Shown here: one piece after another, positions 1-64,000 of the stretch
Position numbering within the stretch: the first letter of the stretch is position 1
How the letters are laid out: each line of letters begins with the position of its first letter
Assembly: GCF_000717175.1 (NCBI RefSeq)
Contig: NZ_JNYD01000003.1
Location: forward strand, 124,001 to 188,000
Source: Pseudonocardia autotrophica
Lineage (GTDB): Bacteria; Actinomycetota; Actinomycetes; Mycobacteriales; Pseudonocardiaceae
DNA length: 64,000 nt
Direction: 5' to 3'
Translations under genes and position numbers: made by a program
Notes under the pieces: model-generated
Told to the model about the DNA's origin: nothing
Database searches by the model: none
Seen by the model: only the letters and a program-made list of their open reading frames with translations

Positions 1-784
1 CCGCGGCCCGGCGGTCCGGCCGCAGGGCCACGCCGGTGGGGAACTGGTGGGCCGGGGTGAGCAGGACGGCCCCCTCGCCGTCGAGGAGGTCGGTGCGGGC
101 CCCGGCGTCGTCGACGGGCAGGGCGCCGACTGCGAGCCCGTGCCGCTCGAGCAGCTCCCGGTGCAGGTGCAGGCCGTGCGCCTCCGCGGCCACCCGCCGG
201 ACCCGGCGGGCCCGCAGCAGGCCGGCGAGCAGGGCGAGCCCGTGCACCGCACCTGCGCACACCACGATCCGGTCCGGTGTGGTGCGCACCCCGCGGGCCC
301 GCGCGAGGTGCTCGGCCAGCGCGGCCCGCAGCTCCGGCCGGCCGCGGTCGTCGCCGTAGCCGAAGGCCTCGTCCGGGGCCGCGGCCAGCGTGCGGCGCGT
401 GGCCCGCAGCCAGGCCGCGCGGGGGAAGGCCGCGACGTCCGGCCGGCCCGGCCGCAGGTCGTGCGCCGGCCGCGCGAGGTCCGGCGGCAGCGGACGGACC
501 GGACCCGGAGGCCGGTCGCAGGGGACGGCACGCGGCGCCACCCGCGTGCCCGAGCCCTGCCGGGCCGTCAGCCAGCCCTCGGCGACCAGCTCCGCGTAGG
601 CGTCCGCGACCGTGTTGCGCGCCAGCCCGAGGTCGGCCGCCAGCGACCGGGAGGAGGGCAGCCGCGAGCCCGGGGTCAGCCGTCCGCTGCGCACTGCGTC
701 GCGCAGGGCCTCCATGAGCCCGGACCGCACCCCACGACCGGGCGCGAGGTCGAGGTGGAGGTCCGAAGTGGCCCGCGAAACCAT
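1..784 (-). CDS. MocR/PdxR-type transcriptional regulator (GntR winged helix plus aminotransferase domain), partial
   Basis: Partial gene whose C-terminus lies beyond the window; 261 residues are visible. Residues about 20-85 form a GntR-type winged helix (GSRLPSSRSLAADLGLARNTV followed by AYAELVAEGWL), and a fold-type I aminotransferase domain begins near residue 115 (FGYGDDRGRPELRAALAEHL and VCAGAVHGLALL). This is the MocR architecture: a PLP-binding aminotransferase fold used as a sensor. The ATG at 784 is the first start in frame before the winged helix. It is divergent from an AhpD-like gene 50 bases away, a common MocR arrangement that suggests control of that gene. The PLP lysine lies in the unseen part, so cofactor binding cannot be judged. 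Confidence 0.9.
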   Translation of the reverse strand, partial: MVSRATSDLHLDLAPGRGVRSGLMEALRDAVRSGRLTPGSRLPSSRSLAADLGLARNTVADAYAELVAEGWLTARQGSGTRVAPRAVPCDRPPGPVRPLPPDLARPAHDLRPGRPDVAAFPRAAWLRATRRTLAAAPDEAFGYGDDRGRPELRAALAEHLARARGVRTTPDRIVVCAGAVHGLALLAGLLRARRVRRVAAEAHGLHLHRELLERHGLAVGALPVDDAGARTDLLDGEGAVLLTPAHQFPTGVALRPDRRAA

Positions 785-795
785 GCCGGAAGTGG
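765..795. promoter_or_regulatory. Possible MocR direct-repeat site
   Basis: GAAGTGG occurs at 765-771 and again at 789-795 in the same orientation, 24 bases apart, extended as GAAGTGGCCC and GAAGTGGACC. The pair straddles the start codon of the MocR gene and lies upstream of the divergent AhpD-like gene. MocR proteins are known to bind direct repeats. Such short repeats can arise by chance, so this is only a candidate. Confidence 0.3.
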
Positions 796-834
796 ACCAC
801 ATCCGTGCGCCAACCGGCGCCTACCGTCGGGCAC

Positions 835-1338
835 GTGACCATCACCGAGCAGACCCCCGCCCCCGCCCGCAACCCCGAGCACCCCCCGCGGCTCGTGCTC
901 GCCGAGCTCGTCCCGGACGTCTACAAGGCCATGGCCCGATTCGGCGCCGCCGCCGGCGCGGGCCTCGAGCCGGCGCTCGTCGAGCTCGTCCGGATCCGCG
1001 CCTCGCAGCTCAACCACTGCGCCTTCTGCCTGGACATGCACACGAAGGACGCGCTGGCGCAGGGCGAGTCCGTCGAGCGGGTCGTGCAGCTCGCGGCCTG
1101 GGAGGAGTCGGCGCACTTCTACTCGCCGCGCGAGGTCGCCGCCCTCGAGCTGACCGACGCGATCACCGTGCTCACGGACGGCTTCGTGCCCGACGACGTG
1201 TGGGAGCGGGCGGCCGCACGGTTCGACGACACCGAGCTGGCCCAGCTCGTCGCGGCGATCGCGGCGATCAACGCCTGGAACCGCTTCGGTGTCTCCACGC
1301 GGATGGTCCCGGGCCACTACCGCCCGCGCCGGGGATGA
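835..1338 (+). CDS. Carboxymuconolactone decarboxylase / AhpD-like alkylhydroperoxidase family protein
   Basis: Protein of 167 residues with the AhpD-like signature ELVRIRASQLNHCAFCLDMH near residues 50-70; the CxxC pair and the following histidine are the redox centre of the family. Members reduce peroxides or act as stress-linked thiol enzymes; substrate unknown. The GTG at 835 is chosen because the protein then begins with a short disordered leader before the first helix; an ATG at 805 is also in frame. It is divergently transcribed from a MocR regulator, which probably controls it. True carboxymuconolactone decarboxylase activity is unlikely because no protocatechuate genes adjoin it. Confidence 0.88.
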   Translation: MTITEQTPAPARNPEHPPRLVLAELVPDVYKAMARFGAAAGAGLEPALVELVRIRASQLNHCAFCLDMHTKDALAQGESVERVVQLAAWEESAHFYSPREVAALELTDAITVLTDGFVPDDVWERAAARFDDTELAQLVAAIAAINAWNRFGVSTRMVPGHYRPRRG

Positions 1339-1433
1339 GGTCCCCCGGCGGGTGGTGGCGGCGTTGAAGGAGCCCACAAGCCGCCGGGCCCCGGGCGGGT
1401 GACAGCCCCCGGCTGCCCGACGACCCTGACGCC

Positions 1434-2990
1434 ATGACGACGCGCCCCGGCGAGCTGCTGATCACCGATTTCCTGCGCCGGGCGCGCCGGCACCATCCCG
1501 GCCGCGAGATCGTGGCGTACGCGCACGGCGAGGAGGTCCTGCGCTACGACTACGCCGCCTACGCCGACCGCGTCCATCGGCTCGCGGGGGCGCTGCGCCG
1601 GCTCGGGGTACGGCCGGGGGACCGGGTGGCCAGCCTGGCCTGGAACCACCACCGCCACCTCGAGCTGTACGCGGCGGTCCCGCAGGTCGGCGCGGTGCTG
1701 CACACGCTCAACCTGCGGCTGTCCGCGGAGGAGATCGCCTACATCGCCGGGCACGCCGACGACCGGCTGATCGTGGCCGACGCCGAGCTGCAGCACCTGC
1801 TCGACGGCGTCCAGCCCGAGCTGGGCGTGCTCGACACCGGCGACGCCTACGAGGCCCTGCTGGTCGACGGCCCGGCCTTCGACGGCGAGCCCGGCGTGCG
1901 CGAGGACGACCTCGCCGTCCTCTGCTACACCTCCGGCACCACCGGCCGGCCGAAGGGCGTCGGGTACAGCCACCGCGGCCTCTACCTGCACACCTTCGCC
2001 GCCTGCCTCGCCGACGGGCACGCGATCTCGGCCGCGGACACCGTGCTGCACGTCGTCCCGATGTTCCACGCCAACGCCTGGGGCGTCCCGTTCGCGGCCA
2101 CGATGACCGGCGCCACCCAGGTGCTGCCCGGACCGCACCCGACGCCCGCGGAGATCGCGCGGATCATCGAGCGCGAGAAGGTGACCTACGTCGGGATGGT
2201 GCCGACGGTGGCCGTCGACATCCTCCGGCACGTCCGCGAGCACGGTGGCGACCTGCGCAGCCTGCGGGCGCTCGTGCTCGGCGGCTCCACCCCGAGCCTC
2301 GCCCTGATCCGCGACCTCGAGGAGGAGCTGGGCATTCCCGTCTACCAGGGCTGGGGCATGACCGAGCTGTCCCCGATGGCCAGCTTCACCCGCCCGCCCC
2401 GGCCGCTCGCCGACCGCGAGGAGCACCGCCGCCGCACGCAGAGCCAGGGCCGGCTGCTGCCGGGCCTGCAGTGGCGGATCGTCGACGACGCCGGCCAGGA
2501 GCTCCCGTGGGACGGCGAGTCCGCGGGGGAGCTGCAGGTCAAGGGCCCGTGGGTGGCCACCGGGTACTACCTCGGCGAGGCCCCCGAGCGGTTCGACGAC
2601 GGCTGGCTGCTGACCGGCGACGTCGCCGTCATCGACCCGGACGGCTGGATGCGGATCGTCGACCGCGCCAAGGACCTGATCAAGAGCGGCGGCGAGTGGA
2701 TCAGCTCCCTGGCCCTCGAGCAGGCGCTGCTGGCCGACCCGGAGGTGGCGGAGGCCGCCGTGGTCGCCGTGCCGCACCCGCGCTGGCAGGAGCGGCCGCT
2801 GGCGCTCGTGGTGTTGAACCCCGGCTCGGCCGCGACCGGCGAGGAGCTCAAGGCGCGGCTGGGGGATCGGGTGCCGCGCTGGTGGCTGCCCGAGCGCGTC
2901 GAGGTGACCACCGAGCTGCCGCGCACCAGCGTCGGGAAGCTCGACAAGCGGAGCCTCCGCGAGCACTGGTCCGCGGGCGTCCACGCCTAG
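1434..2990 (+). CDS. AMP-dependent acyl-CoA synthetase (fatty-acid-CoA ligase family)
   Basis: Protein of 518 residues, normal length for the ANL superfamily. The P-loop signature YTSGTTGRPKG lies near residue 165, the YQGWGMTELSP adenylate motif near residue 305, the hinge motif DRAKDLIKSGGEWIS near residue 408, and the catalytic lysine motif RTSVGKLDK close to the C-terminus. It activates a carboxylic acid as acyl-AMP and transfers it to CoA. The sequence resembles medium-chain acyl-CoA or dimethylsulfoniopropionate-type ligases, but the substrate cannot be read from it. The ATG at 1434 has no obvious ribosome site, and an AT-poor CGACCCT lies 10 bases upstream, so a leaderless transcript is possible. 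A palindromic repeat follows the stop. Confidence 0.93.
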   Translation: MTTRPGELLITDFLRRARRHHPGREIVAYAHGEEVLRYDYAAYADRVHRLAGALRRLGVRPGDRVASLAWNHHRHLELYAAVPQVGAVLHTLNLRLSAEEIAYIAGHADDRLIVADAELQHLLDGVQPELGVLDTGDAYEALLVDGPAFDGEPGVREDDLAVLCYTSGTTGRPKGVGYSHRGLYLHTFAACLADGHAISAADTVLHVVPMFHANAWGVPFAATMTGATQVLPGPHPTPAEIARIIEREKVTYVGMVPTVAVDILRHVREHGGDLRSLRALVLGGSTPSLALIRDLEEELGIPVYQGWGMTELSPMASFTRPPRPLADREEHRRRTQSQGRLLPGLQWRIVDDAGQELPWDGESAGELQVKGPWVATGYYLGEAPERFDDGWLLTGDVAVIDPDGWMRIVDRAKDLIKSGGEWISSLALEQALLADPEVAEAAVVAVPHPRWQERPLALVVLNPGSAATGEELKARLGDRVPRWWLPERVEVTTELPRTSVGKLDKRSLREHWSAGVHA

Positions 2991-2996
2991 AAAGCC

Positions 2997-3036
2997 GTGA
3001 GTGGCGATAGTCGCCATAGCGACTATCGCCACTCAC
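2997..3036. repeat. Dispersed 40-bp palindrome, copy 1 (bidirectional terminator-like)
   Basis: A perfect inverted repeat: 18-base arms GTGAGTGGCGATAGTCGC and its complement around a CATA loop. It lies 7 bases after the stop of the acyl-CoA synthetase and 8 bases before the stop of the convergent SnoaL gene, so it can act as an intrinsic-type terminator for both strands. Related copies lie at 30288-30327 and 38212-38251; all three are followed by AGG, and copies 1 and 3 by AGGGTGG. Confidence 0.9.
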
Positions 3037-3044
3037 AGGGTGGA

Positions 3045-3452
3045 TCAGGGGGCGACGAACACCGCGGTGGTGTGCTCGGTGTCGAGGAACTCCTTCACCG
3101 AGCTGATCTTGCCGTCCCGCACGGTGAAGACGAAGTGGTACAGGTTGTTGTAGACCCGCCCGTTCTTCAGCTCCGCGTAGGACTCCGTCTCCACCGCCAC
3201 CCGCTCGCCCTCGGCGGTGAAGGCCAGCGGGGTGAGCGTGATGGCGCCGGTCTTCGTGCCCTCGGCGATCCCGCCGAGCATCTCGCCGAAGCCGGACTTG
3301 TCCTTGGTCCCGGAGATGCCGGGGATGTTGCCGGCGACCCACCAGGTGGCGTCGTCCGTGAGCGAGCCCAGGATCCCGTTCACGTCACCGGAGGAGAAGA
3401 CCTCCATGAACTCGGTGACGACCTTCTTGTTCTCCTCCTCGAGCGCGCCCAC
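3045..3452 (-). CDS. SnoaL-like / nuclear transport factor 2-like protein
   Basis: Small protein of 135 residues with the SnoaL/NTF2 cone-barrel pattern: an N-terminal helix pair (VVTEFMEVFSSGDVNGILGSL), the DDATWW strand and the closing strand of RDGKISSVKEFLD. The family includes polyketide cyclases, limonene-epoxide hydrolase-like enzymes and non-catalytic binding proteins. It begins with GTG one base after the stop of the LLM gene (TGA-C-GTG), so the two are co-transcribed and probably translationally coupled. The partnership suggests action on the product of the flavin-dependent enzyme, but the substrate is unknown. Confidence 0.85.
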   Translation of the reverse strand: MGALEEENKKVVTEFMEVFSSGDVNGILGSLTDDATWWVAGNIPGISGTKDKSGFGEMLGGIAEGTKTGAITLTPLAFTAEGERVAVETESYAELKNGRVYNNLYHFVFTVRDGKISSVKEFLDTEHTTAVFVAP

Positions 3453-3453
3453 G

Positions 3454-4545
3454 TCACACCCCCACCGGAGCCGCGACGCCGAGCTTCTTCAGCTCGGGCA
3501 CGACCTTCTCGCCGAACAGCTTCAGCGAGGCCCGGACCTTCTCGAAGGGCAGACCGGCGAACGACGGCGCGATCGACGGGTGGTGCGGGCCGAGCACCTC
3601 GAGGCGGTGCTTGTACTTCTCGATGCACTGCTCGGGCGTGCCCCAGACCTGCGTGTCCGCATAGCCCGCGGCCGCCGCCTCCATGCCGGCCTCGCGGATC
3701 ATGTCGGCACCGACCTGGTAGGCCTCGTAGCCCTTGGTCTCGCGCCAGTGCTTGCCGGCGAAGTCGTAGTGCTTCACCACGGACAGGAAGTAGCGCGACA
3801 GGTACTCGCGGGCGGTCTTCTCCGCCTCCTCCGGGTCCTCGTGGCAGTACACGAAGTCCTGGGTGTGCACCGGCAGCGGCTCGGTGCCGTGCTCCTCGCG
3901 GTAGATGTCGCGGTAGCGGTTGATCGACTCGGCGTGGACCTCCGCCGGGTACTGCATGAAGGTCATCATCCGGGCGCCGACCTTGGCGACGGCGGGCACG
4001 GAGTCCGGCGACATCGCGACGCCGTAGATCCGGCCGGTCCAGTCGTACTCCGGCGCGGGGCCGGGCCGCACGACCGCCCGAGGCTGCGGGTAGAAGGGCC
4101 CGTCGTTCTCGACGTACCCGTTCCGCAGGCCCGCGACGATGACCGGGGCGGCCTCGTCGAAGCGCTGGCGGGACTCGTTCATGTCCACGCCGAACTGCTC
4201 GTACTCCATCTTCGCCAGGCCGCGGCCCATCCCGAGCAGCACCCGCCCGCCGGACAGGTGGTCGAGCATGATCGCCTTCTCGACCACCCGCAGCGGGTTG
4301 TTCCACGGCAGGATGACCGCGCCCGTCCCCAGCTTGATGCGCGAGGTCTTCCCGGCCAGGTAGGTCATCAGCTGCAGGTTGTCCGGGCACATCGAGTAGT
4401 CGTCGAAGTGGTGCTCGGCGGCCCAGACGGAGTCGAATCCGTACTCCTCGGCCAGGACGCCGAGCTCGGCCTCCTGCCGGAACATCTCGCCGTCGGACAG
4501 GTTCTCGTGCCAGTTCTGGAACACCAGCAGCACACCGACATCCAT
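3454..4545 (-). CDS. LLM class (luciferase-like) flavin-dependent oxidoreductase
   Basis: Protein of 363 residues with the bacterial luciferase TIM-barrel fold: the N-terminal strand MDVGVLLVFQNW, the AAEHHFDDYSM segment, and the LDHLSGGRVLLGMGRG motif near residue 105. Family members use reduced FMN or F420 for monooxygenation or hydride transfer. The ATG at 4545 is preceded by GGAAGGA at good spacing, so the much longer open frame upstream is not used. It heads a two-gene operon with the SnoaL-like gene and is divergent from a PucR regulator across a palindrome. Substrate unknown; the pairing with SnoaL, a PucR and an acyl-CoA ligase suggests catabolism of a hydrophobic or cyclic compound (inference). 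Confidence 0.9.
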   Translation of the reverse strand: MDVGVLLVFQNWHENLSDGEMFRQEAELGVLAEEYGFDSVWAAEHHFDDYSMCPDNLQLMTYLAGKTSRIKLGTGAVILPWNNPLRVVEKAIMLDHLSGGRVLLGMGRGLAKMEYEQFGVDMNESRQRFDEAAPVIVAGLRNGYVENDGPFYPQPRAVVRPGPAPEYDWTGRIYGVAMSPDSVPAVAKVGARMMTFMQYPAEVHAESINRYRDIYREEHGTEPLPVHTQDFVYCHEDPEEAEKTAREYLSRYFLSVVKHYDFAGKHWRETKGYEAYQVGADMIREAGMEAAAAGYADTQVWGTPEQCIEKYKHRLEVLGPHHPSIAPSFAGLPFEKVRASLKLFGEKVVPELKKLGVAAPVGV

Positions 4546-4584
4546 GTGGGCGTCCTTCCGTGTCTCGTCCCGCGTCGACTCTTG

Positions 4585-4600
4585 CCTAACGACTGTTAGG
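4585..4600. promoter_or_regulatory. Palindromic operator candidate between LLM and PucR genes
   Basis: Perfect inverted repeat CCTAAC-GACT-GTTAGG, 40 bases before the LLM start on one strand and 61 bases before the PucR start on the other. The size and half-site type resemble TetR-family operators; a TetR gene lies at 6300-6971. Binding by that protein is inference. Confidence 0.55.
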
Positions 4601-4660
4601 GAGGCAGATTGTGACGGTAGTCGCAGGGCCCTGCCGAACCAACGACGTCGAGGGGGAGCC

Positions 4661-6280
4661 ATGGCGAGTCCTACAACGGTCCGCCCCGAGCCGCCGCAAC
4701 AGGACGTGACCGCGGAGTTGACGCTGGTCGCGCGTGCGCTGCGCGCGGAGCTCGGCGCCGCACGCTGCGTGGTGTACGCCCGCCGCCCCGACGGCGGCCT
4801 CGCGCGGCTCGCCGCCGACGGGGACCCGCGGGAGTGCGCGCACACCAGCGCCGCGGTGCCACTGCTCGTCGAGGGGGAGGTCGCCGGGGTGCTCGAGGTC
4901 GAGCGCCCCGCCGTCGACGGCCGCCCGCCGGACGACACCGCCGCCGAGCGCGACGCCACCGCGGCGGCCCCGTACGCCGGCCTCGCCGAGACGATCCTCG
5001 GCCGGGAGCGGCAGGCGAACGTCGGGGCCCGGCAGCGCCGCGAGCTCGCGGAGCTGGGCCGGACCCGGGAGCTGCAGCGGCGGCTGTCCGCCGCCGTCGC
5101 CAGCGGGACCGAGGGCGACGCGCTGGTCGCGCTCCTGGCGTCGATGCTCGGCACCGGCGTCGCGCTGCTCGACGCCGCGCTGCACCCCGTGTCCTGGAGC
5201 GCCCCCGAGGGGCCCGCGACGCTGCACGAGTCCTCCTTCCTGCCCGGGACCGCCCGCGTCCGCACGGCGCTCGCCGATCTCGGACCGGAACACAGCACGG
5301 CGGTGCTGCCGCCCGATCCCGACGCCGGTCTGATGCGTCGCCACCTCGTCGCCGCCCTCGTCGGCGAGGGGGAGGTGTCCGGCTACCTCGACGTCGTCGA
5401 GACGGGGCGGCGGCTCGGCCCGGCCGACGCGGCGGTCGCCGAGTACGCCGCGGCCGTGCTGGCCCTGCAGTCGCTGTCGGAGACCCGGCGCGCGCAGGCG
5501 GTCGTGCAGGCCCGCGACGACGTCCTCGGCGAGCTGCTGCGCGGCTCCCGCACCCCGGACGACCTGCGGCGCATGGCCGCACACGTCGGCCTCGAGGTGG
5601 AGCGGCCGCACCTGCTCGTCCGGCTCCCGGTGGCCGACGGGCGCAGCGCCCGGGACGGGCGGGCCCCGGCGTCCGCGGTGGTGGCGGACGCCGTCGGGGT
5701 GCCGGTGCTCGCGATCGCCGAGCCCGACGCCGTCGTCCTGCTCGCCGGGCTGCCCTCCGGCAGCGCGCCGGAGGCCCGGGTGAAGGCGCAGCTGGGCGCG
5801 GTGCTCGACCGGCTCGGGCCGCTGACCGGCTGCCGCCGGGCGGTCGTCTCGGCGGTCTGCCGGCGGGTCGAGGACTACCCGGCCGCGCACGCCGAGTGCC
5901 GGGACGCCGAGGCGATCGTCGCCGGCTTCGGCGGCCGGCCCGGGGTGCTCGACGCCGCGGACTTCCGCACGTTGCGGCTGGTGGTCAACGGCGAGCGCAC
6001 CTCGGTGGCCGTGCGGTTCGCCGAGACGCTGCTCGGCCCGCTGCGCCGTAACGACGCGGAGACCGGCGGCGATCTGACGGACACGCTCCGGCACTACCTC
6101 GCCTGCGGCGCGCAGGTGCGCGCCACGGCGAAGGTGCTGGGCGTGCACGAGAACACCATCCGCTACCGCCTGGGCCGCATCGAGCACGTCGGCGGCCTCG
6201 ACCTGCGGCGGTTCGACGCCCTGCTGGCGGCCCAGCTCGCCCTGCAGGTCGACGACCTGGCGCGGGGCGGCAGCGCCTGA
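4661..6280 (+). CDS. PucR/CdaR-family transcriptional regulator
   Basis: Protein of 539 residues. The C-terminal 60 residues carry the PucR helix-turn-helix (LRHYLACGAQVRATAKVLGVHENTIRYRLGRIE, HTH_30), preceded by a degenerate GGDEF-like CdaR region (about residues 280-460) and GAF-like sensor sequence in the N-terminal half. PucR proteins usually activate adjacent catabolic genes in response to a metabolite. The ATG at 4661 follows AGGGGGAGCC, a good ribosome site. It is divergent from the LLM/SnoaL operon and is followed 19 bases later by a TetR gene, so the two regulators are probably co-transcribed and control this island. Effector unknown. Confidence 0.9.
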   Translation: MASPTTVRPEPPQQDVTAELTLVARALRAELGAARCVVYARRPDGGLARLAADGDPRECAHTSAAVPLLVEGEVAGVLEVERPAVDGRPPDDTAAERDATAAAPYAGLAETILGRERQANVGARQRRELAELGRTRELQRRLSAAVASGTEGDALVALLASMLGTGVALLDAALHPVSWSAPEGPATLHESSFLPGTARVRTALADLGPEHSTAVLPPDPDAGLMRRHLVAALVGEGEVSGYLDVVETGRRLGPADAAVAEYAAAVLALQSLSETRRAQAVVQARDDVLGELLRGSRTPDDLRRMAAHVGLEVERPHLLVRLPVADGRSARDGRAPASAVVADAVGVPVLAIAEPDAVVLLAGLPSGSAPEARVKAQLGAVLDRLGPLTGCRRAVVSAVCRRVEDYPAAHAECRDAEAIVAGFGGRPGVLDAADFRTLRLVVNGERTSVAVRFAETLLGPLRRNDAETGGDLTDTLRHYLACGAQVRATAKVLGVHENTIRYRLGRIEHVGGLDLRRFDALLAAQLALQVDDLARGGSA

Positions 6281-6299
6281 ACGGCAAGGGGGATCCACG

Positions 6300-6971
6300 G
6301 TGGCCCAGGCACAGGCGACGCCCGCCCGGGCGACACGGGCACAGGCGACCCGGCCGCGCAACGCCTCGCGGCGGGCCGAGCTGGTGGGGGTGGCGAGCCG
6401 GCTGTTCCGCGAGCGCGGCTACCACGGCGTGGGGATGCGGGCGATCGCCGAGGCGGCCGACATCCAGGCCGCCTCGCTCTACCACCACTTCGCGAGCAAG
6501 GAGGAGCTGCTCCTCGAGTCGATCTACGTGGTCGACCGCGACCTGGTGGTCGACCAGCTGCCGATCCTCGAGGGCGAGGGGACGTACCGGGAGCGGCTCG
6601 AGCGGCTGGTCCGCGGGCACGTGGGGCACATCGGCGCCAACCGGGACGCGTGGTGGGTGGCGGGGCGCGAGCTGCGCGCGCTGTCGCGGGAGAAGCTCGA
6701 CGAGGTGCAGGTCTACCGGCGCCGCTACCAGCACGCCCTCGGGGACTTCCTCGCTGCGGGCACGGAGGCGGGCGAGTTCGCCTGCGACGACCCGCGGCTG
6801 AGCGCGCTCGCCGTGCTGGACATGATCAACGGGCCGAACGAGTGGTGGGAACCGGACGGCCGGCTCGCCATCGACGAGCTGGCCGCCCGGTACGCCGCGC
6901 TGGCGCTCCGGCTGGTCGGCGGGGACGCGCCGCCCCGTCAGGCCAGGAAGCGCAGGAGCTCGGCGCGGTAG
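6300..6971 (+). CDS. TetR/AcrR-family transcriptional regulator
   Basis: Protein of 223 residues. The N-terminal TetR helix-turn-helix is clear at about residues 25-70 (LVGVASRLFRERGYHGVGMRAIAEAADIQAASLYHHFASKEELL); the remainder is an all-helical ligand-binding domain. The GTG at 6300 follows AAGGGGGATCCAC. Its 3' end overlaps the 3' end of the convergent hydrolase gene by 34 bases, so the last residues of both are encoded on opposite strands of the same DNA. The CCTAAC/GTTAGG palindrome at 4585-4600 is a plausible target. Ligand unknown; TetR proteins in such settings often sense acyl-CoAs. Confidence 0.92.
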   Translation: MAQAQATPARATRAQATRPRNASRRAELVGVASRLFRERGYHGVGMRAIAEAADIQAASLYHHFASKEELLLESIYVVDRDLVVDQLPILEGEGTYRERLERLVRGHVGHIGANRDAWWVAGRELRALSREKLDEVQVYRRRYQHALGDFLAAGTEAGEFACDDPRLSALAVLDMINGPNEWWEPDGRLAIDELAARYAALALRLVGGDAPPRQARKRRSSAR

Positions 6972-7735
6972 GTCTCCGGGTCCTCGAGGAACGGGGCGTG
7001 GCCGACGCCCGCGAACTCGACGAGCCGGCCGTCGCGGCAGAGCTCGACGCCCGCCTTCGCCCCGGCGAAGGACACGAAGGCGTCCTCCGTGCCGTGCAGG
7101 GACAGCACCGGCACGGACAGCCCGGCGAGCAGTTCGCGCTGGTCCACGTCGATCAGGCTGCGGATGGTGTCCGCGGCCCGGGCGCCCGTCTTCATGAACT
7201 GCAGCCAGATGGACTGCATGAGGTCGTCCGAGAGCGGCTTGGCGGCCACCGCCGACGTGATCCCGCGGAAGGTCGCCGCCCGGTCCGCGGCCAGCCCGGC
7301 GAGCACCGCCTCGGTGTCCGCGGGGGCGCCGCCGTGCGGCCAGCCGTCCGTCGCGGTGTACCGCGGGCTCGCCCCGCCGGTCAGGACCACGCCGGAGATC
7401 TCGTCGCCCAGCTCCGCCGCCGCGGCGACCACGACCGCCCCGCCCAGCGACCAGCCGTTGAGCACCGGGCGGTCGAGGCCCAGGTGCCGGACCAGGGCGA
7501 CGACGTCGGAGGCGATCGCGTCGACCGAGACGTCGTCGAAGTCCTTGTCCGAGCGCCCGCACGCGCGGTGCTCGATCAGCGCGACCTCGTGCCCCGCGCC
7601 CAGCAGTGCGGTGAGCGTGGTGTCCCAGCACTCGCTGGTCGCGCCCCAGCCGTGCACCAGCACGACCGGGCGCCCGCCGGAGCCGCGGTGGTGCTCGTAG
7701 TAGACCTGCTTGCCGTCGCGCTCCAGGTACGCCAT
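6938..7735 (-). CDS. Alpha/beta hydrolase
   Basis: Protein of 265 residues with the full alpha/beta hydrolase set: VVLVHGWGA oxyanion region near residue 25, nucleophile elbow NGWSLGG near residue 94, acid in LHGTEDAF, and histidine in GVGHAPFLEDP near the C-terminus. The ATG at 7735 follows GAGAAGGAGAC. It is 25 bases downstream of an LLM oxidoreductase gene on the same strand, so the two form an operon, perhaps hydrolysing a lactone or ester made by that enzyme (inference). The 3' end overlaps the TetR gene tail to tail. Substrate unknown. Confidence 0.9.
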   Translation of the reverse strand: MAYLERDGKQVYYEHHRGSGGRPVVLVHGWGATSECWDTTLTALLGAGHEVALIEHRACGRSDKDFDDVSVDAIASDVVALVRHLGLDRPVLNGWSLGGAVVVAAAAELGDEISGVVLTGGASPRYTATDGWPHGGAPADTEAVLAGLAADRAATFRGITSAVAAKPLSDDLMQSIWLQFMKTGARAADTIRSLIDVDQRELLAGLSVPVLSLHGTEDAFVSFAGAKAGVELCRDGRLVEFAGVGHAPFLEDPETYRAELLRFLA

Positions 7736-7760
7736 GTCGTCTCCTTCTCGGGATCGGGGG

Positions 7761-8780
7761 TCAGCCGGCGAGCCGCTCGCGGACCTGCGGCATCACCTTC
7801 GTGGCCAGGTACTCGATGCGCTCCGAGCCGCTGTCGACGGGCTCGCCGGGCAGCTGCGCCCAGAAGTGCACGTCGCGGATCTGCGGGCGCCCGCGCAGCA
7901 GCGCGGTCAGCTCGGTCACGGCGGTGTCGGCGTCCCACAGGAGGTAGGCGCCGGCGTCGATGATCTGCTGCGGGTCGGTGAAGCGCGGGGTCGCGTCCGG
8001 CGGGCCGAAGGCGCCCCAGGCGATGTACTCGTTGAGCTGGTAGAGGGCGTGCTCGCCGATCCGGGCCCAGGTCCGCTCCGGGTCCTCGGCGATGACGGCC
8101 CACTGACCGGCGTAGATCCGCGCGTCCTCGACCGGCCTGCCGAGCGCGGCGACGGCGTCGAGGTAGGCCTGCTGGTGGGCGTTCTGGGTGGAGAGGAAGC
8201 CGTCGGCGATGCGTGCGGCCCGGGCGATCGCGGGCTCGGCCATGGCGCCGACCAGCAGCTGGGGTGTGGTCTCCGGCCGCGGGGTCACGGCCAGCCCCTC
8301 GGGCAGGGAGTACCGCTTGCCGGCGAAGCCGCTCGCGTCGCCGGCCCAGGCGCGCCGGATGATCTCGACGCCCTCCTCCAGCAGGCTCGGCCGGTTCCGC
8401 ACGGTCTGCCCGAAGGCCGCGAACTCGCGCTCCCAGTAGCCCTGCCCGACGCCGAGGTCGAACCGGCCGCCGGTGAGCAGCGAGAGCGTGGCGGCGTCCT
8501 CGGCCAGCCGCACGGGGTTGTGCAGCGGCGAGACGATCAGGTTCGTGCCGATCCGCAGGTTCGCGGTGCGCTCGCCGATCGCCGACGCCAGCACGAAGGG
8601 CGAGGGGCTGTACCCGTCCTCGCAGAAGTGGTGCTCGGTCAGCCAGACCGAGCCCAGGCCCTTCTGCTCCGCCCAGGCGATCTGCTCCAGGACCTCGCGG
8701 TAGAACGCGCCGAACGGCCGCTCCGGGTCCGGGTTGCGGAAGTCGTACCAGAGCCCGAACACCGGTCCCGTGCCGTCCAC
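7761..8780 (-). CDS. LLM class flavin-dependent oxidoreductase
   Basis: Protein of 339 residues of the luciferase-like family: N-terminal strand VFGLWYDFRNP, the TEHHFCEDGYSPSP segment near residue 50, IGTNLIVSPLHNPVRLAEDAATLSLLTGGRFDLGVGQGY near residue 80-120, and a C-terminal barrel. It probably uses FMN or F420. The GTG at 8780 is preceded by GAGGGGCCACAG; the open frame continues far upstream but without a family match. It is transcribed with the downstream hydrolase and divergent from an SDR gene. It is only distantly similar to the LLM protein at 3454-4545, so the pair is not a recent duplication. Confidence 0.9.
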   Translation of the reverse strand: MDGTGPVFGLWYDFRNPDPERPFGAFYREVLEQIAWAEQKGLGSVWLTEHHFCEDGYSPSPFVLASAIGERTANLRIGTNLIVSPLHNPVRLAEDAATLSLLTGGRFDLGVGQGYWEREFAAFGQTVRNRPSLLEEGVEIIRRAWAGDASGFAGKRYSLPEGLAVTPRPETTPQLLVGAMAEPAIARAARIADGFLSTQNAHQQAYLDAVAALGRPVEDARIYAGQWAVIAEDPERTWARIGEHALYQLNEYIAWGAFGPPDATPRFTDPQQIIDAGAYLLWDADTAVTELTALLRGRPQIRDVHFWAQLPGEPVDSGSERIEYLATKVMPQVRERLAG

Positions 8781-8981
8781 CTGTGGCCCCTCTCGTCGGT
8801 TGCCGGGGAGGGTCCCGAGGCGGGGCCGGGGTGTCATCCCCCCGTACGCGCGGCGTTGTCGACGTCCCCAACCGGGCCGCGGCGGTCCTGTGGACTCTCC
8901 CAACACCTCGGCGACGCCGCCCTGTCGGCCGTGCGCGGCGGTTCCTACCGTCGGCCGGGCCGTCGTCGAGAGGAGCACGTC

Positions 8982-9761
8982 GTGTCCGATCTCCCCCCGC
9001 TTCAGGAGGCCACGCTGCGCGACAAGGTCGCCGTCGTCACCGGCGCCGCGCAGGGCATCGGCCGCGCCACCGCGCTGCGGCTGGCCGCCGAGGGCGCGCT
9101 GGTGACGTGCGCGGACATCAAGGACACCGCCGAGACCGTCGCGCTCGCGGAGAAGGAGGGCGGGCAGGCCGTCGGCGTGCAGCTCGACGTCCGGGTCGCC
9201 GCCGACTGGGAGGCCGGGATCGCCGGGGTGCTCGAGCGGCACGGCCGGGTCGACCTGCTGGCCAACGTCGCCGGCATCGTGAACATGCAGAGCGAGGACA
9301 CCGTCGTCGGGCTGACCGAGGAGGCCTGGGAGAACGTCCTCGCGACCGACCTCAAGGGCGTCTGGCTCGGGATGCGGGCGGTGATCCCGTCGATGATCGA
9401 GGCCGGCGGCGGGCGGATCGTGAACATCAGCTCGCTCGCCGCGCTGCGCGGCCTGCCGAACCTCGCCTCCTACTCGGCGGCGAAGGGCGGCGTGATCGGG
9501 CTGACCCAGCAGGCCGCCTTCGAGTACGGCCCGCGGAACATCCTGGTCAACGCCATCGCGCCCGGCACGATCGACACCCCGATCCTCGGCGACATCACGC
9601 CGGAGATGAAGGCGGCCAACGCCCGCGCCCACATCATTGACCGGCTCGGCCTGCCCGAGGAGATCGCGTCGATGGTGGCGTACCTGTTCCGGGAGGGCCG
9701 GTTCGTGACCGGGCAGGTCTACCCGGTCGACGGCGGGTGGTCGGCCAAGGGCAACTACTGA
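8982..9761 (+). CDS. Short-chain dehydrogenase/reductase (SDR)
   Basis: Classical SDR of 259 residues: nucleotide-binding VVTGAAQGIGRAT near residue 20, NVAGI, catalytic serine in NISSLAALRG, the YSAAKGG Tyr-Lys pair near residue 165, and the PG motif IAPGTIDTP. It interconverts an alcohol and a ketone with NAD(P). Start GTG at 8982 follows GAGAGGAGCACGTC. Divergent from the LLM/hydrolase operon with about 200 bases between, so all three may be one regulated island. The last codons and stop are duplicated in tandem just downstream. Substrate unknown. Confidence 0.92.
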   Translation: MSDLPPLQEATLRDKVAVVTGAAQGIGRATALRLAAEGALVTCADIKDTAETVALAEKEGGQAVGVQLDVRVAADWEAGIAGVLERHGRVDLLANVAGIVNMQSEDTVVGLTEEAWENVLATDLKGVWLGMRAVIPSMIEAGGGRIVNISSLAALRGLPNLASYSAAKGGVIGLTQQAAFEYGPRNILVNAIAPGTIDTPILGDITPEMKAANARAHIIDRLGLPEEIASMVAYLFREGRFVTGQVYPVDGGWSAKGNY

Positions 9762-9774
9762 GGGCAACTACTGA
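9749..9774. repeat. 13-bp tandem duplication over the SDR stop codon
   Basis: GGGCAACTACTGA occurs twice head to tail (9749-9761 and 9762-9774). The first copy encodes the last residues G-N-Y and the stop of the SDR; the second copy repeats them out of use. It looks like a small slippage duplication with no effect on the protein. Confidence 0.85.
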
Positions 9775-9784
9775 GCACGGGCTC

Positions 9785-12364
9785 CTACTGACGGGCGCGG
9801 TCGTCGGGGCCGAGCAGGTCGGGCGCGCGGGCGGCCGCCTCCCGCCGGGTCGCGACGCCCAGCTTCTGCAGCACCGCGGACACGTGGTGGTCGACCGTGC
9901 GCACCGACAGCACGAGCGCGGCGGCGATCTCCGCGTTCGTGCGGCCGCGCGCGACCAGCCGGAGGATCTCGACCTGCCGGTCCGTCAGCCCCGCGGGGTT
10001 GTCGCGGGTGGCGGGCAGCGGGCCGCGCGGGATCCGGGTGATACCGAGGTCCCGCAGCCGCCGCCGGACGAGCAGGGCCGCGGGTTCCGCGCCCAGCTCG
10101 TCGAGCAGCTGCAGAGCCTGCAGCGTCGGCTCCGGCCGGCCGGACTCCGCGAGCTCGAGCGCCCGCTCGTAGGGGTCGCCGAGGTGCTCCCAGGCGGCGG
10201 CTGCGGCCCGCCAGTCGCCGCGCAGCCCGGCCGCGTACTCCTCGGGGCAGCCGGGGAAGGGCTCGGCCGGACGGCCGGCCCGGGCGAGGTAGCGCAGCAG
10301 CTCGCCGCGGTAGCGCTCCGCTCCTCGCCGCGCAGTGCGGGCGAGCACCGGGTCGACCGCGTCGGGGACCGGCTCGCCGGCGAGCCAGGCCTGCTCGACG
10401 GCGGCGACCGCGGTCGGGGCCAACGCCTGCAGGATGTCCGCGCGGCGGGCCAGGTCCCACGAGCGGTCGAGCGAAGCGGCGGCGTCGGGCGCGCCGCGGC
10501 GGACCCGCAGCCGGGCGAGCAGCGGGAGGGTCTCGCGGCCGAGCACGCCGGCGTCCGGGACGGTGTCGACCAGCTCGGCGAGGCCCGCCTCGGCGTCCGC
10601 CCAGTCGCCGCGCACGGCCCGGAGCAGCAGGTCGTGGGCCTCGAGTGTGTAGGCGTGGGCGAGGAAGTCCGCCTCCCGGGTGCGGTCGAGGCCCTCGCTG
10701 ACGGTCCGTTCCATCTCGGTGAACCGACCGGCCCGGCGCAGCCCCTTGACCATGCTCGTGTAGGCGCGCGCCACGTACTCCTGGTGCCCGATCGCCTCGG
10801 CCTCGCGCACACTGCGGCGCAGCAGCTCGAGGCCGGCCTCGGGCTCGCCGAGCTGGATCCGCGCGAGGCCCTGGTAGTTCAGGCACAGCGCCACCAGGTC
10901 CCGCCGGCCGACCTCGGCCGCCAGCTCCCGGGCCTCGGCCAGCTCGGCGAGCGCCTCCTCCTCGTGGTCGCTCAGCGCGAGCAGCACCCCGCGGTAGGTG
11001 CGCGCGAGGGCCAGCCGCGCCCGGTCCCCGGTGCCGGCGAGGGCCGCGAACGCGCGGTCCACCGTGGTCCGGGCCGCGGCCATGTCCGCCCGCATGTACT
11101 GCTGCCGCGACAGCGTGACGAGCGCCTGGCCGAGCCGAGCGGGATCGCCCAGCTCCTCGCGCAGCCCGACGGCCCGTGCGGCGGCGTCGGCGGCCGCGTC
11201 GAACCGGTGTGCGTTGTAGAGCTCCCAGGCGTACTCCTCGAGGACCGCGGCCCGTTCCTCCACCGGCAGCGCGCCGATGTGCGGAAGGAGCAGCGTGTAG
11301 AAGTCGAGGGACTGCCGGTGGGCGCCTGCGGCGGCGGCGCGGGCGGCGGCAGGCCCGTGATCGACGACGACCGCGGTCGCCTTGCAGCGGGCCGCATGGT
11401 GGAGCACGCGCGCCAGGTCCGGATCGGGACCCGCCAGCAGCACCCGCACGACGTCGTCGTCGAGCCGCAGGCGGCGGGTGCGCGGCAGCGCCTCCTCGAC
11501 GGCCGTCCGCGCCAGCTCGTGCCGGAAGGCCAGCCCGCCGTCGCGGAGCTCGAGGAGGCCGAGCTCCTCGGCCGGCGCGGCGTCCGCCCGCCAGGCCGGG
11601 TGCAGGGCGTCGAGCAGGGAACCCTCGGCCCGTGCGGGCACGACGGCGACCCGGTCGACCAGGTCCCGCGGGCCCGGGTCGAGGCGCGCGAGCCGGCCCA
11701 GCACCGCCTCGCTGACCGACGCCGGCAGGCCGGCCCCGTCCGATCCCGCCGCCAGCAGCTCGGTCACCAGGAAGGGGTTGCCGCGCGTGCGCCCGTGCAC
11801 CCGCAGGCCCACGCCCCGGTCGCCGGCCAGCCCGAGCACCGCCTACAGCGAGAGCGGGGGCAGCGCGATCCGCACGGCCACCGGGGGCCGCAGCACGCCC
11901 AGCACGCGGCGCAGCGCGGTGGTGGGGCCGAGCTCGTCGTCCCGGTAGGTCAGCACCACGAGCGACGGGCACTGCTCCACCCGCCGGCCGAGGAAGGCGA
12001 GCAGGTCGAGGGTGGCCTCGTCGGCCCAGTGCACGTCCTCGACGACCAGCACGGACGGCGTCGCGAGCGCGTCGAGCAGGGCGTCGGCGATCTCGCCGGG
12101 CCCGCCGCCCAGCGCCGCCGCCAACGGGCCGCCGAGCGTGCGGGCGACGTCCCGGACCGGGCCGAGCGGGCCGGGGGTGAGGAGGTCGTCGCAGGCGCCG
12201 CGCAGCACCCGGACCGGCACGTCGGCGGTGAACGCCCGCACGAGCGAGGTCTTCCCGATGCCGGCCTCGCCCGCCACGAGCGCGACGCGTCCGGCGCCGC
12301 CCGTGGCGTCGGCGAGCGCGGCGCCGAGGAGGTCGAGCGCCGGCTGCCGTTCGAGGAGCGGCAT
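9785..12364 (-). pseudogene. Large LuxR-family ATPase regulator (LAL type) interrupted by an in-frame TAG
   Basis: Read through, this frame encodes about 859 residues with the LAL plan: an N-terminal AAA-like NTPase (start MPLLERQPALDLLG; Walker A GEAGIGKTS; Walker B VLVVEDVHWADEAT), a long helical repeat middle, and a C-terminal LuxR helix-turn-helix (LTDRQVEILRLVARGRTNAEIAAAL, then VRTVDHHV). A TAG at 11843-11845 interrupts it at codon 174, just after the conserved PPLSL strand. Both parts are in the same frame, so it is a point nonsense change, not a frameshift. A GTG two codons after the TAG could restart translation of the 684-residue remainder (9785-11839), which keeps the HTH but lacks the nucleotide site. 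Function probably lost or altered. Confidence 0.85.
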
Positions 12365-12401
12365 GGTCAGGAGGGTAACGCCCGTCACTATCCTGGCGGC
12401 C

Positions 12402-13685
12402 GTGTCGGCGTCGACCGGAGCATCTGCGTCGGGGCCGGGGACTCCGGCCTCGCCCGAGCTCACGTTGCGGGCTCTCTCGCCGGGCCTGCTCGCGCTGCCC
12501 TGGGACCAGCCGCTCGGGGAGTGGAGCCCGGCCGAGGTCCCGTTGCGGGACATCGCCGTCGGGCCCAGCCGCCACCTCGTCCGGTTCGCGGGGTGCGACG
12601 GCGTGCTGTGGGCGCTCAAGGAGCTGCCGCACCGGATCGCGCGCAAGGAGTACGCGGTGCTGCGTCGGCTCGAGGACCTCGCACTGCCGGCGGTGCGGCC
12701 CGCGGGCGTGGTGTTCCAGGCGGAGGACACCGCGATCCTCGTGACCCGCTACCTCGAGGGCTCGTGGCAGTACCGGCGGCTGTTCATGCGGCTGCCGCCG
12801 AACCGGCCCGCGCACCGCGCCCGGCTGTTCGACGCGATGGCCGGCCTGCTCGTCGAGCTGCACCGGCACGGGATCTTCTGGGGCGACTGCTCGCTGGCCA
12901 ACACGCTCTTCTCCCGGGACGGCCAGATCCTGCAGGCCTGGCTGGTCGACGCCGAGACCAGCGAGGTCCATCCGTCCCTGTCCGACGGGCAGCGGCAGAT
13001 CGACCTGAACATCCTCGTCGAGAACGTCGCCGCCGGGATGATCGACCTGGCCGAGCGGCTGGACCGGCCGCCGGAGATCCACGAGCAGCTCATCGACGAG
13101 GCGCTCGCGATCCCCGGCCGGTACCGCGCGTTGTGGGAGGCCCTGCACGCGGAGCCGGTGTTCTCGTTCGGCGACCGCTACCGCGTCGAGGGCAAGATCC
13201 GGGAGCTCAACGATCTGGGCTTCGCGGTCGAGGAGGTCACGCTGCGGCCGACCGGGGACGGGCCCGGCGCCCTGCGGCTGCAGGTCGCGGTGGGGGACCG
13301 GCGGTTCCACGCGGACCAGCTGCGCGCGCTCACCGGGCTCGACGCCGGCGAGGGCCAGGCGCGGATCCTGCTCGGGGACCTGCACGCGTACCAGGCGTCC
13401 CTGTCCCGGCGTGGCGGACGCGAGGTCGGCGAGACCGAGGCCGCGACGCGGTGGCGGGACGCGGTGTTCGGGCCCGGGACCGCCCGGGCGCACGCCGCAC
13501 TCGGCGGCGTCGGGTCGCCGGTGCAGGCCTACTGCGACCTGCTCGAGGTGCGCTGGATCCTCAGCGAGCGGCAGGGGGCGGACGTCGGTGACGGGCGCGC
13601 CCTCGCCGCCCTCGCCGGTCGCGCGCCCACCGACTCCGCCGCCCGCGCGGCCGTCGCCGAACCGTCGGAGCCGTGCGAGGGGTAG
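12402..13685 (+). CDS. DUF4032 domain protein with kinase-like fold
   Basis: Protein of 427 residues. The N-terminal part resembles lipopolysaccharide/RIO kinase-like folds (LWALKELPHRIARKEYAVLRRL; HGIFWGDCSLANTLF with the HxxxxxDxxxxN catalytic-loop pattern; LVDAETSEVH in place of DFG); the C-terminal part matches the actinobacterial DUF4032 region. It may be a phosphotransferase, but activity is unproven. The GTG at 12402 lies 7 bases after TATCCT (12389-12394), a good -10 hexamer, with no ribosome site, so a leaderless mRNA is likely. It is divergent from the broken LAL gene only 37 bases away. Confidence 0.85.
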   Translation: MSASTGASASGPGTPASPELTLRALSPGLLALPWDQPLGEWSPAEVPLRDIAVGPSRHLVRFAGCDGVLWALKELPHRIARKEYAVLRRLEDLALPAVRPAGVVFQAEDTAILVTRYLEGSWQYRRLFMRLPPNRPAHRARLFDAMAGLLVELHRHGIFWGDCSLANTLFSRDGQILQAWLVDAETSEVHPSLSDGQRQIDLNILVENVAAGMIDLAERLDRPPEIHEQLIDEALAIPGRYRALWEALHAEPVFSFGDRYRVEGKIRELNDLGFAVEEVTLRPTGDGPGALRLQVAVGDRRFHADQLRALTGLDAGEGQARILLGDLHAYQASLSRRGGREVGETEAATRWRDAVFGPGTARAHAALGGVGSPVQAYCDLLEVRWILSERQGADVGDGRALAALAGRAPTDSAARAAVAEPSEPCEG

Positions 13686-13703
13686 GGGTCCGCTGTGAGA
13701 ACG

Positions 13704-13744
13704 GGCGACGCCGGAGGGCCGGGCGTGGCACCTCCGGCGTCGCC
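13704..13744. terminator. Bidirectional hairpin terminator
   Basis: Perfect 14-bp inverted repeat GGCGACGCCGGAGG / CCTCCGGCGTCGCC with a 13-base loop. It sits between the convergent 3' ends of the DUF4032 gene (ends 13685) and the secreted His-rich protein gene (ends 13756), where a shared terminator is expected. There is no U-tract, as is usual in this GC-rich group. Confidence 0.75.
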
Positions 13745-13755
13745 GGCGTGCGGTC

Positions 13756-14178
13756 CTACTGGATGGAGAACTCGCCGCTCGGGTCGACGGCCGGTGCCTC
13801 GGTGGCGGTCGGCGCGGCCGGCGGGTTCAGCACGCCGAGGATCGGCCCTAGCACGTCCGGCGCCCCGGTCGGCGCAGGCAGCGGGGAGCGCGGGAGGCCG
13901 CCCGGGCCGAGGGGGCCGTCGTGGGCGGGGCCGCGGGCGCCGTCGCAGCAGTTGTCGTGCTTCCTGTGCTTCTTGTGGTGGCCGTCGTGATCGCCCTTGT
14001 GGTGATCGCCCTTGTGGTGATCGCCGCCGTGGCCGTCCTTGTCGGCCTTCTCGCTGTGGCCGCCCTTCTCCGCGTGGCCGTCGTAGCCCCCGTCGCCGGC
14101 GAACGCCAGGCCCGGCGTGATCACCGCGAGGGGCAGGACAGCCGCACCGACCAGCGCGGCGCGAGTCGTCGTGCGCAT
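13756..14178 (-). CDS. Secreted His/Lys/Asp-rich protein, possibly metal-binding
   Basis: Protein of 140 residues that I do not assign to a family. Residues 1-27 form a clear Sec signal peptide (MRTTTRAALVGAAVLPLAVITPG, cleavage after AFA). The mature part opens with a His-, Lys- and Asp-rich block (DHHKGDHHKGDHDGHHKKH) containing HHKGD repeats, then a CC pair (NCCDG), and ends in a Pro/Ala-rich tail. The repeats come from a 15-base tandem unit in the DNA. The histidine density suggests binding of zinc, copper or nickel outside the cell, which is inference. No metal transporter adjoins it; a small membrane protein gene lies 136 bases upstream on the same strand. Confidence 0.75.
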   Translation of the reverse strand: MRTTTRAALVGAAVLPLAVITPGLAFAGDGGYDGHAEKGGHSEKADKDGHGGDHHKGDHHKGDHDGHHKKHRKHDNCCDGARGPAHDGPLGPGGLPRSPLPAPTGAPDVLGPILGVLNPPAAPTATEAPAVDPSGEFSIQ

Positions 14179-14314
14179 GAGGAGCTCCTCTTCGTCCGTC
14201 CGGGGACGTCGTCGTCCCGCCTCCTCGTGCGGCGGCGGTGCCGGCGAGCGTCATCGGGTCCAACGGCCGCCCGTCGGGACGGGCGCGGGGCTCCACACGA
14301 AGGAGTGAGCGCGT

Positions 14315-14569
14315 TCACCAGCCGCGGCGTGGGTCCCCCGCCGACGCGCGTGCGCGTGCGGACCGCCGGCGCACGGCCGCGACCATCAGGCCCAGCGCGA
14401 GGAGCCCGGGCCCGCAGTGCACGGCCAGCACCCCGGCCAGGCTCGGCCCGCCCCAGTCGTCGCGGTAGCTCGCCGGGTCGCCCAGGTCGATCACGAACGG
14501 CTCCGCCACCGCGCGGCCGACGAGGTACAGCCCCACGATCATCGCCGTCACGAGCACCACATGCCTCAT
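14315..14569 (-). CDS. Small membrane protein of unknown function
   Basis: Protein of 84 residues. An N-terminal hydrophobic segment (VVLVTAMIVGLYLVGRAVA) and a second one (LAGVLAVHCGPGLLALGLMVAAV) flank a polar loop with DPASYRDDWGGPS; the C-terminus is strongly basic (RRRSARARA), suggesting a cytoplasmic tail. I know similar short actinobacterial proteins only as hypothetical. It starts 32 bases after the esterase-like gene region on the other side (that gene is on the same strand upstream), so co-transcription is possible. Confidence 0.7.
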   Translation of the reverse strand: MRHVVLVTAMIVGLYLVGRAVAEPFVIDLGDPASYRDDWGGPSLAGVLAVHCGPGLLALGLMVAAVRRRSARARASAGDPRRGW

Positions 14570-14602
14570 GCCGCGGACGCTAGGCGCGGGGCCGGGCCCC
14601 GA

Positions 14603-15862
14603 TCACTGCAGCACACCCCCGGGTTCGGGGTGGGGTGGGCTCGTGCGCGGCCTGACGGTGTGGAGGAACAGCACGTCGTCGACCTCGTCGAGGAGGGTGT
14701 CGTCGGCCGGAATGTAGGCCGGGTTCGTGCTGCTCCGGGTCGTGGCCGCCCGGCGGAGCGCGTGCGCCGGCAGGAGGTGGATGCCGGGCGGCAACGCGCG
14801 GTGGAGGGCGCCCTCGACGGTGCCCGGCGGTGGCGCGGGGATGTCGTGGTGGGCGGCCTCGCCGAGGACGCACGCGATGGCGCGGTAGGCGTCGCCGAAA
14901 CGGTCGGCGAGGTGCGCGCCGGCGGGCTGCCAGCGGAGGGTCGTCGGGCCGAGCGTCATCCCGGTGGTGCCTGTGCGCAGGTGCTGGTTGTGGGCGAACA
15001 CGAGGGTGGGGCCGTGGTCCGCGATCGCCTCGAGGTTGTCCGCCATCGCCGTGTCGCGGAGGGTGGCGAGGCGGTCCCAGCGGTGCCCGGTGTCCTGCGC
15101 CATGACCCGGTGGTAGGCGAGCAGGTCCGCGGCGGTGCGGGCGGCGAGGACGGCGTCCTCCAGGACGGCCGGGTCGACGACGGGCCGCAGGCGCGGTATC
15201 TCGCCGGCGAGGGTGCGGCGCAGGTCGTCGGTGATCGCGCGCAGGTCGCGGACCCGGGGCTCGCCGCCGATCGAGCGGCCGGGGTCCATCGCCGCGGCCG
15301 GGTCCTCCCACGGCCCGTCGGCGCCGAGCAGCCGGTCGAGCGTGTCCCACGGAGGGAGGTCGGCGTCGTGGCCGAGGTGGGTGTGCAGGAAGCCGTGCAG
15401 CACGGTGAGCGCGGGGCGCGGACTGGGCGCCGCCATCATCTCGACGGCCGCGTCGAAGCCCGCGAACCGGAGGCGCCGCGCGTCGGTGCGGTGCCGGTTC
15501 TGTTCGCGCATCCAGCGGATCAGCGCGCGGTTGGCGGGGGAGGCGCCGAAGCCGTGGGTGAAGCCGGCGGCCATGACCCCGTCCTCGGGAGCGTCGCCGC
15601 CGGCGACGTACCCGTCGACGACACGACCGTGCCAGGCGCTGGACTCCGGGGCGATCGTGGTGAAGCCCGCCCGCTCGACGAGGGCAGCGAAGACGGCGTT
15701 GCGGAGGAGGCCGAACTCCTCCTCGCCGTGCAGCGGCTCCCCGAACCCGAGCAGCCGTGGTGGGTGCGGCAGGCCGGCGATGCGGGTGGCGAGCCGTGCG
15801 GCGAGCCCCTCGTGGTCGTCGGCGTCGACGCTGATCAGGGGAGTGGGGATGCCGCTGGTCAT
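14603..15862 (-). CDS. Erythromycin esterase-like protein
   Basis: Protein of 419 residues of the Ere/EreA-like (erythro_esteras) family. Visible family motifs are LLGFGEPLHGEEEFGLLR near residue 40 (with the G(E)xxHG signature), the IAPESSAWHGRVVDGYV block near residue 75, and LVFAHNQHLRTG near residue 290, which carries the catalytic-type histidine. Ere enzymes open macrolide lactones, but most chromosomal homologues in actinobacteria have no proven macrolide activity. ATG at 15862 follows GGAAGGACCCCGC, so the longer frame upstream is not used. Resistance should not be assumed from this similarity. Confidence 0.85.
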   Translation of the reverse strand: MTSGIPTPLISVDADDHEGLAARLATRIAGLPHPPRLLGFGEPLHGEEEFGLLRNAVFAALVERAGFTTIAPESSAWHGRVVDGYVAGGDAPEDGVMAAGFTHGFGASPANRALIRWMREQNRHRTDARRLRFAGFDAAVEMMAAPSPRPALTVLHGFLHTHLGHDADLPPWDTLDRLLGADGPWEDPAAAMDPGRSIGGEPRVRDLRAITDDLRRTLAGEIPRLRPVVDPAVLEDAVLAARTAADLLAYHRVMAQDTGHRWDRLATLRDTAMADNLEAIADHGPTLVFAHNQHLRTGTTGMTLGPTTLRWQPAGAHLADRFGDAYRAIACVLGEAAHHDIPAPPPGTVEGALHRALPPGIHLLPAHALRRAATTRSSTNPAYIPADDTLLDEVDDVLFLHTVRPRTSPPHPEPGGVLQ

Positions 15863-16013
15863 GCGGGGTCCTTCCGGAGCGAGGCGGGGCGCGTGACCAG
15901 TTCGACCGTAGCTGTGAACCAACGGGTTGAAGCTTGGGAAGCAGGACTGCAGGAAAGAGCCCGATCACCCTCCACCGCACGCTGAGCCCCGCCGGGCGCC
16001 GCGAGCCGGAGGG

Positions 16014-17259
16014 CTACGCGAATTCAGGGAGGCGCCGTGCTTCATGGGCACGGGTGGCGTCCCACGTCCGTGGTCGCCTGCGGGGTATCTGGTCGGGGTC
16101 GATCCAGGCGGGCGGGAGGAACTCCGGGATCCCGTCGCGCAGGCGCACCACCCAGTCCGTGGAGTGGATCTGGCGGTGGTGGGCCTTGCACAGCATGACC
16201 AGGTTGCCCAGCGCGGTGGGTCCGCCGTGCTCCCACGGGATGAGGTGGTGGATTTCGCACCAGGATGGTGGGCGGTCGCAGCCGGGATGCGCGCAACCGC
16301 CGTCGCGGGAGGTCACTGCGCGGCGCAGCCCGTCGGGGATCGAGCGGGTGAGCCGGCCGACGTCCAGCGGCTGACCCTGCCCGTCGAGCACCATCGGCAC
16401 CACAGTCGCAGGCCAGCTGCCGCAGCGCGGTCGGCGAGAGCTGCCCGGCGAACTCCAACATCCCGGCCCGGGCCCGGTGCTGCAGGTCCTCGAGCCGGAT
16501 CTGCACGGTCAGGGTCGGGCGGCGCCCACCCACCGACGGCAGCTCGCCGTGCTCGAGCACCCAGCCGCACACCTCGGCCAGCGCCTCGGCCTGGCGTTCG
16601 GCGGCGGTGCGGTCGTCGTCGGCGGTCAGGGGCGCGGCTTGGGCATCGAGGGCCGTCGCGATCGCCTCGAACAGCGCGGCGTCGTCGTAGCGGCCGACCA
16701 GCCGCCCGCCGGGTTTGGTGGCGAACCGGGTCAGGCGGAGTTCGTTGACCTGCGGCGGCGGGCCATCGTCGGGTTCGGGGCCGTCGGCGTCGAGCGCGTC
16801 GAGGAGCGCGGTGCCCCACTGCTGCAGCTCCCGCGGGGTGTAGGTGGCGGCGGCGCCGGCCAGCTGGATCTCCGCGCCGGCCCAGATTTCTGGGGAGAGC
16901 CGGCCGGCGGGCGGCGAGGCCAACAGTCGGGCGACCACCGCGACGTGGGCGAGGGAGGTGTCCCCGGCGGCGAACACGTCCGCGGTCGCCGGCAACCGCG
17001 CCGGCAGCGCCGCGCCGTCGAGCCCGACCCGTGGGCAGACCGCCTCGGCCACCGCTCCCCGCTGCGCGGCGACCCCGCGATCGAGCCGCAGCAGATCCTG
17101 CAGCGCCCGGGTCGGCGAGGCGTAGCCGTGCTCGGCGAAGGTGCCGTGCCGGTCGAGCCCGGCCACCGCGTCGACCCCGATCCGCTCCAGCCGCCGCCTG
17201 CACGCCCGAACCGTCCGCTCCGGCATGCCCCGCGCTGCCCGTCCCGCGCCGCCCGCCAT
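16014..17259 (-). pseudogene. DUF222/HNH endonuclease-like gene, frameshifted
   Basis: The DUF222 half reads in one frame from about 17259 (or the ATG at 17226) to about 16400, ending LSPTALRQLACDC. The HNH nuclease half reads in another frame from about 16403 to 16014 (VPMVLDGQGQPLDVGR, then GCAHPGCDRPPSWCEIHHLIPWEHGG and LCKAHHRQIH). In intact relatives these segments are contiguous, so a net loss of two bases or gain of one occurred near 16400, or a sequencing error. The CxxC and HH zinc/nuclease residues are intact. The N-terminus is also shorter than usual. This is the 13E12-like family, often present in many copies in actinobacteria and of uncertain role. Confidence 0.8.
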
Positions 17260-17449
17260 GCACCGCGTCGACCGTCCCCCTCGGACCGAATTGCGCGGTG
17301 CTGTCTCGGGTGCGCCGGGCGATGCACGGCACCCCGGCGTCCCCCATCCCTCCTCCCGCTTCGTCCCGGCGCCCTGCCCCCCGCCTCCGCGAACCGGACG
17401 AAACGCCGAGCTCCTGTTCCGGCGGCGCGATCAGGGGGATGCTGCCGCC

Positions 17450-19405
17450 GTGGGCGTGATCGAGAGCGGCAGGCACCGGGTCGGGGGCTGGCTGCTGCAG
17501 GGCGAGGGCCGGCGCTCGCGGCAGGGTCCGCACACCCACCCGCCCGAGCCGGAGAAGCGGCACCCGTGGTGGCGGGTCATGTGTCTCACCGGCGTCGACT
17601 ACTTCAGCACCCTGGGCTACCAGCCGGGCATCGCGGCGCTGGCGGCCGGCGTGCTGAGTCCGTTGGCGACCGTCGTCCTGGTGCTGGTCACGCTGCTCGG
17701 CGCCCTGCCCGTCTACCGCCGCGTGGCGCGCGAGAGCCCGCGCGGTGAGGGCTCGATCGCCATGCTCGAGCGGCTGCTGCCCTTCTGGCGCGGCAAGGTG
17801 TTCGTGCTGGTCCTGCTCGGGTTCGCCGCCACCGACTTCCTCATCACGATGACCCTCTCGGCCGCCGACGCCACCGCGCACGTCGTCGAGAACCCGCTGG
17901 TCCCGCAGCTGTTCGACGGCCACAACGTCGGGATCACGCTGTTCCTGCTCGCCCTGCTGGGGGCGGTCTTCCTGGCCGGGTTCGGCGAGGCGATCCGGAT
18001 CGCCGTCGTGCTCGTGGCGGTCTACCTGGGCCTCAACGCCGTGGTGATCGTCGACGGGCTGTGGCGCATCGCGACCGAGCCGAACGTCGTCGCCGACTGG
18101 ACGCGGCTGCTGGAGCTGCAGTACCCGAACCCGTTCCTGGCCGTCGCGGTGGCGCTGGTCGTGTTCCCGAAGCTCGCGCTGGGCCTGTCCGGCTTCGAGA
18201 CCGGCGTGTCGGTGATGCCGCTGATCAAGGGCGGGCCGGACGACACCGAACAGCGCCCGGCCGGCCGGATCGCCGGGGCGCGGAAGCTGCTCACGACCGC
18301 CGCGCTGATCATGAGCACGTTCCTGGTGACGTCGAGCGTGGTCGTGACGCTCCTCGTCCCCGCCCCCGAGCTCGCGCCCGGCGGCCCCGCCAACGGCCGG
18401 GCCCTGGCCTACCTCGCGCACGAGTACCTCGGCCCCGCGTTCGGCACGGTGTACGACCTGTCGACGATCGTGATCCTCTGGTTCGCCGGCGCCTCGGCGA
18501 TGGCCGGCCTGCTGAACCTCGTGCCGCGCTACCTGCCGCGCTACGGCATGGCGCCGCACTGGGCGCGGGCGGTGCGGCCGCTCGTGCTCGTGGTCACCGC
18601 GATCGCGTTCCTGGTCACCGTGCTGTTCGACGCGGACGTCGACGCCCAGGGCGGCGCGTACGCCACCGGCGTCCTGGTCCTCATGACCTCGGCGGCGATC
18701 GCCGTGGCGCTCTCGGCGCGGCGCAAGAGCAGCCGGAAGATCTTCGCCGGCTTCGCGGTGGTGTCGCTGGTCTTCGTCTACACGACGGTCCTCAACATCG
18801 CCGAGCGGCCGGAGGGCGTGAAGATCGCGGCCTGTTTCATCGTCGGGATCCTCGTGGTCTCGTTCGCCTCGCGGGTGGTGCGCGCCTTCGAGCTGCGGGT
18901 GACCGGCGTCGAGCTCGACGACACCGCCCGCGGCTTCCTCGACTCGTGCGCCCCGGGCCCGGTCCGGCTCGTCGCGCACGAACCGCGGCCGGGGGAGGCC
19001 TCCAGCCCCGCCCGCGACGAGGAGTACCGGGAGAAGCTCGCCGAGGAGCGCGAGGACCACAACATCCCGGATCCCGACAAGGTGCTGCTCGTCGAGGTCC
19101 GGATCACCGACCCGTCGGAGTTCGAGACCTCGCTCAACGTCGTCGGCGAGCAGCGCGGGCCGTACCGCGTCCTGTGCACCGAGGCCCCCTCCGCGCCGAA
19201 CGCGATCGCGGCCCTCCTCATGACCATCCGCGACCTCACCGGGAAGCCGCCGCACGTCTACTTCGACTGGACCGAGGGCAACCCGGTCCTGCACCTGCTC
19301 CGGTACCTGTTCACCGGCCAGGGCGAGGTGGCCCCGGTGACCCGCGAGATCCTCCGGGAGGCCGAGCCCGACCTGCGCCGGCGCCCCGCGGTGCACGTGG
19401 GGTGA
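17450..19405 (+). CDS. APC-superfamily permease with C-terminal soluble domain
   Basis: Protein of 651 residues. After a short basic N-terminus it shows about 12 hydrophobic segments between residues 50 and 485, beginning [19 protein letters not shown] (an APC-family first helix with the small-residue unwound region) and including [19 protein letters not shown] soluble C-terminal part of about 160 residues follows ([16 protein letters not shown], then [19 protein letters not shown]). Homologues are annotated as amino acid transporters; substrate unknown. The GTG at 17450 follows GGGGGAT at 9 bases. The gene ends 1 base from the convergent OYE gene with no visible terminator between. Confidence 0.88.
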
Positions 19406-19406
19406 G

Positions 19407-20486
19407 TCAGCGCCACGCGCCGCGGGCGTACTGCGCCGGGTACGGGGCGGCGGAGTACGGGACGCCGAGCTCGTGGGCGGCGCGCAGCGGCCAGGCGGGC
19501 TCGCGGAGGGCGGCGCGGGCGAGGAGGACGACGTCGGCGTCCTCCTCCTCGAGCACCGCCTGGGCCTGCGCGGGCTCGGTGATCAGCCCGACGGCGCCGG
19601 TGGCGATGCCGGCCTTGGCGCGGACGTCGCGGGCGAACGGGACCTGGTAGCCCGGGCCGACGGGGATGTCCTGGCGGGCGTCGAGGCCGCCGGAACTGAC
19701 GTCGACGAGGTCCACGCCGCGCCCGGCCAGCCGCGCGGAGAGCTCGACGGTCTCCTCGGCCGTCCAGCCGCCGTCGACCCAGTCGGTCGCGGAGAGCCGC
19801 ACGAGCAGGGCCTTCCGGTCGGGCAGCGCGGCGCGGACGGCGTCGACCACCTCGAGGAGGATCCGGATGCGGTTCTCGAAGGAGCCGCCGTAGGAGTCCG
19901 TGCGCAGGTTGGCCAGCGGGGAGAGGAACTGGTGGAGCAGGTAGCCGTGCGCGGCGTGCACCTCGACGACGTCGAAGCCGGCGGCGTCGGCGCGGCGGGC
20001 GGCCGCGCCGAAGGCCTGCACGGTCTCGGCGATCTCGTCCGCGGTCAGGGCCCGCGGCGTGGCGTAGCCCTGGTAGGCGGTGGCCGACGGCGCCAGCGCG
20101 GTCCAGCCGCCGTCCTCGGTGCCGATGGTGCCCTCACCCCGCCAGGGCGCCGCGGTCGAGCCCTTGCGGCCCGCGTGCGCGAGCTGGGTGGCGGGCACCG
20201 CACCCTGCTCCCGCAGGAACGCGGTGATCCGCGACCAGGCCTCGACCTGCGCGTCCGACCACAGGCCGGCGTCCTGCGGGGAGATCCGGCCCTCCGGCGT
20301 GACGGCCGCGGCCTCGGTCATGACCAGCCCGAACCCGCCCGTCGCGCGGGCACCGAGGTGGACGAGGTGCCAGTCGGTGGGAACGCCGTCGCGCGCCTCG
20401 ACCGAGTACTGGCACATCGGCGCGAGCCAGATGCGGTTGCGTGCGGTGACCCCGCGCAGCGTGATCGGGTCGAACAGGGACGGCAC
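19407..20486 (-). CDS. NADH:flavin oxidoreductase, Old Yellow Enzyme family (YqjM-like)
   Basis: Protein of 359 residues, full OYE length. The start SLFDPITLRGVTARNRIWLAPMCQYS places a cysteine at the position of the YqjM/XenA regulatory cysteine; HAAHGYLLHQFLSPLANLRTDSYGGSFENR is the family signature, with the HAAH pair that binds the substrate carbonyl. It reduces activated C=C bonds (enones, nitroesters) with FMN and NAD(P)H. The GTG at 20486 follows CGGAGGTCCCC. It lies downstream of the shikimate transporter and lactonase-like genes on the same strand with a 110-base gap, so it may be a separate unit. Confidence 0.93.
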   Translation of the reverse strand: MPSLFDPITLRGVTARNRIWLAPMCQYSVEARDGVPTDWHLVHLGARATGGFGLVMTEAAAVTPEGRISPQDAGLWSDAQVEAWSRITAFLREQGAVPATQLAHAGRKGSTAAPWRGEGTIGTEDGGWTALAPSATAYQGYATPRALTADEIAETVQAFGAAARRADAAGFDVVEVHAAHGYLLHQFLSPLANLRTDSYGGSFENRIRILLEVVDAVRAALPDRKALLVRLSATDWVDGGWTAEETVELSARLAGRGVDLVDVSSGGLDARQDIPVGPGYQVPFARDVRAKAGIATGAVGLITEPAQAQAVLEEEDADVVLLARAALREPAWPLRAAHELGVPYSAAPYPAQYARGAWR

Positions 20487-20596
20487 GGGGACCTCCGGGG
20501 GAGCGCGGTGGCGGCGGCCGGTGCGGCCGCCACTGCCGCACAACTCCCCGGCGGGGCGGACATGATCCCGAGTGCGAGGGGCACCACACGGGCGGC

Positions 20597-21370
20597 TCAG
20601 GCCACCCGGACCGCCGACACGCCCATGACCTGCGGGAACCGTGCGAAGACCGCGGGATCGTGCCCGGGGACCACCAGGTCGGGGGAGTCGGCGAGCTCCC
20701 GTGCGCGGTCGAAGCCGGCGTACATCGCGGGCGTCGAGTGCAGGATCGGGAAGAGCCGGTCCTGCTCGAGGTTCTCGTAGAAGTGGGCGGAGTCGGAGGC
20801 GAGCACCACCCAGCCCCGCTCGGTCCGGACCCGGGTGAGCTGCATCCCGGCGGTGTGCCCGCCCACGAGGTGGACCGACAGCCCGGGCGCGAGCTCGCGG
20901 TCGCCCTCGACCACGTGGAGGCGGTCGGGGGTGCCGAGGACCTCGCGGAGGTCGTCGTCGGACACGAGCCAGCGCTCGCGCGCGATGCGCTCGGCGACCG
21001 GCCCGGTCCAGTAGTCGGCCTCGGCCCGCTGCACCACCCGTCGCGCGCGGGGGAACCGCGCGACCGTGCCGGTGTGGTCGTAGTGCAGGTGCGAGAGCAC
21101 GACCAGGTCGACGTCCGCGGGGTGGACCCCGAGGGCGGCGACGCCGTCGGCGGGGGAGCAGTGGAACTCCAGCCCGTCGAGCGGGATCCCGCGGTCGGGG
21201 TCGAGCCCGGCGTCGACGACGACGGCGCGCTGCGGCGAGACGGCCAGCCAGACGTAGTAGGCCGTCGGGTGCGGCTCGTCCCAGCGCTCGTCGTAGCCGA
21301 GGAAGTGCTGGCCGCGCCGCCCAGCACGCGAGGCGTACCGGACGGCGAAGACCTGGAACTCCTCGGTCAC
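20597..21370 (-). CDS. MBL-fold metallo-hydrolase (lactonase-like)
   Basis: Protein of 257 residues with the metallo-beta-lactamase metal motif LSHLHYDHTG (HxHxDH) near residue 105, a later GGHTAG histidine near residue 170, SDSAHFY with the bridging aspartate, and VVPGHDP with the last histidine. This spacing matches the AHL-lactonase-like branch. Its GTG overlaps the stop of the upstream transporter gene by 4 bases (GTGA), so translation is coupled. The partnership with a shikimate-type transporter suggests hydrolysis of a lactone or ester form of an imported cyclitol acid; that role is inference. A quorum-quenching role cannot be excluded. Confidence 0.87.
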   Translation of the reverse strand: MTEEFQVFAVRYASRAGRRGQHFLGYDERWDEPHPTAYYVWLAVSPQRAVVVDAGLDPDRGIPLDGLEFHCSPADGVAALGVHPADVDLVVLSHLHYDHTGTVARFPRARRVVQRAEADYWTGPVAERIARERWLVSDDDLREVLGTPDRLHVVEGDRELAPGLSVHLVGGHTAGMQLTRVRTERGWVVLASDSAHFYENLEQDRLFPILHSTPAMYAGFDRARELADSPDLVVPGHDPAVFARFPQVMGVSAVRVA

Positions 21371-22713
21371 GGGGACACCGGTGCGGTGGCCTGCTGCTCG
21401 GGGCGGGCCGGGCGCTCGCCGAGCCGCTCGGTCGGCGTGCGGTAGTAGTCCCGGCCGGTGGCGACGGCGATGATGTTGAGCACGCAGACGGCCGCGACGA
21501 ACCAGGCCACCGGGAGCCAGTCCGCGCCCTCGGGGCCGGCCAGCCCGGCGGCGATCGACGGGGCGAAGCCGGCGACGGCGAAGCCGATCTGGGTGCCGAT
21601 CGCCATGCCGGACAGGCGGACGCGGGCCGGGAACATCTCGCCGTAGAAGGCGGGCCAGACGCCGCCCGTGGCGCTGTGCACGATGCCGAACATCAGGATG
21701 CCGACGAGGAAGATCAGCACGTAGTTGCCGATCGAGATGGAGCCGAGGTAGGCGAACATCATTACACCGCAGCCGAGCGAGCCGCCGATGAAGACCGGCT
21801 TGCGCCCGATCCGGTCGGCCAGCCGGCCGAACAGCGGCAGCGCGACGAGCGCGGCGACGTTGGCCAGCACCCCGACCCAGAGCATGGCGGAGCGGGACAG
21901 GCCCTCGACGTTGACCGCGAAGGACAGGGCGTAGACGGTGAAGATCGTGCTGACGGTGGCGATGGTCGACGCGACGACCACCCGCAGCACCGAGGTCCAG
22001 TGGTCCCGGAAGAGCACCGCCAGCGGCGCCTTCGCCACCTCGTGCCGGTCGCGCTCCTGCTCGAAGACGGGCGTCTCCTCGAGCGTGCGGCGGATCAGCA
22101 GGCCGACGACCACGACGATCGCGCTGAGCCAGAACGGTACCCGCCAGCCCCAGGTCAGCAGGGACTCCTCGGGCAGCACCGCGATCGGCAGGAAGATCGC
22201 GGTGGCCAGGATCTGGCCGAACTGCGTGCCGCTGAGCGTGTAGCTGGTGTAGTAGGCGCGGCGGTTCGCCGGCGCGTGCTCGAGGCTCATGGAGTTCGCC
22301 CCGGCCTGCTCGCCGCCGGCCGACAGGCCCTGCAGCAGGCGGAGCGAGACGAGCAGGATCGGCGCCGCGACGCCGATCGAGCCGTAGGAGGGCAGGCACC
22401 CGACGAGGAACGTGGCCGCGCCCATCAGCAGCACGGTGAAGACGAGTACGCGCTTGCGGCCGAACTTGTCGCCGATGTGGCCCAGCACGAACGCACCGAC
22501 GGGGCGGGCGACGTAGCCGACGCCGAACGTCGCCAGCGCCAGCAGCGTGCCCGTGGCAGGGCTCTGCGCCGGGAAGAAGATCTTGTTGAACACCAGCGCC
22601 GCGGCGGTGCCGTAGATGAAGAAGTCGTAGTACTCGAGCGCGCTGCCGATCCAGGCGGCGAGCGCCGCCTTGCGCGGCTGGGCCGCCGGGGCGGCGGGGG
22701 TCGGTGAGGACAC
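21367..22713 (-). CDS. MFS transporter of the metabolite:H+ symporter family (shikimate/dicarboxylate type)
   Basis: Protein of 448 residues with 12 predicted membrane segments and MHS-family marks: the N-terminal WIGSALEYYDFFIYGTAAALVF, the loop 2-3 motif GHIGDKFGRKRVL, and RLLQGLSAGGEQAGANSMSLEHAP. Relatives include ShiA (shikimate), PcaT and KgtP. GTG at 22713 follows CCAGGGAGCC and puts the first helix at the usual distance. The divergent neighbour set (TetR, shikimate dehydrogenase, dehydroshikimate dehydratase) makes uptake of shikimate or quinate the best guess. An operator-like sequence at 22791-22808 lies upstream. Confidence 0.92.
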   Translation of the reverse strand: MSSPTPAAPAAQPRKAALAAWIGSALEYYDFFIYGTAAALVFNKIFFPAQSPATGTLLALATFGVGYVARPVGAFVLGHIGDKFGRKRVLVFTVLLMGAATFLVGCLPSYGSIGVAAPILLVSLRLLQGLSAGGEQAGANSMSLEHAPANRRAYYTSYTLSGTQFGQILATAIFLPIAVLPEESLLTWGWRVPFWLSAIVVVVGLLIRRTLEETPVFEQERDRHEVAKAPLAVLFRDHWTSVLRVVVASTIATVSTIFTVYALSFAVNVEGLSRSAMLWVGVLANVAALVALPLFGRLADRIGRKPVFIGGSLGCGVMMFAYLGSISIGNYVLIFLVGILMFGIVHSATGGVWPAFYGEMFPARVRLSGMAIGTQIGFAVAGFAPSIAAGLAGPEGADWLPVAWFVAAVCVLNIIAVATGRDYYRTPTERLGERPARPEQQATAPVSP

Positions 22714-22790
22714 GTGGGCTCCCTGGAGTGATGCTCCGATGCACGACACAGCGGGACCGGGTCGGAACGGCTTATGTACCGCCTGGTTAC

Positions 22791-22808
22791 GTACCGGATA
22801 GTGAGTTA
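22791..22808. promoter_or_regulatory. Operator candidate O1 before the MHS transporter operon
   Basis: GTACCGGATAGTGAGTTA, whose complement contains ACTATCCGGTAC. The site O2 at 23644-23661 contains ACTAACCGGTAC; the two 18-base sites match at 13 positions, with 11 of 12 in the core. O1 lies 78 bases upstream of the transporter start. The overlapping GGTTACGTACC (22785-22795) is a further near-palindrome. Likely target of the TetR protein encoded between O1 and O2 (inference). Confidence 0.6.
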
Positions 22809-22862
22809 GCTCCGGGGCGCTGTCAACCCCTGGCCGGCGATTCCCGGCGCCGGCAGGGGCCG

Positions 22863-23531
22863 TCAGGCTCTGCCGACGTGCGCGGTGAGGTACTCCAGGA
22901 CCAGGTCGCCGAGCATGCGCCGGTAGTGGTCGCGCCGCCCGGGATCCAGCAGGTCGCGGTCGAAGACGGCCTGGAACGTGTGCCGGTTCGCGGTGCGGAA
23001 GATGCAGAACGAGCTGATCACCATGTGCACGTCGAGCGCGTCGACGTCCTCGCGGAACAGGCCGGCCCGGCGGCCGCGGTCCAGGATCCGGCCGAGCACG
23101 TCGACCGCGGGGGCGGCGAGCCCGGGCAGGATCGGCGAGGTCCGCAGGTGCTCGGCGTGGTGGATGTTCTCGATGCTGACCAGGCGGATGAAGGCGGGGT
23201 GCGACTCGTGGTGGTCGAACGTCAGCTCGGCGAGGGCGCGCATGGCCCGCGCGGGGTCGAGGTGGTCGACGTCGAGCTGCTGCTCCAGGGCGCGGATGCC
23301 CTGGTAGGCGCGCTCCAGGACGGCCACGTAGAGGCCTTCCTTGCTGCCGAAGTAGTAGTAGATCATCCGCTTGGTCGTGCGGGTGCGGGCCGCGATCTCG
23401 TCGACCCGGGCGCCCGCGTAGCCGCGGTCGGCGAACTCCGCGGTGGCGATGTCGAGGATCTCGGCGCGGGTGCGTTCGGCGTCGCGCTGGCGCTCCGGCG
23501 CACCGATCGGGCCGGTCGGCTGGGCACTCAC
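22863..23531 (-). CDS. TetR/AcrR-family regulator, probable controller of the shikimate/quinate island
   Basis: Protein of 222 residues. The N-terminal TetR HTH is clear (AEILDIATAEFADRGYAGARVDEIAARTRTTKRMIYYYFGSKEGLY, about residues 24-68), followed by a helical C-terminal domain with the HPAFIRLVSIENIHHAEHL segment seen in TetR regulators of aromatic-acid and quinate genes. It lies between the transporter/lactonase operon (same strand) and the divergent dehydrogenase/dehydratase operon; matching operator-like sites occur upstream of both. A repressor released by shikimate, quinate or an intermediate is the simplest model. Effector not shown by sequence. Confidence 0.9.
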   Translation of the reverse strand: MSAQPTGPIGAPERQRDAERTRAEILDIATAEFADRGYAGARVDEIAARTRTTKRMIYYYFGSKEGLYVAVLERAYQGIRALEQQLDVDHLDPARAMRALAELTFDHHESHPAFIRLVSIENIHHAEHLRTSPILPGLAAPAVDVLGRILDRGRRAGLFREDVDALDVHMVISSFCIFRTANRHTFQAVFDRDLLDPGRRDHYRRMLGDLVLEYLTAHVGRA

Positions 23532-23643
23532 GGGGTCGTCCCGACCGCTCGGCTCACGCGTCGGCTCACGTGGGGGGACACAGGGCGGCTCACGAGGCCG
23601 ACGATATCCGGCTCACGCTTCCCTTCCGTCCTCCGAGCGGGTA

Positions 23644-23661
23644 CAAGTAACTAACCGGTAC
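23644..23661. promoter_or_regulatory. Operator candidate O2 between TetR and shikimate dehydrogenase genes
   Basis: CAAGTAACTAACCGGTAC, containing the near-palindromic TAACCGGTA centre, 24 bases upstream of the dehydrogenase start and 113 bases upstream of the divergent TetR start. It shares the ACTA(A/T)CCGGTAC core with O1 at 22791-22808. Placement fits control of both divergent transcripts by the TetR protein. Confidence 0.6.
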
Positions 23662-23684
23662 ATTCATCGACGGCGAGGGAGCCC

Positions 23685-24590
23685 GTGAGCATGTCCCAGG
23701 ACCGCCTCCTGACCGGCCTGATCGGGGCCGGCATCGGCCCGTCCCTCTCGCCGGCGCTGCACGAGCGCGAGGCCCGCGAGCTCGGCCTGGACTGCACCTA
23801 CACGCGGTTCGATCTCGACGAGCTGGACCTTCCCGCGGAGGCCGTCGGCGACCTGCTGGGCCGGGCACGGGCCGAGGGCCGGGCGGGGGTGAACGTCACC
23901 CACCCCTGCAAGCAGCTCGTGATCCCGCACCTCGACGACCTCTCGCCCGACGCGGCCGCGATCGGCGCCGTCAACACGGTCGTGTTCGACGGGGACCGGG
24001 CCGTCGGGCACAACACCGACTGGTCCGGGTTCCGCGACGGCCTCGTCGCCGGCCTGCCCGGCGTGCCGCTCGACCGGGTCGTGCTGCTGGGGGCGGGAGG
24101 GGCCGGCGCGGCCGCGGCGCACGCGCTGCTGAGCCTCGGCGTCGGGTCGCTCGCCGTGCTCGACGTCGACGCCGCCCGCGCCGGCCGCCTCGCCGACGCC
24201 CTCGGCGCGCGGTTCGGCGCCGGGCGCGCCCGCGGCGGGGCCGTCGCCGAGCTCGGGCACCGGCTGGCCGCGGCCGACGGCCTGGTGCACGCGACCCCCG
24301 TCGGGATGGCGGAGCACCCCGGCCTCCCGCTGCCGCCGGCGATGCTGCGCCCGGAGCTCTGGGTCGCCGAGATCGTCTACCGGCCGTTGGAGACCCCGTT
24401 GCTGCGGGCCGCGCGGGCGCGTGGCTGCCGCACGCTCGACGGCGGCCGGATGGCCGTCCACCAGGCCGCGGAGGCGTTGCGGCTGTTCAGCGGCCGCGAG
24501 CCGGATCCGGCCCGGATGCTGCGCCACCTCGCCGAGCTGGTCGGCGCGGACGCGGCGGGTGCCGAGGGGGGTGCCGGTCGTGTCGCGTGA
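23685..24590 (+). CDS. aroE: Shikimate (quinate) 5-dehydrogenase, catabolic
   Basis: Protein of 301 residues with all shikimate dehydrogenase marks: GPSLSPALHE substrate serines near residue 20, GVNVTHPCKQ with catalytic lysine 75, GAVNTVV, HNTDWSGF with catalytic aspartate 111, and the dinucleotide motif LLGAGGAGAAAAHAL near residue 136. It oxidises shikimate to 3-dehydroshikimate or quinate to 3-dehydroquinate. The first start is GTG at 23685, with an ATG at 23691 two codons later. It overlaps the downstream dehydratase gene by 11 bases, so the pair is a degradative operon rather than the biosynthetic aroE locus. Cofactor preference cannot be told from the motif alone. Confidence 0.93.
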   Translation: MSMSQDRLLTGLIGAGIGPSLSPALHEREARELGLDCTYTRFDLDELDLPAEAVGDLLGRARAEGRAGVNVTHPCKQLVIPHLDDLSPDAAAIGAVNTVVFDGDRAVGHNTDWSGFRDGLVAGLPGVPLDRVVLLGAGGAGAAAAHALLSLGVGSLAVLDVDAARAGRLADALGARFGAGRARGGAVAELGHRLAAADGLVHATPVGMAEHPGLPLPPAMLRPELWVAEIVYRPLETPLLRAARARGCRTLDGGRMAVHQAAEALRLFSGREPDPARMLRHLAELVGADAAGAEGGAGRVA

Positions 24591-26430
24591 ACCCCGGACC
24601 GCCATCGCCACGGTGTGCCTGTCCGGCGCGCTGGAGGACAAGCTCCCCGCCGCGGCGGCCGCCGGGTTCGACGGCGTGGAGATCTTCGAGCCCGATCTCG
24701 TCGCCTCGCCGATGCCGCCCGGCGAGGTGCGACTGCGCTGCGCCGACCTCGGGCTGTCGATCGACCTCTACCAGCCCTTCCGCGACCTGGACTCGACCGA
24801 TCCGGAGCGGTTCGCCGCGAACCTGCGGCGCGCGGAGCACAAGTTCGGCGTGATGGAGGCGCTCGGCACCGACACGGTGCTCGTCTGCTCCTCGGTCGCG
24901 CCCGACGCCGTCGCCGACGTCGACCTCCTCGCCGAGCAGCTCCACGCGCTGGCCGAGCGCGCCGCCGCCCGCGGGCTGCGGATCGCGTACGAGGCGCTGG
25001 CCTGGGGCCGGCACGTGAACACGTACGACCGCTCGTGGGAGGCCGTGCGCCGGGCGGACCACCCCGCGCTCGGCCTGTGCCTGGACAGCTTCCACATCCT
25101 GTCCCGCGGGTCGGACCCCGCCGCGATCGCCGACATCCCCGGCGACAAGCTGTTCTTCCTCCAGCTCGCCGACGCCCCGCACCTGTCGATGGACGTGTTG
25201 CAGTGGAGCCGCCACCACCGGCTCTTCCCCGGTCAGGGAGCGTTCGACCTGCCCGGCTTCCTCGCCCCGGTGCTCGCCGCGGGCTACACCGGCCCGCTGT
25301 CGCTCGAGGTGTTCAACGACGTCTTCCGGCAGGCCGACCCGGCCCGAGCGGCGGTCGACGCCCACCGGTCCCTGCTGGCGCTCGCCGAGGCCACCGCCGC
25401 GCGGGGCGAGGGTGCCGATCCCGTGGCGGAAGCAGCCCCCGAGCTGCACGGGCACGCCTTCGTCGAGCTCTCGGCGGACGAGTCACTGGCCCCGGTGCTG
25501 GCCGCGCTCGGCTTCGCCCGCACCGGCCTGCACCGCACCAAGCCCGTGGAGCGCTGGGAGCAGGGCGCGGCCCGGATCCTCGTGAACCGCTCCGGCGGCC
25601 CGGTCGCGGTCGCCGCGCTGGCCGTCGAGTCGGCCGACCCGCCCGCGGCGGCCCGCCGGGCGACCCGGCTGAGCGCGCCCGTCCTGCCCCGGGAGCGCGG
25701 GCCGGCCGAGGCCGATCTCGCCGCCGTGACCGCGCCCGACGGCACGGCGCTCTTCTTCTGCCGCACCGGCGCCCGGGCCGTCGAGGGGGCGGACTGGACC
25801 GGGGACTTCGTGCCCACCGGCGAGACGGCTGCGGACGACGGGGCGGGGATCGGTGTGACCGGGATCGACCACGTCGGCCTGGCCCAGCCCTTCGACCACT
25901 TCGACGAGGCCACACTGTTCTACCGCACGGTGCTGGGCCTGGAACCGGACGCGACCGGCGAGTTCGCCGCGCCGTTCGGCCTGGTCCGCAGCCGTGCCGT
26001 CGTCGACGCGCAGCGCCGGGTCCGGCTCGCGCTCACCGTGTCGCTGCTGCGGCGGGGCGAGTGGGCGCCGGGGGTCTCCGAGCCGCAGTACGTCGCCCTG
26101 GCCGTCGACGACGTCCTCGCCGCCGCCCGCGCCGCCCGCGCGGCCGGGGCACCGCTGCTGGCGATCCCGGACAACTACTACGCCGACCTCGACGCGCGGC
26201 TCGCCCTGTCGAAGGACCGGCTGGCCGCCTACCGCGACCTCGGGGTGCTGCACGAGGAGACCGCCGGGGGCGCCTACCTGCAGGTCTGCACCGAGGTGCT
26301 GGGCGGGCGGGTGTTCCTCGCGCTGGTCCAGCGCGTCGGCGACCACGACGGCTACGGCTGGACCGACGCGCCGGTCCGGATGGCCGCGCACCGCCGCCGA
26401 CGGCTCGCCCGGGAGCGCGTGCGCGCCTGA
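24580..26430 (+). CDS. quiC: 3-dehydroshikimate dehydratase (QuiC type: TIM barrel fused to HPPD-like VOC domain)
   Basis: Protein of 616 residues. The N-terminal half is a sugar-phosphate-isomerase-like TIM barrel with metal ligands E138 (AYEALAWG), D169 (CLDSFHI), Q195 (FFLQLADAP) and E243 (SLEVFND); these are the QuiC1 ligands of Pseudomonas putida shifted by four. The C-terminal half (from about residue 290) is a tandem VOC region like 4-hydroxyphenylpyruvate dioxygenase (GIDHVGLAQP; LQVCTEVLGGRVFLALVQR). The enzyme dehydrates 3-dehydroshikimate to protocatechuate. GTG at 24580 lies inside the end of the dehydrogenase gene. No protocatechuate dioxygenase genes are in this window, so ring cleavage must be encoded elsewhere. 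Confidence 0.93.
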   Translation: MSREPRTAIATVCLSGALEDKLPAAAAAGFDGVEIFEPDLVASPMPPGEVRLRCADLGLSIDLYQPFRDLDSTDPERFAANLRRAEHKFGVMEALGTDTVLVCSSVAPDAVADVDLLAEQLHALAERAAARGLRIAYEALAWGRHVNTYDRSWEAVRRADHPALGLCLDSFHILSRGSDPAAIADIPGDKLFFLQLADAPHLSMDVLQWSRHHRLFPGQGAFDLPGFLAPVLAAGYTGPLSLEVFNDVFRQADPARAAVDAHRSLLALAEATAARGEGADPVAEAAPELHGHAFVELSADESLAPVLAALGFARTGLHRTKPVERWEQGAARILVNRSGGPVAVAALAVESADPPAAARRATRLSAPVLPRERGPAEADLAAVTAPDGTALFFCRTGARAVEGADWTGDFVPTGETAADDGAGIGVTGIDHVGLAQPFDHFDEATLFYRTVLGLEPDATGEFAAPFGLVRSRAVVDAQRRVRLALTVSLLRRGEWAPGVSEPQYVALAVDDVLAAARAARAAGAPLLAIPDNYYADLDARLALSKDRLAAYRDLGVLHEETAGGAYLQVCTEVLGGRVFLALVQRVGDHDGYGWTDAPVRMAAHRRRRLARERVRA

Positions 26431-26442
26431 GCGCGGCTGTGA

Positions 26443-27138
26443 GTGAATGGGGGCGTGCAGACCCGGGTCCTCGTCGTCGACGACGACAGGGCCATCGCCC
26501 GGGCCCTGCGGATCAACCTGACCGCGCAGGGCTACCACGTGACCCTCGCCGGCGACGGGGCCACGGCGCTGCGGGCGGCCGCGGACCGGCACCCCGACGT
26601 CGTCGTCCTCGACCTGGGCCTGCCCGACCTCGACGGCGCGGACGTCATCGCCGGCATCCGCGGCTGGAGCCCGGTCCCGATCATCGTGCTGTCCGCGCGG
26701 ACCGACTCGGGGGAGAAGGTGGCCGCGCTCGATGCGGGCGCGGACGACTACGTCACCAAACCCTTCGGCATGGACGAGCTGCTGGCCCGGCTGCGCGCGG
26801 CCGTCCGGCGGGCGGGCGCGGCGGCGCCGACCGGCGAGCCCGTGCTGCGGCTCGGCGAGCTGACTGTGGACCTGCAGGCCAAGCGGGTGCACCGGGGCGA
26901 CGCGGAGGTGCACCTGACCCCGACCGAGTGGGGCATCCTCGAGATGCTCGCCGGGCACCGCGGCAGGCTCGTCGGGCAGCGGGAGCTGCTGCGGCAGGTG
27001 TGGGGGCCGCACTACGAGGAACGCACCAACTACCTGCGGGTGTACCTGGCGCAGTTGCGGCGCAAGCTCGAACCCGACCCCGCGCACCCGCGGTACCTGA
27101 TCACCGAGGCGGGGATGGGTTACCGGCTCGACGTCTGA
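26443..27138 (+). CDS. kdpE: KdpE-like response regulator (OmpR/PhoB family), orphan
   Basis: Protein of 231 residues. The receiver domain has the acidic pocket VVDDDRA, phospho-acceptor D57 (VVVLDLGLPD), and lysine in DDYVTKPF; the C-terminal winged helix (LTPTEWGILEMLAGHRGRLVGQRELLRQVWGPHY, then NYLRVYLAQLRRKLEPDP) is of KdpE type. KdpE activates the potassium-scavenging kdpFABC operon after phosphorylation by KdpD. Neither kdpD nor kdpFABC is in this window, and the neighbours are unrelated. The start could be GTG 26443 or GTG 26455; neither has a strong ribosome site. Confidence 0.9.
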   Translation: MNGGVQTRVLVVDDDRAIARALRINLTAQGYHVTLAGDGATALRAAADRHPDVVVLDLGLPDLDGADVIAGIRGWSPVPIIVLSARTDSGEKVAALDAGADDYVTKPFGMDELLARLRAAVRRAGAAAPTGEPVLRLGELTVDLQAKRVHRGDAEVHLTPTEWGILEMLAGHRGRLVGQRELLRQVWGPHYEERTNYLRVYLAQLRRKLEPDPAHPRYLITEAGMGYRLDV

Positions 27139-27180
27139 TTCCCGCCGGAACTCCGGCGTCGCCGCTGGTGGGGTGGAGGC

Positions 27181-27849
27181 ATGGATCTCGCGGAGGAGCT
27201 CGACGGCACCGGTGTCGCGCACGTCCCGGGCGTGCTGTCCCCGGAGGAGTGCGCCGGGGTGGCGGCCCTGTTCGACGACGACGCGCGCTTCCGCAGCACC
27301 GTCGTCATGGCGCGGCACGCGTTCGGCGAGGGGACCTACCGCTACTTCGCCGACCCGCTCCCGGACGTGGTGCAGCGGCTGCGCGAGGAGTGGTACCCGC
27401 CGCTGGCGGAGATCGCGAACCGCTGGGCGGAGCGGCTGGGCGAGCGCACCTTCCCGCCCACGCTCGCCGGGCTGCGGGCGGAGTGCGCAGAACGTGGCCA
27501 GCGCCGGCCCACCCCGCTGCTGCTGCGGTACGGGCCGGGCGGGCACAACCGGCTGCACCAGGACGTCTACGGCGACCTGACCTTCCCGCTGCAGCTCCTG
27601 GTGATGCTCAGCCGGCCGGACGTCGACTTCACCGGCGGCGAGAGCGTGTTCGTCGAGCAGGTGCCGCGGCAGCAGTCGCGGCCGATCGTCGTGCGGCCCG
27701 GGCAGGGCGACGCCGTGGTGTTCCCGGTGCACCACCGGCCCGTCCGGGGTTCGCGCGGGGACCACCGGCGGCTGCTGCGGCACGGGGTCTCGGCGGTGCA
27801 CACGGGGGAGCGGTACGTGCTGGGGATCATCTTCCACGACGCGCCCTAG
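27181..27849 (+). CDS. 2-oxoglutarate/Fe(II)-dependent oxygenase
   Basis: Protein of 222 residues with the double-stranded beta-helix pattern of Fe(II)/2OG oxygenases: H126 and D128 in NRLHQDVYGDL and the distal histidine H201 in RHGVSAVHTGERYVLGIIFHDA, with R211 as the probable 2-oxoglutarate ligand. The group resembles prolyl-hydroxylase-like proteins often found near alkylation-repair genes, but no repair gene adjoins it here. The ATG at 27181 follows GGTGGGGTGGAGGC. It is 42 bases after kdpE on the same strand. Substrate unknown. Confidence 0.87.
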   Translation: MDLAEELDGTGVAHVPGVLSPEECAGVAALFDDDARFRSTVVMARHAFGEGTYRYFADPLPDVVQRLREEWYPPLAEIANRWAERLGERTFPPTLAGLRAECAERGQRRPTPLLLRYGPGGHNRLHQDVYGDLTFPLQLLVMLSRPDVDFTGGESVFVEQVPRQQSRPIVVRPGQGDAVVFPVHHRPVRGSRGDHRRLLRHGVSAVHTGERYVLGIIFHDAP

Positions 27850-27927
27850 TCACGAGCCGGGAGTGACGACGGTCGTCACGCCGCGCAGGACCGGCCCGGG
27901 GCGGCGCCGCGTGCGACGATCCCGTCC

Positions 27928-28809
27928 GTGGACCCGACCGCGACCGAGGACGCCCCCCGCTGGTTCCGGACCGCACTGGCCGAGCCGCCGGTGCACCGCG
28001 ACACCGAGGTGGAGGGCGCGCGCGTGCACTACCGCGCCTGGGGCGAGGAGGGCCGGCCCGGGCTGGTCCTCGTGCACGGCGGCGCCGCGCACTCCGGCTG
28101 GTGGGACCACGTGGCGCCGTTCTTCTCGGCCGGTGCCCGGGTCGTCGCGCTCGACCTCACCGGGCACGGCGACAGCGACCACCGCGGTGCCTACGACCTG
28201 GACCTGTGGGCGCGCGAGGTCATGGCGGTGGCGGACGCGGGCGGCATCGCCGGGCCGCCGACCGTGATCGGGCACAGCATGGGCGGGTGGGTGACCGCGA
28301 CCGTCGGCGCGCGGTTCGGCACCGAGGTCGACGGCATCGTGATCATCGACTCGCCGCTCAACGAGCAGCCTCCCGAGGAGGAGCGGCTGCGGCGCAAGAC
28401 CCGCACCGCGAAGGTCTACGACGACCGCGAGACGATCCTCGGCCGGTTCACCACCATGCCGGCGCAGGAGGTCCTGCTGCCGTACGTGCGCCGGCACATC
28501 GCCGAGGAGTCGGTCAAGGCCGTCGACGGCGGCTGGAGCTGGAAGTTCGACCCGAGCCTGTTCGCCGAGCGCGTGCTGCTGCGGGACCTGCTGCCGGAGC
28601 TGAAGTGCCGCGCCGGTTTCCTGCGGTCGGAGTTCGGGCTGGTTCCGGACACGATGGCCGGCGAGATCGACGCCCTGCTCGGCCACCGCGTCCCGATCGT
28701 CGACCTCCCCGCCACGGGCCACCACCCCATGCTCGACCAGCCGCTGGTGCTGGTCACCGCCCTCCGCGCCCTCCTCCGGCAGTGGGCGGTGGACTCGCTC
28801 CCCGACTGA
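27928..28809 (+). CDS. Alpha/beta hydrolase
   Basis: Protein of 293 residues. Oxyanion motif [13 protein letters not shown] near residue 50, nucleophile elbow VIGHSMGG near residue 115, acid in the HRVPIVDL region, and histidine in [13 protein letters not shown] near the C-terminus. Likely an esterase, lactonase or epoxide-hydrolase-like enzyme; substrate unknown. The GTG at 27928 has no ribosome site but is preceded by GACGATCCCGTCC, which looks like a -10 region of a leaderless transcript. It is convergent with the isopropylmalate-dehydrogenase-like gene. Confidence 0.88.
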
Positions 28810-28867
28810 GGTCTCGTGGGACAGCACCGGTGTTCGTCTCGGCCTGGCGATGCTCGCGGATCCGCCC

Positions 28868-30001
28868 CTACCGGCCGGTGCGGGAGGGGGCGAGGGCGGC
28901 GAGGGCGGTCATCAGGGAGGTGGCGGGGTCGCCGACCGGGTCGGCCGAGCCGATCCGCTCGACGATCCGGGCTCCGATCTCGGCGGTGCTCGCGCCCATG
29001 GCCGGGCCCGCGAGGGCGGGCAACGTCGCGAGGACCGCAGCCGTCGCACCCTCCACTGCCAGGGCCGCTTCCCGTTCGCCCAGCGCCGCGAGGCACAGGG
29101 CGGCCGAGAGGGCGGCCGCGGCGGGGTTGGCGAGGCCCTTGCCCGCGATGTCCGGGGCCGACCCGTGGACCGGCTCGAACATGCTCGGCGCGGTGCCGAG
29201 CGGGTTGTGGTTCGCGCTGGCCGCGAGGCCCAGCCCGCCCTGCACCGTGGCGCCGAGGTCGCTGATGATGTCGCCGAACAGGTTGTCGGTGACCACCACG
29301 TCGAACCGGCCGGGGTCCAGCGGCAGGTGCTGGCACATCGCGTCGACGTGCACGTAGTCCCGCTCGACGTCCGGGAAGTCCTCGCCCACCCCCGCCACGA
29401 CCTCCTCCCACAGCCGACCGGCGTGGGTGAGGATGTTCGTCTTGTGGCACAGCGTGAACCGCTTCCGGCGGGCGCGCGCCAGCCGGAACCCGAACTCCAC
29501 GATCTCGCGGGTCGCGGGCACGGTGGACACCGAGTGCTGCAGCGCCACCGCCTCGGCGGTGCCGGCGTGGACGGTCTCGCCGCCGCCGGTGTAGAGCCCC
29601 TCGGTGTTCTCCCGCAGGATCACCAGGTCGCAGTTCTCCGGCGTCACGCCCCGCACCGGGGACTGCACGCCGGGGTAGAGCCGCACGGGGCGCACGTTCA
29701 CGCTCTGCCGCAACGCGATCCGCAGCGCGACGATGAGCCCGCGCTCCAGCACACCCGGCGGCACCCGCGGGTCGCCGACGGCGCCGAGCAGGATCGCGTC
29801 GTGCCGGCGCAGCGCCTCGCGGGTCTCGCCGGGCAGGACGATCCCGGTGCGGAGATAGGGCTCGGCGCCCAGGTCGTAGTCCGTGGTCGAGGCGGTGAAG
29901 CCGAACCGGGCGGCCGCCGCGCGGACGCAGTCCACCGCGACGGCCGTGACGTCCGGCCCGATGCCGTCCCCGCCGATGACGGCCAGGTCGTAGCTGCTCA
30001 C
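28868..30001 (-). CDS. Isocitrate/isopropylmalate dehydrogenase family protein (tartrate-dehydrogenase-like)
   Basis: Protein of 377 residues, normal family length. It begins [13 protein letters not shown] and shows [14 protein letters not shown], the metal-binding [15 protein letters not shown], and the NAD-binding [15 protein letters not shown]. The family oxidatively decarboxylates 2-hydroxy acids (isopropylmalate, tartrate, homoisocitrate). Its GTG overlaps the stop of hyuB by 4 bases, so it belongs to the hyuAB operon rather than to leucine synthesis; a substituted malate or tartrate substrate made from the hydantoinase/carboxylase product is plausible (inference). Confidence 0.9.
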
Positions 30002-32178
30002 GCACGACCCCCGGCCAGCGCGAAGTCGCGCCAGTCCTTGCCGCCCACCGGCTCCGTGTCCACCCACAACGCCGTGACGCACTCCGGGCAGACGTAGGCG
30101 ACGGCCGCCAGGTCGGCGTGCACGTCCACCCGCGAGCCGAGGTCCTCCGGTCCGAGGACGACGCGCCCGGCGATCGACTCCCATCCGTCGCCGAGGGGCC
30201 CGAGGACCGTGTCGCAGTGCCGGCACGCCGCGTGCCGCGTCCCCTCGTCGTCGACGAAGGTGACCAGCGAGGCGCCCCAGATCCCTCGTGAGTGGCGATC
30301 ACCGCTACAGCGACCATCGGCACTCACAGGCGCAACCATCCGCGCCCGCCGAGCATCCCGGATCGACGCACGCAGCGAGTCGGTACCCGACTCGTTTACG
30401 GCGCCGTCGGACGAGAGCGCCACGCCGTACAGCCGCGCCGCCGCATCGAGCGACACCGCCCCCGCCGACACGTCCCCGGCGACGAGCGCCGGATCGCGGA
30501 GCAGGGGATCGCCGTAGCCCCCGCCGTTCTGCACGGTGCACTCGAAGACGTCCCCGTGCGCGATCCGCGCGGCGGGGGAGACGCCCGGCAGCACCTGGTG
30601 CTCGCCCGCCAGCTCGGTCAGCGCGCCCACCGGACGTCCCGAACCGAGGTGGTCCAGCACGCCGGAGCCGGTGACCCGTTCGAACCGCGCGCACGAGCCC
30701 GGCAGCCCGCCGAACAGCCCGGTCCGGTTCGGCACCGCGACGCCGTGCGTGCCCAGCACGCCCGTCACCTCGGTGGTGTCGACGGGCGTCAGCGCGAACT
30801 GGATGCCGTTGCCGCCGCGGAAGGTGCCGGCGCCGCCGGAGTCCGCGACCTGGCGGCGCCACAGGTAGAGCAGCGGGTGCCGCATCTCCTGCTGCTCGAC
30901 GTCCGTGGCCCCGCCCGCGAGGATCACCATCGCGCCGCCCGCGTCGACCCCGTCCCGGAACGAGAACGCCGGCCCGCCCCACAGCAGCGAGTCCATGTAC
31001 ATCGACGCGAACGGCTCGCCGTGCTGGTCGATCCCGCCGAACTGGTTGAGCTGCCACGACCCGTCCGACGGGCCGAACGCGTGGTTCTCGTACTTCTCGC
31101 TGAACGACAGCATCTTCGCGATCGCGCCGCCCGCCGAGCATGTGGCCGTCCAGTTCGCGCCGGCCGCGCCGCCGGACACCGGCATCGGCTCGACGGCGGT
31201 GACGCACAGCCCGTCCGGCGCCACGACCTCGACCGGCCGCATCAGCCCGTGGTTCCACGCGATGTCGGACCCGAAGGTGCACAACATGAGCGTGGCGACG
31301 GCGCCGAGCAGGCCGCCGCGCGTCGTCATGCCGTAGGCGGGGGACTGGGGGCTGGAGTCGGAGAAGTCGAAGACGATGCGGTCTTCCGTCTTCGTCATCC
31401 GGCACGGGACCTGCAGCAGCTCGATGTCCCCGTCGGCGGACCCGGCGGGACGGTCGAGGTAGGACGTGTGCTCGTAGACCCCGTCCGGCAGCTCGCGCAG
31501 CATCGCCCGCAGCTCGGCCTCGGAGTTGTCCAGCGTGCGCTCCATCGTCGCCTTGACCTGGGCGGCGCCGTAGCGGTCGCACAGCTCGTGGAAGCGCTGC
31601 TCGGCCACCCGCAGGCCCGCGAGGAAGGCGCGGAAGTCGTTGGCGACCGTGTCGTGCATGCGGGAGTTGAGGACGATCGTGTCCCACAGCTCCTGGTTGA
31701 GCACGTCCCGGCGCACGATCCGGCCCGGCGGGATCCGGATGCCCTCCTGGAACACGTCCGTGGCCGTGGTGCACCAGCTGCCCGGGTCCATGCCGCCCAG
31801 GTCGACCTGGTGCGCCATGCAGCCCAGCCACGCCACGATCTCGCCGTCCCGGAAGACCGGCTTGCAGAACTGGACGTCGTTCTGGTGCATGGCCGCGAGG
31901 TACGGGTCGTTGATGATGAAGACGTCGCCGGGCTCGATGTCGTCGTAGCGGTCGAGGAAGACCTCGATCGCCATGGCGCCCGTGTAGATGGGCGTGAGCA
32001 GGTACGTCCCGATGATCGCCATCTCGCCGGCGGCGGTGTAGATGCCGAAGTTGTAGTCCGTGGCGTGCACGACCGGCGAGCCGGAGACGTGCTCGACCGT
32101 CGTGGCGCCCTCGGAGTTGATGGACCAGAGCTTGTGCCGGATGACCTCGTAGGTGACCGGGTCGACCGCGGTGGTCAT
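29998..32178 (-). CDS. hyuB: Hydantoinase B/oxoprolinase-family subunit with C-terminal cysteine-rich domain and inserted palindrome
   Basis: Protein of 726 residues. Residues 1 to about 615 are HyuB/oxoprolinase B (DPVTYEVIRHKLWSINSEG at the start; GDVFIINDPYLAAMHQNDV; TVQNGGGYGDPLLRDP near the end). From about residue 635 a second domain follows with two cysteine pairs (CRHC and CPEC), resembling the small gamma subunit of acetone/acetophenone carboxylases. Between them lies VSADGRCSGDRHS, encoded by copy 2 of the 40-bp palindrome, inserted in frame. HyuAB-type complexes perform ATP-dependent ring opening or carboxylation. The ATG at 32178 follows GAGGGAGAACAGAC, 30 bases after hyuA; the stop overlaps the next gene. 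Substrate unknown. Confidence 0.9.
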   Translation of the reverse strand: MTTAVDPVTYEVIRHKLWSINSEGATTVEHVSGSPVVHATDYNFGIYTAAGEMAIIGTYLLTPIYTGAMAIEVFLDRYDDIEPGDVFIINDPYLAAMHQNDVQFCKPVFRDGEIVAWLGCMAHQVDLGGMDPGSWCTTATDVFQEGIRIPPGRIVRRDVLNQELWDTIVLNSRMHDTVANDFRAFLAGLRVAEQRFHELCDRYGAAQVKATMERTLDNSEAELRAMLRELPDGVYEHTSYLDRPAGSADGDIELLQVPCRMTKTEDRIVFDFSDSSPQSPAYGMTTRGGLLGAVATLMLCTFGSDIAWNHGLMRPVEVVAPDGLCVTAVEPMPVSGGAAGANWTATCSAGGAIAKMLSFSEKYENHAFGPSDGSWQLNQFGGIDQHGEPFASMYMDSLLWGGPAFSFRDGVDAGGAMVILAGGATDVEQQEMRHPLLYLWRRQVADSGGAGTFRGGNGIQFALTPVDTTEVTGVLGTHGVAVPNRTGLFGGLPGSCARFERVTGSGVLDHLGSGRPVGALTELAGEHQVLPGVSPAARIAHGDVFECTVQNGGGYGDPLLRDPALVAGDVSAGAVSLDAAARLYGVALSSDGAVNESGTDSLRASIRDARRARMVAPVSADGRCSGDRHSRGIWGASLVTFVDDEGTRHAACRHCDTVLGPLGDGWESIAGRVVLGPEDLGSRVDVHADLAAVAYVCPECVTALWVDTEPVGGKDWRDFALAGGRA
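30288..30327. repeat. Dispersed 40-bp palindrome, copy 2, inside hyuB
   Basis: On the + strand the element starts GTGAGTGGCGATCACCGC and ends CGACCATCGGCACTCAC; it matches copies 1 and 3 at both ends but its inner arms have diverged. It lies wholly inside the hyuB coding sequence and is read in frame there, between the core domain and the C-terminal cysteine-rich domain. Confidence 0.85.
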
Positions 32179-32208
32179 GTCTGTTCTCCCTCAGCGGTTC
32201 CGGACGGC

Positions 32209-34335
32209 TCAGCGGTTCCGGATGACGATGTCGCCGGAGCCGTCCACCTCGGCGTCCTGGCCCGGGCCGATCACGACCGTGGTGTCCCGCAGCTCCACGA
32301 TCGCCAACCCCTCGATGTGCAGCCCGTCGTGCAGGTGCTCGGCGCGGTAGACGGTCGCGTCCCGCCACTCGCCGCCCGAGAAGACCTTCCGCAGCCCCGG
32401 CTCCCCGGCGGCCTCGCCCAGCGCTCCGGTGTCGAAGTCCGCCCTGGGCACCGGGCTCGTCGCCACCACGCGGAAGGTGGTGATCTCCACGCCACCCTCG
32501 AGGAACGCGGCGCCCTTGCCGAAGCGGCCCTCGTAGACCTCGACGAACCGCTCGACCATGCCGTTGACGTCGGCCGCGGTGAGCACGTCGGACTCGAACG
32601 GCACCGTGAGCACGTGGATCTGCGCACGGAAGCGGATCTCCACCGAGCGCACGTAGCGGATGGAGTCCTCGGCGGCGCCCGCGGCCACGAGATCCCGACG
32701 GGCACGGGCAGCCAGCTCGTCGAACGTGGCGTTGAGCTCGGCCGGGGGCAGCGCGGACGCGTGGTCCGTGGTGCCGGGCGGGGTCTGCATCGGCTTCGAC
32801 AGCTCCTCGACCATGGTCAGGTCGGAGCAGCCGATGCCGAACGCCGAGTGCACGGACGCGGTGATCGGCACGACGATCTGCGGGCAGCCCAGCTCGGCGC
32901 CGTAGGAGAAGGCGTGCAGCGGGCCCGCGCCGCCGTAGGCGAACACGGCGAAGTCCGTCGGGTCGTAGCCCTGCTCGACGGTCACCTGCCGCACCAGGTC
33001 CGCCATGCGGGCGTCGACGATGGTCTTGATGCCCTCCGCGGCCTGCTCGACCGTGAGCCCGGTGGGCTTCGCGACGTGCTCGTCGATCGCGCCACGGGCC
33101 TTGTCGACGTCGAGGGTCAGCCTGCCGCCCAGGAAGTTGTCCGGGTTGAGGTAGCCGAGTACGAGGTCGGCGTCGGCGACCGTGGGCAGGGTGCCACCGC
33201 GGCCGTAGCAGGCGGGGCCGGGGCGCGCGCCCGCCGACTCGGGACCGACCTGCAGCACGCCGCCCCGCACCGAGGCGATCGAGCCCGCGCCCGCGCCGAT
33301 CGCCCGCACCGCCACCGACGGCAGGGCGAGCTCGTCGCGCCCGATCAGGGTGGTGTTGGACATGACCGGGCGCCCGTCGAGCACCAGGCCGACGTCGAAG
33401 CTGGTGCCGCCCATGTCGGTGGTCACCACGTTGCGGTGGCCGGAGCGTGCCCCGAGGAACTGCGAGGCGACGACGCCACCGACCGGGCCGGACATCACCG
33501 TCGCGGCTGCGCGCTTCTCCACCTCGGTGAAGGTCGCGAGGCCACCGTTGGACTGCATGAGCAGCGGATCGGCGCGGAGCCCGGCCTTCGAGAGCGTCGA
33601 CTCGAAGGAGTCGAGCGAGGTCTTGAGGACGGGGCGCAGGCTGGCGTTCACCGCCGTCGTCAGCGTGCGTTCGTACTCGCCGATGCGCGGCAGGAACTCG
33701 CTCGACAGCGTCACCGAAGCGCCCGGCACCTCCTCGGCGATGATCTCCGCGACGCGGCGCTCGTGGGCCCCGTTCGCGAAGGACCAGAGCAGCGAGACCG
33801 CGAAGACCTCGGCGCCCGCCGCACGGAGCTCGGCGAGCGCGCGCCGGACGTCCGCCTCGTCCAGCGGGCAGACCACGCGCCCGGCGTAGTCGATCCGCTC
33901 GGTGACCTCGGCCGTCAGCCGGCGGGGGACGGCCGCGGGCTGCTTGACGAGCGTGCGGAAGCGCTTGACCTCCTCCTCGTCCAGCCCGATCCCCTTGAAC
34001 CCCCGCATGATCGTGAGGGTGTCGCCGAAGCCGCGGGTCTGGATGAGGCCCACCTTCTTCGTGCGGCCCTCCAGCATCGCGTTGGTGGCGATGGTGGTGC
34101 CGTGGGCGAACACCTCCACGGCCCCGAGCAGCTCCGCGAGCGGGACGCCGCGCTCCTCGGCGGCGAGCTCGAGGGTGTCCAGGACGCCCTGGGCCGGGTT
34201 GTCCGGCACGGTGGAGGACTTGTAGCGGCCGACCCGGCCGGCTCTGCCGTCCGGACGGGCTCCGCCGTCGGCGTCGATCACCACCGTGTCGGTGAAGGTG
34301 CCGCCGATGTCGGAGGCGACGTAGTAGGTGGGCAT
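32209..34335 (-). CDS. hyuA: Hydantoinase A/oxoprolinase-family ATP-binding subunit
   Basis: Protein of 708 residues. The start YYVASDIGGTFTDTVVID is the actin-like ATPase phosphate loop of HyuA; further motifs are VFAHGTTIATNAMLEGRTKK, TVMSGPVGGVVAS, TTDMGGTSFDVGLV and VFAYGGAGPLHA, in family order. It supplies ATP-driven phosphorylation for hydantoin, 5-oxoproline or ketone substrates together with HyuB. It follows a GntR gene by 1 base (stop 34337, start 34335) and precedes hyuB by 30 bases. The island lacks a racemase or N-carbamoylase, arguing against classical hydantoin use; a ketone-carboxylase-like role is possible. Confidence 0.93.
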   Translation of the reverse strand: MPTYYVASDIGGTFTDTVVIDADGGARPDGRAGRVGRYKSSTVPDNPAQGVLDTLELAAEERGVPLAELLGAVEVFAHGTTIATNAMLEGRTKKVGLIQTRGFGDTLTIMRGFKGIGLDEEEVKRFRTLVKQPAAVPRRLTAEVTERIDYAGRVVCPLDEADVRRALAELRAAGAEVFAVSLLWSFANGAHERRVAEIIAEEVPGASVTLSSEFLPRIGEYERTLTTAVNASLRPVLKTSLDSFESTLSKAGLRADPLLMQSNGGLATFTEVEKRAAATVMSGPVGGVVASQFLGARSGHRNVVTTDMGGTSFDVGLVLDGRPVMSNTTLIGRDELALPSVAVRAIGAGAGSIASVRGGVLQVGPESAGARPGPACYGRGGTLPTVADADLVLGYLNPDNFLGGRLTLDVDKARGAIDEHVAKPTGLTVEQAAEGIKTIVDARMADLVRQVTVEQGYDPTDFAVFAYGGAGPLHAFSYGAELGCPQIVVPITASVHSAFGIGCSDLTMVEELSKPMQTPPGTTDHASALPPAELNATFDELAARARRDLVAAGAAEDSIRYVRSVEIRFRAQIHVLTVPFESDVLTAADVNGMVERFVEVYEGRFGKGAAFLEGGVEITTFRVVATSPVPRADFDTGALGEAAGEPGLRKVFSGGEWRDATVYRAEHLHDGLHIEGLAIVELRDTTVVIGPGQDAEVDGSGDIVIRNR

Positions 34336-34336
34336 C

Positions 34337-34999
34337 TCACTCCCCGTTGCTGGAAACCTGGGCTCGGGCCCGGAGCTCGCTGATGGTGGCCTCGATGTGC
34401 GCGCGGGCCAGGCGCTCGGCGGCTGGGCCGTCGCCGGCCTCGATCGCGCCGACGATGGCGGTGTGCTCGGCGACCGCCCGCACCGCGCTGTCCCGCTCCA
34501 CGAGCGCGACGGGTGCGAACACCTGGGCGGTCATCCGCAGGATGGGCGTCTGCGCGACCACGAACTCGTTGCCGGACAGGTGGACCACGTCCTCGTGGAA
34601 CGCGACGTTGAGCGCCGTGTAGGTCTGCGGCTCCCACGGGTCCAGCGCCGCCCGCTGCCGCGCGATGACGGCGTACAGCTCCCGCACCCGGCTCGGCGGG
34701 GCCGGGCGCTCGGCGGCGAGCCGCGCGGCCAGCCCGTCCACCACCGCGCGCAGCTCGTAGGCGGCGAGCAGGGTGGGGAGGTCCCCGGTGACGACGCGGG
34801 CGCCCTGGCCGGGGGTGAGCCGGACCAGTCCGTCCTGCTCGAGGGCCCGCAGCGCCTCGCGCAGCGGGGTGCGGCTGACGCCCAGCTCCGCGGCCAGCTG
34901 CTCCTGCCTCAGCCAGGTGCCGGGCGCGTACCGGCGGGCGTAGATGCGCTCGCGCAGCAGGGACGCGAGCTCGTCGACGAGGGGTACGGCGGTGCCCAC
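34337..34999 (-). CDS. GntR-family regulator (FCD type) of the hyu operon
   Basis: Protein of 220 residues: N-terminal GntR winged helix (LLRERIYARRYAPGTWLRQEQLAAELGVSRTPLREALRALEQDGLV, residues about 14-60) and an FCD helical effector domain with metal-type residues (NVAFHEDVVHLSGN; AEHTAIVGAIEAGD). GTG at 34999 follows GGAGGGAGATCCCG. It is the first gene of the hyuA-hyuB-dehydrogenase operon and divergent from the aldehyde dehydrogenase operon. The palindrome at 35141-35159 between the two is a likely target of this or of the second GntR protein at 37447-38205. Confidence 0.92.
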   Translation of the reverse strand: MGTAVPLVDELASLLRERIYARRYAPGTWLRQEQLAAELGVSRTPLREALRALEQDGLVRLTPGQGARVVTGDLPTLLAAYELRAVVDGLAARLAAERPAPPSRVRELYAVIARQRAALDPWEPQTYTALNVAFHEDVVHLSGNEFVVAQTPILRMTAQVFAPVALVERDSAVRAVAEHTAIVGAIEAGDGPAAERLARAHIEATISELRARAQVSSNGE

Positions 35000-35140
35000 C
35001 GGGATCTCCCTCCGTCGTTGGATACAGCGGTCCGACCCTGGCCGATCGACGACGCTCTCGTCAAGGCGTGGCGATGGATGCACCCTTTGAGCTGGGGTTC
35101 TTGACGTCGCCGGAGCACGGAAGGCATGCTGCGGACACGG

Positions 35141-35159
35141 GAGCTGGTCGGACCAGCTC
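35141..35159. promoter_or_regulatory. GntR/FadR-type operator before the aldehyde dehydrogenase operon
   Basis: GAGCTGGTCGGACCAGCTC, a perfect 9-bp inverted repeat around one base. The inner TGGTCGGACCA matches the classical FadR-subfamily pattern TGGTnnGACCA. It lies 50 bases upstream of the aldehyde dehydrogenase start and just after a TTGACG (35101-35106) with a weak -10 around CATGCT, where a repressor would block initiation. Confidence 0.75.
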
Positions 35160-35208
35160 ACCGGCACACCGCCAGTGTTGTCGCAGTGTCGTCGCAAGGA
35201 GCCGCCCC

Positions 35209-36648
35209 ATGCTCGAGAGCCCAGCCGGACTGCCGATCGGAACGGAATGGCGCACCGACCTCGACACCGCGCCGGTCGTCTTCCCGTACGACGGATCGGT
35301 GGTCGCGCACGCGCCCGTCGGGACCGTCGAGCACGCCCGGGCGGCCCTCGAGGCCGGCGTCGCGGCGGTGCGGCCCGTCGGGAAGCTGAGCTCCGCCGTG
35401 CGCCGGCAGATCCTCCTCGACGTCGAGCGGGAGATCGCCGCGCACCAGGACGAGCTGGTCGACCTGCTGATCCTCGAGACCGGCAAGACCCGCGCGGACT
35501 GCGTCGTCGAGGTCACCCGGACGCTGTTCACCTGGGCCGCGGCCGCCGAGGAGGTCTCGCACCTGCACGGCGAGACCGTGCCCCTGGACATGCAGGCCTC
35601 CGGGACTGGGATGGTCGGGTTCTGGCAGCGCAGGCCGATCGGGCTGGTCATCGGGATCGCCGGGTTCAACGGCCCGTTCCTGCTGGCCAGCCACAAGATC
35701 GCGCCGTCCGTCGCGGCGGGCTGCCCGGTGATCTGCAAGCCCGCGCCCGCCACGCCGCTGGCCACCCTCTGGCTGGCCGACGTCGTGCGCCGTGCGGCCG
35801 TCGCGAACGGGGCGCCCGCCGAGATCTGCCAGGTCGTGACGGGCGACGCCGAGGTGGGGCGCACGTTGGTGACCGACCCGCGGGTCGGCGCGGTGTCGTT
35901 CACCGGCTCCGCGGCCGTCGGGCACCGGATCGCACGGGACGCGGCGCCGCGGAAGACGTTGCTGGAGCTGGGGTCCAACGCCGCGCTGGTCGTGGACGTG
36001 GACGCCGACCTCGACGCCGCGGCGGACGCCGTGCTGCGCGGCGGCTTCTACTTCAACGGCCAGGCCTGCATCGCCGTGCAGCGGATCCTGGTGTGCGAGC
36101 CGGTGGTGGACGCGTTCGTCGGGAAGCTCACCGCGCGCGTCGGCGAGCTGACCGTCGGGGATCCGCGGGACCCCGCCACCCGCGTCGCGCCGCTGATCAA
36201 CCAGGCCGCCACCGACCGCGTGCTGGAGTGGCTCGCCGAGGCCGAGCAGGCCGGGGCGAAGGTGCTGCACGGCGGCCGGGTCGTGGACCGCACCGTCGAG
36301 CCGACGATCCTGCTCGACGTTCCCGAGACCGCGAACGCCTGGTGCGAGGAGATCTTCGCGCCGGTCGTGGCGATCCGCTCGGTGCCGGACCTGGAGAGCG
36401 CCCTGGAGGCGGTCAACCGCTCGCGGTACGGCCTGCACGCCAGCGTGTTCACCCGGTCCCTGGCCACGGCGTTCGCCGCGATCGAGGAGCTCGAGGTGGG
36501 CGGCGTCGTGATCAACGAGGTGCCCGGCTTCCGGTCGGACATCATGCCCTACGGCGGGGTGAAGGACTCCGGGATCGGCCGCGAGGGCCCGCGGTTCGCG
36601 ATCGAGGAGCTGACCGTGACCCGGATGGCGATCATCCGGCCGTCCTGA
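35209..36648 (+). CDS. Aldehyde dehydrogenase family protein
   Basis: Protein of 479 residues with the catalytic cysteine in FYFNGQACIAVQR near residue 287, the general-base glutamate in LLELGSNAALVV near residue 252, the NAD-binding VSFTGSAAVGHRI, and GVKDSGIGREGPRFAIEELT at the C-terminus. It oxidises an aldehyde to an acid with NAD(P). ATG at 35209 follows GCAAGGAGCCGCCCC; the frame is open further upstream, but the operator and promoter occupy that part. It heads an operon with an SDR and a FadR-like regulator, divergent from hyuAB, so it likely handles a product of the same pathway. Confidence 0.92.
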   Translation: MLESPAGLPIGTEWRTDLDTAPVVFPYDGSVVAHAPVGTVEHARAALEAGVAAVRPVGKLSSAVRRQILLDVEREIAAHQDELVDLLILETGKTRADCVVEVTRTLFTWAAAAEEVSHLHGETVPLDMQASGTGMVGFWQRRPIGLVIGIAGFNGPFLLASHKIAPSVAAGCPVICKPAPATPLATLWLADVVRRAAVANGAPAEICQVVTGDAEVGRTLVTDPRVGAVSFTGSAAVGHRIARDAAPRKTLLELGSNAALVVDVDADLDAAADAVLRGGFYFNGQACIAVQRILVCEPVVDAFVGKLTARVGELTVGDPRDPATRVAPLINQAATDRVLEWLAEAEQAGAKVLHGGRVVDRTVEPTILLDVPETANAWCEEIFAPVVAIRSVPDLESALEAVNRSRYGLHASVFTRSLATAFAAIEELEVGGVVINEVPGFRSDIMPYGGVKDSGIGREGPRFAIEELTVTRMAIIRPS

Positions 36649-36659
36649 GAGGACATCCA

Positions 36660-37433
36660 GTGAGCAACCCGGTGGACTACCAGAACCTGTTCCGGCTCGA
36701 CGGCAGGCGCGCGCTGCTGATCGGCGCGGGCGGCATCGGCGGGGAGGCCGGGCTCGCGCTCGCCGCGCACGGCGCGCAGGTCGTCGCCGCGGACCGCGAT
36801 CCCGCCGTCGCGAAGGCCACCGCCGAGGCCGTGTCCGGTGAGTCCCTCGAACTGGACATCACCGACCCCGAGGCGGTGGAGCGCGCCGCGGAGCAGCTCG
36901 GTGACCTCGACGTCGTCGTGCTCACCGCCGCGATGAACGTGCGCAAGCGGATCCTCGACTACACCCCGGAGGAGTTCGACCGGGTCGTGAACCTGAACCT
37001 GCGCGGCACGTTCTCCGTGTTCCGGGCGTTCGGCGCGCGGATGGTGGCGCGGGGGAGCGGCAGCATCATCGGCTTCTCGTCCATCCGCGGGCGGACCGTG
37101 GAGCCGGGGCAGTCCGTCTACGCCGCGACCAAGGCGGGGCTGGAGATGCTGGTGCGCACCGCCGCCGTCGAGTTCGGCGAGGCGGGGGTGCGGGTCAACG
37201 CGATCGCGCCCGGCGTCGTCGAGACCCCGCTGACCCAGCAGATCAAGAACGACCCGGGCTGGTACCAGGCGTACGCCACGAAGGGCGCGCTCGGCCGCTG
37301 GTCGAAGCCCTCGGAGCTGGCGGGGGCCGTGGTCTACCTGGCGTCGGACGCGTCGAGCTTCGTCACCGGCTCCACGCTCGCCGTGGACGGCGGGTGGACC
37401 GCCGTGGACGGCCGGTTCACGCCGCCCACCTGA
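36660..37433 (+). CDS. Short-chain dehydrogenase/reductase (SDR)
   Basis: Protein of 257 residues. The nucleotide motif is LIGAGGIGGEAG, a variant of the usual TGxxxGxG with alanine in place of threonine; the catalytic serine lies in GFSSIRGR and the Tyr-Lys pair in VYAATKAG. Closing motifs IAPGVVETPLT and LAVDGGW are standard. GTG at 36660 overlaps no gene and follows GAGAGGACATCCA, 11 bases after the aldehyde dehydrogenase stop. It probably oxidises the alcohol that feeds, or accompanies, the aldehyde dehydrogenase; substrate unknown. Confidence 0.92.
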   Translation: MSNPVDYQNLFRLDGRRALLIGAGGIGGEAGLALAAHGAQVVAADRDPAVAKATAEAVSGESLELDITDPEAVERAAEQLGDLDVVVLTAAMNVRKRILDYTPEEFDRVVNLNLRGTFSVFRAFGARMVARGSGSIIGFSSIRGRTVEPGQSVYAATKAGLEMLVRTAAVEFGEAGVRVNAIAPGVVETPLTQQIKNDPGWYQAYATKGALGRWSKPSELAGAVVYLASDASSFVTGSTLAVDGGWTAVDGRFTPPT

Positions 37434-37446
37434 CAGACTGCTCACC

Positions 37447-38205
37447 GTGACCCTCCCGCAGACCCGCGCCTTCCAGAAGGTCGTGGACTACGTCGAACAG
37501 GCGATCGCGGGCGGCGAGCTCGCGCCCGGCGACCGGCTGCCCAGCGAGCGGGAGCTGGTGGAGCGCTTCGGGATCGCGCGGTCCTCGGTGCGCGAGGCGC
37601 TGCGTGTGCTGGAGAGCATGGAGCTGGTGCGCTCGCAGCCGCGGGACCCGCGCGGACCGCTGGTGCTGCCCGCGTCCACCGGCCCGATCCGCCGGACGCT
37701 GCAGATGCTCACCGCCACGAACGCGGTGAGCCTGCCCGAGCTCGTCCAGTTCCGGATGGTGGCCGACGCCGCGGCCAACCTGATGGCCGCCACCCGCCGC
37801 ACGGACGCGCAGCTGCTCGGGCTGGAGCGGAACATGGCCCGGATGCGGGAGTCGATTCCGTTGGGCTACAGCGCCTTCAGCCGGCTCGACCTCGAGTTCC
37901 ACGAGCTCATCGCGGTGGCGGGCGGGAACACGCTGGTACAGCTGTACGGGGACGTCACGCGCGAGTCGGTGCTCACGCTGATCCAGCAGACGATCCTCGA
38001 CGCCGGCGACCGGGAGGCGCTGATGCGCCGCTCGGTCCGGCACCACGCCGCGGTCTACCAGGCGATCGCGGACCGCGACGGCCGCCTGGCGAGCCGCCTG
38101 GCCCGCGAGACGATGTACGCCTACTACGCGGACCACGTGGACGAGGCCGACCGGGCGATCATGGCCGACCTCGTCCGGGAGTGCGGCGGCACCGTGCCGT
38201 CCTGA
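37447..38205 (+). CDS. FadR-type GntR regulator
   Basis: Protein of 252 residues with a GntR winged helix at residues about 10-75 (QAIAGGELAPGDRLPSERELVERFGIARSSVREALRVLESMELV) and an FCD-like helical domain (RLDLEFHELIAVAGGNTLVQ; HHAAVYQAIADRDG). The GTG at 37447 lies 13 bases after the SDR stop and completes the aldehyde dehydrogenase operon. The FadR-like palindrome upstream of that operon makes autoregulation likely. Copy 3 of the 40-bp palindrome follows 6 bases after the stop. Confidence 0.92.
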   Translation: MTLPQTRAFQKVVDYVEQAIAGGELAPGDRLPSERELVERFGIARSSVREALRVLESMELVRSQPRDPRGPLVLPASTGPIRRTLQMLTATNAVSLPELVQFRMVADAAANLMAATRRTDAQLLGLERNMARMRESIPLGYSAFSRLDLEFHELIAVAGGNTLVQLYGDVTRESVLTLIQQTILDAGDREALMRRSVRHHAAVYQAIADRDGRLASRLARETMYAYYADHVDEADRAIMADLVRECGGTVPS

Positions 38206-38211
38206 GCCGTC

Positions 38212-38251
38212 GTGAGTGGCGATAGTCGCCATAGCAGCTATCGCCACTCAC
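38212..38251. repeat. Dispersed 40-bp palindrome, copy 3 (bidirectional terminator-like)
   Basis: Arms GTGAGTGGCGATAGTCGC / AGCTATCGCCACTCAC around CATAGC; one transposed pair distinguishes it from copy 1. It starts 6 bases after the FadR-like gene stop and its last bases include the stop codon of the convergent LLM gene. The same AGGGTGG flank as copy 1 follows it. Confidence 0.9.
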
Positions 38252-39096
38252 AGGGTGGCGACGGCGGGGCGCTTCAGCCCGAGGTGGTCGCGCAGGGTCG
38301 TGCCGGTGTACTCGCGGCGGAACAGGCCGCGGGCCTGCAGTTCCGGGACCACGAGGCGGGTGAAGTCGTCCACCGAGCCGGGGGCGAAGGCGGGCATGAT
38401 CACGAACCCGTCCGCGCCGCCCGCCGAGTACCAGCGCTCCATCTCGTCCGCGACGGTCTTCGGGGAACCGACCAGCATCGGGAAGGACAGGCTCGCCGCG
38501 TACTCCACGGCCAGCTCGCCCAGGGTGATCCCGCGCTCGATGGCGTGCCCGATGACGTAGTCGAAGCGGCCCTTCGAGCCACGGAGCTCGGAGCGGACGT
38601 CGGGTACCGGAGCGTCGACCGGGTGTTTCGCCAGGTCGTAGTTCATCGAGGCCGACATGAACGTCAGCCCGGCGACCGGGTGCACCAGCGAGCGCAGTTC
38701 CTCCTCCAGCGCACGGGCCTCGGAGTCGGTGTCGGCGACGATCGGCATGATCCCCGGCAGGAACATCCGGGCCACGTGGAACGGCTCGGAGTAGGTCGTC
38801 GACGCCGTCGCGGCCAGCCCGATGCGGGAGGTCGCCCCGGCGAGGGCGGTGAGCAGCACGACCGGGTCCCGGTGCACGTTCACCCGGGTGCGGAGGACCT
38901 CGTCCGGGGTCCCGCCGTAGACGTCGTCCACGGCGAGCTTGTCCGCGAGGAACGCCAGGTCGAAGCAGGCCTCCTCCGCGCTCCGCGCCAGCCGCCGGAA
39001 CAGTTCGACGTTGGCGCCGGTGTCCATTCCCGAGCGGGGGTGCCGCCAGCCTCCGGCGTGCACCCCCGACTCGGACAGGTAGAGCGCGAGGTGCAT
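38248..39096 (-). CDS. NtaA/DszA-type flavin monooxygenase with the central part deleted
   Basis: The protein has only 282 residues where this luciferase-like subfamily (NtaA, SnaA, DszA) has about 440. The first 112 residues align to the N-terminus (MHLALYLSESGVHAGGWRHP; FLADKLAVDD; TASTTYSEPFHVARMF); residue 113 then jumps to the late segment LPGIMPIVADTDSEARALEEEL. The missing middle contains the LDHLSGGR-type motif and the flavin phosphate loop, so activity is doubtful. The reading frame is intact. It is the last gene of the sulfonate operon, joined to ssuA by TGATG, and its stop lies in palindrome copy 3. It may be a decaying pseudogene. Confidence 0.8.
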   Translation of the reverse strand: MHLALYLSESGVHAGGWRHPRSGMDTGANVELFRRLARSAEEACFDLAFLADKLAVDDVYGGTPDEVLRTRVNVHRDPVVLLTALAGATSRIGLAATASTTYSEPFHVARMFLPGIMPIVADTDSEARALEEELRSLVHPVAGLTFMSASMNYDLAKHPVDAPVPDVRSELRGSKGRFDYVIGHAIERGITLGELAVEYAASLSFPMLVGSPKTVADEMERWYSAGGADGFVIMPAFAPGSVDDFTRLVVPELQARGLFRREYTGTTLRDHLGLKRPAVATL

Positions 39097-40079
39097 CAGG
39101 AGGTCGCGCCCACCGCGGACAGGTCCTGGACGGCCTCGGACACCTCGACCTTCTTGCGCAGCACGCCGAACGCCTCGTAGTTGTCCGCGACCGTCTGGAT
39201 CTCGCCGACCAGCGCCTGGTCGAGCGGGACCAGGGAGCGGTTGGCGCGCTGCGACATCAGGTCCGCGACGGCGGCGGGCCGCTGGGTCAGCTTCGTGTAG
39301 ATCGCGGCGTTCTCGGCCGGGTGGTCGGCGGCCCACTGCACGGCCTGGCCGTAGCGGGAGATGAAGTCCTGCATGGCCTGCTTCTTGCCGGCGTCCTCGA
39401 TCGCGTCGGTGTTGGCGTCGAGGAAGGTCAGGCCGGGGGCGAGCCCGTCCGGCCCGCGCAGCACGCGCGCGCCCTGCTCCTGCTCGGCGACCGCGGTGTA
39501 CGGGTCCCAGGTCGACCAGGCGTCGATCGCGCCCGACGACATCGCCGCGGCGGCGTCGACCGGCTGCAGGAACGAGATGGTGACGTCGGAGTCCGTCAGC
39601 CCGGCCTCCTTCAGCGCCTGCAGCAGCAGGTAGTGGCCGACCGAGCCCTGCGTGGTCGGGGACACCGTCTTGCCCTTGAGGTCCGCCACGCTCTGGATCG
39701 GCGAGTCCTTCGGCACGATGACGGACAGGCCGTACTGCTGCGGGACCCTGGTCGCCGCGACGATCTTGATGTCGTCCGTGGACGAGAGCGCGGTCAGGGT
39801 CGGTGCGTCGCCGGCCACGCCGATGTCGACGGCCTTGCCGCGCAGCGCCTCCAGGACCGGGGCGGCCGCGGGGAACTGGGCCCACTCGACCTTGTAGGGC
39901 GCGCCCTGCAGCGCGCCGGAGGCCTCGACCAGCGCCTGCTGGATCCCGGCCTGGTCACCGACCTTGAGGGTGACGGTGGACAGGTCCACCGGCCCGTCGC
40001 CCGCGGCGGAGCCGCCGGAGCCACAGGCCGCCAGCGCCAGGGTGGCGGTGGCCAGTACAGCGGTGAGCAGACGCTTCAC
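39096..40079 (-). CDS. ssuA: Aliphatic sulfonate ABC transporter substrate-binding lipoprotein
   Basis: Protein of 327 residues. The N-terminus is a lipoprotein signal with lipobox LAAC (acylated Cys19). The mature domain has the NMT1/SsuA fold (LKVGDQAGIQQALVEASGAL; VDIGVAGDAPTLTAL; DLKGKTVSPTTQGSVGHYLLLQAL; IDAWSTWDPYTAVAEQ). It binds alkanesulfonates or related sulfur compounds outside the membrane and hands them to SsuBC, encoded upstream in the operon. Its ATG overlaps the cupin gene stop and its stop overlaps the next start, so the whole set is translationally coupled. Confidence 0.9.
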   Translation of the reverse strand: MKRLLTAVLATATLALAACGSGGSAAGDGPVDLSTVTLKVGDQAGIQQALVEASGALQGAPYKVEWAQFPAAAPVLEALRGKAVDIGVAGDAPTLTALSSTDDIKIVAATRVPQQYGLSVIVPKDSPIQSVADLKGKTVSPTTQGSVGHYLLLQALKEAGLTDSDVTISFLQPVDAAAAMSSGAIDAWSTWDPYTAVAEQEQGARVLRGPDGLAPGLTFLDANTDAIEDAGKKQAMQDFISRYGQAVQWAADHPAENAAIYTKLTQRPAAVADLMSQRANRSLVPLDQALVGEIQTVADNYEAFGVLRKKVEVSEAVQDLSAVGATS

Positions 40080-40555
40080 GAAGGGTTCTCTTTCAGGGGG
40101 TAGAGGGCGGGGAGGTTCACGACGATCCCCTCCTGGGTGCTGCGGGAGATGACGACCACGGCCGGGTTCTCCGGGTCCGGGTTCTCCTCGCGGTGGGGGA
40201 CGAACGGCGGCACGAAGATGTAGTCGCCGGGCTCGGTCTGCAGGGCGACCTCGCCGGTGCCGTCGTGGAAGACGAACCGCGGGTTCCCGCTGACGATGTA
40301 GATCGACGTCTCGGCCTCGCCGTGGTGGTGGTCGCCGGAGTTGGTGGCCGGCGCGACGTGCGTCTCGCCGGTCCAGAGCTTCTCCGAGCCCACGGTCTTG
40401 CCGCTGACCGCCTCGCGGCGGGTCATGCCCGAGGTCTGCATCGTGTCGCCGGTCAGGTCGGCGTTCTTGATCAGGTGCACCCGGGCGCGGTCGGGCAGCT
40501 GGGCCTGGGCCGCGGTGAAGTCGGGGTGGAACGCGGTGTTGTCGAGCTCAGCCAT
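40076..40555 (-). CDS. Cupin-domain protein
   Basis: Protein of 159 residues with a cupin metal motif GDHHHGEAETSIYIVSGNPRFVF (motif 1) and PGDYIFVPPFVPHREEN (motif 2), giving a three-His plus Glu site. The position inside a sulfonate operon suggests a dioxygenase or isomerase acting on a sulfur compound, or a sensor; no reaction can be assigned. The ATG at 40555 overlaps the end of the hydrolase-Rrf2 gene by 8 bases, and the stop overlaps ssuA by 4. Confidence 0.87.
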   Translation of the reverse strand: MAELDNTAFHPDFTAAQAQLPDRARVHLIKNADLTGDTMQTSGMTRREAVSGKTVGSEKLWTGETHVAPATNSGDHHHGEAETSIYIVSGNPRFVFHDGTGEVALQTEPGDYIFVPPFVPHREENPDPENPAVVVISRSTQEGIVVNLPALYPLKENPS

Positions 40556-41618
40556 GGTTGCTCCCGGTGGTCAGTTCGAGGACGGAACGCTCCTCGAGAT
40601 ACTCGCGCACGGTGCGCTCGAGGTCGCCCCACGGTGCGCCGGCCGGAACGGTGGCGATGGCGCCCTCGGTGGCCCGGACCACGTCCGCGAGGGTGACCTC
40701 CGCGGCGTCCCGCGCCAGCTGGTAGCCGCCCTCGCACCCACGCCGGCTGGTCACCAGGCCCGCCCTGCGGAGCTGGATCATGATGTTCACCAGCGAGTTC
40801 AGCGGGATCTCGCGGGTGCGCGCGATGTGCTCGCAGCGGACCGGGCCGGCGTCGTCCACGATCAGCTCGGCGATGGCGCGCAGGGCGTAGTCCAGCCGCG
40901 CCGAGACGTGCAGCGGCGCGGCCCTGCGGGACCGGGTCACCTCGGGCCCGGCGGTCTCGACGAACCCGGCACCCTTCGCGACCCCCTCCAGGAAGGTGAT
41001 CACGCGGGCGGCGACGATCCGGTGGAACTGGTCGTTGAGCACGTCGTGCACCCCGTCCCGAACGACCGCGACGTCCGGCGTCAGCGCGCGCACGGCCTCG
41101 ACCGGGGCGACCGGGTCGGCCTCGCCGTGCAGCACCAGGGTCGGCAGGTCCGGCAGCGTCTCCGGGTGCTCCGGGAGATCACCGGTCAGCTCGCCCCAGT
41201 GGAAGTCCGGGTCGGCGTCGAGGACCTGCCGGTGGACCGGGCAGGCGGTGCGGGCGGCGATCTCGGCCTCCTGGTCCGCGGGGACGTCCCCGTCGCCCAG
41301 CGGGAGGGCCGCGAGGACGAGGGCGTCCGGCGCGTGCCCGGTGTCCGATCCCCGGGCCGCGATGCTCCAGGCGCGCAGGGCGCCGGAGTCGGAGCCGAGC
41401 AGGACCCGGGCCCCCTCGCCCTCGGCGAGCGCGGCGGTGACCTCGGCGTCCGTCGCGTCCGCGTGCGGGACGACGACGGTGTACCCGTCGAAGGCCAGGC
41501 GCTTGCCGAGGCGCGCGTAGACGCCGGGGTTCTCGCCGCGGCCGACGAGGACCACGACGGTCCCGCGGGCCGCGGCGGCGGGGGTGAAGACGGTGGGGGC
41601 AGGAGCGGCGGTGGTCAC
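40548..41618 (-). CDS. Fusion of alpha/beta hydrolase and Rrf2-family winged-helix regulator
   Basis: Protein of 356 residues in two parts. Residues about 15-215 form a small alpha/beta hydrolase: VVVLVGRGENPGVYARLGKRL, nucleophile-like LLGSDSGALRAW, acid in VLHGEADPVAP and histidine in DGVHDVLND. Residues about 225-350 are an Rrf2 winged helix (SARLDYALRAIAELIVDDAGPVRCEHIARTREIPLNSLVNIMIQLRRAGLVTSRRGCEGGYQL). The three clustered cysteines of Fe-S Rrf2 proteins are absent. The plan suggests a regulator whose effector is bound, or made, by the hydrolase part, in an operon for sulfonate use. GTG at 41618 overlaps the ssuD stop by 4 bases. Confidence 0.85.
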   Translation of the reverse strand: MTTAAPAPTVFTPAAAARGTVVVLVGRGENPGVYARLGKRLAFDGYTVVVPHADATDAEVTAALAEGEGARVLLGSDSGALRAWSIAARGSDTGHAPDALVLAALPLGDGDVPADQEAEIAARTACPVHRQVLDADPDFHWGELTGDLPEHPETLPDLPTLVLHGEADPVAPVEAVRALTPDVAVVRDGVHDVLNDQFHRIVAARVITFLEGVAKGAGFVETAGPEVTRSRRAAPLHVSARLDYALRAIAELIVDDAGPVRCEHIARTREIPLNSLVNIMIQLRRAGLVTSRRGCEGGYQLARDAAEVTLADVVRATEGAIATVPAGAPWGDLERTVREYLEERSVLELTTGSNHG

Positions 41619-42721
41619 GCGGGCACCTTCTGCGAACGGCGGGCCACCTCGGCCCGGACCAGGGGGAGCAGGTCGCGGCCGTAGGCGGCCGCGTCGGAGA
41701 CGGGGTCGTAGCCGCGGATCAGCAGCGTGGTCACGCCGATGTCGACGTAGTCGAGCAGCGCCTGCGCCACGGTCTCGGGGGTGCCGACGAGCGCGGTCGA
41801 GTTGCCCGCCGCGCCGGACGCCGCCGCGGTGGCGGTCCACAGGCAGCGGTCGTGGAGCTCGCCCTTCTCGGCGGCGGCGAGCAGCCGCTGCGAGCCCACG
41901 TTCGTCGGGCCACCGCGTTCCCGCATCCGGGTGCCGGTGAACGAGCCGTGCCCGCCCTTCGCGGCCACGATCTGGTCGCGGATGGCGTGGGCGCGCTCCC
42001 AGGCCTGCTCCTCGGTGGCGCCGAGGATCGGGCGGAAGGAGACGCTGATCCGGGGGAGCTCGGTGCGGCCGGCCGCGCGGGCGGCGGCGTGCACTCGTCC
42101 GATCTGCTCGGCGGTCTCGGCGAGTGGCTCGCCCCAGAGCGCGAAGACGTCCGCGTGCTTGCCGCCGACCCGGTAGGCGGCCTCCGACGAGCCGCCGAAG
42201 AAGATCGGGATCCGGCTGCTCAGCGGGCGGATCTCCTGCTGCACACCGGCCACCCGGTAGTGCTCGTCGGAGAAGTCGAACGCCTCGGGCTCGTACCAGG
42301 CGCGACGCACCACGTCGAGGTAGGAGTCCGTGCGGGCGTAGCGCTGCTCCTTGTCGAGCCAGTCGCCGTCCCGGCGCTGGTCGACGTCGCTGTCGCCGGA
42401 GATCACGTGCATCGCGACCCGGCCGCCGCCGGAGAAGTGGTCCAGCGTGGCGTACTGCCGGGCGGCGAGCGTGGGAGCGGTGAAGCCCGGGCGGTGCGCG
42501 ACCAGGAAGCCCAGCCGCTCGGAGTGCGCGGCGCCGTACGCGGCGACCTGCAGCCCGTCCGGGGTGGACGACGAGTGGCCGACCAGCACCTTGTCGAAGC
42601 CGCCCTCCTCGTGGGCGGACACGAAGCGGCGCACCGTGTCCCGGTCCACGACCGGACCGGCGGCGGGGTGGATCTCCGAGACCTCCTGGGTCCCGATCAT
42701 GCCGATGAACTCGACCGTCAT
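41615..42721 (-). CDS. ssuD: Alkanesulfonate monooxygenase-like FMNH2-dependent enzyme
   Basis: Protein of 368 residues of the SsuD branch of luciferase-like monooxygenases: FIGMIGTQEVSEIHP near the start, VGHSSSTPDGLQVAAYGAAHSERLGFLVAHRPGF, LDHFSGGGRVAMHVISGDSD (the flavin loop) and FFGGSSEAAYRVGGKHADVFALWGE. It releases sulfite from alkanesulfonates using FMNH2 and oxygen. ATG at 42721 follows AGGAGGACGACC. Position between ssuB and the fusion regulator inside one operon supports the role. No FMN reductase (ssuE) gene is in the window. Confidence 0.9.
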   Translation of the reverse strand: MTVEFIGMIGTQEVSEIHPAAGPVVDRDTVRRFVSAHEEGGFDKVLVGHSSSTPDGLQVAAYGAAHSERLGFLVAHRPGFTAPTLAARQYATLDHFSGGGRVAMHVISGDSDVDQRRDGDWLDKEQRYARTDSYLDVVRRAWYEPEAFDFSDEHYRVAGVQQEIRPLSSRIPIFFGGSSEAAYRVGGKHADVFALWGEPLAETAEQIGRVHAAARAAGRTELPRISVSFRPILGATEEQAWERAHAIRDQIVAAKGGHGSFTGTRMRERGGPTNVGSQRLLAAAEKGELHDRCLWTATAAASGAAGNSTALVGTPETVAQALLDYVDIGVTTLLIRGYDPVSDAAAYGRDLLPLVRAEVARRSQKVPA

Positions 42722-42748
42722 GGTCGTCCTCCTGAAGTACGGATCGAG

Positions 42749-43456
42749 TCAGTGCACGCCGAGGCGCGCGAGCAGTTCGCCGCGCAGGCGCTGGAACTCG
42801 GGATCGGTGACGTCGCGGGGCCGGTCGATCTCGACGGGGGCGTCGTAGCCGATCTTCCCGTCCTGCATGACCAGCACGCGGTCGGCCAGCGCGAGGGCCT
42901 CCTCGACGTCGTGCGTGACGAGCAGGACCGCGCAGCCGTGCCGCTGCCACACCTCGTCCACCAGCCCGCGGGCGGTGATCCGGGTGAGCGCGTCGAGCGC
43001 GGAGAAGGGCTCGTCGAGCAGCAGCAGGTCCGGCTCGCGGACCAGGGCGCGGGCCAGCGCGGCGCGCTGCGCCTCGCCGCCGGAGAGGACCTTCGGCCAC
43101 ACGTCGACCCGGTGGGCGAGGCCCACCTCGGTCAGCGCGGCGACGGCGCGCTCCTTGTCGGGCTTGCCGGGCAGGCCGAGGACGACGTTGCGCCACACCT
43201 TCTTCCACGGCATCAGCCGCGGGGCCTGGAAGCCGACGGCCCGCTTGCGGGGCACCGTGACCTCGCCGGAGACGTCCCGGTCCAGGTCCGCGAGGATCCG
43301 CAGCAGGGTGGACTTGCCGCAGCCCGAGGCGCCGAGCAGCGCCACGAACTGCCCGGGCGCGATGTCCAGGTCGAGGTTCTCGATCACCGCGCGCTCCCCG
43401 AACCGCCGGGTCAGCCCGCGGACCGAGACCGCGGTGTTCCCCGCTCGTGTCGTCAC
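42749..43456 (-). CDS. ssuB: Sulfonate ABC transporter ATP-binding protein
   Basis: Protein of 235 residues: Walker A LLGASGCGKSTLLR, Q-loop VGFQAPRLMPWKKV, ABC signature VLSGGEAQRAALARALV, Walker B LLLLDEPFSALD and switch histidine VTHDVEEALALADRV. The MPWKKVWRNV stretch is typical of the nitrate/sulfonate/taurine group. Its GTG overlaps the ssuC stop by 4 bases. It energises import with SsuC and SsuA. Confidence 0.92.
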   Translation of the reverse strand: MTTRAGNTAVSVRGLTRRFGERAVIENLDLDIAPGQFVALLGASGCGKSTLLRILADLDRDVSGEVTVPRKRAVGFQAPRLMPWKKVWRNVVLGLPGKPDKERAVAALTEVGLAHRVDVWPKVLSGGEAQRAALARALVREPDLLLLDEPFSALDALTRITARGLVDEVWQRHGCAVLLVTHDVEEALALADRVLVMQDGKIGYDAPVEIDRPRDVTDPEFQRLRGELLARLGVH

Positions 43457-44319
43457 CGTCCGCTGAACGCCGGTCGCCACGACAGCAGCCCCCTCTCGAG
43501 ACCACGCACGATCATGTCCGCGACCAGGCCGAGGATCGCGTAGAGCACGAGGCAGACGATGATCACGTCCGTCGCGAAGAACTCGCGGGCCTTGTTCATC
43601 TCGTAGCCGATGCCGGACGTCGCGTTGATCGTCTCGCCGAAGACCAGCGCCAGCCAGGCGGTGCCCAGCGCGTAGCGCAGGCCGATCAGGAACTGCGGCA
43701 TCGCCGACGGCAGGATCACGTGCCGGACCTGGCCGAACCAGCCGAGGCCGAGCGTCCGGGCGGCCTCGATCAGCGAGGAGTCGACGTTGCGGATGCCGCC
43801 GTACAGGTTCATGTACAGCGGGAAGGTCACCGCGAGCCCGACCAGGATGATCTTGGGCTCCTCGTTGATCCCGAACCAGATGATGAGCAGCGGGATGAGT
43901 CCGATCACCGGCACCGTGCGGAGCATCTGCATGGGCGCGTCGATGATGTCCTCGCCCCGGCGGAACAGCCCGGCGAGCGTGGCCAGCACGACGGCGGCGA
44001 CGAGGCCGACACCGAGGCCGGCGAGCACCCGGACCACCGAGGTGATCACGGCGCTCTGCAGCGAGCCGTCCTCCCACATGCCCGCGGCGGTCTGCACGAC
44101 GGTCAGCGGCGAGGCGAGGGTGTCGTCCTCGAGGATCCCGACGCTCGACAGCACCTGCCAGAGCACCACGAGGACGAGGGGCGAGACGGTCTTGAGGACC
44201 CAGCGCGGGACGCGGCCGGGCCTGCGGTCGGCCTCGGAGACGAGGGTGACGGTGTCCACCGGGGTCCGCTCGGCGGACGGCGGCGGTTGCACGCGCGTCC
44301 GTTCCGGGGTCGTGGTCAT
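43453..44319 (-). CDS. ssuC: Sulfonate ABC transporter permease
   Basis: Protein of 288 residues with a polar N-terminus of about 45 residues, six membrane segments, and the BPD permease EAA loop (SSLIEAARTLGLGWFGQVRHVILPSAMPQFLIGLRYALGTAWLALVFGE). It forms the channel of the sulfonate importer and contacts SsuB through the EAA loop. First structural gene of the operon; the start ATG at 44319 lies 109 bases downstream of the leader-peptide stop, a stretch that can fold into a stem at 44365-44371/44387-44393. Confidence 0.92.
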   Translation of the reverse strand: MTTTPERTRVQPPPSAERTPVDTVTLVSEADRRPGRVPRWVLKTVSPLVLVVLWQVLSSVGILEDDTLASPLTVVQTAAGMWEDGSLQSAVITSVVRVLAGLGVGLVAAVVLATLAGLFRRGEDIIDAPMQMLRTVPVIGLIPLLIIWFGINEEPKIILVGLAVTFPLYMNLYGGIRNVDSSLIEAARTLGLGWFGQVRHVILPSAMPQFLIGLRYALGTAWLALVFGETINATSGIGYEMNKAREFFATDVIIVCLVLYAILGLVADMIVRGLERGLLSWRPAFSGR

Positions 44320-44428
44320 GGGTGTCCCTACGGGGGCGAACGGGCACCCGGGAGCCAGAACACGCCGGGCGCCCTGGATGGATCGCCGCCCGGCGGTGTC
44401 GGTGGGGCGGCGCGGTCCGACGAGGGCG

Positions 44429-44506
44429 TCAGCGCGGACAGAGGGCCGACGCCACCCGCTGGAGGTCGATGTGACCCCGCGTGGTGAGGAACGTCGTGCC
44501 GGTCAT
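44429..44506 (-). CDS. Short cysteine-containing leader peptide (attenuator type) before the ssu operon
   Basis: A 25-residue open frame starting MTGTTFLTTRGHIDLQRVA and ending SALCPR. The HIDLxRVASALC core is the signature of the actinobacterial putative leader peptides found upstream of sulfur-assimilation operons. Translation across the single cysteine codon near the 3' end would sense cysteinyl-tRNA and alter folding of the 109-base spacer before ssuC, where a 7-bp stem CCGGGCG/CGCCCGG (44365-44393) can form. The family match is recognised; the mechanism here is inference. The longer frame that overlaps it (44328-44573) is not a gene. Confidence 0.85.
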   Translation of the reverse strand: MTGTTFLTTRGHIDLQRVASALCPR

Positions 44507-44537
44507 GACTTCGACGGTAACCCGGTCGGGGCCGATA

Positions 44538-44556
44538 CCCAACCTGAGAGGTTGGG
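44538..44556. promoter_or_regulatory. Operator candidate upstream of the ssu leader peptide
   Basis: CCCAACCTGAGAGGTTGGG, a perfect 8-bp inverted repeat with a 3-base centre, 32 bases upstream of the leader-peptide start. It is the only strong palindrome in the upstream part of this region. The Rrf2 domain encoded in the operon is the obvious candidate binder. Confidence 0.6.
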
Positions 44557-44724
44557 ATTGCGAAGCCGGTCACAACAGACGTTCTGCCTGGTGGGACGGC
44601 GTCCGATCGGTCCGGACATTACGCGGCCGCGCGGCCTCCCCGAGGGCCGGGCCCAGGAGCGCTCCGCGGTGCAGGGGCTGCGGGTGACCGCGCGGAGTGG
44701 TCCCGCACGGTCACCCGGACGGGG

Positions 44725-44904
44725 TCAGACCTCCGGGACGGCGTCGAGGGTGGCGTCGGCGTCCAGGTCCAGTTCCCGCCGCAGGATCTGGGCGGGGACG
44801 GAGACGCTGGTGCGCGGGCGCCGCATCGGCGTGCGCAGGGCGATCGTGAGCTCGTGTGCGAGGTCGTAGCCGTAGTCGCTGTGCGGATCCTGATCGCCCG
44901 ACAT
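44725..44904 (-). CDS. Small hypothetical protein
   Basis: Protein of 59 residues that I do not recognise: an acidic start (MSGDQDPHSDYGYDLAHEL), a basic middle (TPMRRPRTSVSVPAQILRREL) and an acidic C-terminus (DLDADATLDAVPEV). No signal or membrane segment. The ATG at 44904 has a good ribosome site, AAGGAG, 8 bases upstream, which supports a real gene. It stands alone between the ssu leader region and the divergent desaturase operon. Confidence 0.6.
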   Translation of the reverse strand: MSGDQDPHSDYGYDLAHELTIALRTPMRRPRTSVSVPAQILRRELDLDADATLDAVPEV

Positions 44905-45130
44905 CGTCGTCTCCTTGCTGCCGCCGGGATCGTGCTGACGCTCCGTCACGGGCCGTGCCCGTTGGGTGCACGAGAATCATCGCCCGGTCGGTCATCCCAC
45001 GGCAAGGAAAGTCCACCGACCGGAGTCGACTCTCCACGGTCGGGGGACGGGCGGTGGCGTGTCCGGGATCTGCAGTGTTGTGAGGACAAAGTCTTGACAG
45101 CTCGGCGCGGGATACCGACCATTGGTCGCT

Positions 45131-45146
45131 GTTGGAGCGCTCCAAC
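45131..45146. promoter_or_regulatory. LacI-family operator before the desaturase/ferredoxin/reductase operon
   Basis: GTTGGAGCGCTCCAAC, a perfect 16-base palindrome with the central CG and half-site pattern typical of LacI-family operators (TTGGAGCGCTCCAA). It lies 38 bases upstream of the desaturase ATG and about 32 bases downstream of a perfect TTGACA at 45094-45099, over or just after the transcription start. A LacI-family gene closes the same operon. Confidence 0.8.
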
Positions 45147-45183
45147 CCGCGCTCCGCCGGCTGACGACGAGGTGGTCGACGAC

Positions 45184-46302
45184 ATGGGCAGGGAACGGCT
45201 CGAGCGCTACGACCTGGCCGGCCCGGAGAACCGGGCCGCGGTGGAGGCCGGGCTCGCCGGCGCCACGTGGTTCCGCAGCGCCGTCCCGCGCAAGCGGATG
45301 AAGGAGCTGATGCGCCGCACGGACGGCCCGGCCATCCGTGACACCGCGATCTGGATCGGGCTCATGGTCGTGTGCGCCGGAGCCGGCATCGCGCTCTGGG
45401 GCACCTGGTGGGCGGTGCCGTTCTTCCTGGTCTACGGCGTGCTCTACGGCTCGGCCTCGGACTCCCGCTGGCACGAGGCCGGGCACGGGACGGCCTTCAA
45501 GACCCGCTGGCTCGACGAGGCGGTCTACCAGCTCGCGTCGTTCATGATGATGCGCGACCCCACCACCTGGCGGTGGAGCCACACCCGCCACCACACCGAC
45601 ACCCTGATCGTGGGGCGCGACCCCGAGATCCAGGCGATGCGGCCCGCACGGCTCGCGAAGCTGCTGGCCAACTTCGTCGGGCTCGTCGACGTCCCGCTGG
45701 CCTTCCGGACGATGGCGATCCACGCCGCCGGGCGGCTCACGGCGGAGGAGGCGGACTACGTCCCCGAGTCCGAGCGCCCGAAGGTGTACCGCACGGCGCG
45801 GATCTCGCTGGCCGTCTACGCCGTGACGATCGCCGCCGCGATCGGCTTCGGCACCTGGCTGCCCGTCGTCCTGATCGGCGGCCCGCGGATCTACGGCACC
45901 TTCATGCACATCGTCTACGGGCTGACCCAGCACGCCGGCATGGGCGAGAACGTGCTGGACCACCGGCTCAACACCCGCACCGTGCGGATGTGCCGGGTCA
46001 ACCGCTTCCTCTACTGGAACATGAACTTCCACGTGGAGCACCACATGTTCCCGATGGTCCCGTACCACCGGCTGCCGGAGCTGCACGAGGAGATCAAGCA
46101 CGACTGCGCGCCCGTCTACCCGTCGCTGTGGGCCGCGTACAAGGAGATCGTCCCCGCGGTCCTGCGGCAGATGAAGGACCAGGACCACCACGTGAAGCGC
46201 GAGCTCCTGCCCGGTGCGACGCCCTTCCACATCCCGAACGAGCTGACCGACGGCCGGGCGCGCCCGCTCGCCGCCGCCGCGTCCGACCCGACCGCCGCCT
46301 GA
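45184..46302 (+). CDS. Fatty-acid-desaturase-family hydroxylase (MocD-like)
   Basis: Protein of 372 residues with the three histidine boxes of membrane di-iron enzymes: HEAGH (97-101), HTRHH (133-137) and HVEHH (283-287), and hydrophobic segments near residues 55-90 and 210-235. The partners downstream, a MocE-type Rieske ferredoxin and an FAD reductase, reproduce the rhizobial mocDEF set, which removes the methyl group of the rhizopine 3-O-methyl-scyllo-inosamine. The oxygenase is thus more likely a hydroxylase/demethylase than a lipid desaturase, but the substrate here is unproven. ATG 45184 follows GACGAGGTGGTCGAC; an in-frame GTG at 45172 is possible. Confidence 0.88.
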   Translation: MGRERLERYDLAGPENRAAVEAGLAGATWFRSAVPRKRMKELMRRTDGPAIRDTAIWIGLMVVCAGAGIALWGTWWAVPFFLVYGVLYGSASDSRWHEAGHGTAFKTRWLDEAVYQLASFMMMRDPTTWRWSHTRHHTDTLIVGRDPEIQAMRPARLAKLLANFVGLVDVPLAFRTMAIHAAGRLTAEEADYVPESERPKVYRTARISLAVYAVTIAAAIGFGTWLPVVLIGGPRIYGTFMHIVYGLTQHAGMGENVLDHRLNTRTVRMCRVNRFLYWNMNFHVEHHMFPMVPYHRLPELHEEIKHDCAPVYPSLWAAYKEIVPAVLRQMKDQDHHVKRELLPGATPFHIPNELTDGRARPLAAAASDPTAA

Positions 46303-46322
46303 CCCACCCCAGGAGACCCCGC

Positions 46323-46637
46323 ATGACCCAGTGGATCGCCGCCTGCGAGACCGACGACGTCGACCCCGAGGACGTCATCCCGTTCGAGCACGCCGGCAAC
46401 GCCTACGCCGTCTACCGCTCGCCCGACGACGCCTTCTTCGCCACCGACGGCTACTGCACCCACGAGCGCGAGCTGCTGTGCGACGGGCTCGTGCTCGGCG
46501 GCACGATCGAGTGCCCCAAGCACAACGGCCGCTTCGACTACACCAGCGGCAAGGCCCTCGGCGCCCCGGTGCTGGTCGACGTGCGCACCTACGCGACGAA
46601 GGTCGAGGACGGCACCGTCTACATCGAGGTCCCGTGA
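46323..46637 (+). CDS. mocE: MocE-type Rieske [2Fe-2S] ferredoxin
   Basis: Protein of 104 residues. Cluster ligands are C45/H47 (GYCTHERELL) and C64/H67 (ECPKHNGRFD), the Rieske CxH...CxxH pattern. It carries electrons from the FAD reductase encoded next to the di-iron oxygenase encoded before it. ATG at 46323 follows CAGGAGACCCCGC, 20 bases after the desaturase stop; the TGA overlaps the reductase GTG (GTGA). Confidence 0.93.
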   Translation: MTQWIAACETDDVDPEDVIPFEHAGNAYAVYRSPDDAFFATDGYCTHERELLCDGLVLGGTIECPKHNGRFDYTSGKALGAPVLVDVRTYATKVEDGTVYIEVP

Positions 46638-47869
46638 CCGGGCCGGGCGGTGTGGTGGTCGTCGGCGCCGGCGAGTGCGGCACCGGGGCGGCACTGGCCC
46701 TGCGTGAGGAGGGGTACGCGGAGCCGGTCACACTCGTCGGCGGCGAGCCCGGGCACCCGTACGAGCGCCCGCCGCTGTCGAAGGCGGTGCTGTCCGGCGC
46801 CGCGGGCCTCACCCCGCTGTGCACGCCGGAGCGGCTCGCCGACGCCGGCGTCACCCACCTCGCCGGGGTCGCGGCGACGGCCCTCGACGTCCGCGCGCAC
46901 GAGCTCACCCTCGCCGACGGCCGGGTGCTCGGCTACGAGCGCCTGCTCCTCGCGACCGGCGCCCGGGCCCGCCCGCTGCCCGGCGCGCACGTGCTGCGCA
47001 GCCACGCCGACGCCGTCGCGCTGCGGGAGCGGCTCGTGCCGGGGACCCGCGTCGGGATCGTCGGTGGCGGGTTCATCGGCCTCGAGGTGGCGGCGACGGC
47101 GGCGGGTCTCGGCTGTGCCGTGACCGTCGTCGAGGCGGCGCCGCGGCTGATGGGGCGGGCGGTGCCCGAACGCCTCGCCGCCCGGGCCGCCGCGCGGCAC
47201 ACCGAGGCCGGGGTCGACGTCCGGTGCGGGACCGCGGTCGCGCGCCTCGAGCCGGGCCGGATCGTCCTCGGTGACGGAGGTGCGGTCGAGGTCGACGTCG
47301 TCGTGGCCGGGATCGGCTCGGCACCGGAGACCGCGCTGGCCGAGGCCGCCGGGATCGCCGTCGAGAACGGGATCGTGGTCGACGGGAGCTTCGCCACCTC
47401 GGCGCCGGACGTGTTCGCGGCGGGGGACTGCTGCTCCTTCCCGCACCCGCTCTACGACGACCTCCGCCTGCGGCTCGAGTCGTGGCGCGCGGCGCAGGAG
47501 CAGGGCGCGCACGCCGCCCGGGCGCTGCTCGGGGCGGCCGAGCCCTATGCGGCGGTGCCGTGGTTCTGGAGCGACCAGTACGACCTCTCCCTGCAGGTCG
47601 CGGGTCTGCCCGCGGTCACGACCGAGGAGGTGGTCCGCGTCCGCCCGGACGGCGCCGAGCTGTGGTTCGGCCTCGACGCCGGCCGCCTGGTGGCCGTCGC
47701 CGGGATCGGGGTGGGCACCGCCGTCGCCAAGGACGTCCGCATCGGCGAGATGCTGATCGCCCGCCGGGCCACCCCGGACCCCGCGGCCCTGGCGGACCCG
47801 GGGGTGGCGCTCAAGCCGCTGCTCCGCGCGCCGTCCGCCCGTCGGGTGAGGTCCGGCGCGATAGCGTGA
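46634..47869 (+). CDS. FAD-dependent ferredoxin reductase
   Basis: Protein of 411 residues of the rubredoxin/ferredoxin reductase type: FAD motif VVVVGAGECGTGAALALREEG near residue 5, YERPPLSKAVL, NAD motif RVGIVGGGFIGLEVAATAAGLG near residue 140, and the ATG motif DVFAAGDCC near residue 260. It passes electrons from NAD(P)H to the MocE ferredoxin. In the first motif the third glycine is followed by E-C-G-T-G, slightly unusual but workable. Start GTG overlaps the ferredoxin stop by 4 bases. Confidence 0.92.
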   Translation: MTGPGGVVVVGAGECGTGAALALREEGYAEPVTLVGGEPGHPYERPPLSKAVLSGAAGLTPLCTPERLADAGVTHLAGVAATALDVRAHELTLADGRVLGYERLLLATGARARPLPGAHVLRSHADAVALRERLVPGTRVGIVGGGFIGLEVAATAAGLGCAVTVVEAAPRLMGRAVPERLAARAAARHTEAGVDVRCGTAVARLEPGRIVLGDGGAVEVDVVVAGIGSAPETALAEAAGIAVENGIVVDGSFATSAPDVFAAGDCCSFPHPLYDDLRLRLESWRAAQEQGAHAARALLGAAEPYAAVPWFWSDQYDLSLQVAGLPAVTTEEVVRVRPDGAELWFGLDAGRLVAVAGIGVGTAVAKDVRIGEMLIARRATPDPAALADPGVALKPLLRAPSARRVRSGAIA

Positions 47870-47906
47870 CGACGGCGTGACGACGCCGCCGTCCCGGGAG
47901 GCACGT

Positions 47907-48962
47907 GTGGGGATCCGCGAGACCGGCCGGCCGACCCTGGAGACGGTCGCCGCCCGGGCGGGCGTGTCGAAGTCGCTGGTGTCGCTCGTGCTGCGGGACT
48001 CGCCGAAGGTGAGCCCGGCCCGCCGGGAGGCGGTGCTCGCCGCGATCGCCGAGCTCGGGTACCGGCCCAACGCCGCGGCCCGGCGGCTGGCCGAGCGCCG
48101 CTCGCACAGCGTCGGCGTGCTGCTCAACGACCTGCACCAGCCGTGGTTCGCCGACGTGCTCGACGGGGTCGGGCCGGTGCTGCACGCCGAGGGCAAGCAC
48201 ATGCTGCTCGGCGACGGCCGGCTCGACCGGATGATGGACGACACGCTGACCTGGTCGTTCCTCGAGCTCGGCGTCGACGGGCTGATCGTCGCCGGTTCCG
48301 GTCCGCCCTCGGCCGCGCTGGTCGACGTGGCCCGGCGGATCCCGACCGTGGCCGTCGGCGGACGGGACCTGGACCGCTACGGCGACCTGCCGACCGTCGA
48401 CGTCGTGGCGTACGACGACCACGCCGGCGCGGCCCTCGCCGTCGGGCACCTCGCCGGCCTGGGGCACCGCCGGATCGCGCACCTCGCCGGGCCGCCCGGC
48501 AGCGCGGGGCGGGACCGGGCGGAGGGGTACGAGAAGGCGATGCGGGCCGCGGGGCTGGGCGCCGAGGTCCGGGTCACGGCGAGCGACGTGAGCGAGGAGA
48601 GCGCCCGCCGCGCCGCGCTCGAGCTGCTGCGCGGGCCGGACCGGCCCACCGCCGTCTTCGCCTACAACGACATGGTCGCCATGGGCGTGTCCTCGGCGGC
48701 CATCCGGCTGGGGCTGCGCGTGCCGGGGGACGTCTCGCTCGTCGGCTTCGACAACTCCGGGCTGGCCCGGCTCCCCGCCGTGTGGCTGACCAGCGTCGAC
48801 GGCGCGGGCGAGCACATCGGCGCGCAGGCCGCACGGATGCTGCTGACGCGGATGGCCGACCCCGGGCGGGAGCGCGAGGTGCGGCTGGTCGCGCCGACGC
48901 TGGAGGTGCGCGGCTCGACCGGTCCGCCGGCGGGGGTGTCCGCGGGCCCGGGCGCGCTCTAG
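47907..48962 (+). CDS. LacI-family transcriptional regulator
   Basis: Protein of 351 residues. The N-terminal HTH is TLETVAARAGVSKSLVSLVLRDSPKVSPARREAVLAAIAELGYRPNAAARRLA, followed by a periplasmic-binding-protein-like effector domain (SVGVLLNDLHQPWFADVLDGV; DGLIVAGSG; VGFDNSGLARLP). The GTG at 47907 is preceded by GGGAGG at 6 bases; GTG 47877 would add ten residues without a ribosome site. It lies about 40 bases after the reductase stop. The perfect LacI-type palindrome upstream of the desaturase is its probable site. A sugar or cyclitol-like inducer is typical of this fold. Confidence 0.93.
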   Translation: MGIRETGRPTLETVAARAGVSKSLVSLVLRDSPKVSPARREAVLAAIAELGYRPNAAARRLAERRSHSVGVLLNDLHQPWFADVLDGVGPVLHAEGKHMLLGDGRLDRMMDDTLTWSFLELGVDGLIVAGSGPPSAALVDVARRIPTVAVGGRDLDRYGDLPTVDVVAYDDHAGAALAVGHLAGLGHRRIAHLAGPPGSAGRDRAEGYEKAMRAAGLGAEVRVTASDVSEESARRAALELLRGPDRPTAVFAYNDMVAMGVSSAAIRLGLRVPGDVSLVGFDNSGLARLPAVWLTSVDGAGEHIGAQAARMLLTRMADPGREREVRLVAPTLEVRGSTGPPAGVSAGPGAL

Positions 48963-49022
48963 GGTGTTCTTGTAGAGCGTTCGTTCAGTTCGGGCGCAGG
49001 CGAGAGCGCAGTGGGAGGAAAC

Positions 49023-49787
49023 GTGTCGGACGAGGTCCTCGTCGAGCGTCGCGGTGCGGTGCAGGTCATCACGATCAACCGGCCGGAGGCGAAGAACGCG
49101 CTGAACCTCGGGGTGGCGCAGGGGATCGCGGCCGCGGTCGACGAGCTCGACGCGTCGGACGAGCTGCGGGTCGGCGTGCTCACCGGCGCCGGCGGCGTGT
49201 TCTCCGCGGGCATGGACCTCAAGGCGTTCCTGCGCGGGGAGAGCCCCTCGATCGAGGGCCGCGGGCTGTGCGGGATCACCCAGGCCCCGCCGCGGAAGCC
49301 GCTGATCGGCGCCGTCGAGGGGTGGGCGCTGGCGGGCGGGTTCGAGCTGCTGCTGGCGTGCGACCTCGTGGTCGCCGCGAAGACCGCGCGGTTCGGGGTG
49401 CCCGAGGTGAAGCGCTCGCTGGTCGCCGCGGGTGGCGCCGCGCTCCACCTGCCGCGGCGGCTGCCGCCGGCCATCGCGCTGGAGCTGCTGCTCACCGGCG
49501 ACCCGATCTCCGCGGAGCGGGCCGCCGAGGTGGGCCTGGTCAACCGGGTGACCGACGAGGGCGGGGCGCTCGACGGGGCGGTCGCGCTCGGCGAGACCAT
49601 CGCGGCGAACGGCCCGCTCGCCGTGGCCGCGACCAAGCAGGTCGCGCAGCAGACCGTGGACTGGACGCTCGCCGACATGTGGGCGAAGCAGGAGCCGATC
49701 ATCCGCCCGGTGTTCTCCTCGGAGGACGCGAAGGAGGGCGCCACGGCGTTCGCCGAGAAGCGCGCGCCGGTGTGGAAGGGCCGCTGA
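49023..49787 (+). CDS. Crotonase/enoyl-CoA hydratase family protein
   Basis: Protein of 254 residues with crotonase features: VITINRPEAKNALN near residue 17, oxyanion loop AGGVFSAGMDLKAF near residue 60, GWALAGGFELLLACDLVVAA, and VPEVKRSLVAAGG; the glutamates of GGFEL and VPEVK occupy the two catalytic positions of enoyl-CoA hydratase. GTG at 49023 follows GTGGGAGGAAAC. The preceding bases contain GAGCGTTCGTTC, a possible TetR-type half-site pair. It stands alone between the LacI gene and the Clp ATPase gene; CoA substrate unknown. Confidence 0.92.
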   Translation: MSDEVLVERRGAVQVITINRPEAKNALNLGVAQGIAAAVDELDASDELRVGVLTGAGGVFSAGMDLKAFLRGESPSIEGRGLCGITQAPPRKPLIGAVEGWALAGGFELLLACDLVVAAKTARFGVPEVKRSLVAAGGAALHLPRRLPPAIALELLLTGDPISAERAAEVGLVNRVTDEGGALDGAVALGETIAANGPLAVAATKQVAQQTVDWTLADMWAKQEPIIRPVFSSEDAKEGATAFAEKRAPVWKGR

Positions 49788-49817
49788 TCCGGCGCTGATC
49801 CGGCCGCTGACCAGGGC

Positions 49818-49868
49818 GTGAACGAACGGGGCGTTCGCTCGTACCTGGTGAGCGAGAGCGCCGTTCGC
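49818..49868. repeat. Dispersed imperfect palindrome, family 2, copy A
   Basis: Arms at 49823-49840 and 49850-49867 pair at 15 of 18 positions around GTACCTGGT. The right arm is the complement of GAACGGCGCTCTCGCTCAC, found identically at 52484-52502 on the other side of the Clp gene. It starts 30 bases after the crotonase stop and can form a terminator-like hairpin. Confidence 0.75.
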
Positions 49869-49965
49869 GTCGCCCGGGCGGCGTGGCGCGGGCCACCGAC
49901 ACGGTTTCGCCGGGTGCCCGACGGGAACACCTCCCCGTCGGACACCCGTCGAGAGGAGACTCCCC

Positions 49966-52476
<2,511 letters not shown>

Positions 52477-52481
52477 AGCCG

Positions 52482-52530
52482 GTGAACGGCGCTCTCGCTC
52501 ACACCTACTGGACGAAGGTGCCGTTCGCTC
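52482..52530. repeat. Dispersed imperfect palindrome, family 2, copy B
   Basis: Contains GTGAACGGCGCTCTCGCTCAC (first 19 shared bases at 52484-52502) and GCCGTTC at 52520-52526 pairing with GAACGGC at 52484-52490. It is in inverted orientation to copy A, 6 bases after the Clp gene stop, and runs into the 3' end of the convergent MFS gene, so it may end both transcripts. Confidence 0.7.
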
Positions 52531-53698
52531 CGGGTCGGCGGGCGTAGCGGGCGATCAGCAGCGGTGCGGCCACGGCCAGTACCGCCGACGCCACCAGGGT
52601 GACGCGGAAGATCGCGGGGAAGGCGCCCGCGTCGGCCGCCGGGCCGGCCACGGCGGTGCCGGCCGCGCTGCCGAGGAACAGGGTCGCGGCGAACAGCGCG
52701 ATCGTGGTCGCGCGCTCCTGCGGCACCACCGACGTCGCCCAGTTCTGCAGGGTCGAGTGGAGGAAGGCCCAGGCGCCACCGAGCAACAGGCCGCCCACGA
52801 CCGCCGTCGGGAGGGTGACCGCGGCCGCCGGAACCCCCCATCCGGCGATCAGCAGGATGCCGCCGACGGTGGCGAGCGCCGTCGTCGACAAGCGGCCGAC
52901 GAGCGGGCGCACCGAGCGCGAGAACAGCACGACGCCCACGCCGTAGCCCGCTGCCGCGACGCCGGAGACCGTCGGCGAGAAGCCGAGCGACTCGATCGCG
53001 GGCGCGACGTAGGTGAGCACGCCGATCACCAGGGCGCCCTCGCCGAACACCAGGACCAGCACGACGAGGGCCCAGCGCTCGCGCAGCACCGTGCGCAGCG
53101 CCTGCAGCGGGCCGGAGGGGACCTTGCGCGGCGGCTCGGGCAGCCGCCGCAGCACGACACCGAGCGTCAGCGCGACCGTCGCGGTGACCGCCAGCACCAC
53201 GCGCCAGCCGGCCCAGTCCCCCAGGGCCCCGGCCCCGGCCGTCGCGACGGCGACGCCGAACGACGTCGCCGCGGCCAGGTCGACCAGCGCCCGCTGCCGG
53301 ATCGACGTCGGCCAGGTGTCGCCGACGTAGACCAGCCCCGCCGGGTTGACCGCGCCGAAACAGCCGCCCGTGATCGTCCGCAGCAGGGCCAGCACCAGCA
53401 CCGAGGGCGCGAACGCCGAGGCGACGCCGGCGATCCCGGCGATCACGAGCGCGATCCGCATGACCCGGACCAGGCCGATCCGGTCGCCGAGCATGCCCCA
53501 CACCGGCTGCAGCAGGCCGTAGGCCAGGAAGTACGCCGACGCGACCGCCGCGGACTGGGCCAGCGACGCGCCCAGCTCGGTGCCGATCGCCAGCAGCAGC
53601 GGGGAGATGGCGAACCGGTCCAGGCTGCTGGTCGCGACCGCGGCCTGCAGCAGCCGCAGCGCGCCGCGGCCGCCGGGAGGTTCCGTGGTCGCGCTCAT
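52505..53698 (-). CDS. MFS transporter, last gene of the nitrile hydratase operon
   Basis: Protein of 397 residues with 12 predicted membrane segments and the loop 2-3 motif GMLGDRIGLVRVMRI; LLRTITGGCFGAVNPAGLVYVGDTWP and a second-half motif follow. It belongs to the general MFS_1 family; direction and substrate are unknown. ATG at 53698 overlaps the HTH gene stop by 4 bases (ATGA), tying it to the nitrile hydratase operon. Uptake of nitriles or export of products is possible; it is not a NhlF-type cobalt transporter. Confidence 0.88.
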   Translation of the reverse strand: MSATTEPPGGRGALRLLQAAVATSSLDRFAISPLLLAIGTELGASLAQSAAVASAYFLAYGLLQPVWGMLGDRIGLVRVMRIALVIAGIAGVASAFAPSVLVLALLRTITGGCFGAVNPAGLVYVGDTWPTSIRQRALVDLAAATSFGVAVATAGAGALGDWAGWRVVLAVTATVALTLGVVLRRLPEPPRKVPSGPLQALRTVLRERWALVVLVLVFGEGALVIGVLTYVAPAIESLGFSPTVSGVAAAGYGVGVVLFSRSVRPLVGRLSTTALATVGGILLIAGWGVPAAAVTLPTAVVGGLLLGGAWAFLHSTLQNWATSVVPQERATTIALFAATLFLGSAAGTAVAGPAADAGAFPAIFRVTLVASAVLAVAAPLLIARYARRPGANGTFVQ

Positions 53699-54054
53699 CC
53701 CAGCCAGGCGTACGCGGTCTGCCGCGAGATCCCGAGGGCCTTGGCCATGGGGCTGATCTCCAGGCCGCGCTCGCGACCCTCGAGCAGCAGCCGCCGCTGC
53801 TCGGCGCGCAGCTCCTCCATCCGCGCGGCGACGTCGCTCATCTCGGCGAGCAGGGCCTGCGCCTCGTCGCCCGCGCCCGCGCGGGAGCGGCCGGCGCCGG
53901 GGCGCGGGAAGGCGCGGACCTCGTCGGCGGACCAGCGGCGGGGGCCGTCCCCGGCGAGCGCGGCGGGCGCCTGGCCGCGGGAGACGTAGCTCGCCCAGGT
54001 CCCGGGCCGCACGCCCCACGCCTCCGCGCACTGCGCGGCCGTCCAGGTCTCCAC
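53695..54054 (-). CDS. Helix-turn-helix protein in the nitrile hydratase operon
   Basis: Protein of 119 residues with two DNA-binding-like ends: an N-terminal MerR/excisionase-like helix pair (TAAQCAEAWGVRPGTWASYVSRGQAPAAL) and a C-terminal HTH of resolvase type (EISPMAKALGISRQTAYAWLG), separated by a coiled helix (AQALLAEMSDVAARMEELRAEQRRLLLEGRE). I do not know a named family. GTG at 54054 begins 23 bases after the activator gene stop. Location suggests a regulator of the nitrile hydratase genes, perhaps at the palindrome 55663-55681 (inference). Confidence 0.75.
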   Translation of the reverse strand: METWTAAQCAEAWGVRPGTWASYVSRGQAPAALAGDGPRRWSADEVRAFPRPGAGRSRAGAGDEAQALLAEMSDVAARMEELRAEQRRLLLEGRERGLEISPMAKALGISRQTAYAWLG

Positions 54055-54077
54055 CCCCGCGATCCTAGGTTCCGCGG

Positions 54078-54419
54078 TCAGTGCCCGTGGCCGTGGCCGT
54101 TCCCGGTGTCGTGGTCGTGCCCGGGCGCGCGGCCGGCGAGGGCGGCGGCCCGCGCGCCGACGTCGTCGGACAGGGCGAGGACGTCCTCGAGCGCGCCGAG
54201 CCAGTGCGTGTAGTAGCTCCACCCGCCCTCCGGCGCCGCCTCCCAGGCCGCGATCCGCGTGATCAACGCCTGCTGGAAGTCCGGCCAGGCGAAGGCGCCG
54301 GCCTCGTACAGCGCCACCGCCATCCCGAAGGCCCGCGACTCCCAGGGGGCGGTGAACAGCAGCTCGCCGTTCGCGCGCGGGGGAGCGGCGGGGCCGTCGA
54401 CGGCCAGCGGGGCGGTCAC
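54078..54419 (-). CDS. Nitrile hydratase accessory (activator) protein with His-rich tail
   Basis: Protein of 113 residues similar to the N-terminal part of nitrile hydratase beta subunits ([51 protein letters not shown]), the mark of the accessory/activator family that helps load the metal by subunit exchange. The C-terminus ends in [14 protein letters not shown], a histidine-rich tail likely to bind cobalt or nickel. GTG at 54419 overlaps the alpha-subunit stop by 4 bases. Confidence 0.88.
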
Positions 54420-55000
54420 GGTGCGGCGACCTTCGCCACGCCGACCATCGCGTCCCGGGTGACCAGGGCCGCGAGCTCCTCCTCGGTGAGGTCGTCGGTG
54501 CCGGCGGGGCGTTCGGGCAGGACCAGCCAGCGCACCTCGGCGCTGGAGTCGTGGACCTCGATCGCGACCTCCGGCGGCAGCTCCAGGCCCATCTCGGCCA
54601 GCACCGCCCGCGGCTCGCGCACCACCCGGGCACGGTAGGCCGGGTCCTTGTACCAGGAGGGCGGCAGCCCGAGGACCGGCCAGGGGTAGCAGGAGCACAG
54701 CGTGCAGACGACCACGTGGTGCAGCACGGGTGTGTTCTCGACGACCACGATGTGCTCGCCGTTCGCCCCGCCGCCCCAGGCGACCTCCTTGACCGCCGGG
54801 GTGGCGTCGGCCAGCAGGCGCGCCTTGTACTCCGGGTCGACCCACGCCCGCGCGACGACCCGGGCCCCGTTGAGGGGGCCGACGTCGGACTCGTACCTGG
54901 CCACGAACCCGTCGATCACGTCGGTCCGCACCAGGCCGCGCTCGGTGAGCAGCTGCTCCAGGGCTTCGGCGCGGAGGGCGGGGGAGGTCGGGTCGGTCAC
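54416..55000 (-). CDS. nthA: Nitrile hydratase alpha subunit, cobalt type
   Basis: Protein of 194 residues. The metal-binding claw [11 protein letters not shown] places cysteines at 99, 102 and 104; threonine at position 100 is the mark of cobalt enzymes (iron enzymes have serine). Other family segments are [30 protein letters not shown] and [23 protein letters not shown]. It hydrates nitriles to amides with the beta subunit; two cysteines are normally oxidised after synthesis. GTG at 55000 overlaps the beta stop by 4 bases. No amidase gene follows in this window. Confidence 0.94.
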
Positions 55001-55647
55001 GCGCGCTCCAGGTAGGTCTCGAACAGCTCGAGGGTCACGACGACGTCGTCCCCGTCGCCCCACAGCTCGCGGGCGGAGAACCGGACGGTGTAGACGTGCT
55101 GCGGGTTCTCGCCCGCGAACACCGCGTGGGTGTCGGGCAGGACGTGCGCGGGCTGCACCCGCGCGACGGTCCCGACGCGGCCGCGGGCGTACCCGGGCAG
55201 CCGGGCGCCCTTCCGTGCGCGGACCCGGTCGCCGACCGCGTACTCCGGCGCGGCCTCGACCTCGCGCAACGAGCCCGGGGCGGTCGGCGAGTAGTCGGGC
55301 TTCGCGGGCTCGGCAGGGTCAGGCGGCTCCTCGACGGTCTCGCCGGCCAGCCGCCGGGCCCGCGCATCGACCGCGCCGGGCGCGAGGACCGCGGAGGCCA
55401 CGAGCATGGCCTGGGCGGCGTGCAGCCAGCGGCCGAAGTAGCCGGAGTCGTGGTACTCGGCCGGGGTGAGCCGGTCCAGGGTGTCCCGGAAGGCCTCCAG
55501 GTTGCGGCCGGAGAGCCGGCCGATGGTGAACGCCGTCAGGGCGAAGGCGCGGCCCTCCCAGCGCTCGCCGAAGACCGGCTCGGCCGGGTCGGGCGCCGGG
55601 ACGGGACCGTGACCGGGGGCACCGCCCAGGTCGGACACGCGGGCCAT
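54997..55647 (-). CDS. nthB: Nitrile hydratase beta subunit
   Basis: Protein of 216 residues: N-terminal [14 protein letters not shown], the helical [24 protein letters not shown] region and the C-terminal SH3-like barrel ([68 protein letters not shown]). ATG at 55647 follows GTGGAGGTCGCG. The order beta-alpha-activator is that of cobalt nitrile hydratases. It is the first gene of a five-gene operon. An inverted repeat at 55663-55681 overlaps the promoter region. Confidence 0.94.
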
Positions 55648-55662
55648 CGCGACCTCCACGAT

Positions 55663-55681
55663 AGGTGACGAGCGATCACCT
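55663..55681. promoter_or_regulatory. Operator candidate at the nitrile hydratase promoter
   Basis: AGGTGA-N7-TCACCT, a perfect 6-bp inverted repeat 16 bases upstream of the beta-subunit start, so close that a bound protein would block initiation or ribosome access. The HTH protein encoded in the operon is the nearest candidate ligand. Confidence 0.45.
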
Positions 55682-55702
55682 TAGTGGACGGCTGTGCTGA
55701 CC

Positions 55703-55754
55703 GGGGTGGTCGGGCGGGGTGGTCGGGCGGGGTGGTCGGGCGGGGTGGTCGGGC
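55703..55754. repeat. Four perfect tandem copies of a 13-bp unit
   Basis: GGGGTGGTCGGGC is repeated four times without change at 55703-55715, 55716-55728, 55729-55741 and 55742-55754, in the spacer between the DHA2 exporter stop and the nitrile hydratase promoter. G-runs could form a quadruplex on this strand. Copy number is probably variable between strains. Confidence 0.9.
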
Positions 55755-55768
55755 GCGGGTGCCGGCGA

Positions 55769-57190
55769 TCACCATCGCCCGCGGTGGTTGGGTAGCCGGG
55801 CGGCCGCGACCGCCGCTGCGGTCAGCAGGCCGGCCAGCACGACGAAGCAGATCGCGGCCGCGAGGCCGGGGTCGTCGGAGGCCGTGACGGCCGCCGTGGT
55901 CACCGAGACCGCCGCGATCCCGCCGATCTGGCGGAACATGATCCGCAGCCCGGAGACGGCGGTGACGTCGTCGCGCACCAGGTGCATCCCGGCGTTGTTC
56001 GCGGCCGGGCCCGCGAGCCCCATCCCGAGCCCGGTCACGGCCGCGGCGGCGGTCAGCCAGACCGCCGGCGAGACGCCCGCGGGCGGCAGCGCGCCCAGGA
56101 CCAGGCCGGCCACGATCCCGCCCAGGCCGACCAGCAGCAGCGGCCGGTGCCCGACCCGGCGCAGCAGGGCGACCGACACCCCCGACGAGGCGATCGTGCC
56201 GATCGCGCGGGCGGTCAACAGGACGCCGGCGGCCAGCGGGAGCAGGGCGTAGCGGACCTGCGCGTAGAGCGGCAGGAGCGCGGAGAAGCCGATGATCGCC
56301 GCCCCGAACAGCACGTTCGTGGTGTTCATGATCCCGAGGCCGCCGCCGCTGAGCAGCCGCGCCGGCACGACGGCGTCGGCATGGCGACGCGCGTGCCGCA
56401 GGAAGAACCAGCCCGCGGCGAGGGCCACGACCCCGGCCACGACCACGCCGACGGGACCCGCGACGCCGTCGCCGATCGAGCCGACCCGGGTGATCGCGAC
56501 CATCGTGGCGAGCAGCGCGAGGGTCAGCAGCACGATGCCGGCGACGTCGACGCGCTCGACACGGGTGCGCGGGGGGTCCCGGATCAGGAGCGCCCCGGCG
56601 ACCACGAGCAGGGCGCCGATCGGCAGGTTGACCAGGAAGATGCCGCGCCACGACCAGACGGTGAGGATCACGCCGCCGACGAGCGGCCCGAGGATCGCGC
56701 CGATCGGAAAGACGCTGGTGAACAGCGCCAGCGCGCGGTCGCGGTCCCGGCCGAAGGCGTGGGCGACGATGCCGTTGGCCGCGGGCAGCATCAGCCCGCC
56801 CGCCAGGCCCTGCACGAACCGGCACGCGATCAGCTGGCCGATGTCCGTGGTCGCGGCGCAGGCGCACGAGACCGCCGTGAAGGTCGCCACCGCCCACAGG
56901 AACACCCGGCGCCGGCCGAACTGCTCGCCGAGCCGCCCGCCCAGCGGCAGGGCGAGGATCTGCCCGACGGCGTAGATGGTGACCGTCCAGCTCGTCCAGG
57001 CCAGGGTGGCGCCCAGGTCCCGTTCGAGCGTCGTCAGGGCCGTGGCCACCGAGGTCTGGTCCAGCGAGAACATCAGCAGGGCCACCCCGACCACCGCGAA
57101 CACGGCGCGACGACGGGGGAGCGGCGCCAGATCCGGGTCGTCCACGACCGAAAGCTCCTCGGGTGCCCTGCCGCGGACGGTTTCGGACAC
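55769..57190 (-). CDS. DHA2-family MFS drug/solute exporter
   Basis: Protein of 473 residues with about 14 hydrophobic segments, as in the DHA2 (EmrB/QacA-like) group: LLMFSLDQTSVATALTTLERDLGATLAWTSWTVTIYAV at the first helix pair, the motif GRLGEQFGRRRVFLW, and LGPLVGGVILTVWSWRGIFLVNLPIGALL (motif C region). Likely a proton-driven exporter of hydrophobic compounds. GTG at 57190 puts the first helix 40 residues in. A perfect palindrome 43-61 bases upstream should control it; no regulator gene adjoins. Confidence 0.9.
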   Translation of the reverse strand: MSETVRGRAPEELSVVDDPDLAPLPRRRAVFAVVGVALLMFSLDQTSVATALTTLERDLGATLAWTSWTVTIYAVGQILALPLGGRLGEQFGRRRVFLWAVATFTAVSCACAATTDIGQLIACRFVQGLAGGLMLPAANGIVAHAFGRDRDRALALFTSVFPIGAILGPLVGGVILTVWSWRGIFLVNLPIGALLVVAGALLIRDPPRTRVERVDVAGIVLLTLALLATMVAITRVGSIGDGVAGPVGVVVAGVVALAAGWFFLRHARRHADAVVPARLLSGGGLGIMNTTNVLFGAAIIGFSALLPLYAQVRYALLPLAAGVLLTARAIGTIASSGVSVALLRRVGHRPLLLVGLGGIVAGLVLGALPPAGVSPAVWLTAAAAVTGLGMGLAGPAANNAGMHLVRDDVTAVSGLRIMFRQIGGIAAVSVTTAAVTASDDPGLAAAICFVVLAGLLTAAAVAAARLPNHRGRW

Positions 57191-57232
57191 GAGGGCGCCA
57201 CCTGCTTTCCCGGGAGTTACCGGGCACAGTAG

Positions 57233-57251
57233 TTTGCTTGACACAAGCAAA
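57233..57251. promoter_or_regulatory. Operator palindrome upstream of the DHA2 exporter
   Basis: TTTGCTTG-ACA-CAAGCAAA, a perfect 8-bp inverted repeat with a 3-base centre, followed by a further AGCAAG half-site. It contains TTGACA-like and AT-rich elements rare in this DNA and lies 43 bases before the exporter start. The pattern resembles MarR or TetR operators; the binding protein must be encoded elsewhere. Confidence 0.7.
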
Positions 57252-57387
57252 GCAAGTGGATCGGAGCTCACCCGGGCGGGGCGGCCGTGGTGCTGGCGCC
57301 CGCCGTGAGCCCGTCGGGCAGTTGTGCCCGGCGTCCTCCCACCCGGCGGCACACCCGCTCGGCCCCGCTGGCACAACGCGGAGGTCC

Positions 57388-57426
57388 GTCGCACACCCCG
57401 TCGACAAGGTGTGCGACGACTTGTCG
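57388..57426. terminator. Hairpin after the VOC gene, with a second interlocking inverted repeat
   Basis: GTCGCACACC (57388-57397) pairs perfectly with GGTGTGCGAC (57408-57417) over a 10-base loop, about 30 bases downstream of the VOC gene stop on the minus strand. A second repeat, CGACAAG (57402-57408) with CTTGTCG (57420-57426), pairs the loop with the flank. The two are either alternatives or could form a pseudoknot. A terminator role is the simplest reading. Confidence 0.55.
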
Positions 57427-57449
57427 GGAGTGCCAGCCCGGACCGCGCC

Positions 57450-58235
57450 TCAGCCCTCGTCGGCCTCCAGGATCTCCTGGTGCACCGCGAAGGGGGCGCC
57501 GAAGGGGTCGGTGAGCACCGCCATGCGCCCGAACGGCGTGTCCTGCGCGGCCATCATCACCGTGCCGCCGCGTTCGGTGGCGGCGGCGACGGAGGCGTCG
57601 ACCGACTCGACGCCGAAGTAGACGAGCCAGTGGCTGGGCGTGCCCTCGGGCGCGCCCATGGTGCCGCCCATCCCGCCGAGCGGCTCGTCGCCCAGCCCGA
57701 AGGTGCCGTACTCCTCGAGCGGCAGGCCCGGGACCTCGGCGAACCGGTACGGGAACAGCCCGGAGTAGAACTCGCGGCCGCGCTCGACGTCCGTGAGCCG
57801 CGCGTCCTCCCACACCAGCGAGCCCGGCTGGTTGAACACCTCGATCCCGACCTGCCCGGCCGCCTGCCACAGCCCGAACACCCCGCCGGTCGCGTCGGCG
57901 CAGACCGCCATCCGGCCCGTGTCCGGGATGTCCATCGGGCCGGCGAGCACCGACCCGCCGCCGTCCGTGACGAGCTTGGTGGTGGCGTCGACGTCGTCCG
58001 TCGCCAGGTAGAGGGTCCAGAAGCTGGGCTGGCCCTCCTGCATGACCGGCCCGATGCCCGCGGCCGCGTGGCCCTCGGTCTGGCAGATGGCGAAGTGGCC
58101 GTAGTCCTCGCCCGTGTCGACGAACGACCAGCCGATCACGGCGCCGTAGAAGCCGAGCGCCGCGGGGAGGTCGGGTACCGCGATGTCCGCCCAGCAGGGC
58201 GCGCCGTTGGGCCACGGGGTGTCGGTGAAGGGCAT
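57450..58235 (-). CDS. VOC-family (glyoxalase/bleomycin-resistance-like) protein, two-domain
   Basis: Protein of 261 residues made of two VOC repeats: PCWADIAVPDLPAALGFYGAVIGW at residue 14 and WEDARLTDVERGREFYSGLFPYRF at about residue 142, each followed by the second beta-alpha-beta strand set (TGGVFGLWQ; PFGAPFAVHQ). Such tandem proteins are common in actinobacteria (hydroxylase or glyoxalase-like annotation) without known substrate. ATG at 58235 follows CCGGAGGAGATCGCC. Single-gene unit with a hairpin after it. Confidence 0.88.
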   Translation of the reverse strand: MPFTDTPWPNGAPCWADIAVPDLPAALGFYGAVIGWSFVDTGEDYGHFAICQTEGHAAAGIGPVMQEGQPSFWTLYLATDDVDATTKLVTDGGGSVLAGPMDIPDTGRMAVCADATGGVFGLWQAAGQVGIEVFNQPGSLVWEDARLTDVERGREFYSGLFPYRFAEVPGLPLEEYGTFGLGDEPLGGMGGTMGAPEGTPSHWLVYFGVESVDASVAAATERGGTVMMAAQDTPFGRMAVLTDPFGAPFAVHQEILEADEG

Positions 58236-58361
58236 GGCGATCTCCTCCGGAGCAGCGGATGCCGGTGCGCAGCGGAGCCTCCCACCGGGCACCGACGGTT
58301 TCGGGAAACCGTGCGCCGAGCGGTCGTCCGCCAGGGAGGGTTCGCCGCCGACCGGCCGGCG

Positions 58362-59393
58362 TTACCCGCTCACCTCCACGAACTCCGCCCGCACACCGAG
58401 CAGCCGGACCGCCCGGTCCTGCCGGAACCAGCCGGCGACCTCGAGGGCGGCGGCCTCGAGGACCGCGGGGTCGCGGGTGGGGGCGGGGAGGGTGAGGCTG
58501 CGGGTCCGGGTGAGGAAGGGGGCGTAGCGCACCTTGACCCCGACCCGGGCGACCTCGCGGCCCTCGGCGGCGACGTCGTCGGCGACCCGCGCCGACAGGG
58601 CGGAGATCTCGGCGAGGACGGCCGCCCAGTCCTCGAGGTTCGCCGCGAAGGTCGTCTCGCGACTGCGCGAGCGCGGGACGTACGGCGAAGCCTCCATCTC
58701 GGTGCGGCCCATGCCGCGGCCGAGCGAGACGTAGTAGGGGCCCATGCGCGGCCCGAGCCGCTCGCCGACGGCGGTGGGGGAGGCCTCGGCGAGCTGGGTG
58801 ACGGTGTGGATGCCCAGCTCGGCGAGCTTGCGGGCGGTCTTCGTGCCGATGCCGTGCAGGGCCTCGGTGGGCCGGTCGCCGAGCGTCGCGAACCAGTTGT
58901 GCGCGGTGATCCGGTGCACGCCGCCGGGCTTGGCGAAGCCGGTCGCCATCTTGGCGCGCAACGTGTTGTCGCCGATGCCGACCGCGCAGGACAGGCGGGT
59001 GCGGGTGCGGACCTCGGCCTGGATCTCGCGGGCGAGGGCCTCGGGGTCGTCGCCGTCCCACTGCAGGAAGGCCTCGTCCCAGCCGATCACCTCGACGACC
59101 ACGGGGAACTCGCGTAGTACCGCCATGACCCCCTCCGACGCCGCCTCGTACGCGGGGTTGTCGGCGGGGAGGAAGACGGCGTCGGGGCACTTGCGGGCGG
59201 CCAGCCGCATCGGCATCCCGGAGTGCACGCCGTACTCCCGCGCCTCGTACGAGGCGGTCGCCACCACGGTGCGCGCGGCGGGGTCGCCGTTGCCGCCGAC
59301 GATCACGGGGCGTCCGGCCAGTTCGGGGTGCCGCAGCTGCTCGACGGCGGCCAGGAACTGGTCCAGGTCGACGTGCAGCACCCAGCGGGTCAC
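58362..59393 (-). CDS. dinB: DNA polymerase IV of the mycobacterial DinB2 type
   Basis: Protein of 343 residues matching DinB2: WVLHVDLDQFLAAVEQLRHPELAGRPVIVGGNGDP, catalytic D9 and D106/E107 (EVIGWDEAFL), the helix-hairpin-helix ALHGIGTKTARKLAELGI, and VPRSRSRETTF in the little finger. Position 14 is leucine where most Y-family polymerases have an aromatic steric gate; mycobacterial DinB2 has the same change and readily uses ribonucleotides. No beta-clamp-binding motif is visible at the C-terminus, again like DinB2. GTG at 59393 overlaps the upstream gene stop by 4 bases. Confidence 0.92.
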   Translation of the reverse strand: MTRWVLHVDLDQFLAAVEQLRHPELAGRPVIVGGNGDPAARTVVATASYEAREYGVHSGMPMRLAARKCPDAVFLPADNPAYEAASEGVMAVLREFPVVVEVIGWDEAFLQWDGDDPEALAREIQAEVRTRTRLSCAVGIGDNTLRAKMATGFAKPGGVHRITAHNWFATLGDRPTEALHGIGTKTARKLAELGIHTVTQLAEASPTAVGERLGPRMGPYYVSLGRGMGRTEMEASPYVPRSRSRETTFAANLEDWAAVLAEISALSARVADDVAAEGREVARVGVKVRYAPFLTRTRSLTLPAPTRDPAVLEAAALEVAGWFRQDRAVRLLGVRAEFVEVSG

Positions 59394-59971
59394 CCCGTGA
59401 GTGTGCCGGTGGCGGGTGGCAGGTCGCGCGGGAACGGGGAGGGGCGTCGTCCGACGGGTGCGACGACGACGGGGCGGGCCGGCGTCGAGGCGGCGTCGAG
59501 GGCGCCCGCGACCAGCCGCAGGGTCTGCCGGTCGACGCACGTCGCGAGCAGCTCGGCCTGTTCGACGGCGTCGGGGCAGGTGGGGGAGACGGCCCGGTGG
59601 GCCAGGCACAGCGCGTCGAGGTCGAAGAGCGGTTCCCCGGGCAGCGGGCGCGCCGGACGGGGCACCCCGAGCGCCGCGGTGAGCAGCCGGAACGCACCGA
59701 ACCCGACGACGTAGAGCCCGCTCGGGAGCGCCTCGCCGGCCGGGGGAGCCCCGGCGGGCGTCCACCGCGCCACGGCGACGACGCCGCCGTCGGCCACGGC
59801 CCAGGCCTCGACCGCGGGGGCGTGGGGGTCCCGCGTCCACGCCGTCGCGACGCTCTGCGCGGCCAGCCACTCGCGGACCCGTGGCCGGGCGCCGGCAGCG
59901 ACCTCGAAGACGGTCGGCGCAAGCGAGGATCGGCCGAACAGTCCTGTCCACTCGCCCGTCCCCGCCGCCAT
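59390..59971 (-). CDS. Unknown protein co-translated with DinB2
   Basis: Protein of 193 residues that I do not recognise. It has mixed alpha/beta character with hydrophobic strands (VEAWAVADGGVVAVARWT; SGLYVVGFGAFRLLTAALGV), two later cysteines (SPTCPDAVEQ; LLATCVDRQ) and a proline-rich C-terminus. No signal peptide or membrane segment. The ATG at 59971 follows GGGGGAGGTGCC. Its TGA overlaps the dinB2 GTG, so the two are translationally coupled and a shared role in replication or damage tolerance is possible (inference). It does not resemble ImuA or ImuB. Confidence 0.7.
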   Translation of the reverse strand: MAAGTGEWTGLFGRSSLAPTVFEVAAGARPRVREWLAAQSVATAWTRDPHAPAVEAWAVADGGVVAVARWTPAGAPPAGEALPSGLYVVGFGAFRLLTAALGVPRPARPLPGEPLFDLDALCLAHRAVSPTCPDAVEQAELLATCVDRQTLRLVAGALDAASTPARPVVVAPVGRRPSPFPRDLPPATGTLTG

Positions 59972-60207
59972 GGCACCTCCCCCGAGTGGCAGGAGCATAG
60001 AAGCAGCGGTCGCCTCGCCGCAGCGCTGTGCACCGATCCGGGTACGGAGAGTCGTCATGCCGGCGGGCGAGGTGCTACTGACGGTGATCGAACCGCGGAT
60101 TGGACACGATCGTGGGACACCGCGGTCGACGGGTAACGGGGCAGGATGGCTCCCACGATCCAGGAAACGACGAGCGTTCCACTGGCGACGGACAGTTGGA
60201 GGACGAG

Positions 60208-60789
60208 ATGAGCGGCGAGCAGGAGCACGGCACCCCCGGTGGCACCGGTGGGTCCGAGAGCGTGCGGCCGTTCGTCCCGCGCCAGGCTCCGTCGCCCTCC
60301 GACCTCGCCCGGGTCCGCCGCCTCACCCCGCGCCCGCGGGTGTCCCCGGAGGCCGGGGACCGCGAGTCGATGGAGCCGCGGGGTCGGGTCCGCGACCGGG
60401 ATCGCGCCCGGATCCTGCTGCGCTACGCACGGTTGATGAGCACCGGCCGCCCGATCTTCTGCAAGCCGAGCCGTGCGGAGCTCGCCGGCACCGCGCCGCG
60501 CCGGCAGGGCGTCGGGGCGGACGGCAAGGTCATCTACCCGGATCGCGAGTCCGCCGAGGCGGCCGCGCGCGAGCTGGAGGAGCTCGGCGCCCGGGCGCAG
60601 CGGGCGTACGTCTGCAAGCGGTCGCGGCACGGGCACTACCACCTGACCACGGACCTGGTCCGCGAGCGCCGGCGCGGCGCCGTCGACGCCGTCGAGGTCC
60701 CGGAGCAGGCCACGGCCAGCCCGCTCGACGTGCGTGCCGCGGCGGCGCTGGCCGCGATCCCGCAGCAGCGGGACCGCCGCTCCGCCTGA
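60208..60789 (+). CDS. Conserved hypothetical protein
   Basis: Protein of 193 residues, no family name known to me. The first 60 residues are polar and disordered (GEQEHGTPGGTGGS). A compact part follows with RPIFCKPSRAEL, GKVIYPDRESAEAAARELEELGA and AYVCKRSRHGHYHLTTD: two cysteines each followed by lysine, and a histidine-rich end, which could bind zinc or a nucleic acid. The combination of short C-K motifs with an AAAREL helix resembles small phage- or actinobacterial DNA-binding proteins, but this is speculative. ATG at 60208 follows TTGGAGGACGAG. Confidence 0.7.
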   Translation: MSGEQEHGTPGGTGGSESVRPFVPRQAPSPSDLARVRRLTPRPRVSPEAGDRESMEPRGRVRDRDRARILLRYARLMSTGRPIFCKPSRAELAGTAPRRQGVGADGKVIYPDRESAEAAARELEELGARAQRAYVCKRSRHGHYHLTTDLVRERRRGAVDAVEVPEQATASPLDVRAAAALAAIPQQRDRRSA

Positions 60790-60925
60790 CCGCCCCTCCT
60801 TCGTCCCCCGGTCCGGGACGCGTTCGCGTCCCGCCTTTCGGACCGGTCCGCCGTCGGCTACGGTCGCGTGTGTCGGCGATCACAGAGTGATCGTCACCAC
60901 CCGTCCGCCACCGGGAGGACCGTCC

Positions 60926-61237
60926 GTGAACCCGTACCGCCTGCAGGAGCGTCTCGACTCCGTGCCCGACTCGCTCGACGCCGGTCAGCGGGCCCGCCTC
61001 GCCGCGCACCGCAGCGCCGTCGAGGAGTGCCGCGAGCGGATCTCCGAACTGCGCGGGGAGCTGCGCCGTGCGTTGTCCGGCATCGACGGGCCGCGCCACA
61101 CCCTGGAGATCATGACGGAGCTCGACTCGCTCGAGCGCGTGCAGCAGCGTCTGGACTCGCGCCTGTCCGACCTGTGCGACGAGCTGACGGGCCAGGCGCC
61201 CGCGGTCCGCTACGGCGACGACGCCCCGCTGACCTGA
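60926..61237 (+). CDS. Small coiled-coil hypothetical protein
   Basis: Protein of 103 residues, almost wholly helical with heptad-like spacing (YRLQERLDSVPDSL; AVEECRERISELRGELRRAL; LEIMTELDSLERVQQRLDSRLSDLCDEL). Acidic, no membrane segment. Such short coiled-coil proteins often act as adaptors, but no partner is known. GTG at 60926 follows GGGAGGACCGTCC, a strong ribosome site. It lies 136 bases after the previous hypothetical gene on the same strand. Confidence 0.65.
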   Translation: MNPYRLQERLDSVPDSLDAGQRARLAAHRSAVEECRERISELRGELRRALSGIDGPRHTLEIMTELDSLERVQQRLDSRLSDLCDELTGQAPAVRYGDDAPLT

Positions 61238-61256
61238 TGTCTGGGATGCAGGCATA

Positions 61257-61272
61257 GATACAAGCTTGCATC
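61257..61272. promoter_or_regulatory. Operator candidate for the GntR regulator
   Basis: GATACAAGCTTGCATC, palindromic at 7 of 8 positions per arm, with an extra GATGCAGG half-site 12 bases upstream. It lies 22 bases before the GntR start at 61295. GntR/FCD proteins commonly bind such sites at their own promoters. Confidence 0.6.
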
Positions 61273-61294
61273 TGACTTTGTTAGGGTGCCGGGC

Positions 61295-61993
61295 GTGTCC
61301 CCGGTTCCCCAGACCTCCGCGCTTCCCGCGACGTCTGCGCACGCCCGGCCCGACCCCGCGTCGGACGGGCCGGCGCCCGCCGCCGACCGGGCCTACGCGC
61401 TGACCAAGGAGCTGGTGCTCACCGGCGAGCTGCCCGGCGGGCACCTGTTCAGCGAGGGCGACATCGCGGCGCGGCTCGGGGTGAGCCGCACCCCGGTGCG
61501 GGAGGCGTTCCTGCGGCTGCAGGCCGAGGACCTGCTCACGCTGATCCCGAAGCGCGGCGCGGTCGTCGTGCCCGTGCCGCCGGGGGAGGCCGAGGACGTG
61601 CTCGACGCCCGCGAGGCCGTCGAGACCGCGGCCGTCCGCCGGCTGCTGCGCCGCCCCGAGCAGGTCCCGGCGGCCGTCGCCGAGCTGCGTGCGGCGCTGG
61701 AGGTGCAGCGCGGGCACGCCGAGCGGGGCGACCTGCACGCCTTCGCCGAGGCCGACGAGGCCTTCCACCGCACGCTCGTCGCGGCCGGGCGCAACGCGCT
61801 GACCATGCGGTTCTACGCCACCCTCGCCGACCGCCAGCGGCGGATGAGCGTGCACGCGCTCGGTCCCGTGCCGGAGGAGCTCCCGAGGGTGCTGCGCGAG
61901 CACGAGGACCTGATCGGGGTCGTCGAGGCGCAGGACGAGGCGGCGTTCGCCGCCGCGCTGCGCGCCCACCTGGACGGGACGCACCGGCGGTGA
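61295..61993 (+). CDS. GntR-family regulator (FCD type)
   Basis: Protein of 232 residues. The winged helix runs over about residues 30-75 (AYALTKELVLTGELPGGHLFSEGDIAARLGVSRTPVREAFLRLQAEDLL), followed by an FCD effector domain (DVLDAREAVETAAVRRLL; FAEADEAFHRTLVAAGRN; REHEDLIGVVEAQDE) with the Asp/His pattern of metal-binding FCD members. Start could be GTG 61295 or GTG 61286; neither has a ribosome site, so translation may be leaderless. The TGA overlaps the MFS gene start (GTGA), forming a regulator-transporter pair. Confidence 0.92.
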   Translation: MSPVPQTSALPATSAHARPDPASDGPAPAADRAYALTKELVLTGELPGGHLFSEGDIAARLGVSRTPVREAFLRLQAEDLLTLIPKRGAVVVPVPPGEAEDVLDAREAVETAAVRRLLRRPEQVPAAVAELRAALEVQRGHAERGDLHAFAEADEAFHRTLVAAGRNALTMRFYATLADRQRRMSVHALGPVPEELPRVLREHEDLIGVVEAQDEAAFAAALRAHLDGTHRR

Positions 61994-63174
61994 CGGACCG
62001 GAACGCCTGGCGGGCCGCCGCGGCCGCGGTCTTCGCGTGCGGCTGGGGCGGCAACCAGTTCACCCCGCTGCTGGTCATGTACCGCGAGTCCGGGCTCTCG
62101 ATCCTGACCGTCGACGCCCTGCTCGGCGCGTACGTCGTGGGGCTCGTGCCCGGTCTGCTGACGGTCGGGGCGCTGTCGGAACGGTACGGCCGCAGGCCGG
62201 TCATGCTCGCCGGCACCGCGGCGTCGCTGGTCGCGAGCGTGTTCCTGGCGTTCGGGAGCGTCGGCTGGATCGCGGCGGGCCGGTTCGTGACGGGCGTCGG
62301 CGTGGCCGTGGCGATGGCCGTCGGCTCGACGTGGGTGACGGAGCTGTCCGTGCGCGGCGGGGCCGAGCGTGCCACCGGCACCCGGCGCGGCGCGCTCTGG
62401 CTGACCCTCGGCTTCGGGCTCGGCGCGGGGGTCGCGGGCGTGCTCGCGCAGACGTTGATCTCCTTGGGGGCACCCTTCCCGATGGAGCTTCCGTACGTCC
62501 TGCACGCGGTGCTGGCCGCGGCCGCGCTCCTCGCCCTCGTCCGGCTGCCCGAGACGCGCGTCGCCGCGGCTGCGCGCACCACCAGGCGGTTCGCCGGCAC
62601 CCGGCACCCGCGGTTCCGGCGGGTGATCACCCCGATGGCGCCGTGGATCTTCGGCTCGGCCGGTGTGGCCTACGCGATCATGCCGCAGCTGGTGGGGGAC
62701 CGGTTGGGGACGTGGGGACTGGCCTACTCGACGTTGCTCACCGTCTGCACCCTCGGCGCCGGTGCGTTGGTGCAGCCGCTGGCGAAGCGCCTCGACCGGA
62801 CGACGAGCGCGCGCGGCGTCGTGGTCTCGATGGTCGTGATGTCCGCGGGGCTGGCGGTGAGCGCGGTCGCGGCGGTCGTCCGGTCGCCGGCGGTCGCACT
62901 GGTCGCGGCGGTGGTGCTCGGTGCCGCGTACGGGATCGCCGTGGTCTCGGGGCTGCTGGAGCTGCAGCGCCTGGCCCGGCCGGACGAGTTGGCCGCCCTC
63001 ACCGGGGTCTACTACGCGCTGGCCTACGTCGGGTTCCTGCTGCCGTCGATCCTCGCCGTGCTCAGCGGGGTGGCGAGCTACCCGGTCCTGCTCGGCTGCC
63101 TGGTGCTGGTCGCGCTGGGCGGGACCGTGGTGATCCTGCGGCACTCCCGCCGCCACCTCCCGATCCCCGCGTAG
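61990..63174 (+). CDS. MFS transporter paired with the GntR regulator
   Basis: Protein of 394 residues with 12 predicted membrane segments: ACGWGGNQFTPLLVMYRESGLS in the first helix, the loop 2-3 motif GALSERYGRRPVMLAGT, GRFVTGVGVAVAMAVGSTWVTEL, and a second half without a repeated loop motif. Belongs to MFS_1; substrate and direction unknown. It shares a GTGA overlap with the GntR gene and is presumably induced by the ligand of that regulator. The stop lies at the first unit of a tandem repeat. Confidence 0.9.
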   Translation: MTDRNAWRAAAAAVFACGWGGNQFTPLLVMYRESGLSILTVDALLGAYVVGLVPGLLTVGALSERYGRRPVMLAGTAASLVASVFLAFGSVGWIAAGRFVTGVGVAVAMAVGSTWVTELSVRGGAERATGTRRGALWLTLGFGLGAGVAGVLAQTLISLGAPFPMELPYVLHAVLAAAALLALVRLPETRVAAAARTTRRFAGTRHPRFRRVITPMAPWIFGSAGVAYAIMPQLVGDRLGTWGLAYSTLLTVCTLGAGALVQPLAKRLDRTTSARGVVVSMVVMSAGLAVSAVAAVVRSPAVALVAAVVLGAAYGIAVVSGLLELQRLARPDELAALTGVYYALAYVGFLLPSILAVLSGVASYPVLLGCLVLVALGGTVVILRHSRRHLPIPA

Positions 63175-63260
63175 CTCCCGACTCGCGGTGCCGGAGCTCC
63201 CGACTCGCGGTGCTGGAAGTCCCGACTCGCGGGGGCTGCAGCGCGACTCGCGGGTCAGGA
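63173..63260. repeat. Four tandem copies of a 22-bp unit between convergent genes
   Basis: Units start at 63173, 63195, 63217 and 63239, each with a core CGACTCGCGG (CCCGACTCGCGG in the first three); units 1 and 2 differ at one base, units 3 and 4 have diverged. The array covers the whole spacer between the MFS stop (63172-63174) and the stop of the convergent gene (63255-63257). The period is two helical turns. Confidence 0.85.
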
Positions 63261-64000
63261 GGGTTGCAGCTCGTCCGAGAGCTCGTCGGGGAGGTCGTCG
63301 TAGCGGTCCCCGTCCGGCCCGCCCCGGAGCCGCTTCGCCTCGGCGAGGCCGATCGGCCCGGTGCGGGCCAACGCGTGCAGGGCGAGGTCGCGGTGCACCG
63401 GGTCGTCCGTGCGGGCGAGGAAGCGGCCGATCTCCCGCGCGGCGTCGGCGGGGGTGCGGGCCGCCACCCAGGCGTCGAGCTCGGCCTCGGCGACCGCGCT
63501 GCGCACCTCGGACATCCGGACGCACACGTACTCGAGGTCCTCGTCGGCCAGCTCGCCGGGCAGCGGCGCGTGCAGGCCCTGGTCGATCAGGGTCTCGTGC
63601 ACCGCCCACAGCCCCATCGGGGTGAGCGAGACGATCGTGGGGTCCGGGTCGTCCCGGCCCGCGAGCTCGACCAGCCCGTCGAGCTCCTCGGCGTCGAGCA
63701 GCTCGCCGAGCTCGACCGCGCCGAGCAGCTCCAGCGCGTCGAGCAGGGCGGTGACGTCCCGCCGCCAGAGCCGCCCCTCGGCGTCGCCGGCGAGGTCGTC
63801 GACCACACAGCCGCACTCCTCGTTGACGGCCTCGCGCACCAGCCGGTGGAACAGCTCGACCGGGACCGGCCCGCCGCCGGCGGCGTAGAGCTCGAGCCAG
63901 AGGATCGGGAAGGCGTCGGCCAGCGACATGCCGAACAACGACGGCGCCCCGAACACGTCCGTGCCCCCGAGGTGGTCGCCGATCCGCCCGACGGCCGAGA
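63255..64000 (-). CDS. Hypothetical protein, partial (N-terminus beyond the window)
   Basis: The C-terminal 247 residues are visible and the frame is open to the window edge. It is acidic and helical, with PILWLELYAAGGGPVPVELFHRLVREAV, a cysteine pair in ECGCVVDDL, WRRDVTALLDALELLGAVEL, and LDAWVAARTPADAAREIGRFLARTDDPVHRDLALHALARTG, which looks like HEAT-type helical repeats. No family recognised. It is convergent with the MFS gene across the 22-bp repeats. An internal GTG at 63956 is a possible start, but the frame upstream keeps coding character. Confidence 0.65.
   Translation of the reverse strand, partial: SAVGRIGDHLGGTDVFGAPSLFGMSLADAFPILWLELYAAGGGPVPVELFHRLVREAVNEECGCVVDDLAGDAEGRLWRRDVTALLDALELLGAVELGELLDAEELDGLVELAGRDDPDPTIVSLTPMGLWAVHETLIDQGLHAPLPGELADEDLEYVCVRMSEVRSAVAEAELDAWVAARTPADAAREIGRFLARTDDPVHRDLALHALARTGPIGLAEAKRLRGGPDGDRYDDLPDELSDELQPS

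Follow-up and report, generated by a model that had tools for sequence, protein, structure and literature searches.

The hyuB-type gene of Pseudonocardia autotrophica carries, where its two protein domains meet, a 40-bp palindromic sequence, and the question is how this sequence came to be read as protein. An initial annotation of the window, by which we mean the whole stretch of 64,000 nucleotides that was analysed, regarded the palindrome as a possible mark of a fusion between hyuB and a gene for a gamma-type carboxylase subunit. The sequence and the open reading frame bear out that the exact 40-mer lies inside hyuB and is read in frame, with both flanks in frame. The features of the locus are listed in Table 1.

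Table 1. Features of the hyuB locus and the three copies of the palindromic element in the window.
Feature	Position in the window	Strand	Remarks
40-bp palindromic element GTGAGTG-N26-CACTCAC	30288..30327	.	inside hyuB; minus-strand reading VSADGRCSGDRHS(R), residues 618-631
GA dinucleotide, 3' neighbour of the element on the sense strand	30286..30287	-	extends the unit to 42 nt = 14 codons
hyuB-type gene, hydantoinase B / oxoprolinase family	29998..32178	-	726 aa, C-terminal four-cysteine domain
Hydantoinase_B core, PF02538	30505..32163	-	residues 6-558
HyuB C-terminal domain	30001..30285	-	residues 632-726, CxxC...CxxC; probably acetone carboxylase gamma-like fold
hyuA-type partner gene	32209..34335	-	same strand, upstream of hyuB
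3-isopropylmalate/tartrate dehydrogenase-type gene	28868..30001	-	4-nt overlap with the hyuB stop
Second copy of the element	2997..3036	.	convergent genes; one stop 6 nt before, the other 8 nt away
Third copy of the element	38212..38251	.	convergent genes; the minus-strand gene uses the element's TGA as stop codon

The hyuB copy is translated as V-S-A-D-G-R-C-S-G-D-R-H-S(-R); the frame is open on both sides, and CRHC and CPEC motifs follow downstream. As a palindrome this copy is imperfect, with 14 of the 18 possible stem pairs. Since 40 is not divisible by three, the hyuB frame is kept only because the dinucleotide GA travels along with the element or because the exchange was something other than a plain insertion. 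GA follows the element in all four exact in-gene copies among 50 copies that were placed relative to genes, and also in most of the 16 tandem-gene copies (G 93%, A 75%). The pattern GTGAGTG-N(20-34)-CACTCAC matches three times in the window and not at all in 100 shuffles; Rfam gave no match within the window. Both other copies in the window lie between convergent genes, in agreement with the initial annotation. The third has no counterpart in G030, a sister genome in which the two flanking genes overlap each other.

The genome to which the window belongs (G000, 8.0 Mb) contains 122 exact copies of GTGAGTG-N26-CACTCAC and none of a reversed control pattern. The count is 122 whether lengths of 34-48 bp or 40 bp alone are allowed, which indicates a fixed length of 40 bp. 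Of 397 genomes drawn from the order, 36 contained at least one copy, with a maximum of 191; the single copies that are frequent among these 36 genomes may be chance hits, and the reversed control pattern was found in five other entries of the draw, each time at most once. Within the genus the element is present in 36 of 62 genomes and reaches 492 copies. Named holders among the matches listed are Pseudonocardia, Amycolatopsis, Saccharopolyspora, Kibdelosporangium, Lentzea, Prauserella and Rhodococcus; lone matches in unrelated phyla, again among the matches listed, were taken for chance.

The structure of the element was analysed with an alignment of 112 copies, 100 of them distinct, from four species: 50 of the 122 copies of G000, 24 of 257 from P. 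acaciae (G060), 23 of 89 from G061 and 15 of 492 from G010. In this alignment the stem is paired in 94.4% of the cells. The outer seven pairs are invariant, because the search pattern demanded these 7-bp ends, and the inner eleven pairs vary but co-vary. Changes on both sides of a pair occurred in 327 cells, compared with 118.1 +/- 8.5 in shuffles; kinship among the copies inflates counts of this kind. Another measure, the number of pairs with any double change, gave 11 versus 9.8 and was reached by 42 of 500 shuffles. The core sequences are species-specific across the holders. The palindrome is a REP-like dispersed 40-bp family of the Pseudonocardiaceae, with copies in Rhodococcus.

A transposase of the Y1/RAYT type (PF01797) was found in 5 of the 62 genomes of the genus; it is absent from the element-rich genomes G000, G010, G060 and G023, and G020 is the sole element-rich genome that has it. 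Such a transposase was rejected as the mover of the palindrome, since its presence is unlinked to copy number across the 62 genomes. The 50 flanks, read by eye, contain no consistent target-site duplication, and a near-clean empty site was seen only once, at C8:77965.

For the analysis of gene context, genes were called with a purpose-written codon-usage predictor, which called 92% of the window coding, and 50 of the 122 copies of G000, taken in contig order, were placed. Twenty-eight lie between convergent genes, 16 between tandem genes, two between divergent genes and four inside genes. In total 43 of the 50 start within -8 to +12 nt of a gene 3' end, compared with 1.1% of 20,000 random places. 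Copies at -4 supply the stop codon with their own G-TGA-GTG. Placement at gene ends was also found for 16 of 24 copies of G060, 20 of 23 of G061 (one of them also called inside a gene) and 7 of 15 of G010, and for 40 of 77 copies in loci from mixed species, where 77 of 92 copies could be placed and the remainder lay too close to the locus end.

Nine comparisons with the sister genomes G030 and G066 at eight intergenic sites, judged by eye, revealed a different hairpin at the corresponding gene end in five cases (G030 at C8:107918, C8:99607 and C3:287365; G066 at C8:4513 and C8:8863). No hairpin was seen by eye in the others, all in G030: C3:162212, C8:77965, C8:8863 and C3:270213 (short tandem repeats there). 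A gene-end structure that is kept while its sequence changes is expected for terminators or 3'-end protectors. Most copies form a hairpin right behind stop codons. Judged from their position, these hairpins most likely act in both directions, either as terminators or as protectors of mRNA 3' ends; since the copies lack a U-tract (the 3' flank consensus is GACC or GGGG), we infer this role rather than read it from the sequence.

A search of the genome for further copies inside genes, suggested by the initial annotation, was successful. The four in-gene copies among the 50 placed are located in hyuB, in ureF (PF01730), in a molybdopterin oxidoreductase-flavodoxin fusion and in a gene without Pfam match, which from its appearance we take to be anti-sigma-like. 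In the oxidoreductase fusion the 14 codons (651-664 of a partial ORF) follow the Molydop_binding domain (532-643) and precede the Flavodoxin domain (752-882). Outside the 50, G000 has a copy with one mismatch in an NRPS gene, between a carrier domain and a condensation domain that scored below its cut-off in the cut piece scanned, and one further copy in a CoxM-type gene. P. acaciae contains two in-gene copies, one that lies 9 residues from the C-terminus of a FAD_binding_2 protein and one in a ChsH2-like OB-fold protein. Single ones are present in a Lentzea acyltransferase, in CoxM of P. kunmingensis, G018 and G022, and in ureF of G073; among 15 of the 492 copies of G010 there was none. Two copies of G061 that were called inside by rule are gene ends that read into the element (phase 1) and were excluded from the interior count.

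All interior copies found, in G000 and six other species, are translated in a single frame (phase 0) as V-S-x9-H-S-R. This single phase is partly forced, because all of the 112 aligned copies have a stop in frame 2 and 84 of them also have one in frame 3; an open frame 1 was seen in 81. In G000 the in-gene hairpins have a mean energy of -19 kcal/mol versus -32 kcal/mol for the others (p = 0.0015, 4 versus 46 copies). The data from other species speak against selection for weaker hairpins inside genes: four in-gene hairpins, from P. acaciae, Lentzea and P. kunmingensis, do not follow the trend (-29 to -34 kcal/mol), although that of G073 is weak, with -18 kcal/mol. Interior copies would be found only where the frame yields V-S-x9-H-S-R and the protein tolerates an altered linker or loop, and the peptide is probably simply tolerated.

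In a structure model of HyuB (mean pLDDT 84.5, 55 sequences) the element residues form a loop between a helix (596-613) and a strand (632-634), and thus lie at the junction between the core and the C-terminal domain, where the initial annotation had located them. The mean pLDDT of the block 621-630 is 66, compared with 90 and 91 in the neighbouring blocks. The proposed likeness of the C-terminal domain to a carboxylase gamma subunit held for the fold and failed at the level of sequence profiles. A Foldseek search with HyuB retrieved the acetone carboxylase gamma chains 5svc_C and 5m45_C over 94 columns, with an rmsd of 2.5-2.6 and E values of about 0.05; the result table gives no aligned range, and the match was assigned to the C-terminal domain by inference. 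By sequence, this domain has no Pfam match above the cut-off and no match to a gamma-subunit PDB profile at E 0.1. According to the model, the domain probably folds like the acetone carboxylase gamma subunit. Its cysteines C655, C697 and C700 are invariant in the 55-sequence alignment, down to 46% identity. HyuB, acetophenone carboxylase ApcD and the acetone carboxylase alpha subunit (5l9w, 5m45, 5svb) share the same sequence family and core fold; unlike ApcD and the alpha subunit, the HyuB of the window contains the gamma-like domain in the same chain.

To follow the linker itself, 120 listed HyuB homologues were all aligned, a few of which are fragments without the C-terminal domain. The motif V-S-x9-H-S-R is present in two of the 120, the protein of the window and the 94% identical metagenome protein P0002. 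The element-sized gap that the initial annotation had envisaged did not appear. Instead, the homologues have unrelated linkers of similar length, 16-44 residues with a median of 20 in the 98 of 120 that could be measured, which contradicts the insertion or fusion reading of that annotation; the linker of the window protein has 20 residues and that of Pseudonocardia sp. RS11V-5 has 17. A second genome of the same species, G065, is identical at the hyuB site. The HyuB proteins of G030, the nearest relative with the gene, and of G066 are 93% and 92% identical to the window protein. Both sisters have the linker GEPTGIWG, common to Amycolatopsis and others, at the place of RHSRGIWG in the window. 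From the same ATG to the same ATCTGG we counted 54 nt in the window and 45 nt in G030 and G066. These comparisons show that the palindrome replaced all or part of the linker that originally joined the HyuB core to the gamma-like C-terminal domain, with a gain of 9 nt relative to both sisters, and that it did so in the lineage to which this species and one near metagenome relative belong.

The reading that we hold with good confidence is that of a REP-like dispersed hairpin family that sits mostly behind stop codons, with a minority of copies in frame in tolerant linkers, the hyuB copy having replaced an older linker. Compared with G066, the six in-gene sites of G000 differ by +9 nt in hyuB, +3 nt in the flavoprotein, 0 in ureF, 0 in the Pfam-less gene, +6 nt in the NRPS gene and +9 nt in CoxM. 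The ureF segment of G066 contains a relic of the element (alignment p = 0.0003, the lowest value attainable with 3000 shuffles; E = 0.0003 with nhmmer). Since the sister thus still carries the element in decayed form, the ureF event is older. The other seven sister segments, with hand-chosen borders, gave relic p values of 0.015 to 0.15, unconvincing after eight tests; the lowest belong to the flavoprotein and the Pfam-less gene, both of G066. When 719 kb of sequence from G030 and G066 were searched with nhmmer, ureF remained the only relic, and one more match had E = 4.

The strongest alternative is a clean 42-bp insertion whose neighbouring old linker was lost later under selection for linker length, so that the result only looks like a replacement. 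Insertion does occur, as follows from a net +40 nt relative to G030 at the intergenic site C8:77965 and from the CoxM linkers, which measure 52, 52 and 49 residues in the element-bearing P. kunmingensis, G018 and G022 versus 43 in four empty relatives (+18 to +27 nt), as if part of the insert were still visible; what appears as replacement may thus be insertion followed by loss. The small length differences at all six in-gene sites of G000 speak against this course of events, and no intermediate was seen. We regard it as a real possibility, somewhat short of an even chance.

Replacement at the same place may also have occurred repeatedly. The ChsH2-like OB-fold protein has V-S-x9-H-S-R in 13 of 120 homologues, always 2-6 residues from a conserved D-I-x-C/Y-F motif; several of the element cores are unlike each other, and one holder is a Saccharopolyspora. 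In CoxM of P. kunmingensis and G018 the element sits at the identical nucleotide, with flanks identical at 55/60 and 54/60 positions and cores at 10/26. In CoxM, G011 has a decayed relative and G022 another copy nearby. The position in the CoxM linker that G000 fills with its own type is occupied in G030 and G066 by GTGCGCG-N26-CGCGCAC (14 and 16 of 18 pairs). Linkers like those of CoxM and the OB-fold protein may be hot spots with a high tolerance; the alternative is that cores are swapped in place. We tentatively propose, as the less probable extension, that the palindromes are exchangeable cassettes in which, once a gene end or a protein linker holds one, the 26-bp core or the whole hairpin is overwritten by the current core of the species while the 7-bp ends or the flanks stay. 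If so, the linkers of HyuB, UreF, CoxM and the ChsH2-like OB-fold protein would have been repeatedly re-coded by genome-wide DNA homogenisation.

It is unlikely that the element is a binding site of a chromosome-organising or regulatory protein rather than a hairpin element. Fixed 7-bp ends at a fixed spacing resemble half-sites, but the inner pairs differ between species and nevertheless co-vary, and the unrelated hairpins at corresponding sister gene ends in five of nine comparisons indicate that structure, not sequence, is kept.

The proposal of the initial annotation, that hyuB was fused with an originally separate gene of the gamma type, has very little left in its favour. The element does lie where the two domains meet, the C-terminal one probably folds like a subunit that is separate in acetone carboxylase, and a stand-alone protein of 109 aa consisting of this domain (P0121) is recorded for Saccharopolyspora erythraea NRRL 2338. 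However, 53 of the 55 aligned sequences, with identities down to 46%, have both domains and no element motif. Such homologues come from Amycolatopsis, Saccharopolyspora, Streptomyces, Solirubrobacteraceae, Acidobacteriota and Kyrpidia, and they rule out a fusion by the element, whose motif is confined to the window protein and its metagenome relative. Short relatives of the lone domain number only 3 among 5 candidates, and a fused form of 723 aa is also listed for S. erythraea; P0121 could stem from gene splitting, from a frameshift or from a fragmentary annotation. The two-domain HyuB is far older than, and unrelated to, the palindrome event. From the element-free fused homologues, the ordinary linker length and a difference of 9 rather than 40 nt to the sisters it follows that the palindrome replaced a linker and made no fusion. 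That the 40-mer is ancestral coding sequence and a palindrome by chance, which would fit the ordinary linker length, is refuted by its match to a pattern with 122 copies where 0 are expected and by the unrelated linkers of sisters with 92-93% identical proteins.

Protein-coding palindromes are known mainly, as far as covered here, from Rickettsia, Wolbachia, nematomorph mitochondria and a minority of REPs. Hairpin terminators of actinobacteria include the TRIT class of Mycobacterium tuberculosis. Like these terminators, the element forms a stable hairpin right behind stop codons; unlike them it has no U-tract, has fixed ends and is a dispersed family, a comparison made here by sequence and position. 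REPs are described, in the parts of Di Nocera et al. 2013 (PMC3733652) used here, as high-copy palindromes of 20-40 bp that are tagged by GTAG/CGTC and associated with RAYT transposases. They are mostly found behind convergent or tandem genes, their termini supply stop codons, and a minority lies inside ORFs (PMC3733652). The present family resembles them in size (40 bp), in number (122 copies) and in the position of 43 of 50 placed copies near gene 3' ends. One site with different palindromes also has a parallel, since different REPs occupy about the same recB site in two Xanthomonas species according to the same parts of that source (PMC3733652). In contrast to REPs, the element has a symmetric build, its GTGAGTG and CACTCAC ends being paired with each other, and its length is fixed at 40 bp; neither GTAG nor CGTC occurs in the flank consensus of the 44 convergent and tandem copies, which is C-rich at one end of the element and either G-rich or GACC at the opposite end; the PF01797 transposase was not found in G000; and in-gene copies stand mostly in place of a linker.

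The comparison with Rickettsia palindromic elements made in the initial annotation is valid insofar as a palindrome is read in frame inside otherwise conserved proteins, as in the portions consulted of PMC2229807 and PMC10969869. It does not extend to the unit, which has 40 bp, or 42 nt with GA, compared with 105-146 bp (PMC2229807) or about 150 bp (PMC10969869) as given in these portions. The host is a high-GC actinobacterium, and the net gain in length is small in hyuB (+9 nt to both sisters) and at the other sites of G000 (0 to +9 nt), while the CoxM genes of three other species have gained +18 to +27 nt. In size, number and location the family resembles REPs, and in its in-frame copies the Rickettsia elements, but it lacks defining features of both; we file it as a variant among the small dispersed palindromes. 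The literature listings searched contained no account of the GTGAGTG palindrome, nor of palindromes read as protein in Pseudonocardiaceae, the mostly open-access coverage making this weak evidence of absence, and the main text of a REP survey (PMC12306157) names neither Pseudonocardia nor Amycolatopsis. An actinobacterial family with many comparable species offers a way to ask how repeats spread without a known transposase, and the same linkers with different palindromes, together with copies in place of linkers, a way to study how repeats rewrite protein linkers. The hyuB case also calls for caution: a repeat that lies where two domains meet should not be taken as evidence that they were fused.

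Several further observations were made at this locus and in the related genomes. The window contains a gene row of the type hyuA-hyuB-isopropylmalate/tartrate dehydrogenase (28868-34335); the models closest to the HyuA/HyuB pair are those of caprolactamase and acetophenone carboxylase, with scores far below the cut-offs. A second short perfect palindrome (GAGTCGGTACCCGACTC) is located inside hyuB at 30377-30396, about 50 bp from the element, and is lacking in the G030 orthologue. At a gene end where G000 carries the palindrome, G030 has a short tandem repeat (CCGCGAGTCGCGCTGTGGGCTT; C33, 103355-103462). A further hairpin type, GAACGGCGCTC...GAGCGCCGTTC with variants, was seen at gene ends of G000 C1, G030 C77 and G066 C80. 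Palindromes of the type GTGCGCG...CGCGCAC occupy gene ends in G000 (C1, joined piece L077-L087, 218006-218045) and G030 (C77, 4563-4600), and the same type is read in frame in CoxM of G030 (L359) and G066 (L364).
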